Shown: positions 1-36,284 of the stretch, in pieces
Position numbering within the stretch: position 1 is the first letter of the stretch
Layout: the number at the start of each line of letters is the position of its first letter
DNA from: an uncultured Nocardioidaceae bacterium
GTDB taxonomy: Bacteria; Actinomycetota; Actinomycetes; Propionibacteriales; Nocardioidaceae
DNA: 36,284 bases
Reading direction: 5' to 3'
NCBI GenBank assembly: GCA_902805865.1
Contig: CADCUK010000070.1
Location: forward strand, 1-36,284
Notes under the pieces: model-generated
The model's input: only the letters and a program-made list of their open reading frames with translations
Database searches by the model: none
Told to the model about the DNA's origin: nothing
Made by a program: the position numbers and the translations under genes

Positions 1-23
1 CTCCGGCTGACCCCAACGAGCAG

Positions 24-73
24 GGGTCGTGCAGCTAAGAGTGCGCTCCGGCGCACTCTGGACCGCACGACCT
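24..73. repeat. Nested inverted repeat (intergenic hairpin)
   Basis: An inner perfect 9-bp stem, AGAGTGCGC (38-46) with GCGCACTCT (51-59), closes a TCCG loop. An outer 8-bp stem, GGTCGTGC (25-32) with GCACGACC (65-72), encloses it, and a G-T pair at 24/73 extends it. The 5-base internal loops on the two sides (33-37 and 60-64) do not pair. No T-run follows on either strand, so it is not a classical terminator. It may belong to a dispersed palindromic repeat family or be the 3' hairpin of a gene outside the window. Confidence 0.6.
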
Positions 74-168
74 CCCGAAACCCCGCAACCACTGGCGCTC
101 GCCGACCGCTCGGCAAAGATTTTCCTTGGGCGGGGTGCCGAGCCGGTGCTTGGGTAGGGGCACCCATC

Positions 169-732
169 ATGTCCCGGTCATCGAGCACGCCGCGTCAGCT
201 CCGAGCGAGCCTCGGAGCCGATGAGCCACGAGCCACCGCCCGCGTCCCGGTCCAGCGACAGCCCGCATCGACCGACACGGCGCCCCTTCTGACGCCTGTC
301 CCGATGCCCGTCCCGATGTCCGTCCCGGCGCCCGCGGCCGCTCCCGCGCAGCTCGACGGACTGGGCCAGGTCACGGCTCTGATCCGCGACGGCTTCGCTG
401 GGCTGCCGCGCACCCACCGGTCGCCGCGCAGGGCGTTGATCTGGGCGTTCTGGATGCTCGGCATCGTCGGGGACGGCGCGACCACGCTCGCGATGATCCG
501 CAGCGGCGAGTTCGTCGAGGCCAACCCGGCCGCTGCGGTGGGGATGGGATTCCTCGGGCTGTCCGGGTACGTCGTGCTGGCGTCGGTGATCTGCCTGTTC
601 TTCGCCGTCGTGAGCACCGGCCGACCGCAGGGCCCCGTCGCCCGCGTGGCGGTCGGCTTCCTGCTGCTCGTGGCGGCAGGGAAGCTGTTCATGGCGATCA
701 GCAACCTGCTGCAGTGGGCGTCACTGGCCTGA
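169..732 (+). CDS. Small membrane protein with Pro-rich N-terminus (DUF5658-like)
   Basis: 187 aa. Residues 1-85 are a disordered, Pro/Ala/Arg-rich cytosolic tail with a PVPMPVPM-type run at about 43-50. Three hydrophobic segments follow, at about 90-110, 128-150 and 157-178. The stretch around GDGATTLAMI (101-110), followed by EANPAAA, resembles the D-x-x-T...E-x-N-P pattern of small DUF5658-type membrane proteins; that assignment is from memory of the family and is tentative. No enzymatic residues are apparent. The ATG at 169 is preceded at 8 bases by TAGGGG (155-160), which could be a poor -10 box for a leaderless message or a weak ribosome site. It converges on the ThDP enzyme gene with 22 bases between them. 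Function unknown. Confidence 0.7.
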   Translation: MSRSSSTPRQLRASLGADEPRATARVPVQRQPASTDTAPLLTPVPMPVPMSVPAPAAAPAQLDGLGQVTALIRDGFAGLPRTHRSPRRALIWAFWMLGIVGDGATTLAMIRSGEFVEANPAAAVGMGFLGLSGYVVLASVICLFFAVVSTGRPQGPVARVAVGFLLLVAAGKLFMAISNLLQWASLA

Positions 733-754
733 CACCCGGCCGGTCACCGCGGGG

Positions 755-2539
755 CTACTGCTCGTGCCGGGCGTGCTCGTCCAGGAAGGCTCGCGCGTGC
801 CGGCCCGACTCGCCCTCGGCGTCGAGCCCCTGCCGGAACATCTCGAGCTTCTGCTCGCCGGCCGGGAACGGCGGCAGCAGGGGTACGTCGGGATCGACCA
901 CCGCCTCGATGACCACCGGCCGGTCAGCGGCCAGCGCTGCCTCCCAGGCGCCGTCGACGTCGTCCGGCGACTCGACCCGGATGCCGCGCAGGCCGATGAG
1001 CTCGGCGTACCCCGCGAAGGGGAAGTCGGGCAGCGACTGGCTGGTGTCGAACCGCGGCTCGCCCTCCATCTCGCGCTGCTCCCAGGTGACCTCGGCGAGC
1101 TCGCGGTTCTTGAGCACGAGCACGACGAACCGCGGGTCGGCCCAGCCGGGCCAGCGGTCCGCCACCGTGATGAGCTCGGCGATGCCGCTCATCTGCATCG
1201 CGCCGTCCCCGGCGAGCGCGACCACGGGCCGGTCGGGGTGGGCGAGCTTGGCAGCCAGCCCGTAAGGGACGGCCGAACCCATGCTGGCCAAGGTCGACGA
1301 CAGGTGTGCCTGCACCCCGACGGGCAGACGGAGGTGCCGGGCGTACCAGTAGACGACCGATCCGACGTCGACGCTGACCGACGCGTCAGCCGGCAGGTGG
1401 TCGGTGAGCGCGCGGACGACGCGTTCGGGGTTCAGCGGTCGCGCGTCGAGCGACGCCCGCTTGCCGGCGATCTCGTGCCACTCCTGGACCTTGGCCTCGA
1501 CGTCTGCCCGCCAAGGCGAATCGGACCGGTCGCGCAGCAACGGCAACAGCTGCTCCAGCGTCACCGCGGCGTCGCCGGTGAGCCCGACCTCGACCGGGTA
1601 GCGGTTGCCGAGGTGCCGGCCGTCGATGTCGATCTGCACGGCGCGCGCCTGCCCCGGCTTCGGGTAGTACTCGGTCCACGGGTCGTTGCTGCCGACGACG
1701 AGCAAGGTGTCGCACTGGTCCATGAGCCACCCGGACGCGGTGGTGCCGAGGTGTCCCATGACGCCGCAGCTCTCGGCTCGCGACTCGTCCCACCACGGCT
1801 TGCCGAGCAGGCTGGTGGTGACACCGGCACCGAGCCGGTCGGCGACGGCCTCGACCTGCGCCCGCGCCTCGCGCGTCCCCTGCCCGACGAGGATCGCGAC
1901 GCGGTCGCCGGAGTTGAGCACCTCCGCAGCGGCGGTGACGTCCTGCTCCTGCGGCTGCACGATCGGCCGCCGCCACTCCGGGACCGTGACCATCACGCCG
2001 TGCTCGTGCGAGGGACTCTCCGGCGCCGGCTCCTTCTGCACGTCGTGCGGGACGATCACCACGCACGGCGAGCGGGTGGCCAGGGCGGTGCGGAACGCGC
2101 GGTCCAGGACCATGCCGGCCTGGTCGGCCGAGAGGACGGACTGCGCGTACTGCGCCGCGACGTCCTTGAACATCGTCTGCAGGTCGATCTCCTGCTGGTA
2201 CTCCGACCCCAGCACGGTGGTCTGCTGCTGGCCGACGATCGCGACGACCGGCACGTGGTCGAGCTTGGCGTCGTACAAGCCGTTGAGCAGGTGCACCGCT
2301 CCGGGGCCCTGGGTGCTCGTGACCACGCCGACCTGGCCGGTGTACTTCGCGTGGCCGACGGCCATCAGCGCGGCGGTCTCCTCGTGCCGCGCCTGGATCA
2401 GCTCCGGGTCTCCGCCCGCCCGGCGCAGGGCCCCCATGATGCTGTTGATGCCGTCACCGGAGTAGCCGAACAGCCGCTCGACCCCCCAGGCCCTCAGCCG
2501 CTCGACCAGCAGGTCGGCGACGAGCCGCTCCTCAGCCAT
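755..2539 (-). CDS. ThDP-dependent enzyme, pyruvate oxidase/acetolactate synthase family
   Basis: 594 aa, the usual length for the POX/ALS family. The N-terminal PYR domain carries the catalytic glutamate in RHEETAAL (Glu53). The C-terminal PP domain has the ThDP/Mg site, starting at AGDGAMQMSG and ending at the NR of LVLKNRELAE, the expected 25-30 residues downstream. The central domain would bind FAD or a nucleotide. It probably decarboxylates pyruvate or a related 2-oxoacid in the cytosol. Stand-alone actinobacterial members are usually annotated only as 'thiamine pyrophosphate-requiring protein', so the substrate is open; no ilvN-type regulatory subunit lies nearby, which argues against acetolactate synthase. 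The reading frame extends 28 codons further upstream, but the protein family begins at the MAEERLVADLL start used here (2539). It is divergent from the aldo/keto reductase with 123 bases between them. Confidence 0.85.
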   Translation of the reverse strand: MAEERLVADLLVERLRAWGVERLFGYSGDGINSIMGALRRAGGDPELIQARHEETAALMAVGHAKYTGQVGVVTSTQGPGAVHLLNGLYDAKLDHVPVVAIVGQQQTTVLGSEYQQEIDLQTMFKDVAAQYAQSVLSADQAGMVLDRAFRTALATRSPCVVIVPHDVQKEPAPESPSHEHGVMVTVPEWRRPIVQPQEQDVTAAAEVLNSGDRVAILVGQGTREARAQVEAVADRLGAGVTTSLLGKPWWDESRAESCGVMGHLGTTASGWLMDQCDTLLVVGSNDPWTEYYPKPGQARAVQIDIDGRHLGNRYPVEVGLTGDAAVTLEQLLPLLRDRSDSPWRADVEAKVQEWHEIAGKRASLDARPLNPERVVRALTDHLPADASVSVDVGSVVYWYARHLRLPVGVQAHLSSTLASMGSAVPYGLAAKLAHPDRPVVALAGDGAMQMSGIAELITVADRWPGWADPRFVVLVLKNRELAEVTWEQREMEGEPRFDTSQSLPDFPFAGYAELIGLRGIRVESPDDVDGAWEAALAADRPVVIEAVVDPDVPLLPPFPAGEQKLEMFRQGLDAEGESGRHARAFLDEHARHEQ

Positions 2540-2650
2540 GTGTCGTGTCCATGCCGGTCGTTTACCCAGCACCGGCCGCTTTGCACGCGACTGCCTGCGC
2601 TCGACTGCCCCGCACCGGCTCACCCTGGGCGCGGCCTACCCCGGCGTGCC

Positions 2651-2656
2651 TAGGCT
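2651..2656 (+). promoter_or_regulatory. -10 box TAGGCT, leaderless aldo/keto reductase
   Basis: TAGGCT ends 6 bases before the ATG at 2663, so transcription should begin at or next to the start codon. No Shine-Dalgarno sequence is present. No clear -35 was recognised. Confidence 0.5.
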
Positions 2657-2662
2657 GGCCCG

Positions 2663-3508
2663 ATGGAGCAACGACGAGTAGGCAGCCGCACGGTCAGCGC
2701 GATCGGTCTGGGCGCCATGCCCATGTCGGTGCGCGAGCAGAACGACGAGGAGCGCGCGCTGCGCACGGTCGCGCGGGCCCTCGAGCTCGGGGTCACGCTC
2801 ATCGACACCGCCGACGCCTACTCGCCCGACGAGGCGACGTTCGGCCACAACGAGGTGCTGATGGCCAAGGCGCTTCGCGAGTACGGCGCGGCCGACGACG
2901 TGCTCGTCGCCACCAAGGGCGGGCACACCCGGCGCGGGACCGACTGGGAGCTCGACGGGCGACCGGAGTACCTCCGTGAGGCCTGCATCGCGTCACTGGA
3001 ACGGCTCGGCGTGGAGCAGATCGGGCTCTACCAGCACCACCGTCCCGACCCGGCCGTGCCGTACGAGGAGACGATGGGCGGCCTTCGCGCCCTGCTCGAC
3101 GAGGGGTTGATCGCCGCCGCCGGCATCTCCAACGCCGACCCCGCACAGATCCGGTCAGCGCACTCGATCCTCGGCGACGGCCTGGTCGCCGTGCAGAACC
3201 AGTTCTCACCCAAGTACCGCAGCTCCCAGCCGGAGATCGACGTGTGCGCTGAGCTGGGCCTGGCGTTCCTGGCGTGGAGCCCGCTGGGTGGCATGTCCGA
3301 CGCGGGTTCGCTGGCAGGTGAGTTCGCCGAGGTCGCCCACAAGCACGACGTGTCACCCCAGCAGGTGGCGCTCGCCTGGGAGCTCTCGCTCTCCGACGTG
3401 GTCGTCCCGATCCCCGGGGCGAGCCGGCCGGAGTCGGTCGAGGACTCGGTGGGCGCCGTCGACCTGAAGCTGGACGACGAGGACCTGTCCCGCCTGTCGG
3501 CGAGCTGA
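2663..3508 (+). CDS. Aldo/keto reductase
   Basis: 281 aa, a single (beta/alpha)8 barrel with the complete aldo/keto reductase catalytic set: Asp48 and Tyr53 in DTADAY, Lys85 in ATKGG, and His126 in LYQHHRPD. The NADPH-binding C-terminal motif is visible as VVPIPGASRPE followed by SVEDSVGA. The family reduces aldehydes and ketones with NADPH in the cytosol; substrate cannot be told from sequence. The shape (short loops, PIPGASRPES) fits the AKR11/13-like bacterial oxidoreductases often annotated as pyridoxal reductase-like, but that is inference. A TAGGCT box directly before the ATG supports this start. It converges on the zinc-ribbon gene. Confidence 0.9.
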   Translation: MEQRRVGSRTVSAIGLGAMPMSVREQNDEERALRTVARALELGVTLIDTADAYSPDEATFGHNEVLMAKALREYGAADDVLVATKGGHTRRGTDWELDGRPEYLREACIASLERLGVEQIGLYQHHRPDPAVPYEETMGGLRALLDEGLIAAAGISNADPAQIRSAHSILGDGLVAVQNQFSPKYRSSQPEIDVCAELGLAFLAWSPLGGMSDAGSLAGEFAEVAHKHDVSPQQVALAWELSLSDVVVPIPGASRPESVEDSVGAVDLKLDDEDLSRLSAS

Positions 3509-3527
3509 GGCAGTCGAGCCGAGAGCT

Positions 3528-3564
3528 GGCTCAGTTCCTGGGCTCAGTCCTGGGCTCAGTCCTG
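3528..3564. repeat. 12-bp tandem repeat over the zinc-ribbon stop codon
   Basis: GGCTCAGTCCTG occurs at 3541-3552 and 3553-3564, preceded by a 13-base variant with one extra T (3528-3540). Read on the minus strand, the 12-bp unit is in frame with the zinc-ribbon gene and repeats its Gln-Asp-stop ending, so a second TGA follows four codons after the first. Confidence 0.75.
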
Positions 3565-3744
3565 GCCGGGCTTGTTGGCCGGGCACTCCTCGTTCGGGCA
3601 GAAGTCCTGCATTGCCATCTCGCCCGGCCGGAGCACCGGGTGGTCGGCGTTCGTCTTGTCCATGTCCAGGGTGCCCCGTTGCAGCGCGGTGCCGCACGCG
3701 TCGCAGTGCGTCGGCCAGTCCTGGGTCTCTTCCACCTCGGTCAT
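3556..3744 (-). CDS. Small zinc-ribbon-like protein
   Basis: 62 aa, acidic at the N-terminus. Two cysteine pairs, C14-x2-C17 (HCDACG) and C49-x4-C54 (FCPNEEC), are spaced like a zinc-ribbon knuckle pair, so one structural zinc is likely. No DNA-binding or enzymatic motif is visible and no named family was recognised. The gene lies 53 bases downstream of tryptophan 2,3-dioxygenase on the same strand, but TAGCGT 6 bases before its ATG suggests its own leaderless promoter. The stop codon lies in a 12-bp tandem repeat. The conserved cysteines, a believable start and a clean gap between neighbours support it as a real gene. Confidence 0.7.
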   Translation of the reverse strand: MTEVEETQDWPTHCDACGTALQRGTLDMDKTNADHPVLRPGEMAMQDFCPNEECPANKPGQD

Positions 3745-3750
3745 CCCGCC

Positions 3751-3756
3751 ACGCTA
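3751..3756 (-). promoter_or_regulatory. -10 box TAGCGT, leaderless zinc-ribbon gene
   Basis: On the minus strand TAGCGT is followed by GGCGGG and then the ATG at 3744, a 6-base spacing that places the transcription start on the start codon. Confidence 0.45.
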
Positions 3757-3797
3757 CCGGGTCGCCCGGTTTGCAAAGGGAACCAGCCGCCGATGGG

Positions 3798-4673
3798 TCA
3801 GCGGCCGATGGCGGTCCGCACGGCGTACAGCTCGGGGAAGAACGTCAGCTCCAGGGCCCGTTGCAGGAACGGGGCTCCGCTCGAGCCACCGGTGCCGGTC
3901 TTCATGCCGATGATCCGCTCGACGGTCTTGAGGTGGCGGAACCGCCACAGCTGGAAGTTCTCCTCCAGGTCGACGAGCTCCTCGCAGGTCTCGTAGACCG
4001 ACCAGTTGCGGTCGCGGTCCTCGTAGGCCTGGCGGATGACCGGCACCAGCTCCTCGCTGAACGTCCAGGCACGTGTCACGTCACGGTCGAGCACGGACGA
4101 CGGGACCGGGTAGCCCTGCCGGGACAGGTAGCGCAGGAACTCGTCGTACAGGGACGGCTCCTCGAGCGCACGCCGGACCTCCGCCTGCGCCGACGGGTCG
4201 GCCGAGAACACGTCCAGCATCCGCGCGTTCTTGTTACCGAGACGAAATTCCACTGCGCGGTACTGCCACGACTGGAAGCCGCTGGCGTTGCCCAGCACCC
4301 CGCGGAACTCGGCGTACTCGCTCGGCGTCAGCGTGGCCAGCACCGACCACTGCTCGGTCAGGGTCTTCTGGATGTGCTTGACCCGGGCGATGGCCTTGAG
4401 GGCGGGCGCAAGCTCGTCGGCACGGATCCGTGCGCACGCGTTCTCGAGCTCGTGGAGGACGAGCTTGAGCCAGAGCTCGGTGGTCTGGTGCTGCACGATG
4501 AACAGCAGCTCGTCGTGGTGCTCGGGGTTGCTGATCGGTCGCTGTGCCGACAGCAGCGTCGGCAGGTCCAGGTAGCCGCCGTAGCTCATCCGGTCGGAGA
4601 AATCGGTGACGACCGACTCCTCGATGTCGCGGGTGTTCTCGTGCACGCCCTGCTTGCGGTGGTCCCGGACCAT
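3798..4673 (-). CDS. kynA: Tryptophan 2,3-dioxygenase
   Basis: 291 aa. This haem enzyme oxidises L-tryptophan to N-formylkynurenine, the first step of the kynurenine route. Family landmarks are intact: the distal-pocket histidine His62 in FIVQHQTTELW, the substrate-carboxylate arginine Arg124 in EYAEFRG, FQSWQYR, the proximal haem ligand His247 in WRFRHLKTVERIIG, and the substrate loop GTGGSSG (260-266). The start at 4673 is fixed by a strong ribosome site, GAGGGAGG, 7 bases upstream; the frame is open further upstream but has no family sequence there. It is divergent from the MOSC gene with only 46 bases between the starts. No kynureninase or formamidase gene lies beside it here. Confidence 0.95.
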   Translation of the reverse strand: MVRDHRKQGVHENTRDIEESVVTDFSDRMSYGGYLDLPTLLSAQRPISNPEHHDELLFIVQHQTTELWLKLVLHELENACARIRADELAPALKAIARVKHIQKTLTEQWSVLATLTPSEYAEFRGVLGNASGFQSWQYRAVEFRLGNKNARMLDVFSADPSAQAEVRRALEEPSLYDEFLRYLSRQGYPVPSSVLDRDVTRAWTFSEELVPVIRQAYEDRDRNWSVYETCEELVDLEENFQLWRFRHLKTVERIIGMKTGTGGSSGAPFLQRALELTFFPELYAVRTAIGR

Positions 4674-4719
4674 GACAGCGCCTCCCTCGTCCCTGACGCC
4701 CTCGTGTGAGGATCGCGGC

Positions 4720-5478
4720 GTGAGGTCCCATGGAACCATCCTCGGCACGGTGACCGAGCTGCACCGGTACCCGGTCAAGTCGTTGACCGGCGAACGGCTC
4801 GCCCGGCTCGACGTCGAGAAGCGCGGGGTCGTCGGGGACGGGCTGTGGTCGGTGCGGGACCTCGACGGCAAGCTCGGCAGCGGCAAGTCCACGCGACGCT
4901 TCCGGCGGATGGACGGGCTCCTGGCCCTGCGGGCCCACTACGGCGACGCGTACGACGGTGAGGTGCCGGTCGTGACGTTCCCCGACGGCCGGTCGCTCCG
5001 CGGTGACGACCCGACGGTGGACGTCGCGCTCTCCGAGCACGTCGGTCGGCCGGTGCACCTCGGCCGCGAGGAGCTGGTCTCGCACTTCGACGAGGGGCCG
5101 GTGCACCTGGTCACCACGTCGTCGCTCGCGACGCTCGCGGCCTCTCGCGGCACGACGGTCGACGCACGCCGGCTGCGGCCGAACCTCGTCGTCGACACCG
5201 GCGGAGCCGGCGGACTGCCGGAGAACGACTGGGCCGGTCGCGAGATCGCGATCGGCGACGAGGTGGTCCTCCGCGTGCTCTACGCGATGCCTCGGTGCGT
5301 GATGGTCGACCTCGCTGCTGCCGACCTGCCCGCGGACCGCGGTCTGCTGAGGACCGTGACCGAGGTGAACGCCGGCGACCTCGGTGTGGTGGCCGACGTG
5401 GTGGCCGGTGGGCTGGTCACCACCGGCGACCCGGTCGTGCTGCTGGCTGCTCAGCCACGCCCGCCGGCGAGGACGTAG
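4720..5478 (+). CDS. MOSC domain-containing protein
   Basis: 252 aa from the GTG at 4720. The N-terminal MOSC beta-barrel shows VTELHRYPVKSL (11-22), and the C-terminal MOSC core has the family's conserved cysteine in AMPRCVMVDL (Cys193). MOSC proteins bind the molybdenum cofactor; relatives such as mARC/YcbX reduce N-hydroxylated compounds, which is a family-level guess here. The frame is open to 4606, but that part runs over the tryptophan dioxygenase start. GTG is preferred because GAGGAT lies 6 bases ahead (usable as ribosome site or -10 box) and because family members begin shortly before the LHRYPVKSL motif. The 3' end overlaps the MmcQ/YjbR gene on the other strand by 28 bases. Confidence 0.88.
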   Translation: MRSHGTILGTVTELHRYPVKSLTGERLARLDVEKRGVVGDGLWSVRDLDGKLGSGKSTRRFRRMDGLLALRAHYGDAYDGEVPVVTFPDGRSLRGDDPTVDVALSEHVGRPVHLGREELVSHFDEGPVHLVTTSSLATLAASRGTTVDARRLRPNLVVDTGGAGGLPENDWAGREIAIGDEVVLRVLYAMPRCVMVDLAAADLPADRGLLRTVTEVNAGDLGVVADVVAGGLVTTGDPVVLLAAQPRPPART

Positions 5479-5756
5479 GACTCCTGCAGGAGCTCGGCCA
5501 GCACCTCGTCGGAGACCCGGTCCAGCCGGACCAGGAGGAGCTGCAGCGACTGGTCGTGGTGCGGCGTCCAGTAGAAGGTCTCCGGCTCCGAGCCGGCCAG
5601 GACGTCCCGTTCCGTGGTCTTGACCGTCACCACGTCGTCCTCCCACATCCGCGCCATGAGGTTCTTCGCGAACCACGCGGGCCGACCCCAGCTCGGCCGC
5701 TCGGTCACACCGGCGAACGAGAGGCAGGTACGCCGTACGTCGTCCTCGGTGGCCAC
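5451..5756 (-). CDS. MmcQ/YjbR family protein
   Basis: 101 aa, GTG start. The pattern matches the MmcQ/YjbR (CyaY-like fold) family: CLSFAGVTERPSWGRPAWF near the N-terminus, the strand VTVKTT, the block ETFYWTPHHDQ, then LVRLDRVSDEVLAELLQESY. Family members are small and may bind DNA, but no biochemical role is established. TACCGT ends 7 bases before the GTG, suggesting a leaderless transcript. The stop overlaps the convergent MOSC gene by 28 bases. It is followed at 20 bases by nothing on its own strand; the DUF1360 gene lies upstream of it. Confidence 0.85.
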   Translation of the reverse strand: MATEDDVRRTCLSFAGVTERPSWGRPAWFAKNLMARMWEDDVVTVKTTERDVLAGSEPETFYWTPHHDQSLQLLLVRLDRVSDEVLAELLQESYVLAGGRG

Positions 5757-5763
5757 GGCTCCG

Positions 5764-5769
5764 ACGGTA
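5764..5769 (-). promoter_or_regulatory. -10 box TACCGT, leaderless MmcQ/YjbR gene
   Basis: Minus-strand TACCGT is separated by 7 bases (5757-5763) from the GTG start at 5756. It lies just upstream of the DUF1360 gene's 3' end. Confidence 0.45.
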
Positions 5770-5775
5770 CCGGGC

Positions 5776-6120
5776 TCAGTCGTCGACGGTCTTCAGGTTG
5801 ATCGTCTGGTCGGGCACGTCGTCGCGGACGACGATCCACGAGGCGGCGTACGACGCGGCGAGCCAGCCGTTGACCATCCACCACTTCTTGTCCAGGTCGG
5901 AGTTGACCGCCCAGGCCAGGTCCGCGGCGACGACGTACGGCGCCACGCAGAACGGGCACTCGGCGAGCACCGACCACTCGGAGTCACCGGTGACCTCGAC
6001 GTACTTGCGCCGCGCCCAGGCCATCGGGGGCCAGTGGTCCTTGGTGACCAGGCGGGTGAGGCGGGCGGCGGCGACGACACCGACCGATGCGGCGGCCGCG
6101 ACGACCACGTCTCTGGGCAT
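5776..6120 (-). CDS. DUF1360 domain-containing membrane-associated protein
   Basis: 114 aa. The DUF1360 signature is the cysteine pair in ECPFCVAPYV, flanked by an N-terminal hydrophobic helix (VVVAAAASVGVVAAARL) and a C-terminal helix around MVNGWLAASYAASWIV. Proteins with this domain occur in Bacillus (YbbR-region sporulation relatives), phages and actinobacteria; function is not established. The frame is open upstream to 6246, but the ATG at 6120 has a GGAGGA ribosome site 8 bases ahead, and the longer version would run through the catalase terminator hairpin. Acidic C-terminus. Single gene downstream of catalase, cut off from it by that terminator. Confidence 0.85.
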   Translation of the reverse strand: MPRDVVVAAAASVGVVAAARLTRLVTKDHWPPMAWARRKYVEVTGDSEWSVLAECPFCVAPYVVAADLAWAVNSDLDKKWWMVNGWLAASYAASWIVVRDDVPDQTINLKTVDD

Positions 6121-6190
6121 GAAAGGGCTCCTCCGAGTAGGGCTCGTACGAGTGGGGGGATGCCTAGGGAGTACCCCGGTGCCCGACCCC

Positions 6191-6252
6191 AAAACGACTA
6201 TTGCCCTGGGAGCTGTCACCGACGTCGCGGAGAGCTCCCAGGGCAATAGTCG
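6191..6252 (-). terminator. Terminator of katA with 20-bp perfect stem
   Basis: A perfect 20-base inverted repeat, arms 6195-6214 and 6233-6252, encloses an 18-base loop (6215-6232). Read on the minus strand it follows the catalase stop by 22 bases and ends in TTTT (complement of 6191-6194), so it fits an intrinsic terminator. The stem is about twice as long as termination needs and begins with ACTATTGCCCTGGG, suggesting a repeat-family element recruited as a terminator. Confidence 0.8.
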
Positions 6253-6274
6253 GAGGGCAACAGGGACGGGACCG

Positions 6275-7897
6275 TCAGACGGTCGCCCGCTCGTTCGGGA
6301 CGCAGTGCGTCATCACGTCGCGGACCGGCCGGGGGCCGTTCTTGCCCAGGTTCTGCAGCCGCTGCAGCTCCTCCTCGTCGAGGGTCTGCGTCGGCAGCGG
6401 CTCGAGGTGGCGGACGTCGTCGGCGGAGATCCCGATGCCCTCACCGACGCGCTGACCGAGCTCGTCCTCGACCATGAAGAAGTGCCAGACCATCCGCTCC
6501 TGGATGTGCCGCTCGCACTTGGAGAGGGCGTCGACGAGGTTCGCGACCAGGTCGTCCTTCTCCCACTGCTCGGACATCAGGTAGCGCTCGCCGGCCTGCT
6601 TGTAGTCGTTGGTCCGGGGAAGCTTGGACCTCGTGAGCCGGCCGGTGACGACCGGGCCCTGCTCGGTGTGCGCCGGCTTCGGTGCCTCGACCAGACCGTT
6701 CAGCGAGGAGGGCTCGTAGTTGACGTGCGGGTTCTGGTCGGGCGCCAGGTCCACGCCGTACGACATCGAGCCACCGCGCTGGTTCGTGCGCACCGTGGCG
6801 TTCTTGGCCTGGTTCACCGGCAGCTGCAGGTAGTTGGGTCCGACCCGGTAGCGCTGGGTGTCGCTGTAGGAGAACGTCCGGCCGACCAGCATCTTGTCGT
6901 CGGAGAAGTCGAGCCCGTCGACGAGGACGCCGGTGCCGAACGCGATCTGCTCGTTCTCGTTGTGCTGGTCGGTGACGTTGCGGTTCAGCACCATCCGGCC
7001 CACGGGGCGCAGCGGGAAGTCGTCCTCCGGCCACACCTTGGTGTCGTCGAGCGGGTCGAAGTCGAGCTCGGGGTGCTCGTCGTCGCTCATCAGCTGGACG
7101 TTGAGCTCCCACTCGGGGTAGTCACCGGCCTCGATCGCCTCGTGGAGGTCGCGGGTGTGGAAGCCGAGCTCCTGGCCCTGGATCTTGGCGGCGTCCTCGG
7201 CGGTCAGCGACTTCACGCCCTGCTTGGGGAGCCAGTGGTACTTCACGAGCACGGTCTCGCCGGCCTCGTTGACCCACTTGTAGGTGTTGACGCCGAAGCC
7301 CTGCATGTGGCGGTAGGTCGCCGGCAGCCCGCGGGGGCTGAAGACCAGCATGACCATGTGCATCGCCTCGGGGGCGAGGCTGAAGAAGTCGAAGGCGCGG
7401 TTCGCGACGCTCGCCTCGAACGTGACGGGGTCGGGCTTCTGGGAGTGGATGAAGTCGGGGAACTTGATCGCGTCGCGGATGAAGAAGACGCCCATGTTGT
7501 TGCCGACGAGGTCCCAGTTGCCGTCCTCGGTGTACATCTTCACCGCGAAGCCACGGGGGTCGCGGGCCATCTCCGAGGAGTCGCGTCCACCGGCCACGGT
7601 GGAGAAGCGGATGGCGAGGTCGGTGCGCTTGCCGGCCTCCTGGAAGAGCTTGGCGCGGGTGTACGTCGAGATCGGCTCGTCGCCGCACCTGCCGTAGGCC
7701 TCGAAGTAGCCGTACGCCGTGGTGCCGCGGGCGTGCACGACGCGCTCCGGGACGCGCTCACGGTCGAAGTGCGTGATCTTCTCGAGGAACTGGTAGTTCT
7801 CCAGAGTGGCGGGCCCGCGGTCGCCGATCGTGCGGGTGCTCTGGTTGTCGTGGACGGGGTGGCCCTGTCGGGTGGTGAGGGTGTTGTCCTGTGTCAT
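6275..7897 (-). CDS. katA: Catalase (monofunctional, haem)
   Basis: 540 aa. It dismutates hydrogen peroxide to water and oxygen. All key residues are present: catalytic His55 in RVVHARG, catalytic Asn133 in [14 protein letters not shown], and the proximal haem ligand Tyr344 with Arg340 in [12 protein letters not shown]. The length is slightly above typical small-subunit (clade 3) catalases of about 480-510, because of an added C-terminal helical stretch; no flavodoxin-like large-subunit domain is present. The ATG at 7897 is chosen because AAAGGAG lies 6 bases upstream. A TTGACT -35-like element (minus strand, 7945-7950) lies ahead but no good -10 was found. Monocistronic, ended by a very long hairpin. 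The symbol katA is a family name, not a proven orthology. Confidence 0.95.
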
Positions 7898-7968
7898 CCG
7901 TGCTCCTTTCGTGGTTGCTCGAACCAATCAGTCGATCTGGAACGAGTCAAGATTGTCTCGTACCTCGG

Positions 7969-9465
7969 TCAGCGGACGACCAGCCGGTCGTGCTCCTCCA
8001 CCAGCGTCCGCACGCGGTCGGCGAGCTTCTCGTCGAAAACTCCCGCGTCCGCCTGCCAGCTCCAGTTGCCCTCCGCCGAGCCGGGGACGTTCATCCGGCT
8101 CTCGCTGCCCAGCTCCAGCAGGTCCTGGGCGGGTACGACGGCGAGCTGGGTGGTGGACGCCATCGCCAGCCGGACCAACGCCCACGGCATCGGCTCGTCG
8201 GGGCGGAGCAGGTGCCGCTGTGTGTTGGCCCGGACGTCCTCGTCCACCGACTCCCACCACCCCAGCGTGGTGTCGTTGTCGTGGGTGCCGGTGTAGACGA
8301 CGTTGAGCACGTCGTGGTGCTCGGGGAGGTAGATGTTGTCCTCGTCGCCGTCGAACGCGAACTGCAGCACCTTCATGCCGGGCAGCCCGAACTCGCGACG
8401 CAGCTTCTCGACCTCGGAGGTGATCGTGCCCAGGTCCTCGGCGACCAGCGTGCCCTCGCCCGACACGTCGAGGAGGGCGGTGAGCACCTCACGTCCGGGG
8501 CTCTTGACCCACTCCCCGCTGACCGCGGTGGGCGCGTCCGCCGGGATGTGCCACGACGCCTCCAACCCTCGGAAGTGGTCGATGCGGACCAGGTCGAACA
8601 GCTCCCGCTGGCCGGCGACGCGGTTGCGCCACCAGGCGTAGCCGTCCCCGGCCATCGCCTCCCAGTCGTAGTGCGGGTTGTTCCAGCGCTGCCCGTCGGC
8701 GGAGAAGTAGTCCGGCGGCACGCCGGTGACCGTGATCGGCTGCCCCTCGTCGTCGAGGTCGAACATGCTGCGCGCGGACCAGACGTCGGCGCTGTCGTGG
8801 GACACGAAGATCGGCACGTCACCGAAGAGCAGCACCCCCTGCTCGTGGGCGTAGGCGAGCAGCTCGGCCCACTGGCGGGCGAAGAGCCACTGCTCCACGC
8901 GCAGGACGTCGAGCCGGCGGGTGAGGGGGGCGAGCGCGTCGTGGAGCACCTCGGAGTCCTGGTCACGAAGCCCCGGCTCCCAATCCGGCCACGGCGCGAG
9001 GTCGAGCGACTCCCGGAGCGCGACGAACCGCACGTAGTCCTCCAGCCACCCGTGCCGGGCGCGCCACTCCTCGAACGAGGTGTGGTCCTCCTGGTCGAGG
9101 AAGCGGGTGGCGGCGAGCGTGCGGGCGTCCGCGGCAGTGATGTCCCCCGTCCGTGCCGCGGCAAGCTGCTCGGTCTCCAGCAGGCCGGCGTCGACGAGGC
9201 GCTCGAGGCTGATGAGCTCCGGGTTTCCCGCCATCGCCGACACCGCGTTGTAGGGCGACCCGTCGCCGGGGTGCGTGGGCACCAGGGGAAGCACCTGCCA
9301 CACCGTGCACCCGGCGCTCGTCAGGAAGTCGACGAACGCGTAGGCAGCCGGCCCGAGGTCACCGGCCCCGTGGTCCCCGGGGAGCGAGGTGATGTGGAGC
9401 AGCACCCCGGCACGGCGTACGTCCAAGGGGCGGGCGTCGGGAGTGGCTGGCTGGGCTGACTGCAT
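7969..9465 (-). CDS. malQ: 4-alpha-glucanotransferase (amylomaltase, GH77)
   Basis: 498 aa, the short bacterial amylomaltase type. It moves alpha-1,4-glucan segments between maltooligosaccharides, releasing glucose, in maltose/glycogen metabolism. The three GH77 catalytic acids are present: nucleophile Asp296 in VRIDHFRG, acid/base Glu343 in LVAEDLG, and Asp396 in THDNDTT. The N-terminus shows GVLLHITSLPG and GDGSPYN, typical of the family. The frame is open far upstream, but family similarity begins at about residue 18 from the ATG at 9465. That ATG has only weak signals ahead of it (AGGG at 2 bases, CACTGT at 7). The gene is divergent from the thioesterase with 57 bases between the starts. 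No other maltose genes are nearby. Confidence 0.93.
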   Translation of the reverse strand: MQSAQPATPDARPLDVRRAGVLLHITSLPGDHGAGDLGPAAYAFVDFLTSAGCTVWQVLPLVPTHPGDGSPYNAVSAMAGNPELISLERLVDAGLLETEQLAAARTGDITAADARTLAATRFLDQEDHTSFEEWRARHGWLEDYVRFVALRESLDLAPWPDWEPGLRDQDSEVLHDALAPLTRRLDVLRVEQWLFARQWAELLAYAHEQGVLLFGDVPIFVSHDSADVWSARSMFDLDDEGQPITVTGVPPDYFSADGQRWNNPHYDWEAMAGDGYAWWRNRVAGQRELFDLVRIDHFRGLEASWHIPADAPTAVSGEWVKSPGREVLTALLDVSGEGTLVAEDLGTITSEVEKLRREFGLPGMKVLQFAFDGDEDNIYLPEHHDVLNVVYTGTHDNDTTLGWWESVDEDVRANTQRHLLRPDEPMPWALVRLAMASTTQLAVVPAQDLLELGSESRMNVPGSAEGNWSWQADAGVFDEKLADRVRTLVEEHDRLVVR

Positions 9466-9509
9466 GGCCCTAACAGTGCCACCGGGCCGGAGTCGGCAAA
9501 CGTGTGTCC

Positions 9510-9515
9510 TAGGGT
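9510..9515 (+). promoter_or_regulatory. -10 box TAGGGT, leaderless thioesterase gene
   Basis: TAGGGT is followed by 7 bases and the ATG at 9523. The spacing places transcription start on the start codon. It favours the ATG over the in-frame GTG at 9502. Confidence 0.5.
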
Positions 9516-9522
9516 TCCCGGC

Positions 9523-10200
9523 ATGGACGCAGCCTTCTACTCCCGCACCACGCTCTCGCCGGAGGAGGCTGCGGAGCACGATGCGGTCTTCGGCGCCCTG
9601 ACCCGAGCGACCCGGGCGCTGGCGGACGCGCAGCTGCGGACCGAGGTCGACCGCGACGAGGCGGCGAAGGTGACCTCGGAGATCGAGGCGCTCACCGACC
9701 GGCTGCTGCGCCGGGCGAGGGACGGCGCGCTGGGCACCGAGCTCGGCCCCGGCCCGACGGAGGTGCGCAACCACGGCAATGCCGTGATGGGACTGCGGAA
9801 CCCGTTCGCGTCGATCGACGTCGCTCGCAAGTGGGTCGACGACGCCAAGCACGTGCATGCCGAGCTGCTCCTCGACGGGTTGTACGAAGGACCGCCGGGA
9901 CTCGTGCACGGCGGCGTCAGCGCGCTCATCCTCGACCAGATGCTCGGTGAGGCCGCGGCGGTCGGCGGCGGGCCGGGGATGACCGGGCGGCTGACCTTGC
10001 ACTACCGGCGGCCCACGCCTCTCGGGGAGCTCGCGACCGAGGCCTGGCTGGACTCGACGACCGGCCGCAAGTCCATCGCCAAGGGCCAGATCAGGGACGC
10101 CGAGGGGAACGTGACGGTGGAGGCCGAGGGGCTGTTCATCCTGCCCCGGTGGGCGACCGAGCACCCCGAGTGGACCTCGCGGGAGAAGACGTTCGAGTAG
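9523..10200 (+). CDS. Hotdog-fold thioesterase (PaaI-like)
   Basis: 225 aa. Residues about 15-65 form a charged helix (coiled-coil-like). The C-terminal half is a hotdog domain with PPGLVHGGVSALILDQMLGEAA, where H129-G130-G131 and Asp138 match the PaaI-type acyl-CoA thioesterase helix motif. Strands TGRLTLHYRRPTPLGE and NVTVEAEGLFI complete the fold. It probably hydrolyses an acyl-CoA in the cytosol; the acyl group is unknown. An extra N-terminal helical region of about 70 residues is seen in many actinobacterial relatives. Divergent from malQ, and convergent with ndh with only 3 bases between the stop codons. Confidence 0.88.
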   Translation: MDAAFYSRTTLSPEEAAEHDAVFGALTRATRALADAQLRTEVDRDEAAKVTSEIEALTDRLLRRARDGALGTELGPGPTEVRNHGNAVMGLRNPFASIDVARKWVDDAKHVHAELLLDGLYEGPPGLVHGGVSALILDQMLGEAAAVGGGPGMTGRLTLHYRRPTPLGELATEAWLDSTTGRKSIAKGQIRDAEGNVTVEAEGLFILPRWATEHPEWTSREKTFE

Positions 10201-10203
10201 GGA

Positions 10204-11706
10204 CTAGGCGCCGCTGATCCGCGCGTTCGTGTCGCTGCCGCCACCGACTCCCGCAGTGGCCGCCTCACGACGCATGCCGCGCTCGCCCTCGTCGGTGAGC
10301 CGCGCCTCCTCGGCAGCCCGGGCCTCCAGCTCGGCGCGGATGTCGTTCCACTCACCGGGAGGGGTGACGAGGTCCGCGGCACCGTGCTCGAGCCGCTCCA
10401 GGGCCTGACGGGCGAAGATCTGCTGCTCGGTGGCGATCCGCTCGGAGCGGTCGTTGCTCAGGAACGTCACCGTCCACTTCACCAACGTGGTGAACCGGTT
10501 CTTGAACCCGGTCAGGTAGACGAGGTGGATCACCAACCACATCAACCACGCGATGACGCCGGTGATCCGCAGCTTGCCGACCATCGCGACCGCGCTGAAC
10601 TTCGAGATCGTCGCCATGCTGCCCTTGTCGAAGTACTTGAAGGGCTTCTGCGGCGGCTTGTTCTTCAGCCTGCGGTCGATCTCCTTGGCGGCGTACTTCG
10701 AGGTCTGGATCGCCACCTGCGCCACGCCGGGGAGGTTGTCCAGCGCGATCATGTCGCCGACCACGAAGACGTCGGGGTGGCCGGGAAGGGTCAGGTCCGG
10801 GTTCACGCCGATCCGGCCCGCGCGGTCCAGCGGGGCACCGCTCTGCTCGGCCAGCATCTTGCCGAGCGGGCTGGCCTGGACACCGGCCGCCCACACCTTC
10901 GTGACCGCTTCGATCCGCTGCGGGTCCTGCCCCTTGGCCTGCACGACGAGACCACGCTCGTCGAGGTCGGTCACCATCTCTCCGAGCCGCACCTCGACCC
11001 CGCGCTTCTCGAGCGAGCGCTGGGTGGCCGCACCGAGCTTCGCTCCGAACGGCGGCAGCACCTGCGACGCCGCGTCGAGCAGGATGACCCGCGCCTCCTC
11101 GGTGCAGATCCGGCGGAAGTCCTTGCGCAGCGTGTGGTGCGCGAGCTCGGCGATCTGACCGGCCATCTCCACACCGGTCGGGCCGGCGCCGACGACCACG
11201 AAGGTGAGCAACCGCTGCCGCTCCTCCTCCGACTCGGCGAGCTCGGCGAGCTCGAACGCGCCGAAGATCCGGCCGCGGAGCTCGAGCGCGTCGTCGATGC
11301 TCTTCATCCCGGGGGCGTGCACGGCGAACTGGTCGTTGCCGAAGTAGGACTGGCCCGCGCCGGCGGCAACGATGAGGGAGTCGTACGGCGTGACGGTCTG
11401 CCTACCGAGCACCTGCGAGGTGACGAGCTTGCGCTCGAGGTCGATGTTCGTGACCTCACCGAGCAGCACGTTGGCGTTCTTCTGGTCGGAGAGGATCTCG
11501 CGGGTCGGCGGGGCGATCTCGCCCTGCGACAGGATGCCGGTGGCCACTTGGTACAGCAACGGCTGGAACAGGTGGTGCGTCGTCTTCGCGATCATCGTGA
11601 CGTCGACGTCGGCGCGCTTCATCGCCTTCGTGCCGAACAGTCCGCCGAAGCCGGACCCGATCACAACGACCTGGTGCCGACGGTTCGTGCTCGTGCTCGT
11701 GCTCAT
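10204..11706 (-). CDS. ndh: Type II NADH:quinone oxidoreductase (NDH-2)
   Basis: 500 aa. This FAD enzyme oxidises NADH and reduces menaquinone at the membrane without pumping protons. Two Rossmann motifs are visible: FAD GSGFGG (17-22) and NAD GAGPTG (173-178). The FAD-ribityl site reads FVVGDM (about 314-319), and AIQTSKYAA is the NDH-2 quinone-site helix (AxxQ-like). A hydrophobic segment at 383-401 (GVIAWLMWLVIHLVYLTGF) matches the membrane-anchoring helices of the family. After it comes about 95 residues of mostly helical, charged tail, longer than in many homologues. The start at 11706 has GAGAGGTGG 4 bases ahead. Shares a 201-base upstream region with crcB. Confidence 0.93.
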   Translation of the reverse strand: MSTSTSTNRRHQVVVIGSGFGGLFGTKAMKRADVDVTMIAKTTHHLFQPLLYQVATGILSQGEIAPPTREILSDQKNANVLLGEVTNIDLERKLVTSQVLGRQTVTPYDSLIVAAGAGQSYFGNDQFAVHAPGMKSIDDALELRGRIFGAFELAELAESEEERQRLLTFVVVGAGPTGVEMAGQIAELAHHTLRKDFRRICTEEARVILLDAASQVLPPFGAKLGAATQRSLEKRGVEVRLGEMVTDLDERGLVVQAKGQDPQRIEAVTKVWAAGVQASPLGKMLAEQSGAPLDRAGRIGVNPDLTLPGHPDVFVVGDMIALDNLPGVAQVAIQTSKYAAKEIDRRLKNKPPQKPFKYFDKGSMATISKFSAVAMVGKLRITGVIAWLMWLVIHLVYLTGFKNRFTTLVKWTVTFLSNDRSERIATEQQIFARQALERLEHGAADLVTPPGEWNDIRAELEARAAEEARLTDEGERGMRREAATAGVGGGSDTNARISGA

Positions 11707-11894
11707 TCGTCCACCTCTCTCGGGGCCTTCACCTGGTACAACGTCCGCAGGCCCCTGGTGCTGCCCGTGGCGGTCATGTCATCGCTCACACCGCCTCCGC
11801 CTGGACGGCATCACCCATCCACTACCCCGTTCCGCGCGCAGGCACGCTGTCAGCCGCACCACAACGGCAACCCCACCGGCACCACCGCGGGTCC

Positions 11895-11900
11895 TAGGGT
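11895..11900 (+). promoter_or_regulatory. -10 box TAGGGT, leaderless crcB
   Basis: TAGGGT is separated by 7 bases from the GTG at 11908. The same arrangement precedes the thioesterase gene. No fluoride riboswitch was found in the preceding 200 bases, and a leaderless mRNA would leave no room for one. Confidence 0.5.
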
Positions 11901-11907
11901 GTGGCCG

Positions 11908-12321
11908 GTGACCGGAGCCCACCCGCTGCGTGGCTCGCTGCTCCTCGCCGTGGCCCTCGGCGGGGCCGTCGGCGCATGCCTCCGTTGGCAGCTCGGCTCG
12001 TGGTTCCCCGTCGCCCCGGGGGCCTTCCCCTGGACGACGTTCACGATCAACGTCAGCGGGTCGGTGCTGCTGGCGCTGCTCCCGGCCGCCCCTGCGATCC
12101 GCCGGCACCCGGTCCTTGCGGTCGCCCTCGGCCCCGGTGTCCTCGGCGGGTTCACCACCCTGTCGGCGTACTCGGAGGAGACGCGCGCCCTCCTCGCCTC
12201 CGGACACACCGGGCTCGCCGCGTCGTACCTGCTCGGCACGCTGGCCGCGTGCCTCCTCGGCGTCGTGCTCGCCGGGCGCCTGTCGACGCCTGCCGAGCCG
12301 GCACCGGAGGGCGACCGGTGA
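11908..12321 (+). CDS. crcB: Fluoride channel subunit CrcB/FluC (first of pair)
   Basis: 137 aa with four membrane helices. Fluc channels export fluoride passively as antiparallel dimers. Family features: GGAVGACLRW (Arg26), pore-region Asn48 in TINVSGS, and the helix-break GGFTTLSAYSEET (80-92). The usual TTFSTF phenylalanine box is altered to TTLSAY here (Leu85, Tyr88). The GTG start at 11908 overlaps no other signal and has TAGGGT 7 bases upstream. The TGA stop overlaps the GTG of the second subunit (GTGA), so the two are translationally coupled and likely form a heterodimer. Confidence 0.92.
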   Translation: MTGAHPLRGSLLLAVALGGAVGACLRWQLGSWFPVAPGAFPWTTFTINVSGSVLLALLPAAPAIRRHPVLAVALGPGVLGGFTTLSAYSEETRALLASGHTGLAASYLLGTLAACLLGVVLAGRLSTPAEPAPEGDR

Positions 12322-12647
12322 CGCTCCTGTGGGTCGCGCTCGGCGCCGCGGTCGGTGCACCGCTGCGGTACGCCGTCGGGCACTTCCTCGACCGCCAGGT
12401 GCCCTGGGGGACGGTGCTGGTCAACGTCGTCGGCTCGTTCCTCCTGGGGCTGCTGTCGGGGATGGCGCTGACGGGTGCCGCGATGGCGCTCGTCGGGGTC
12501 GGCTTCTGCGGCGGCCTGACGACGTACTCAGCGTTCGCGGTGCAGACCGTCGACCGTGGGCCCCGGATCGGGCTCGTCAACGTGCTGCTGACGGTGCCGC
12601 CGGCCCTGCTCGCGTGCGCCCTCGGCTTCGTCCTCGCGCCGAGCTGA
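12318..12647 (+). CDS. crcB: Fluoride channel subunit CrcB/FluC (second of pair)
   Basis: 109 aa, four membrane helices, GTG start overlapping the upstream subunit's stop by 4 bases; GGAGGG precedes it at 6 bases. Family features: GAPLRYAVG (Arg17), Asn36 in VLVNVVGSF, and CGGLTTYSAF (64-73), in which the first box phenylalanine is Tyr70 and the second is the usual Phe73. Compared with the first subunit, the box residues differ at both places, which fits a heterodimer with unequal pores. It converges on the metallopeptidase gene. Confidence 0.92.
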   Translation: MTLLWVALGAAVGAPLRYAVGHFLDRQVPWGTVLVNVVGSFLLGLLSGMALTGAAMALVGVGFCGGLTTYSAFAVQTVDRGPRIGLVNVLLTVPPALLACALGFVLAPS

Positions 12648-12668
12648 CGCCGACTCCCGCGAGGTGGG

Positions 12669-13019
12669 TCAGGCGTAGCCGAGCTCGTGCAGCCGGTCGT
12701 CGTCGATCCCGAAGTGGTGGGCGATCTCGTGCACCACGGTGATGCCGACCTCCTCGACGACCTCGGCCTCGCTCTCGCACATCGCCAGCGTCGGGTTGCG
12801 GAAGATCGTGATCCGGTCCGGGACGGCCATCACGTAGCTACTGTCCCGCTCGGTGATCGGGATGCCGTCGTAGAGGCCGAGCAGCTCCGGGTCGTCAGCC
12901 GGCGCGTCGTCCTCGACCAGCACCACGCAGTTGTCGATCAGCCGGGTCAGCTCCTCCGGCACCTGGTCGAGCGCCTCGCTGACCAGCTCCTCGAACCGGT
13001 CGCGGCTCATCTCGATCAC
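12669..13019 (-). CDS. Minimal zinc metallopeptidase (zincin family, DUF1025-like)
   Basis: 116 aa from the GTG at 13019. The C-terminal motif HEIAHHFGIDD gives HExxHxxGxxD (H97, E98, H101, G104, D107), the zinc signature of the minimal metzincin-like family PF06262. The N-terminal MSRDRFEELVSEALDQVPEEL is typical of that family. Peptidase activity has not been shown for most members. Start choice: AGGAGG directly abuts the ATG at 13028 (too close), lies 9 bases from the in-frame GTG at 13019, and 18 bases from the ATG at 13010, so 13019 is preferred. The ATG at 13028 would add three residues. It lies back to back with the tRNA cluster. Confidence 0.88.
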   Translation of the reverse strand: MIEMSRDRFEELVSEALDQVPEELTRLIDNCVVLVEDDAPADDPELLGLYDGIPITERDSSYVMAVPDRITIFRNPTLAMCESEAEVVEEVGITVVHEIAHHFGIDDDRLHELGYA

Positions 13020-13066
13020 GGGGTCCATCCTCCTGCCCGGGTGTGGGCGCCGGTTGCCGGGTCAGG

Positions 13067-13095
13067 TTGTCGGTCACGGGGCCCACCCCTACTAT
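13067..13095 (+). promoter_or_regulatory. Promoter of the tRNA-Glu gene
   Basis: TTGTCG (13067-13072), a 17-base spacer and TACTAT (13090-13095) form a good housekeeping sigma-type promoter. Transcription would start about 7-10 bases upstream of the mature tRNA-Glu at 13112. Confidence 0.6.
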
Positions 13096-13111
13096 TGACC
13101 GGTTCCTCAAG

Positions 13112-13184
13112 GCCCCCATCGTCTAGCGGCCCAGGACCCCGCCCTTTCACGGCGGTAGCACGGGTTCGAATCCCGTTGGGGGTG
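13112..13184 (+). tRNA. tRNA-Glu (TTC)
   Basis: 73 bases with a full cloverleaf. The acceptor stem GCCCCCA pairs with TGGGGGT (one G-T pair). The anticodon loop CTTTCAC puts TTC at 13146-13148. The T-arm has GGTTCGAATCC. CCA is not encoded. Confidence 0.97.
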
Positions 13185-13289
13185 CGGTCCGTGGAGGGTG
13201 CGGAGAGGCCGTCGGGCCGATTCGGACCTGACGCGGAAGGCTGTTAGAGTTCCGACGCTTGATGTTCTCAGCAACGTCGGCACAAACCT

Positions 13290-13366
13290 GGCCCCGTAGC
13301 GCAGTTGGTTAGCGCGCCGCCCTGTCACGGCGGAGGCCGCGGGTTCGAGTCCCGTCGGGGTCGCCA
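13290..13366 (+). tRNA. tRNA-Asp (GTC)
   Basis: 77 bases including an encoded CCA (13364-13366). The acceptor stem GGCCCCG pairs with CGGGGTC. The anticodon loop CTGTCAC puts GTC at 13324-13326. The T-arm has GGTTCGAGTCC. A possible own -10 box TAGAGT (13245-13250) lies 39 bases upstream. Confidence 0.97.
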
Positions 13367-13484
13367 CCGCCCGAGTCCCTTCCGAGGGGCTCGGGCACTG
13401 TGCTTTCCGAGGCCCGCCGACCGCGGGCGGGGACCGGGCTGAATTCGGCCCGGCGCGACCGGTCCGGTAGCATCCTTCCGGCCC

Positions 13485-13558
13485 GGCCAGGTAGCTCAGT
13501 TGGTACGAGCGACCGACTGAAAATCGGTAGGTCGGCGGTTCGACCCCGCCCCTGGCCA
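13485..13558 (+). tRNA. tRNA-Phe (GAA)
   Basis: 74 bases. The acceptor stem GGCCAGG pairs with CCTGGCC. The anticodon loop CTGAAAA puts GAA at 13519-13521, with stem ACCGA/TCGGT. The T-arm has GGTTCGACCCC. CCA is not encoded. A TAGCAT box (13468-13473) ends 11 bases upstream and may serve as its own -10. Confidence 0.97.
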
Positions 13559-13566
13559 CAGGCACG

Positions 13567-13609
13567 AGAGGGCTCCTGACCGGTGCTGGTCAGGGGCCCT
13601 CTTCCTTTT
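13567..13609 (+). terminator. Terminator of the tRNA cluster
   Basis: A 15-bp stem (13567-13581 with 13588-13602, one G-T pair) has a GGTGCT loop and is followed by TTCCTTTT. It lies 8 bases after tRNA-Phe and separates the tRNA genes from the histidine kinase. Confidence 0.9.
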
Positions 13610-13671
13610 CGGCCCGCGACCTGAGTACGCGATCTCATCTCACGAAGGCTGTCGGGCGCGAAGATGGCTCC

Positions 13672-14892
13672 ATGACTGACCACCGGTGGCCGGGGCGGAC
13701 GCGCGGGCGTCGACGGCTGGAGCCTGCCGCGGTCGCCGTGGAGACCACGATGCTGCGCGCGCTCGCGGCACTGCGGCTGGTGCTGCTGGCGTACGCCGTC
13801 TTCTGGACCAGCACCAGCCGCTGGGGCCGCTACGACGAAGGTCACCCCACGCTCACGATCGTGGCGCTCGGGCTGCTGACCGCCTGGACCGTTTTCGCGC
13901 TGTGGGCCTATGAGCAGCCGTCGCGACGGACGCCTGCCCTGCTCGCCGCCGACCTGGCGGTTGCCCTCTCGGCGATGCTCGTCACGCCGTACCTCCAGGA
14001 AGCCGGGCGGGTCGACGCCACCCTCCCCACGTTCTGGGTCTTCGGGGTGGTGATCGCCTGGGCCGTGCGGTTCCACGCCGTCGGTGGCCTCTTCGCCGCC
14101 GCGGCGGTCACGGTTGCCGAGCTGTCGGTCAAGGCCGACGGCGACCTGGGCGAGGTGCTCAGCGGCACGACCCTCCAGAACGTCATGCTGCTGTGGATCG
14201 GGGGCGGGATCATCGGCTACCTGACCGGTCTGCTGCAGCGGATGGCAGCCGACCGGGACCTGGCCGAACGGCGCGCTGCGGCGGTCGAGGAACGAGCCCG
14301 GCTGGCCAGGGCCGTGCACGACGGCACCCTGCAGGTGCTCGCGATGGTGCAACGACGCGGCCAGGAGCAGGGCGGCGAGCTGGCCGACCTCGGGCAGCTG
14401 GCCGGCAAGCAGGAAGCGGCCCTACGGGCTCTCATCCAGGGTGACGCGGCGGCGCTGCCACCGTCCGGCGCCTCGCTCGGCACGGAGGACCTCATGACGC
14501 GTCTGCGGGCGTTCCAGTCCACGACCGTCTCCGTCTCCGGCCCCGGTGCACCGGTGGTGCTCCCGGCACGGCTGGTCGGCGAGGTCAGCGCAGCCGTCTC
14601 CGAGTGCCTCACGAACGTCTGCCGGCACGTCGGGCTGGAAGCCCCCGCGTGGGTCCTGGTCGAGGACCTCGGCTCGTCCGTCGTGGTGACCGTGCGCGAC
14701 GAGGGGCAGGGGATCGCCGAGCACCGCCTCGAGACCGCTCGGACGGAGGGCCGCCTGGGCGTCGTCGAGTCGATCTGCGGGCGGCTGTCCGCACTGGGCG
14801 GCAGCGCCCGGCTCACCACCGCGCCCGGACAGGGTGTCGAGTGGGAGCTGTCGGTGCCGCGGGAGGCGAGCCGGCGTGCTGCGTCGCTTTGA
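13672..14892 (+). CDS. Sensor histidine kinase, MacS-like (DUF5931), no adjacent regulator
   Basis: 406 aa. The N-terminal half has five to six membrane helices (about 28-48, 60-80, 88-108, 120-150, 168-188), matching the DUF5931 sensor domain of actinobacterial MacS-type kinases. A HisKA_3 dimerisation domain follows: RLARAVHDGTLQVL with phospho-acceptor His216. The ATPase has an N-box ECLTNVCRH (Asn315), a G1 box VRDEGQGI (342-348) and a G2 box GRLGVVES (360-367). This is a NarL-class kinase, which normally phosphorylates a LuxR-type regulator; none is encoded beside it. The ligand is unknown. The ATG at 13672 has GAAGAT 6 bases ahead and no ribosome site, so a leaderless start is possible. 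The next gene follows within 48 bases. Confidence 0.9.
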   Translation: MTDHRWPGRTRGRRRLEPAAVAVETTMLRALAALRLVLLAYAVFWTSTSRWGRYDEGHPTLTIVALGLLTAWTVFALWAYEQPSRRTPALLAADLAVALSAMLVTPYLQEAGRVDATLPTFWVFGVVIAWAVRFHAVGGLFAAAAVTVAELSVKADGDLGEVLSGTTLQNVMLLWIGGGIIGYLTGLLQRMAADRDLAERRAAAVEERARLARAVHDGTLQVLAMVQRRGQEQGGELADLGQLAGKQEAALRALIQGDAAALPPSGASLGTEDLMTRLRAFQSTTVSVSGPGAPVVLPARLVGEVSAAVSECLTNVCRHVGLEAPAWVLVEDLGSSVVVTVRDEGQGIAEHRLETARTEGRLGVVESICGRLSALGGSARLTTAPGQGVEWELSVPREASRRAASL

Positions 14893-14940
14893 GTGGGGCT
14901 ACTCATGCCGAGCGGCGAGCCGACGCGGCACGCTGGTCCC

Positions 14941-15693
14941 ATGAACGCGCCCCTGACCACCCGGTTCCAGCTGTTCACCACGGAGCACCTGGCTCTCGTC
15001 GTCGGCTTCCTCGTGGTCTGCGTCCTCCTGGCGGTGCTGGGGCGCCGCCATCGCGGCACCCCCGCCGAGCTCAGGTTCCGGCGCGGCTTCGCGCTGCTGA
15101 TCCCGTGCTTCACGGTGCCGATGCAGGTGCTGCAGCTGCTTCCCCGCGACTTCGACCTCGCCATCTCCATCCCGCTCCAGCTGTGCGACTTCGCCTGGAT
15201 CGCGGCGATCGTCGCGCTGTGGACGCGGCACTGGTCGGCGACGGCGCTGGTCTACTTCTGGGGGCTCACGTTGACGATGCAGGGCATCGTCACCCCGTCG
15301 CTGACCGACCTGTTCCCTCACCCTCAGTACTTCATGTTCTGGGGCATGCACTTCGCCACGGTGTGGGCGGCGGTCTACCTCACCTTCGGGCTCCGCGTGC
15401 CGGTGAACTGGCGAAGCTACCGCTTCGCCGTCGGGGCGACGCTGGTCTGGGCGGTGAGCGTGATGGCATTCAACTTCGCGGCCGGCACCAACTACGGCTA
15501 CCTGAACCGGAAGCCTGCCGGAGGCTCGCTGCTGGACTTCTTCGGCCCCTGGCCCGGGTACGTCGTGGTGGAGATCGTCGTCGTGGCGACGGTGTGGGCA
15601 CTGATGACCTACCCCTGGGTGCGTGCCCGCCGATCGACCGCTGGCGTGCACCCCGGGTCCCACGACCTGGGTATCCCTACTCACCGCAGTTGA
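14941..15693 (+). CDS. TIGR02206 family integral membrane protein
   Basis: 250 aa, about seven membrane helices. It matches the TIGR02206 (YwaF-like) pattern: FTTEHLALVVGF at the start, PLQLCDFAWIAA, LVYFWGLTLTMQGIVTPSL, FPHPQYFMFWGMHFATVW, then NYGYLNRKP near the C-terminus. The role of the family is unknown. The frame also allows a GTG at 14893 next to the kinase stop and an ATG at 14905. The ATG at 14941 is preferred because relatives begin about ten residues before the FTTEH motif, but no ribosome site precedes any of the three. Its position directly after the kinase suggests co-transcription. Confidence 0.85.
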   Translation: MNAPLTTRFQLFTTEHLALVVGFLVVCVLLAVLGRRHRGTPAELRFRRGFALLIPCFTVPMQVLQLLPRDFDLAISIPLQLCDFAWIAAIVALWTRHWSATALVYFWGLTLTMQGIVTPSLTDLFPHPQYFMFWGMHFATVWAAVYLTFGLRVPVNWRSYRFAVGATLVWAVSVMAFNFAAGTNYGYLNRKPAGGSLLDFFGPWPGYVVVEIVVVATVWALMTYPWVRARRSTAGVHPGSHDLGIPTHRS

Positions 15694-15741
15694 GTGCCTG
15701 ACGCGACGCGGGCAGATGCTCGGTCGTGGGTTCATGAAGGC

Positions 15742-18243
15742 ATGAGGCAATTCGCAGATCCCAGCCGCTGCCCCGACTGCCGCAGCCCGCTCACCATCGG
15801 CTCCACCACGTGCGCCGAGTGTCGTCTCGAGCTGAGCGGCTCGCTCGGGCTGGAGCTGCTCGCGACGCTCACCCGTGCGGACAGCCTGCTCGCCCAGATG
15901 AGGCAACGGTCCCAGCTGATCGCAACGGCCGCGCCGGCACCACGCCCGGCGCCGACCGCTGCTGCGCCGTACTCTGCTCCTCCGGTCCGCAGCAGCTCGG
16001 TGCCGCAGATCCTGCTGGGGCTCGGCGCCGTGTGCCTCCTGGCGGCGGCCCTGGTGTTCCTCGCGGTCACCTGGTCGGTGATGGGGGTCGGCGGCCGGAC
16101 CGCGACGCTCGTCGGCTTCACCGTGACCACCGGCGCCCTGACGGCGTGGGCCGCCCGGCGCGGGCTGCGGGGTGCAGCCGAGGCGCTCGGGGTCGTCACG
16201 CTCGGCCTGGCGGTGCTCGACCTCTACGGCGCAGACAACGCCGGCTGGTTCGGAGAGCTCACCGAGGCCGGCATGACCACACTCGTCGGGACCGCGCTCG
16301 TCGCCGGCGGGTTGGCGGCGGTGTCCGCCCTGGGCCGAACCGCGGCGAAGGGGTTCACCTCCGGCGAGGTCGCCGTGGTCCTCGGCGCGGCTCTCGTCTC
16401 CATCGGCCTGGCGTCGCAGAGCTGGGGCCACGACGCCACCCGGCTCCTGCTCGCGCTCTGCATCGTGCTGGCGTTGACGGCGGTCGCCTGGTCAATGGTC
16501 GGCACCACCGGCAACCTGTTCAAGGTCGCAGCCTCGCTCCTGGTCCCGGTCGCCGTCCTGGACTGGCTGGCGCTCGTCGTCGTCGGACTCGACGAGCTGG
16601 GGGCGGAGCCGACGATGGCCTCGGCGTGGGGCGACCTCGACGTCTGGCCGCTGCTGGCCGCATCACTCGCGGCGCTGCTCGTCGCCGTGCCGGGGCGCTT
16701 GCCGACGGTTGTCCGGGTCGCGAGTGCGGGCCTCGCACTGGTCCCGCTCGGCGTCGCCGCCTGCGCGCCGGCTGCCGACGAGTCGATCACCGTGGCGATC
16801 CTGGCCGTCATCGCGTTCTCGACCGTGCTCGTCGCGCTGATGACGTTCGCGCCCCGACCCTGGGGTGCCGCCGGGCTGGGCGCCGCTGCGCTGTGCGCGC
16901 TCGCCTTCACCGGCGAGCTGCTGTCCCTGACCGGCGCCGCCCTCGTGCAGTACGCCGACGCGGCATCGATGGCCTGGTCGGGGACCACCGACGGCCGGCT
17001 CCCCGCGGCTGACCTGCTCGACGGCGAGGTCGCTTGGCTCCTGCCGCTCTGCGTCGGTGCGCTGCTGGCGCTCGTCTGGTCAGCCGTCCGGCTGCTCGAG
17101 GAAGGCCGCGCGCTCCCCCGCCCGGTCGTGCTCGGCGTCGCCGCTGGGTCGATGGGAGCCGCCCTCGTCCTGACGCTGCTGCTCCACCCGGTGCCGGTCT
17201 GGACCGTCCTCCTCGTCCTGGTGGCGGGCGGCCTCCTCCTCGCGTACCGGTCGCTGGCACGCGACAGTCTCCCCTCCGCGGCGACCGCGGCTGGAGCGAT
17301 CTCCGCCGCTGTCGTCCTCTCCTGGTACGACGACCAGCTGACCGCCCTGACCGTCGCTGCCGCCCTCGTGGTGGCCGCGGTCCTGCACCTCCGGAGCCGT
17401 CGGGAGGTCGTTGCCACGCTCGCGGGAGCAGCGGTGACCGGTCTGCTCGCCGGGCTGGTGTGGACGGTGGGGGCGATCGCGGACGCACCCGCTGCCTGGG
17501 TGGGACTGGTCGGGCTGCTCCTGCTGTCCGGGCTCGCCCTGGGCCGGCACCGGGTGCCGGCCGGGCTGCGGACTGCCGGCGTGGAGACCGTGCTCGAGCT
17601 GTCAGCCGGGTGCGCGGCCTTCGTGCTCGCGGCCGCCGCTCTCGAGGTCACCGTCGTCTCCGCTCTGCCGGGCTGGCTCGCCGTCTACCTGACCGTCGCG
17701 GGTGTGGCCGCCACGGTGCTGGCGATCATCCGGCGGGACCGCCGACAGGTGGCGTGGCTGGGCGGGCTGCTGCTCGCGGCGGCCACCTGGGTGCGGTTGT
17801 CGGAGATCGGCGTCCAGGAACCCGAGCCCTACACGCTGCCGTCCGCGCTGGCACTCCTCGCCGTCGGGCTGGTGCGCCTCCGTCGGGACGGTTCGGCGAA
17901 CACCCACGAGACGCTGGGTGCAGGTCTCCTCCTGGCGCTCGTGCCGTCCATGCTCTGGGTCGTCGACGAGCCGGGCGGGATCCGGGCGGTGTTCCTCGGA
18001 CTCGCCTGCCTCGGCCTCGTGGTCGGCGGTGCGCAGCTGCGCTGGGTGGCACCGCTCGTCTACGGCGCCTTCGTCGGGCTGGTCGTGGTGCTCGTCGAGG
18101 CCGGGCCGCACGTCGGGGACGCCGTTCCCCGGTGGGCGCTGATCGGGGCGGCCGGAGCACTGCTCATCGCGCTCGGGGTCACCTGGGAGCAGCGGCTGCG
18201 CGATGCCCGGTTGATGACGACGTACTTCCGCGCGCTGCGCTGA
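15742..18243 (+). CDS. Large polytopic membrane protein with N-terminal zinc ribbon (SCO7613 C-terminal-like)
   Basis: 833 aa. The N-terminus carries a zinc ribbon, C10-x2-C13...C24-x2-C27 (CPDC, CAEC), then an Ala/Pro-rich linker to about residue 90. The rest is a run of roughly 20 or more Ala/Leu/Val-rich membrane helices with short charged loops, as in actinobacterial 'SCO7613 C-terminal domain' proteins. No transport or enzyme motif was found. The frame is open to a GTG at 15694 directly after the previous stop; the ATG at 15742 is preferred because it places the zinc ribbon ten residues from the start, though GAAGG is close (1 base). The alternative adds 16 residues. It is probably the last gene of the kinase transcript. 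Confidence 0.8.
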   Translation: MRQFADPSRCPDCRSPLTIGSTTCAECRLELSGSLGLELLATLTRADSLLAQMRQRSQLIATAAPAPRPAPTAAAPYSAPPVRSSSVPQILLGLGAVCLLAAALVFLAVTWSVMGVGGRTATLVGFTVTTGALTAWAARRGLRGAAEALGVVTLGLAVLDLYGADNAGWFGELTEAGMTTLVGTALVAGGLAAVSALGRTAAKGFTSGEVAVVLGAALVSIGLASQSWGHDATRLLLALCIVLALTAVAWSMVGTTGNLFKVAASLLVPVAVLDWLALVVVGLDELGAEPTMASAWGDLDVWPLLAASLAALLVAVPGRLPTVVRVASAGLALVPLGVAACAPAADESITVAILAVIAFSTVLVALMTFAPRPWGAAGLGAAALCALAFTGELLSLTGAALVQYADAASMAWSGTTDGRLPAADLLDGEVAWLLPLCVGALLALVWSAVRLLEEGRALPRPVVLGVAAGSMGAALVLTLLLHPVPVWTVLLVLVAGGLLLAYRSLARDSLPSAATAAGAISAAVVLSWYDDQLTALTVAAALVVAAVLHLRSRREVVATLAGAAVTGLLAGLVWTVGAIADAPAAWVGLVGLLLLSGLALGRHRVPAGLRTAGVETVLELSAGCAAFVLAAAALEVTVVSALPGWLAVYLTVAGVAATVLAIIRRDRRQVAWLGGLLLAAATWVRLSEIGVQEPEPYTLPSALALLAVGLVRLRRDGSANTHETLGAGLLLALVPSMLWVVDEPGGIRAVFLGLACLGLVVGGAQLRWVAPLVYGAFVGLVVVLVEAGPHVGDAVPRWALIGAAGALLIALGVTWEQRLRDARLMTTYFRALR

Positions 18244-18285
18244 GGACGCGACAAGTCGGCTCGGATCAGGCCTGAGGACGCGACA
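18241..18285. repeat. 13-bp direct repeat
   Basis: TGAGGACGCGACA occurs at 18241-18253 (its TGA is the stop codon of the upstream membrane-protein gene) and again at 18273-18285, 32 bases apart start to start. Both copies are followed after two bases by TCGG. Confidence 0.6.
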
Positions 18286-18293
18286 GCTCGGGC

Positions 18294-18335
18294 GAAAAAT
18301 GGCGCACGGGGGCGGGCCTGGAGCCCGCCCCCGTG
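18294..18335 (-). terminator. Terminator of bldC
   Basis: A perfect 13-bp GC-rich stem, 18305-18317 with 18323-18335, has a 5-base loop. On the minus strand it follows the bldC stop by 31 bases and is followed by CGCCATTTTTC, giving a T5 run. It may also stop transcription arriving from the membrane-protein gene on the plus strand. Confidence 0.85.
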
Positions 18336-18366
18336 AAGGAGCGTCAGTGCGTCGGCCGTTGAGCCG

Positions 18367-18579
18367 TCAGTCCTCGCCTCGCCGCTGCTCGGGAAGCATG
18401 CCGCTGAGCAGCTCCCGAACCTCGGACTCACGGTACCGACGGTGGCCGCCGAGTGTTCTGATCGAGCTGAGCTTCCCTGCCTTGGCCCACCGCGTGACGG
18501 TCTTCGGGTCGACGCGGAACATCGACGCGACTTCAGCGGGTGTGAGCAGAGCTTCTGACTCGGGCGGTCGCGTGTCCAT
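18367..18579 (-). CDS. bldC: BldC, MerR-like developmental regulator
   Basis: 70 aa, nearly the length of Streptomyces BldC (68 aa), and almost entirely one winged helix of the MerR type: LLTPAEVASMFRVDPKTVTRWAKAGKL is the helix-turn-helix (about 11-37) and SIRTLGGHRRYRESEV the wing. No effector domain is present. In Streptomyces BldC binds direct repeats cooperatively and controls the timing of development; in a non-sporulating actinobacterium it would control other genes. AGGGGA lies 8 bases before the ATG at 18579. A longer frame upstream has no family sequence. Neighbouring vdh on the opposite strand repeats the Streptomyces arrangement. Followed by a strong terminator. Confidence 0.95.
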   Translation of the reverse strand: MDTRPPESEALLTPAEVASMFRVDPKTVTRWAKAGKLSSIRTLGGHRRYRESEVRELLSGMLPEQRRGED

Positions 18580-18652
18580 GCGAGTTCCCCTATGTGTTGA
18601 TTCCCCAAGTTCCGAGAGAGATACCCCACCGTCTCCCGGCCGTTCCTGACCC

Positions 18653-18682
18653 ACTGTAGGCCCAGGGGGAAAACTAGGACAA
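18653..18682 (-). promoter_or_regulatory. Candidate bldC promoter
   Basis: On the minus strand TTGTCC (18677-18682), an 18-base spacer and TACAGT (18653-18658) form a plausible promoter, giving a leader of about 66 bases. The region 18580-18877 between bldC and vdh otherwise holds no gene; nothing else was identified in it. Confidence 0.45.
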
Positions 18683-18877
18683 TAGTCTGATACGGACTGA
18701 ACGGTAAATCGGGACCATAAGCCCCCTGCCGCAGGCGGAAGTCCTCGGCCCGCGAGTGGCGCCGCGTATCGTGTGACCCAGGTCGCACACCCGCGGCCCT
18801 GCCCGACCGGGCCCGTCACCGCAGTGGCCTGGAACACCAGCCCGCACCATCCCCGTGGGCGTCCGAAGGAGTCACCG

Positions 18878-19990
18878 TTGCCAGCCGCACCCCCAGCCGA
18901 ACCCGCACCATCAGCCGTCTTCGATCATCTTGCCGGTCATGAGCAGGTCGTCTTCTGCCACGACGAGCCGACCGGCCTCCGCGCGATCATCGCGATCCAC
19001 TCCACGGCTCTCGGCCCCGCGCTGGGCGGCACCCGCTTCTACCCCTATCCCGACGAGCAGTCCGCGGTGAAGGACGCCCTCGCGCTGTCCCGCTCGATGA
19101 CGTACAAGGCCGCGGCGGCCGGGCTCGACCTCGGCGGCGGCAAGGCGGTCATCATCGGCGACCCGCGCCGGCTGAAGACCGAGGCGCTCCTCCGGGCGTA
19201 CGGGCGCTTCGTCGAGAGCCTCAACGGGCGCTACCTCACCGCTTGCGACGTCGGCACAGTCAGCGAGGACATGGATGTCGTCGCGCGGGAGTGCCGCTTC
19301 GTCACCGGCCGCACGGTCGCCCACGGCGGCGCAGGCGACTCGTCGGTGCTCACGGCGTACGGCGTGTTCCAGGGCATGCGTGCCGCCGCCCAACGGAGCT
19401 GGGGCTCCCCGACGCTGGCCGGACGCAGGGTCGGCGTGGCCGGCGTCGGCAAGGTCGGCCGGCACCTCGTGGGCCACCTCGTCGAGGACGGCGCCGACGT
19501 CGTCGTGACCGACGTCAACCCGGATGCCGTCGCCGCGGTCCGAATTCAGCACCCAGGCGTGAGGTCGGTCGACAGCACCGAGGCGCTGGTCGCAGGCCCG
19601 CTCGACGTCTACGCGCCGTGCGCGCTGGGCGGTGCGATCGACGACGAGGTCGCGGAGGTCCTCGGCGCCAGCGGCACGGCCACCGTCGTCTGCGGCGCCG
19701 CCAACAACCAGCTGGCGCACGTCGGCATCGGCAAGACGCTGGCCGACAAGGGCGTGCTCTACGCGCCCGACTACGTCGTCAACGCCGGTGGGCTCATCCA
19801 GGTCGCCGACGAGCTCGAGGGGTTCTCGTTCGAGCGCGCGAAGACACGGGCGGAGGCGATCTTCGCGTCCACGCTGGAGGTGTTCCGCATCGCCGACGAG
19901 GACGGGGTGCCCCCGGCAGTGGCCGCGGACCGGCTCGCCGAGCGCCGCATCGCCGAGGTCGGCCGGCTGCGCGGCGGCTGGCTCGGCTAG
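18878..19990 (+). CDS. vdh: Valine/leucine-type amino-acid dehydrogenase
   Basis: 370 aa from a TTG start. It belongs to the Glu/Leu/Phe/Val dehydrogenase family and probably deaminates branched-chain amino acids with NAD+. The N-terminal domain has substrate Lys77 ([10 protein letters not shown]), catalytic Lys89 (DLGGGKAVI) and the conserved Asp124 (TACDVGT). The NAD domain has GVGKVG (189-194). The frame is open to 18773, but the added residues are Pro/Arg-rich and unlike the family, while AAGGAG lies 6 bases before the TTG at 18878, fixing that start. Next to bldC and followed by DUF3073-purM-purF, as in Streptomyces, where the gene is vdh; leucine or phenylalanine preference cannot be excluded. 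A 17-bp hairpin ends it. Confidence 0.9.
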
Positions 19991-20013
19991 GCCCGCGGCC
20001 CGGCCAGAGACCG

Positions 20014-20050
20014 TGACGGAGGCCGGGCGCCCAGCGCCCGGCCTCCGTCA
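20014..20050. terminator. Bidirectional hairpin between vdh and DUF3073
   Basis: A perfect 17-bp stem, 20014-20030 with 20034-20050, has a 3-base CCA loop, midway between two convergent stop codons. No T-run is present, so it may act as a GC-rich terminator or an mRNA 3' block for both genes. Confidence 0.75.
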
Positions 20051-20055
20051 GTCGT

Positions 20056-20259
20056 TCAGTCCCGGTCGGACGGGTCGGCGTAGTCCGACCACTCGTCGAG
20101 CTCGTCGGAGTCGTCGACCTTCTCGTCGGAGGAGGCCGGAGGCCTGTCCGGTCCTGAGTGCAGCTCTTGGGCCAGCGCGCTGAAGTCCGTCTGATGAGTG
20201 CGGTACTTCAGATCGCGGGCGACCTTGGTCTGCTTAGCCTTCGCACGGCCGCGCCCCAT
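20056..20259 (-). CDS. DUF3073 domain-containing protein
   Basis: 67 aa. The basic N-terminus MGRGRAKAKQTKVARDLKY is followed by THQTDFSALAQEL and a strongly acidic tail (DDSDELDEWSDYADPSD). This is the DUF3073 family, restricted to actinobacteria and commonly placed next to purM. The split charge suggests nucleic-acid or ribosome contact, but no role is established. GAGGGGG lies 8 bases before the ATG. It is 186 bases downstream of purM on the same strand, a gap that holds a perfect 14-bp palindrome, so it may have its own promoter. Confidence 0.92.
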   Translation of the reverse strand: MGRGRAKAKQTKVARDLKYRTHQTDFSALAQELHSGPDRPPASSDEKVDDSDELDEWSDYADPSDRD

Positions 20260-20389
20260 AGGGTCGACCCCCTCGCAATTTCTTGGCCGGCGTCACGAAA
20301 CCCCGGCCACCCACCCCTCATCTCGAGGTGCGCGCCGAGGACACATGCGTTCCGGTCTGACCAATGGTGTGTCTCGTGCGGACAAGGCT

Positions 20390-20403
20390 ACCTGGCGCCA
20401 GGT
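20390..20403. promoter_or_regulatory. Perfect 14-bp palindrome upstream of DUF3073
   Basis: ACCTGGCGCCAGGT lies in the 186-base gap between purM and DUF3073, 130 bases before the DUF3073 start. It could be a repressor operator or a chance GC-rich palindrome. No flanking -10/-35 pair was clearly seen. Confidence 0.3.
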
Positions 20404-20445
20404 GACTCTTGCATCTCAGAGGGGAAGTCGGTCCCGACGAGTCGT

Positions 20446-21543
20446 TCACCAGCCCGGGTGGGAGCCCTCCATCAGCACCGTGCCGCCCGTGCCACCGGTC
20501 GGGTCGGCCATCGAGACCTCTCCGCAGACCCAGGCGTGCACCCCGTGGTCGCCCAGGACCGTGAGCACCCGGTTCACGTCGACCGGGTCGACGACCGCGA
20601 CCATGCCGACCCCCTGGTTGAGGGTCTTCTCCAGGTCGGCCTGCGCGACCCGCCCCACGTCCCGCACGAGCTGGAACACCGGCTGCGGCGTCCAGGTGCC
20701 GCGGTCGATGCGCACCGACACCTCCTCGGGCAGCACCCGCTCCAGGTTCGCGGCGAGTCCACCGCCGGTGATGTGCGACATCGCGTGCGTCTTGGTCTCC
20801 CGCGCCAGGGCCAAGCAGGCCTTGGCGTAGATCTTCGTCGGCTCGAGCAGCTCCTCGCCGAGGGTCCGGCCGAGGTCGTCGACGTGCCGGTCGAGCGCCC
20901 ACCCAGCTCCGGCCTCGCTGAGCAGCACGTGGCGGACCAGGGAGTAGCCGTTGCTGTGCAGCCCGCTGGACCGCATCGCGACCACCAGGTCCCCCGGTCG
21001 AACCCGGCCGGGGCCGAGCAGGTGGGTCGCCTCGACGACGCCGGTGGTGGAGCCCGCGATGTCGTACTCGTCGGGGCCGAGCAGCCCGGGGTGCTCGGCC
21101 GTCTCGCCGCCCAGCAGGGCGCACCCCGCCTGCACGCACGCCTCGGCGATGCCCTGGACGATCGCGGCGATGCGCTCCGGCACCACGCGCCCGGTGGCGA
21201 TGTAGTCGGTGAGGAACAGCGGCTCTGCGCCGCAGACGACGAGGTCGTCCACCAGCATCCCGACGAGGTCGAAGCCGATGGTGTGGTGCACGTCCATCGC
21301 CTGCGCCACGGCGACCTTGGTGCCGACGCCGTCGGCGCTGGCGGCGAGCAGCGGCCGCTCGTACCTCTTCAGCGCGCTCGCGTCGAACAGCCCGGCGAAG
21401 CCGCCGATGCCGCCGAGCACCTCGGGCCTGCGGGCCTTCTCGACCCAGACCTTCATCAGCTCGACGGCCTTGTCGCCGGCCTCGATCGAGACGCCGGCCT
21501 GCTCGTAGGTCGCTCCGGGCTGGCCGGAGGAGGTGTCGGTCAC
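20446..21543 (-). CDS. purM: Phosphoribosylformylglycinamidine cyclo-ligase (AIR synthetase)
   Basis: 365 aa. It closes the imidazole ring: FGAM + ATP to AIR, the fifth step of purine synthesis. Family marks: GGIGGFAGLF (44-53), the ATP/substrate loop SADGVGTKVAVA (69-80), DLVGMLVDDLVVCGAEPLFLTDY (92-114 region), GGETAEHPG and HSNGYSLVR. The GTG start at 21543 has GGAAGGG 6 bases ahead. It lies 70 bases downstream of purF on the same strand, so the two are probably co-transcribed. The last residues are Gly/Thr-rich and specific to this lineage. Confidence 0.97.
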   Translation of the reverse strand: MTDTSSGQPGATYEQAGVSIEAGDKAVELMKVWVEKARRPEVLGGIGGFAGLFDASALKRYERPLLAASADGVGTKVAVAQAMDVHHTIGFDLVGMLVDDLVVCGAEPLFLTDYIATGRVVPERIAAIVQGIAEACVQAGCALLGGETAEHPGLLGPDEYDIAGSTTGVVEATHLLGPGRVRPGDLVVAMRSSGLHSNGYSLVRHVLLSEAGAGWALDRHVDDLGRTLGEELLEPTKIYAKACLALARETKTHAMSHITGGGLAANLERVLPEEVSVRIDRGTWTPQPVFQLVRDVGRVAQADLEKTLNQGVGMVAVVDPVDVNRVLTVLGDHGVHAWVCGEVSMADPTGGTGGTVLMEGSHPGW

Positions 21544-21570
21544 GCTGGGCCCTTCCGTTCAGTCCTGCAC

Positions 21571-21607
21571 GAGTGACGTCTCGACCTCGCGCGAGCGACG
21601 TCTCGAC
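21571..21607. repeat. 15-bp imperfect direct repeat in the purF-purM gap
   Basis: GAGTGACGTCTCGAC (21571-21585) and GAGCGACGTCTCGAC (21593-21607) differ at one base and have a 22-base period. Each contains the palindrome GACGTC. They fill most of the 70-base spacer between purF and purM. Confidence 0.6.
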
Positions 21608-21613
21608 GAGGCA

Positions 21614-23224
21614 TCAGGGGCGGCTGAGGGCGTCGGCCGCGCCGCCGGCCAGCCCGACCGGCACACCTTCGACGTCCCGGTGGTCCCGGCTGTCCCGGGG
21701 GCCGGCCTGGTGCGTCACGTCGCTCAGCGGCAGGGACCGCTCGAGGAGGTGCTTGCCGAGCAGCGCCTCGTCGGGCAGGTCGATCGGGTAGCTGCCGTCG
21801 AAGCACGCGAGGCAGAGCCGGTCCCGTGGCTGGTCGGTGGCCGCGATCATGTCGTCCTCGGAGAGGTAGCCGAGGCTGTCCGCACCGATGCTGGCCCGGA
21901 TCTCCTCGACGCCGAGGCCGGTGGCGATGAGCTCGGCGCGGGTCGCGAAGTCGATGCCGTAGAAGCAGGGCCACTTGACCGGGGGCGCGGAGATCCTGAC
22001 GTGCACCTCGCGGGCACCGGCCTCGCGGAGCATGCGGATCTGCGCACGCTGGGTGTTGCCGCGCACGATCGTGTCGTCGACGACCACGAGCCGCTTGCCG
22101 CGGATGACGTGCTCGAGCGGGTTCAGCTTCAACCGGATGCCGAGCTGTCGGAGGGTCTGCGAGGGCTGGATGAACGTGCGGCCGACGTACGCGTTCTTGA
22201 CGAACCCCTGCCCGTAGGGGATGCCGCTCGCCTCCGCGTAGCCGATCGCCGCGGGGGTGCCGGACTCCGGGACCGGGATGACGAGCTCGGCGTCGACCGG
22301 GTACGCCGCAGCGAGCCGCCGGCCCATCTCGACCCGTGCCTCGTGCACACCGCGCCCGGCGATCGTGGCGTCGGGACGGGCGAGGTAGACGTACTCGAAG
22401 ACACAGCCCTTGGGGGCGGGCTCGGCGAACTGGTGGGACCGGAGACCGTTGTCGTCGATGACGATCAGCTCGCCCGGCTCGATCTCCCGGACCACGCGGG
22501 CGCCGACGGTGGCCAGCGCGGCGTCCTCGCTCGCGATGACCCAGCCGTTCTCCAGCCGGCCGAGGACCAGCGGCCGGATGCCCTGGGGGTCGCGGGCGGC
22601 GTACAACGCGTGCTCGTCCATGAAGACGAACGAGAAGGCACCACGGATCGTCGGCAGCAGCTCGAGCGCGGACTCCTCGATGGTCCGGTCGGCGTCGGCT
22701 GCCAGCAGCGTGGTCACCAGGCTGGTGTCGTTGGTCGCGACGACATGGTCGCGGTGCCGGGAGGGGATGTCGAGCTCGCCGCCGACGGACGCGAGGTCGT
22801 CCACCCGCTGCGCGAGGTCGCGGGTGTTCGTCAGGTTCCCGTTGTGGGCCAGCGCGATGGAGCCGTTGGCCGTCGGGCGGAACGTCGGCTGCGCGTTGTG
22901 CCAGGTGCTCGCCCCGGTCGTCGAGTAGCGGGTGTGGCCGATCGCGAGGTGACCTTGCAGCGACTCCAGCGTGGCCTCGTCGAACGCCTGCGAGACCAGC
23001 CCCATGTCCTTGTAGACGAGGATCTGCCGGCCGTTGCTCACCGCGATGCCGGCGGACTCCTGCCCGCGGTGCTGGAGGGCGTAGAGGCCGAAGTACGTCA
23101 GCTTGGCGACGTCCTCGTTGGGGGCCCACACACCGAAGACCCCGCACGCGTCCTGGGGTCCCTTCTCCTGCGGGTCCAGGTCGTGGGTCAGACGGCCGTC
23201 ACCGGAGCGCGTTGGACGGGGCAC
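21614..23224 (-). CDS. purF: Amidophosphoribosyltransferase
   Basis: 536 aa. It commits PRPP and glutamine to phosphoribosylamine, the first step of purine synthesis. A propeptide of 26 residues precedes the nucleophile Cys27 (QDACGVFGV), which starts the Ntn-glutaminase domain; the PRPP loop is VVVDDTIVRGNT (380-391). Cys274, Cys420, Cys471 and Cys474 match the positions expected for the 4Fe-4S cluster of the Bacillus-type enzyme, so this is the iron-sulfur form. The GTG at 23224 has TAGACT 7 bases ahead and no ribosome site, indicating a leaderless start. It is 44 bases downstream of the dipeptidase stop and 70 bases upstream of purM. Confidence 0.97.
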   Translation of the reverse strand: MPRPTRSGDGRLTHDLDPQEKGPQDACGVFGVWAPNEDVAKLTYFGLYALQHRGQESAGIAVSNGRQILVYKDMGLVSQAFDEATLESLQGHLAIGHTRYSTTGASTWHNAQPTFRPTANGSIALAHNGNLTNTRDLAQRVDDLASVGGELDIPSRHRDHVVATNDTSLVTTLLAADADRTIEESALELLPTIRGAFSFVFMDEHALYAARDPQGIRPLVLGRLENGWVIASEDAALATVGARVVREIEPGELIVIDDNGLRSHQFAEPAPKGCVFEYVYLARPDATIAGRGVHEARVEMGRRLAAAYPVDAELVIPVPESGTPAAIGYAEASGIPYGQGFVKNAYVGRTFIQPSQTLRQLGIRLKLNPLEHVIRGKRLVVVDDTIVRGNTQRAQIRMLREAGAREVHVRISAPPVKWPCFYGIDFATRAELIATGLGVEEIRASIGADSLGYLSEDDMIAATDQPRDRLCLACFDGSYPIDLPDEALLGKHLLERSLPLSDVTHQAGPRDSRDHRDVEGVPVGLAGGAADALSRP

Positions 23225-23231
23225 GGCGCCG

Positions 23232-23263
23232 AGTCTACGGGGTCCGGGAGGCCCTCACGGACC
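23232..23263 (-). promoter_or_regulatory. Leaderless purF promoter with overlapping palindrome
   Basis: Minus-strand TAGACT (23232-23237) lies 7 bases before the GTG at 23224. GGTCCG (23241-23246) and CGGACC (23258-23263) form an inverted repeat with an 11-base centre across the spacer and expected -35 region, so it is a candidate operator. In read-through RNA from the dipeptidase it would instead be a hairpin. Confidence 0.45.
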
Positions 23264-23268
23264 GGCGC

Positions 23269-24648
23269 TCAGAGCCGCTCGGCGAGGTTGCGGAGGAGCA
23301 GCGTCTCGGCGAGGCAGACCCGGGCGAACTCGGCGAGGTGGAGCCCCTCGTTCGCCCCGTGAGCGCGGGTGTCGGGGTCCTCGACGCCGGTCACCAGCAC
23401 GGCGGCGTCGGGGAAGGCATCGTTGAAGGCGGCGATGAACGGGATCGAGCCGCCGACGCCCATGTCGACCGGCGGGGTGCCGTCCCAGGCCTCCTCGAAA
23501 GCCTCGCGAGCCGCGTCGTACGCCGGCCCGGCCGCGTCGATCTTGGTCGGCTCACCGTGGTCGCCCTCGACCACCCTGACCTGCGCGCCCCACGGCGCGT
23601 GGCTCTCCAGGTGGCTCACCAGGGCGGCCATGGCACTGGCGGTGGTGTCGCCGGGGGCGATCCGCACCGAGATCTTGGCCCGCGCGACGGGGACGAGCGT
23701 GTTGCTCGCGTCCTCGATGCTGGTCGCGTCGACGCCGATGACGGCGAGGGCCGGCTTGGTCCAGAGCCGCTCGACCGCGGTCCCCGAGCCGAACAGCTGC
23801 ACGCCTCCGGCGATCCCGGCCTCGGCGCGGATCCGCTCCTCCGGGTAGTCGACGTCGGCCGCCTCCGTCGAGAGCAGCCCCTCGACGGCGACGTTCCCCT
23901 CCTCGTCGTGGAGCGTGGCGACCAGCCGGCACAGGGCGGTGAGCGCGTCGGGCACCACGCCGCCCCACATCCCGGAGTGCACGCCGTGCTCGAGGGTCCG
24001 CACCTCGACCACGCAGTCGATGAGCCCCCGGAGGCTGGTGGTGAGCGACGGCACGCCGATGTCCCAGTTCGCGCTGTCGGCGATCACGATCACGTCGGCG
24101 GCGAGCCGGTCCTTGTGCTCGGCCAGGAACAGCTCCAGCGTCGGGGAGCCGATCTCCTCCTCGCCCTCGACGAGCACGGTGACGCCGACCGGCAGCGCGT
24201 CGCCGTACGCGCGGATCGCGGCCAGGTGCGCCGCGATCCCGGCCTTGTCGTCGGCGGCACCACGGGCGTAGAGGCGGTCGCCGCGCTCGGTGGGCTCGAA
24301 CGGCTCGGTGTGCCAGTCGGCCGGGTCGCCCACCGGCTGCACGTCGTGGTGGGCGTAGAGCAGCACCGTCGGGGCGCCGTCCGGGGCTGCCTTGGTCGCG
24401 ACGACCGCCGGAGCACCGCCCTCGACGGTGAGGATCTCGACGGCGAAGTCCTCCGCCCGGAAGAGGCCGGCGGTCGCCTCGGCGGAACGGCGTACGTCCT
24501 CGGCATGGGCCGGCAGCGCGCTGACCGACGGGATGCGGACCAGCGCCTCCAGGTCCTGGCGGACCGAGGGCAGGACGTCGCTGACCCGGCGACGCAGGTC
24601 GAGCTGGGTCACGTCGGATTGGGGCAGGTCGGAAGGGCGCGGCTCCAT
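23269..24648 (-). CDS. M20 family dipeptidase
   Basis: 459 aa. A two-zinc peptidase of the M20 (CNDP-like) class with all metal and catalytic residues: His101 and Asp103 (YAHHDVQP), bridging Asp133 (GAADDKAG), catalytic Glu164 with metal Glu165 (VEGEEEIGS), Asp191 (VIADSAN) and His430 (RAHGANEG). It hydrolyses dipeptides or similar amides in the cytosol; no signal peptide. The ATG at 24648 has TAGGCT 7 bases ahead, whose TAG is the stop codon of the SCP-like gene; a GTG two codons earlier lacks such a signal. In Streptomyces and relatives a similar peptidase lies near purF, but no link to purine synthesis is known. Confidence 0.93.
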   Translation of the reverse strand: MEPRPSDLPQSDVTQLDLRRRVSDVLPSVRQDLEALVRIPSVSALPAHAEDVRRSAEATAGLFRAEDFAVEILTVEGGAPAVVATKAAPDGAPTVLLYAHHDVQPVGDPADWHTEPFEPTERGDRLYARGAADDKAGIAAHLAAIRAYGDALPVGVTVLVEGEEEIGSPTLELFLAEHKDRLAADVIVIADSANWDIGVPSLTTSLRGLIDCVVEVRTLEHGVHSGMWGGVVPDALTALCRLVATLHDEEGNVAVEGLLSTEAADVDYPEERIRAEAGIAGGVQLFGSGTAVERLWTKPALAVIGVDATSIEDASNTLVPVARAKISVRIAPGDTTASAMAALVSHLESHAPWGAQVRVVEGDHGEPTKIDAAGPAYDAAREAFEEAWDGTPPVDMGVGGSIPFIAAFNDAFPDAAVLVTGVEDPDTRAHGANEGLHLAEFARVCLAETLLLRNLAERL

Positions 24649-24655
24649 GGCCACC

Positions 24656-24661
24656 AGCCTA
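24656..24661 (-). promoter_or_regulatory. -10 box TAGGCT overlapping the SCP-like stop codon
   Basis: TAGGCT (minus strand) ends 7 bases before the dipeptidase ATG at 24648. Its first three bases are the TAG stop of the upstream gene, so the promoter would be internal to an operon. Confidence 0.4.
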
Positions 24662-25024
24662 GAGAGTCAGCAGCGGAAGCAAGGGGGAGAGGTCGGAGCG
24701 CTCACCGGAGGCCCGGAGGCGCCCCGCCCGCTCGGCGTCGACCCAGCCGAGGTCGCCGAGTCCCAGCTCGACCCACGTCTGCGCGTCGACCTCGACGACA
24801 GCCGGCGGAGTGCCGCGCTTGTGGGTGGTGCCGCCGATCGCCTGCGCAGCGGCGTACGGCGGCACCCGGACCTCGACCGCCCCGCCGGGAGCACGGTCCA
24901 CGAGCAGCGCGAGCAGGTGCTTGACGAGCAGCCGGAGGTCACCGTCCTCGGCCGTCCCGGCGCGGAACCGCTCCGCAGCGGCTGCCACGACGACGGGGTC
25001 CGAGGGGCGCAGACGAGCAGGCAC
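24659..25024 (-). CDS. SCP-like (bacterial sterol-carrier-type) protein
   Basis: 121 aa from the GTG at 25024. The C-terminal part matches the small actinobacterial SCP_3 domain: VEVRVPPYAAAQAIGG, then HKRGTPPAVVEVDAQTWVELGLG and LRASGERSDLSPLLPLL. These proteins resemble sterol carrier protein 2 and may bind a lipid or acyl ligand; the ligand is unknown. Start choice: GGGAGG/GAGGAT lies 7-9 bases before the GTG at 25024, whereas the in-frame GTG at 25066 has nothing ahead of it. It is followed at 10 bases by the dipeptidase and lies in the pur cluster. It is divergent from the glycoside-hydrolase-like gene. Confidence 0.82.
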   Translation of the reverse strand: MPARLRPSDPVVVAAAAERFRAGTAEDGDLRLLVKHLLALLVDRAPGGAVEVRVPPYAAAQAIGGTTHKRGTPPAVVEVDAQTWVELGLGDLGWVDAERAGRLRASGERSDLSPLLPLLTL

Positions 25025-25152
25025 GACAGCGATCCTCCCAGCCCTGCGAAGGTCCACGAAATCCACAGGCAGCGGGTTAAGGTGGACGGCTTCGACCGGC
25101 CCCGACGACGCTGGTCACGCCCACCCCTAGCCCAAGGACGGACGGACCCCAG

Positions 25153-26574
25153 ATGCGCACCTGGCTGCACGCCGTCGCCGCGGTCACGGCCGTCATGGCC
25201 TGCGCGATGGTGACTGCCCTGGCGCCGGTCGCGGCGAGCGCGGACACCAAGGTGATGCCGGGCAGCTTCACCGGCTACGCCCTCGACGCCTGCGACGCTC
25301 CCTCGCAGCGCACGATGGACCGCTGGCGGACCGGCTCGAAGTACTGGGGCATCGGGATCTACATCGCCGGCATGAACCGCGGCTGCGACGCCCAGCCCAA
25401 CCTCACGCCTTCCTGGGTGGCTGAGCAGTCGCGGAAGGGGTGGCACCTCCTGCCGCTCGTCGTGGGTCGGCAGGCGTCGTGCTCCCCGAAGGGCTACTAC
25501 ACCGGCAAGCGCATCTCGGCCGACCCCCGCAACGGCTACGCCGAGGCGCGATCGCAGGGGCGGAGCGCTGCCGAGTCCGGCGTGGCGGCAGCCCGGAGAC
25601 TGGGCATCGCCCGTGGCAGCGCCCTCTGGTACGACCTCGAGCACTTCGACACCGGCCAGAAGCGCTGCCGGCTCTCGGCGCTCGCGTTCACCTCGGCCTG
25701 GACGAAGCGGCTCCACGACCTGCGCTACCGCTCCGGCTTCTACTCCAGCGCGTCATCCGGCATCACCATGCTCGACCGCGCCCGCGCGAACAGCCCGAAG
25801 CGCTACACGTTCCCGGACTACCTCTGGATCGCCGAGTGGAACGGTCGCGAGACCGTGCGGTCGGAGTACATCGGCGAGCGCCGGTGGTGGCCGCACCGCC
25901 GCGTGCACCAGTACCGCGGACCCCACGACGAGCGGCACGGCGGCAGCCGCCTGAACATCGACAGCAACTTCATGTCCACGGGCAAGGGCACCGTCGCCGG
26001 CCGTGCCGCGCCCTCCTGCGGGGTCAGGATCAGCTTCCGCGACTACCGACGGCTCGAGCGTGGCCACCGGGGCGACCAGGTGAGAGCAGCCCAGTGCCTG
26101 CTGCGCCAGCGCAACGTCTACGAGGGCAAGACGCACGGACGGTACGACCGGTCGACGGCGCGCGCGGTCACCCGGTTCCAACGGCGCCACGACGGGCTGC
26201 CCACCAACGGCGTCCTCGGTGCCGGCACCTGGACCTCGCTGCTCAGCCAGGGGCCCCGACCGCTGCTCAAGTTCGGCAGCGGTGGCGACGCCGTACGCCG
26301 GTTGCAGCGGTCGCTCAACGCAGCCGTCGGGGCGGGCCTCGAGGTCGACGGCATCTTCGCCAGGCCCGAGACGCGAGCGGTCACCCACTACCAGCGCGAG
26401 ACCGGGCGTCCCCGGACCGGCGTCGTCACCGGCGCGACGTGGCGCCAGCTCGGCGGCGGTCGGGTCGCGGGCCGGATGCCGGTGATGACCCGCGCCGAGC
26501 TGCAGGAGCTCCTCGACCGGGTCCAGCAGGAGACGGTCATCCCGTTCAGCAGCGGGGTCGACCAGCCCGACTGA
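25153..26574 (+). CDS. Secreted Rv2525c-like glycoside-hydrolase/peptidoglycan-binding protein 1
   Basis: 473 aa. A signal peptide (1-30, cleavage after ASA) leads to an Rv2525c-like (DUF1906) glycoside-hydrolase-type domain, about 38-280. Its barrel strands include WGIGIYIAG, the acidic pair in ALWYDLEHFD (Asp161, Glu163), SGFYSSASSG and LWIAEWN. Two PG_binding_1 repeats follow, about 301-364 and 372-434, each with a G-x-x-V-x-x-L-Q core and a GV-hinge (QVRAAQCLL; AVRRLQRSLN). It should act on or bind cell-wall glycan outside the membrane; no activity is established for this domain group. Cys17 lies in VMAC, a poor lipobox. Tandem with a paralogue 112 bases downstream. No clear ribosome site before the ATG. 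Confidence 0.88.
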   Translation: MRTWLHAVAAVTAVMACAMVTALAPVAASADTKVMPGSFTGYALDACDAPSQRTMDRWRTGSKYWGIGIYIAGMNRGCDAQPNLTPSWVAEQSRKGWHLLPLVVGRQASCSPKGYYTGKRISADPRNGYAEARSQGRSAAESGVAAARRLGIARGSALWYDLEHFDTGQKRCRLSALAFTSAWTKRLHDLRYRSGFYSSASSGITMLDRARANSPKRYTFPDYLWIAEWNGRETVRSEYIGERRWWPHRRVHQYRGPHDERHGGSRLNIDSNFMSTGKGTVAGRAAPSCGVRISFRDYRRLERGHRGDQVRAAQCLLRQRNVYEGKTHGRYDRSTARAVTRFQRRHDGLPTNGVLGAGTWTSLLSQGPRPLLKFGSGGDAVRRLQRSLNAAVGAGLEVDGIFARPETRAVTHYQRETGRPRTGVVTGATWRQLGGGRVAGRMPVMTRAELQELLDRVQQETVIPFSSGVDQPD

Positions 26575-26632
26575 TGCCGGTCGGCTCGGTCCGGCCGACC
26601 CCCGGGCGTTCAGCCGACTTCGACGAATCCTG

Positions 26633-26660
26633 TTCCTGGTGGGACAGATGTGATTACAGT
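26633..26660 (+). promoter_or_regulatory. Candidate promoter of the second glycoside-hydrolase-like gene
   Basis: TTCCTG (26633-26638), a 16-base spacer and TACAGT (26655-26660) lie in the 112-base gap between the paralogues. The surrounding AT-rich stretch (GTGATTACAGTGATTTT) stands out in this GC-rich DNA. Confidence 0.45.
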
Positions 26661-26686
26661 GATTTTCCGATCGAAGGGAACCACTG

Positions 26687-28036
26687 ATGTCACCGCACCC
26701 CACCCGCGCGCCCTGGAGGCGCCGGCTCCTCTCGCGCCTGGCCGTCGGGACCGCCCTGGTCGCCGTGCTGCTGGCACCCCAGGTGAACGCACCGGCGCAC
26801 GCCGAGAACCCGGCAACACCGGGCGACTTCACCGGCTACGGCTTCGACCAGTGCCTCGCGCCGACGCAGGGCGCGATGGACACCTGGCTGCACAGCTCCC
26901 CGTTCTGGGCCGTCGGCATCTACATCTCCGGCGACTCGCGCGCGTGCCGCAGCCAGCCGAACCTCACCCCGTCGTGGATCAGCACCCAGCTGGCCAACGG
27001 GTGGCGGCTGCTGCCGATCACGCTCGGGCCGCAGGCGTCGTGCAGCACGCGCTTCCCCCGGTACGGCGATGACGAGACCATCAACCCGAGCTCGACCCGG
27101 CGCTACCGCGCCGCCCGCGTGCAGGGCCGGCAGGAGGCCGCCGAAGCGGTCCGGGTCGCCAGCGGGCTCGGCATCGTCCCGGGCAGCACGCTCTGGTACG
27201 ACATGGAGGCCTACGACATCAGCAACACCGGCTGTCGTGAGTCCGCACTGGCCTTCACCTCGGCCTGGACGAAGAAGCTCCACGCCCTCGACTACGTCTC
27301 CGGGGTCTACTCGAGCGCCGCGTCCGGCATCAAGGCCATGGACGACGCGCGGGTGAACCGCCCGGACGCCTGGAACCTCCCCGACCGGATCTGGATCGCC
27401 GACTGGGACCAGAAGGCCAACACCTCCTCGACCTTCCTCCGTGCGGACGGCTGGCTCCCGGGTGGCCGGATGAAGCAGTACCGCGGTGGGCACGACGAGA
27501 CCCACGGCGGGGTGACCATCAACATCGACAGCAACTTCCTCGACCTCGGGAAGGGCTCGGTCGCCGGGGCCGAGCCCACGCACTGCGGCGGCGTCCGGCT
27601 GAACTTCCGGAGCTACCCGACGCTGCGCGCCGACGACACCGGTCGCCACGTCACCGCCCTGCAGTGCCTGCTGCGGTGGCAGGAGGTGTACACCGGCAAG
27701 CTGAGCGGCGTCATGGACACCAAGACCCGCGACGCCGTCCGCGCGTACCGTCTCGACCACGGGATGTCCGCCGGCCGGGCCGCCGGGCCCCGGGTGTGGA
27801 CCTCGATCAACTCCCAGGGCCAGTCCGAGGTGATGAAGTACGGCGCCGCAGGCGAGGGCGTCCGGCGCCTCCAGCGAGCCCTGAACTCGGCGTCGGACGA
27901 TCGCGTTCCGGTGACCGGCGTCTTCGAGGCGGAGACGACCGCGGCTGTCAAGCGGTACCAGTCCCGACTGGACACTGCGGCGACCGGGGTGCTGACTCCG
28001 CGGCTTTGGGGCATGCTCCAGGCAGGGAAGGTCTGA
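26687..28036 (+). CDS. Secreted Rv2525c-like glycoside-hydrolase/peptidoglycan-binding protein 2
   Basis: 449 aa, same layout as the gene before it. The signal peptide ends after AHA (39). The Rv2525c-like domain (about 46-290) has WAVGIYISG, TLWYDMEAYD (Asp172, Glu174), SGVYSSAASG and IWIADWD, and two PG_binding_1 repeats fill the C-terminus. Long stretches match the paralogue, for example SALAFTSAWTK, NIDSNF and QPNLTPSW, so the pair arose by tandem duplication; the first repeat has diverged most. A basic N-terminus (RRRLLSR) precedes the hydrophobic core. AAGGGA lies 8 bases before the ATG. A weak GC hairpin with TTTT (28061-28105) may end it before convergent purL. Confidence 0.9.
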   Translation: MSPHPTRAPWRRRLLSRLAVGTALVAVLLAPQVNAPAHAENPATPGDFTGYGFDQCLAPTQGAMDTWLHSSPFWAVGIYISGDSRACRSQPNLTPSWISTQLANGWRLLPITLGPQASCSTRFPRYGDDETINPSSTRRYRAARVQGRQEAAEAVRVASGLGIVPGSTLWYDMEAYDISNTGCRESALAFTSAWTKKLHALDYVSGVYSSAASGIKAMDDARVNRPDAWNLPDRIWIADWDQKANTSSTFLRADGWLPGGRMKQYRGGHDETHGGVTINIDSNFLDLGKGSVAGAEPTHCGGVRLNFRSYPTLRADDTGRHVTALQCLLRWQEVYTGKLSGVMDTKTRDAVRAYRLDHGMSAGRAAGPRVWTSINSQGQSEVMKYGAAGEGVRRLQRALNSASDDRVPVTGVFEAETTAAVKRYQSRLDTAATGVLTPRLWGMLQAGKV

Positions 28037-28131
28037 CCCCTCCCAGGGGCCTTCCCAGCTGGCCCGTTCCGGTGTCCCCCGCCGAGCGGGCCGGCGCCTC
28101 TTTTCCGCGCCGTCCTGAGGACGGCGGTCGG

Positions 28132-30423
28132 TCAGGCGAGCGCCGCGGGGAGGGTGGCCGACCAGGCGGCCCGGATCTCCTCGAGCGGTACGGCGAACTG
28201 GCCCTCGACGGTCAACGACGCCCCGTCACCGGCACCCTCGGAGACGCCCAGGTCGGTGACCGGGCACCCGTGCTGCTCGCACAGCGCGGTGAAGCGGTCG
28301 ACCTCCGCCGGGTCCACGGCGACCAGCGCCCGGGCGGTCGACTCGGCGAAGAGCGCCACGAAGGGGTCCCCGGCCACCGACACGGTGGCCCCCACGCCGT
28401 TCCGCAGGCAGGTCTCGACCAGCGCCTGCGCCAGCCCACCGTCCGACAGGTCGTGCGCGGCGTGGACGATGCCTTCGGCGGCTGCAGCGACGAAGAGCTC
28501 CCCCAGGGCGCGCTCCGCCGCCAGGTCGACCTGCGGCGGGAGTCCGCCGAGGTGCCTGTGGACCACGTGCGCCCACTCCGAGCCGGACAGCTCCTCACGT
28601 GTGGTGCCCACCTGGAGGAGCCGCATCCCCTCGGCGCGGAGGCCCACCGGCGTCCTGCGCGTCACGTCGTCGATGACGCCGAGCACCGCCACCACCGGGG
28701 TGGGGTGGATCGGGGTCTCGCCGGTCTGGTTGTAGAGGCTGACGTTGCCGCCGGTGACCGGGATGCCCAGCTCCTGGCAGCCGTCGGCCAGCCCGCGGAC
28801 CGCCTCGGCGAACTGCCACATCACGTCCGGGTCCTCAGGTGAGCCGAAGTTCAGGCAGTCGCTGACCGCCATCGGGCGGGCGCCGGACACCGCGACGTTG
28901 CGGAACGACTCGGCCAGTGCCAGCTTCGCACCGGTGTAGGGGTCGAGCTTCGCGAACCGGCCGTTGCAGTCGGTGGCGAGGGCGACCCCGAGGCCGGACT
29001 CCTCGTCGACCCGCACCATCCCGGCGTCCTCCGGCTGGGCGAGCACGGTGTTGCCGAGGACGTAGCGGTCGTACTGGTCGGTGATCCACGACCGGTCGCA
29101 GAGGTTGGGGCTGGCAACCATCCGCAGGAGGGTGTCCCGCAGCTCGTCGCCGGTGGTCGGACGGGGCAGCACCGACGCGTCGTCGGCCTGCAGGGCGTCC
29201 TGCCAGGCCGGCCGGTGGTACGGACGGTCGTAGACCGGACCCTCGTGGGCCACCGTGCGCGGCGGTACGTCGCAGACGACCTCGCCGTGCCACTCGACGA
29301 GCAGCCGGCCGCCGCGCTCGGCCTCCTCGGGCGAGACCTCGGTGACCTCGCCGACGACGGTCGCGTCGACCTCCCACTTCTCGCAGATCTCCAGGAAGCG
29401 CGCGACCTTGGCGGGCTCGACGACCGCCATCATCCGCTCCTGCGACTCGCTCATGAGGATCTCCTCCGGCGAGAGCGTCGAGTCGCGCAGCGGGACGCGG
29501 TCGAGCCAGACCCGCATGCCGCCGTCGCCCGCGGACGCCAGCTCGGAGGTCGCGCAGGACAGTCCGGCGCCGCCCAGGTCCTGGATGCCGGTGACGAGCT
29601 CCTCGGCGAACAGCTCGAGGGTGCACTCGATGAGCAGCTTCTCCATGAACGGGTCGCCGACCTGGACGCTCGGCCGCTTCGCGGGGCCCCCGGAGTCGAA
29701 GGTCTCGCTGGCCAGCACGGACACCCCGCCGATGCCGTCGCCGCCGGTGCGCGCGCCGTACAGGATGACCTGGTTGCCGACGCCGGACGCCTTGGCGAGG
29801 TGCAGCTGCTCGTGGCGCATGACGCCGACGCAGAGCGCGTTGACCAGCGGGTTGCCCAGGTAGCTCTCGTCGAAGACCGCCTCGCCGCCGATGTTCGGCA
29901 GCCCGAGGCAGTTCCCGTAGCCACCCACGCCGGCCACGATCCCCGGCAGCACCCGCTTGGTGTCGTCGGCGTCCAGGGGCCCGAACCGCAGCGGGTCCAT
30001 CACCGCGACCGGACGGGCACCCATGCTGAGGATGTCGCGGACGATGCCGCCGACCCCGGTCGCGGCACCCTGGTAGGGCTCGACGTACGACGGGTGGTTG
30101 TGCGACTCGACCTTGAACGTGACCGCGTAGCCCTGGCCGATGTCGACGACGCCGGCGTTCTCCCCCATGCCGACCATGAGGTGGGCGCGCATCTCGTCGG
30201 TGACCTTCTCGCCGAACTGGCGCAGGTGCACCTTGGAGGACTTGTAGGAGCAGTGCTCGCTCCACATCACCGAGTACATCGCCAGCTCCGAGCTGGTCGG
30301 GCGGCGGCCGAGGATCTCGCGGATCTCGGCGTACTCGTCGGGCTTCAGCCCGAGGTCCGCCCAGGGCTGGTTCCTGTCGGGATCGTTCTGGGCGTGCGCG
30401 ACGGTGTCGAGAGGGGCGGCCAC
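28132..30423 (-). CDS. purL: Phosphoribosylformylglycinamidine synthase II (FGAM synthetase)
   Basis: 763 aa, the small PurL that works with PurQ and PurS. It converts FGAR, ATP and glutamine-derived ammonia to FGAM, the fourth step of purine synthesis. Visible marks: [12 protein letters not shown] with catalytic His57, the ATP/Mg site [10 protein letters not shown] (Glu106), [29 protein letters not shown] and [13 protein letters not shown]. The frame is open to 31410, but the family begins at the GTG at 30423 (compare Streptomyces PurL). That GTG has no ribosome site but TAGATT 7 bases upstream, so the mRNA is probably leaderless. Divergent from the sugar dehydrogenase, and separated from purQ by about 5.3 kb instead of adjoining it. 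Confidence 0.97.
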
Positions 30424-30430
30424 CCGGCCA

Positions 30431-30436
30431 AATCTA
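30431..30436 (-). promoter_or_regulatory. -10 box TAGATT, leaderless purL
   Basis: Minus-strand TAGATT is followed by 7 bases and the GTG at 30423. Just upstream, GGCGCT (30439-30444) and AGCGCC (30454-30459) form an inverted repeat in the spacer region that could bind a regulator. Confidence 0.5.
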
Positions 30437-30504
30437 CTGGCGCTTCGCTGACGAGCGCCGACCGCGGTGGCAGGATGGACAGCCCGCCTCCGGAAGGTGC
30501 TCCC

Positions 30505-31545
30505 ATGCTCGACCGTCGCACGCTCCTCACCGCTGCCGTCGCCGGCGCAGCCGCCCCGGTCCTCATGGGCGGCTCGGCCCAAGCGGCCCCTGCTGCGGGC
30601 AGGGTGCTGGCCAGGAACCTCTCGGTGCCCTGGGGCGTCGCGTTCCTCCCGGACGGCGACGCGCTGGTCGGCGAGCGTCCGAACGGACGGGTCCACCGGG
30701 TCCGCAAGAGCGGTGGGCGGTCGCTCGTCGGGAGCCTGTCGGCCGTCCAGGACCGCGGTGAGGGCGGGCTGCTCGGCATCGCCGTCGCACCGACCTTCGC
30801 CGACGACCGGTGGGTGTACTTCTACTTCACCTCCGCCGACGACAACCGGATCGTGCGCAAGCGGTTCCGCAACGGCTCGCTCGGCCGGACCGAGGTCGTC
30901 CTCGACGGCATCCCGGCGGCGTCGAACCACAACGGTGGCCGGCTCGCGTTCGGCCCGGACGGAATGCTCTACGCCAGCACCGGCGACGCGAGCAACACCT
31001 CCCTCGCTCAGGACAAGAGCTCCCTCGGCGGCAAGATCCTGCGGATGACCCCCTCGGGCGGGGTGCCGGACGACAACCCCTTCGACAGCCGCGTCTGGTC
31101 CTACGGCCATCGCAACGTGCAAGGGCTCGCCTGGGACGGGTCCGGTCGGATGTGGGCGACCGAGCTGGGCCAGAACACCCGCGACGAGCTCAACCGGATC
31201 CGTCGAGGTCGCAACTACGGCTGGCCGGAGGTGGAAGGCGGCGACGGGGACGGGCCCTACGCCGACCCCTTCGTCACCTGGAGCACCGAGGACTGCTCGC
31301 CCAGCGGGGTGGCGGTGGCCCGCGGCCGCGCGTGGGTGGGTGCGCTCGGAGGACAGTCGCTGTGGTCCGTGCGGCTGTCGGGTCCCAAGGCACGCGCGAA
31401 GGTGCGGCACTTCCAGGGCGACTTCGGCCGCATCCGCACCGTCCAGAAGGCGCCGGACGGCTCGCTGTGGATCACGACGTCCAACCAGGACGGCCGGGGC
31501 TCACCGTCGGACAGCGACGACCGCGTCATCCGCGTCACCGTCTGA
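30505..31545 (+). CDS. Tat-exported PQQ-dependent sugar dehydrogenase-like protein
   Basis: 346 aa. The Tat signal [17 protein letters not shown] (twin Arg4-Arg5) ends near residue 27. A six-bladed beta-propeller follows, of the soluble aldose/glucose dehydrogenase family (Asd/YliI). Marks: [21 protein letters not shown], the catalytic-type histidine His142 in [30 protein letters not shown] and [14 protein letters not shown], then [10 protein letters not shown]. It would oxidise sugars outside the cell, passing electrons to quinone, if PQQ is available; PQQ synthesis genes are not in this window. GGAAGG lies 8 bases before the ATG at 30505; an ATG ten codons earlier would bury the Tat motif. 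It is divergent from purL and convergent with metW. Confidence 0.9.
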
Positions 31546-31568
31546 CGAGCCGTTGCCCGCGGCGCGGC

Positions 31569-32156
31569 TCAGCGGGACAGCAGGTAGACCGCGGCCCCGG
31601 CGCGCAGGTTCGCCAGCCGCTCGTTGGCCAGCCGGCGACCGCGCTCGTCGAGCAGCAGCCGCGTCTCGACCGTCCAGTCGCGGGCGGCGAAGAGCTCCTC
31701 GAGGTCCGGCAGCGTGGACAGGTGGATGTTCGGCGTCTCGAACCACGGGTACGGCAGCTCGCGCGACACCGGCATCCGACCGCGGACCACCAGCGACGCC
31801 CGGTGCTTCCACAGCCCGAAGTTCGGCACCGAGACCACGCAGCGCCGCCCGATCCGCCGGATCTCCGCGAGCACGTCCGCCGGCCGGCGGAGCGCCTGCA
31901 GGGTCCGCGAGAGGACGACGACGTCGTAGGAGTCGTCGGCGAGCTCGGACAGCTCGGTGTCCACGTCGAGCTCGATGACCGGCACACCCCGCCTGATCGC
32001 GCGTACGACGGCCCGGTCCTCGATCTCCACACCGGTGCCGGTGCACCCGGACTCGTGGAACAGGTGGTCCAGCAGCTCGCCGTCGCCGCAGCCGAGGTCG
32101 AGCACGCGCGAGCCCGTCGGCACCAGCCCCGCGACGACGTCGAGGTCAGGCCGCAC
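31569..32156 (-). CDS. metW: MetW, methyltransferase-like methionine biosynthesis protein
   Basis: 195 aa, GTG start. It has an AdoMet-type Rossmann fold with motif I RVLDLGCGDGELLDHL (17-32), GVEIEDRAV, DSYDVVVLSRTLQALRRP, and VVSVPNFGLWKHR, which is diagnostic for MetW rather than for a general methyltransferase. MetW partners MetX; in proteobacteria it stimulates or is required for homoserine acylation. It overlaps the metX stop by 11 bases, giving tight co-translation. The last gene of the metY-metX-metW operon, converging on the sugar dehydrogenase. Confidence 0.92.
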   Translation of the reverse strand: MRPDLDVVAGLVPTGSRVLDLGCGDGELLDHLFHESGCTGTGVEIEDRAVVRAIRRGVPVIELDVDTELSELADDSYDVVVLSRTLQALRRPADVLAEIRRIGRRCVVSVPNFGLWKHRASLVVRGRMPVSRELPYPWFETPNIHLSTLPDLEELFAARDWTVETRLLLDERGRRLANERLANLRAGAAVYLLSR

Positions 32157-33282
32157 GTGCGCCCCGCTCGTCGTACGCCCGGTCCAGGAACGCGCGCACC
32201 GTCTCGTGGTAGCCGGGAGGCGTCAGCAGGAACGAGTCGTGCCCCGCGGGCGAGCTGATCTCGCGGAACGACACCGGGACCCGGCCGTGCTCGAGGGTCC
32301 GCACGATGCGGCGGGAGTGGGCGGTGCTGAACCGCCAGTCGGAGTCGAACGAGACGACGAGCGCCTGCGTGCCTGCCTCCGCGATCCGGCCGACGGCCGC
32401 CGGGTCGGCGAACGGGTCGTAGTAGTCCATGACGCGGGTCAGGTAGAGGTACGACAGCGCGTCGAACCGGTCGAGGAACGACTCTCCCTGGTGGCGGAGG
32501 TAGGACTCCACCTGGAAGTCGACGTCGAAGCCGAGCGCCGGGGTCGCGCCGTGCTGCAGCCGCCGGTCGAACTTGTCGGTGAGCGCCTGGTCGGACAGGT
32601 AGGTGATGTGCGCCATCATCCGCGCGATCATCAACCCGATGTCGGGACGCCGGTCGGACTCGAGGTAGCGACCGTCCGCGAAGTCGGGGTCCCGCATGAT
32701 CGCCTCACGGGCGACCGCCGTGAAGGCGATGTTCTGGGCGCTCAGCCGGCTGCTGGCCGCGACGACGACGGCGTTCGCGACCTCCTCGGGGGTCTCGGCC
32801 ATCCACTGCACGACCTGCATGCCGCCGAGCGATCCGCCGACCGCCGCTGCGAGACGCCGTACGCCGAGGTGGTGCATGAGCGACCGGTGCACGGTGACGA
32901 AGTCGGTCATCTGGATGAGCGGGAAGTCCAGCCCGTAGGGACGGCCGGTCGCCGGGTCGGTCGACGCAGGGCCGGTGGTCCCCTGGCAGCCGCCGAGCAG
33001 GTTGGGCGAGATCACGAAGAACCGGTCGGTGTCGACGGGCTTGCCCGGGCCGATGAGGTTGTCCCACCAGCCGACGCGACCGTCGGGCGTCGTACCTGCA
33101 GCGTGGGCGTCGCCGGTCAGCGCGTGGCAGACGAAGACCGCGTTGTCCGCCTGGGGGGAGAGGGTGCCGTAGGTCTGGAAGGCCACCTCGACCGGAGCGA
33201 GCGTCCGGCCGCTGGCAAGGCGGAGCGGGTCGCCCTCGGGGAAGAGGACGACCCGCTCTGTCGCTGTGGCGCCAAGGCTCAC
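32146..33282 (-). CDS. metX: Homoserine O-acyltransferase (MetX)
   Basis: 378 aa, alpha/beta hydrolase fold. It acylates homoserine (acetyl-CoA most often), giving the substrate for MetY. The catalytic triad is visible: Ser151 in VGGSLGGMQ, Asp315 in FDSDWRF and His348 in SPAGHDSF. LLGGCQGTTGPAS and MTDFVTVHRSLMHHLG are typical of MetX. Acetyl or succinyl preference cannot be read safely by eye. The GTG start overlaps the metY stop (GTGA, 4 bases), and the 3' end overlaps metW by 11 bases. Regulation is probably from the metY promoter. Confidence 0.96.
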   Translation of the reverse strand: MSLGATATERVVLFPEGDPLRLASGRTLAPVEVAFQTYGTLSPQADNAVFVCHALTGDAHAAGTTPDGRVGWWDNLIGPGKPVDTDRFFVISPNLLGGCQGTTGPASTDPATGRPYGLDFPLIQMTDFVTVHRSLMHHLGVRRLAAAVGGSLGGMQVVQWMAETPEEVANAVVVAASSRLSAQNIAFTAVAREAIMRDPDFADGRYLESDRRPDIGLMIARMMAHITYLSDQALTDKFDRRLQHGATPALGFDVDFQVESYLRHQGESFLDRFDALSYLYLTRVMDYYDPFADPAAVGRIAEAGTQALVVSFDSDWRFSTAHSRRIVRTLEHGRVPVSFREISSPAGHDSFLLTPPGYHETVRAFLDRAYDERGARAA

Positions 33283-34574
33283 TTGGCAGCGGTGAGGGCC
33301 TGCTCGAGGTCGGCGAGGATGTCGTCGATGTGCTCGATGCCGACCGACAGCCGCACCATGTCCTCCGGCACGCCGGCGGTGTCGAGCTCCTCAGGAGTGA
33401 GCTGGGAGTGCGTCGTGGTGGCGTTGTGGATCGCCAATGACTTGGCGTCCCCGATGTTGGCCAGGTGACTGATCAGCTGCAGCGACTCGATGAACCGCTG
33501 ACCGCCCTCGCGGCCCGACTTCACCCCGAAGCTCACCAGGCCGCCGTACCCGCCCTTCAGGATCCGGTCCGCGACCTCCTTCTGCGGGTTGGACTCGAGC
33601 CCGGGGTAGGTCACCCACGAGACGTTGTCGTGGTTCTCGAGGTACTGCGCGACCTTGAGGGCGTTCTCGCTGTGCCGCTCCATGCGCAGGTGCAGCGTCT
33701 CGAGACCCTGCAGGAAGAGCCACGAGTTGAGCGGCGCGATGGCCGCGCCCGTGTTGCGCAGCAGGACCGTGCGGGCCCGGATGATGTAGGCGAGGTTGCC
33801 GACGGCCTCGGTCCACACCACGCCGTGGTAGGCGCCGTCGGGTCCGGTCAGCCCGGGGAACCGCTCCTTGTGGGCGTTCCAGTCGAAGTTGCCGGAGTCG
33901 ACGATGACGCCGCCGATGCTGGTGCCGTGGCCGCCGATGTACTTCGTCGCCGCGTGCACGACCACGTCGGCACCGAGGTCGAATGGCCTGCACAGCAACG
34001 GAGTCGGAGCGGTGTTGTCGACGATGAGCGGGAGCCCCTGCGCGTGGGCGGCGTCGGCCCAGGCGCTGATGTCGACGACGTTGACCTTCGGGTTCCCGAT
34101 CGTCTCGGCGAAGACGAGCCTGGTGCGGTCGTCGACGTGCTGGGCGAGCTCCTCGGGCTTCTCCGGGTTGACGAAGCGCACCTCGATCCCGAACTGCGGG
34201 AGGGTGTGGGCGAAGAGCGCGAAGGTGCCGCCGTACAACGTCGAGATCGCGACGATGTTGTCGCCGGTGCCGGCGATGTTGAGCACGGCGTACGTCGTCG
34301 CGGCGGAGCCGGACGCGGTGGCGAGCGCACCGACGCCGCCCTCGAGAGCGGTCATCCGCTCCTCGAAGACGCTCTGCGTCGGGTTCATGATCCGCGTGTA
34401 GATGTTGCCCGGCTCGGCCAGCGAGAACAGGTTCGCGGCGTGCTCGGTGTCGTTGAAGACGTAGGACGTCGTCTGGTAGATCGGCACGGCTCGGGCGTTC
34501 GTCGCCGGATCTGCCTCTTCCTGGCCGGCGTGGATGGCCAGGGTCTCGGGTCGATAGGTGCTGGGCTCAGTCAT
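33279..34574 (-). CDS. metY: O-acetylhomoserine sulfhydrylase (MetY)
   Basis: 431 aa, the full-length type. This PLP enzyme makes homocysteine from O-acetylhomoserine and sulfide. Marks: YRPETLAIHAGQE, YTRIMNPTQ (PLP-phosphate site from the partner subunit), ATASGSAAT, VDNTAPTPLLCRP, and the PLP lysine Lys211 in VVHAATKYIGGHG. First gene of metY-metX-metW. The ATG at 34574 is preceded 6 bases upstream by TAGGGT, which fits a leaderless mRNA, with a 19-base near-palindrome overlapping it. No SAM riboswitch is present in the short upstream region. Confidence 0.97.
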   Translation of the reverse strand: MTEPSTYRPETLAIHAGQEEADPATNARAVPIYQTTSYVFNDTEHAANLFSLAEPGNIYTRIMNPTQSVFEERMTALEGGVGALATASGSAATTYAVLNIAGTGDNIVAISTLYGGTFALFAHTLPQFGIEVRFVNPEKPEELAQHVDDRTRLVFAETIGNPKVNVVDISAWADAAHAQGLPLIVDNTAPTPLLCRPFDLGADVVVHAATKYIGGHGTSIGGVIVDSGNFDWNAHKERFPGLTGPDGAYHGVVWTEAVGNLAYIIRARTVLLRNTGAAIAPLNSWLFLQGLETLHLRMERHSENALKVAQYLENHDNVSWVTYPGLESNPQKEVADRILKGGYGGLVSFGVKSGREGGQRFIESLQLISHLANIGDAKSLAIHNATTTHSQLTPEELDTAGVPEDMVRLSVGIEHIDDILADLEQALTAAK

Positions 34575-34580
34575 GGCGCG

Positions 34581-34601
34581 ACCCTACGCGGGCCGTGTAG
34601 G
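34581..34601 (-). promoter_or_regulatory. metY -10 box with overlapping near-palindrome
   Basis: Minus-strand TAGGGT (34581-34586) lies 6 bases before the metY ATG. A 19-base near-palindrome (34583-34601, arms CCTAC/GTAGG, one mismatched pair, then CGG/CCG) overlaps it. It could be an operator for a methionine regulator, or, if a longer leader exists, a hairpin hiding the AGGG. Confidence 0.45.
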
Positions 34602-34651
34602 AGCGCCCGATTGTCTTGCCATTCGGTACAGATTCTCGTTCGGCTGAGTCC

Positions 34652-35644
34652 CTACCGACTTTCAGTCACGGGGTGACTGACTCTCGGTACTGATTGCGGT
34701 GCATCAGGCTCGAGGTGGCCCAACACCGAGCACGTCGGGCTGCACCGTCTCGGCTTCCCCAGCCATCCTCGGTTCCTGAGAACCCGGCCCAGACGACCGG
34801 CAGTTCGACACGCGGTGCTCTCGGCGTGCCGCCAACCCAGCCGAAGCGTCATCACGTCGTCGCCGGCTACGAGCAGGTCCCGGTCCTGGTCGTCCCACTT
34901 GTCCCGACTGGCCTCGTGGCCGATGCGGCCGTCAAGCTCGATCACGAGTCGGTACTGGCTGTACCTCACGTCGCGGTAGACGATGCCGTCCTCCGTGCGC
35001 TCATGGGCCTGCCTGTCCGGTCGTGGTAGGCCGTGAGCCCTTTCCACCCGACGCCGGTAGGTCCCTTCGAGCACCGACTGAACGCCGTCGGTGACATCCT
35101 GGAGCACGCTCAGAAGCCATCGGCGATGCCTGAGGCGGGGCTGACGCTCCAGCTCGGCAGCCAACCGTCCCGGAGTCGTCACTCTCCGTCGGCAGGCAGC
35201 CGACACGAGCGCAAGTGCATCGACTCGCGTCCTGGCTCCGCCACACATGGACAGCAATGCGTCCTCGAGCCGCACTCGGGGAGGGCCAACATGCCACTGC
35301 ACGCGCGACTCCAGGTCCACCAGCTGGTGGGCCCGAACGCCCGGCAAGGGCGTCGGCGTACGCGCCGCGTCCACAGCCACGTGGATCACGTCTCCGGCGC
35401 GGTTGACGCTCGACTCGTCGGTGAGCGCGGCCGGCCAGTGAAAGAGCACCGCTGCCCAGGCGCGGTTCGACCAGGTCAACGGTCCCGTGTGGTTCACGTA
35501 CACGCCGGTGTGCACCCTCCGAAGCTCGCGGCGGCGCACCCAACGACGGATATCGGCGTCAGTCGCCCCGGCGTCGATCAGCTGTCGACGTGCGACCACG
35601 CCGGATTGCTCCTCGAGCCTCTCCCGGACGACACGCAGCTCCAT
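34652..35644 (-). CDS. AbiEi-type HTH plus DUF559 (Vsr-like) nuclease-like protein, solitary
   Basis: 330 aa from the ATG at 35644. Residues about 10-50 form the winged helix of AbiEi-type antitoxins (SGVVARRQLIDAGATDADIR, then LRRVHTGVYV). The middle, to about 180, is helical. The C-terminus (about 185-290) resembles DUF559/Vsr-like PD-(D/E)xK nucleases: RLVIELDGRIGH with Glu236 and Asp238, followed by DDQDRDLLVAGDDVMTLRLGW. No AbiEii nucleotidyltransferase toxin gene adjoins. Such solitary genes recur in actinobacteria and their role is not known. Start is uncertain: a TTG at 35692 has AGGTGG abutting it, and the ATG has no ribosome site. It sits between purQ and metY with matching palindromes at both ends. 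Confidence 0.75.
   Translation of the reverse strand: MELRVVRERLEEQSGVVARRQLIDAGATDADIRRWVRRRELRRVHTGVYVNHTGPLTWSNRAWAAVLFHWPAALTDESSVNRAGDVIHVAVDAARTPTPLPGVRAHQLVDLESRVQWHVGPPRVRLEDALLSMCGGARTRVDALALVSAACRRRVTTPGRLAAELERQPRLRHRRWLLSVLQDVTDGVQSVLEGTYRRRVERAHGLPRPDRQAHERTEDGIVYRDVRYSQYRLVIELDGRIGHEASRDKWDDQDRDLLVAGDDVMTLRLGWRHAESTACRTAGRLGRVLRNRGWLGKPRRCSPTCSVLGHLEPDAPQSVPRVSHPVTESR
34653..34693. repeat. Nested palindrome, copy at the 3' end of the AbiEi/DUF559 gene
   Basis: Inner arms TCAGTCAC (34662-34669) and GTGACTGA (34673-34680) enclose GGG. Outer arms TACCGA (34653-34658) and TCGGTA (34684-34689) lie around them. The copy encodes the protein's last ten or so residues. Positions 34656-34693 match 35710-35747 at 29 of 38 bases in the same orientation. 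Confidence 0.7.
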
Positions 35645-35706
35645 GGCGCACAGGGTGCTTGTCGGGGGCGCCTGCCTGCTGCGTCGGAGCAACCACCTGA
35701 GGACAG

Positions 35707-35747
35707 TGCCGAATTTCAGTCACCCGGTGGATGAAACCCGGTAGTGA
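35707..35747. repeat. Nested palindrome, copy at the 5' side of the AbiEi/DUF559 gene
   Basis: Arms TTTCA (35714-35718) with TGAAA (35732-35736) and CACC (35721-35724) with GGTG (35726-35729) form an imperfect palindrome centred on 35725. Outer arms TGCCG (35707-35711) and CGGTA (35739-35743) repeat the design of the other copy. It lies between the purQ stop and the start of the nuclease-like gene. Confidence 0.7.
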
Positions 35748-35753
35748 CGCGAG

Positions 35754-36284
35754 TCAGGCGTTGGTGAGCGACTTCAGGACCGAGGTGAAGAACGGCAGCC
35801 CGTCGGTGCCGGGTCCGCAGAGCTCCTCGACGGCGTGCTCCGGGTGCGGCATCAGCCCGACCACGTTGCCGCGCTCGTTGGTGATCCCGGCGATGTCGCG
35901 CAGGGAGCCGTTGGGGTTGCCGCCGAGGTAGCGGGCGACGACGCGCCCCTCGCCCTCGAGCTCGTCCAACGTCGCCTCGGACGCCACGTAGCCACCCTCG
36001 CCGTTCTTGAGCACGATCGTGACCTCGGCGCCGGCGTCGTACTCGCTGGTCCAGAGCGTGCCGGTGTTCTCGATCCGCAGCCGCTGGTCGACGCAGTTGA
36101 ACTTGCGGTGGTCGTTGCGGATCAGGGCGCCGGGCAGCAGGTGGGACTCGCAGAGGATCTGGAAGCCGTTGCAGATGCCCAGGACCGGCAGGCCCCGGGA
36201 CGCGCCCGCGATCACCTCGGTCATCACCGGCGCGAAGCGGGCGATGGCTCCGGCGCGCAGGTAGTCGCCGTACGAGAAGCCGCC
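35754..36284 (-). CDS. purQ: Phosphoribosylformylglycinamidine synthase I, glutaminase subunit (partial)
   Basis: The C-terminal 176 residues are present; the start lies beyond the right edge. The class I glutamine amidotransferase supplies ammonia to PurL. The nucleophile cysteine lies in [11 protein letters not shown] and the His-Glu pair in [26 protein letters not shown], at the very edge, is the oxyanion-side motif of PurQ. The frame is open through 36284, so an internal Met is not the start. purS is expected just upstream (outside). In most actinobacteria purL follows directly; here the nuclease-like gene, the met operon and the sugar dehydrogenase intervene. Confidence 0.96.

Follow-up and report, generated by a model that had tools for sequence, protein, structure and literature searches.

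A solitary AbiEi-Vsr fusion gene bracketed by gene-matched palindromes points to a REPtron-like or homing-like system in actinobacteria

Why does a gene for a DNA-binding, nuclease-like protein stand alone between two copies of the same palindrome? The question is raised by a 36,284-nucleotide stretch of DNA from an uncultured Nocardioidaceae bacterium (contig CADCUK010000070.1; hereafter the window), in which such a gene separates purQ from metY. The relevant features, by position in the window, are these:

33279-34574, minus strand: metY, flanking gene, O-acetylhomoserine sulfhydrylase family (Pfam Cys_Met_Meta_PP, E 5e-140)
34651-34691, no strand: downstream palindrome, centred on 34671; it overlaps the end of the fusion gene (final codons and stop); 14/20 positions paired
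34652-35644, minus strand: AbiEi-Vsr (EDxHD-type) fusion gene (ORF list; alignment of 46 relatives; AlphaFold)
34763-35083, minus strand: nuclease domain of Vsr fold (residues 188-294), containing E193, D225, E236-L-D-G, H243 and D252
35090-35644, minus strand: AbiEi antitoxin-like part, residues 1-185, winged helix and C-terminal domain (Foldseek, PADLOC)
35705-35745, no strand: upstream palindrome, centred on 35725, lying 81 bp ahead of the ATG and right behind the purQ stop; 14/20 positions paired
35754-36284, minus strand: purQ, flanking gene, 3' part, extending past the window end (Pfam GATase_5, E 2e-24)

Counted from the ATG at 35644, the product has 330 aa, and the stop codon occupies 34652-34654; a TTG at 35692 is an alternative start, and the alignment of relatives favours the ATG. 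A preliminary description, made from the sequence alone, had reported a solitary gene without a toxin partner inside two nested palindromes of the same orientation, and both points are confirmed. The fusion gene is the sole gene between metY and purQ, and no AbiEii toxin ORF adjoins it (Pfam, ORF list). Segments 34656-34693 and 35710-35747 are identical at 29 of 38 bases, and both copies fold as hairpins (left and right DNA-fold z of -4.3 and -2.6); when loci are swapped as a control, upstream and downstream flanks as similar as these turn up in 0.4% of cases. Each copy has 14 of its 20 positions paired, and both are thus worn in comparison with those of relatives. Such worn copies, the window's included, escape the strict palindrome finder and are caught by the flank-similarity test and a centred profile. 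There is no third copy within the window. However, the genome to which it belongs (82% complete) has a perfect one (contig C27:4205-4257), with no nuclease gene alongside; its neighbours are a gene that, by reading of the sequence, we take to be guaA and a GMC oxidoreductase gene.

The protein is composed of two parts (AlphaFold model, pLDDT 92). Residues 1-185 resemble a complete AbiEi antitoxin (PDB 6y8q; Foldseek E 3.6e-5; Z 11.2 over 176 residues). By sequence, AbiEi is the only part of the protein that is recognised: PADLOC AbiEi models match 44/46 relatives, and Pfam AbiEi_4, for which the window protein falls under the cut-off, is matched in 39/46. A sequence search against solved structures gave no match; the fold search succeeded, placing residues 188-294 with the catalytic domain of I-Bth0305I (3r3p, Z 10.6), NGO0050 (3hrl, Z 10.6) and Vsr (1cw0, Z 9.6). 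Of the initial label "Vsr/DUF559-like", then, the Vsr half is clearly borne out by the structural matches, but the DUF559 half is weak by sequence, since DUF559 (PF04480) has no match in the window protein and is seen in 3/46 members only (best E 0.0032). In the alignment of 46 sequences, E193, D225, E236, H243, D252 and R255 are invariant or nearly so, with a presumed mapping to the EDxHD motif. Because catalytic-type residues are invariant in the 46 relatives, the nuclease is likely, judging from conservation, to be active. Three cysteines near the C terminus (C279, C301 and C305) are also invariant in the 46 relatives and possibly form a small zinc site. Neither the window protein nor its relatives match a transposase family, HUH or other.

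At E<=1e-40 the gene family is present in 187/342 genomes of the host's family, and it is found in 77/297 genomes of a class-wide sample. By the strict criterion (score >=15), a palindrome pair brackets the gene at 37/84 loci, compared with 11/497 swapped controls. In the looser flank-similarity test, 53 of the 84 loci exceed the 99th-percentile value for swapped flanks; the other 31, without a significant pair by the measure used (decayed or missed), often have a strong palindrome, alike in layout, on a single side. The palindromes are about 41-49 bp long and have a common half-site layout, GYGGAGGNTYGSNGNCACC (n=144 half sites). Around a single central base the half site reads G-Y-G-G-A-G-G-N-T-Y-G-S-N-G-N-C-A-C-C, with the remaining arm positions varying by gene. 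The proposed check, whether the window's motif recurs at other AbiEi-nuclease loci, is negative for the exact 38-mer, which is absent from them, but positive for the layout, of which each locus has its own equivalent. The upstream and downstream copies of a locus resemble each other and not the copies of other loci, and their relative orientation (direct or inverted) follows no rule. Protein and palindrome distances are weakly correlated (Spearman 0.195; 0/300 permutations), most weakly for the winged helix. Among loci outside the host's family, where other palindrome layouts occur, 12/15 exceed the 99th-percentile value of the swap null.

Several loci show variations in arrangement. One (L013 in G001, 1332-1411 and 2437-2527) carries two distinct palindromes on either flank of the gene, their order mirrored, like nested bracketed units, and another (L011 in G003) has three cognate palindromes (1333-1384, 2409-2460 and 2741-2792), two of them downstream with a spacer of about 280 bp. 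Family f23 (L291, L293, L294 and L297) has another palindrome layout, with GATCATCGGCGATC or GATCATCAAGGATC arms, and its genomes often hold 2-6 copies of the gene. A distant homologue with 31% identity (L016 in G004) has similar palindromic sequence on either side, so the pairing rule may extend to divergent members.

Palindromes of this type are also scattered outside the gene loci, which the preliminary description had not foreseen. In 16 genomes the core GTCACCNGGTGAC occurs at 60 sites, compared with 8 for the reversed control, and most of its occurrences in the genomes read are palindromes of about 41-49 bp with no nuclease gene within 1.5 kb ("solos"). Their number per genome is small, reaching 16 at most with this core. 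Among the 33 bona fide solos, 27 lie in intergenic DNA, mostly right behind gene 3' ends; the neighbouring genes are convergent at 12, tandem at 13 and divergent at 2. When solo arms, with the core excluded, were compared with 117 gene-flanking palindromes, the best match belonged to a gene of the same genome for 22/33 solos, a count reached by 0/5000 label permutations. The solo of the window's genome best matches the palindromes of the window gene, and a genome with two genes (G154) has two solo families, one for each gene. Since most loci of the gene family show the pairing, each with arms of its own, and the solos match the resident gene, there is strong support for the palindromes belonging to the protein; the original proposal that they are recognition sites is well supported, and it is strongly implied that the protein recognises its own palindrome. 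At the scale of whole genomes the dependence on the gene is loose, since the core is also present in genomes without a close homologue (mean count 1.90, vs 2.68 with the gene; p 0.12, largest genus).

At one orthologous convergent intergenic spot, a solo is present in G245 and absent from G228 and G223. At solos L071 and L072, a strict, clean insertion junction was not obtained because the intergenic DNA is too diverged. Where G245 has its solo (locus L064), the orthologous site in G166 (L318) contains a different tandem palindromic repeat (GACCCGTCGTGAGTTCG / CACGACGGGTC). Elsewhere (L095 in G177, 1474-1537), two tandem solos lie 51 bp apart with a common spacer, a BIME-like arrangement.

Sites with and without the gene were compared between species, each species being represented by one genome. 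The purQ-metY synteny is also present, without the gene, in two congeners. One of these (G001) has exactly one palindrome, near the purQ stop and with a CACC-N-GGTG centre; the other (G002) has none. The arms of the G001 palindrome agree with the window's at 12/28 positions and with those of G001's own genes at 10/28, and given this difference the palindrome is not simply what the window's element left behind. The idea that gene-less relatives keep a single copy of the motif between purQ and metY thus holds in one congener for number and place, but not for the arms, and not in the other.

The hot spot at miaB is occupied by the gene in 34/70 genomes, in forward orientation in 19 and in reverse in 15. 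Two palindromes are detected at 20 of the 34 occupied sites; of the 36 gene-less sites, three have one palindrome, 33 have none, and two are never seen. In the gene tree, multiple separate lineages are found at this single site, and a forward gene (L223) is sister to eleven reverse genes there. In this reverse clade, 10/11 members have both palindromes, and the left-right likeness within a genome is 33.9/41, vs 28.9 and 27.8 for orthologous copies. The two copies thus change together, left and right being closer to each other within a genome than to their orthologues elsewhere. Shared insertion places with the gene in either orientation also lie between a PALP enzyme and an Asp/Glu racemase (L012, L021, L043 and L166) and between GlnR and a GNAT gene (L017, L168 and L184).

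These patterns are probably best explained by a REPtron-like or homing-like system, in which a non-HUH nuclease recognises the palindromes that bracket its own gene and spreads or maintains them. We infer direct binding, cleavage and movement along the following lines. The protein would be a homodimeric DNA-binding nuclease, combining an AbiEi antitoxin fold with a Vsr/EDxHD endonuclease, and the dimer would recognise its own palindrome of about 41-49 bp, its outer GNGGNGG boxes perhaps being contacted by the winged helices and its centre by the nuclease domains. A fusion dimer reading so long a palindrome would be natural, since EDxHD homing endonucleases dimerise on DNA targets almost 60 bp long (PMC3943268) and palindromic promoter sequences are bound by AbiEi proteins (PMC11062541). 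Binding or cutting of the cognate palindrome, with repair or recombination at that place, would then spread or maintain the palindromes. The bracketed gene could be lost, leaving a single palindrome, be re-inserted, or be inverted at the same site; the three single-palindrome sites among the 36 empty miaB sites are suggestive in this respect, not proof. The upstream palindrome would probably double as an operator for autoregulation. The early suggestion of a homing-type element, or of the scar of its insertion, is thus plausible and partly supported.

A system in which nothing moves must be weighed against this. The protein could be a solitary regulator that uses palindromic operators to repress its own gene and a small group of others, its nuclease domain serving some other purpose. 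AbiEi antitoxins do bind the palindromes of their own promoters (PMC11062541), the upstream palindrome is usually placed 90-160 bp ahead of the gene, and co-evolution of a regulator with its operators would also yield gene-matched arms. However, the second copy lies behind the gene, where there is no obvious target to control, and the solos are mostly found past 3' ends or between convergent genes rather than in promoters. The near invariance of the nuclease residues and the repeated occupation of one site in both orientations also argue against regulation alone, which we consider unlikely.

It is quite improbable that another enzyme moves an element whose ends or targets are the palindromes, with the gene riding along as a passenger. 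Units with like ends at hot spots common to several lineages would fit such an element, but there is no other gene between the palindromes, no transposase adjoins the unit at the loci with identified neighbours, and the palindrome arms track the nuclease gene.

Very improbable, too, is that ordinary bidirectional transcription terminators or insulators happen to lie around a small isolated gene. Strong hairpins right behind gene ends are what such signals would look like. However, the upstream and downstream copies match each other and not those of other loci, displaced flanks of the same loci contain no pairs above the 99th percentile (0/78), and the gene-specific arm families would be left unexplained. 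Nor do the solos have the T-runs of terminators, TTTT being found within 12 nt of an arm in 0/33, and this reading was rejected on that ground. Finally, a defence module whose nuclease attacks incoming DNA, with the palindromes as operator or self-mark, is hardly credible: AbiEi is part of the AbiE anti-phage system and its PADLOC models match nearly all members, but the window gene lacks an adjoining AbiEii toxin, the hot-spot flanks examined (miaB, NUDIX, PALP, racemase, GNAT and GlnR) contain housekeeping genes and no defence genes, and scattered solos would be unexpected.

The favoured reading, of a nuclease that spreads or maintains its own palindromes, can be set beside known systems. 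In REPtrons (RAYT/TnpAREP with REP/REPIN; PMC8266576, PMC3116915), a nuclease-type gene, usually in few copies per genome, is likewise bordered by palindromes, each gene with its own family, and further palindromes are scattered outside the genes. However, RAYT is an HUH/Tyr single-strand transposase that acts on GTAG-tagged hairpins (PMC8266576, PMC3116915), whereas the protein here is an AbiEi-Vsr fusion, and a GTAG tag 5' of the palindrome is absent from the consensus and the listed copies. The AbiEi-Vsr palindromes are also longer, nearly loopless, built around a CACC-N-GGTG centre, and far fewer than typical REPs. The EDxHD homing endonuclease I-Bth0305I (PMC3943268) has the same nuclease fold, and enzymes of its type likewise have a long, probably dimeric target, with the gene located at the presumed target and recurring at common sites. 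A homing gene splits its target when it inserts; here there appear to be two target copies, one on each side of the gene, and the AbiEi DNA-binding part and the solo targets across the genome are further differences. The AbiE type IV toxin-antitoxin system has in common with residues 1-185 the full AbiEi fold (PDB 6y8q), and its AbiEi binds promoter-near palindromes. The window locus, however, is without the AbiEii toxin, and has a fused nuclease and palindromes that not only flank the gene on both sides but also occur at other places. The Vsr mismatch endonuclease is alike in the fold of the C-terminal domain, but AbiEi-Vsr shows no sign of a mismatch-repair context, is fused to AbiEi and is tied to palindromes. 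In the open-access literature, no description was found of DUF559/AbiEi proteins with palindromes or of REP-type repeats with Vsr.

The pattern, seen across many actinobacteria, suggests a homing or repeat-spreading system that has not been described before. More tentatively, this may be a new selfish or domesticated repeat system of actinobacteria, in which AbiEi-Vsr would cut its own palindrome in double-stranded DNA, spread the palindromes, and re-insert or flip its gene, independently of HUH transposases, an intron or an intein. The palindromes give the widespread solitary AbiEi-nuclease genes of actinobacteria a directly testable target, and provide many natural protein-target pairs for the study of long-palindrome recognition. 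If the reading is true, a REP-like system would have been built on an unrelated, homing-type nuclease, and the combination of a nuclease gene with cognate scattered palindromes would have arisen more than once.
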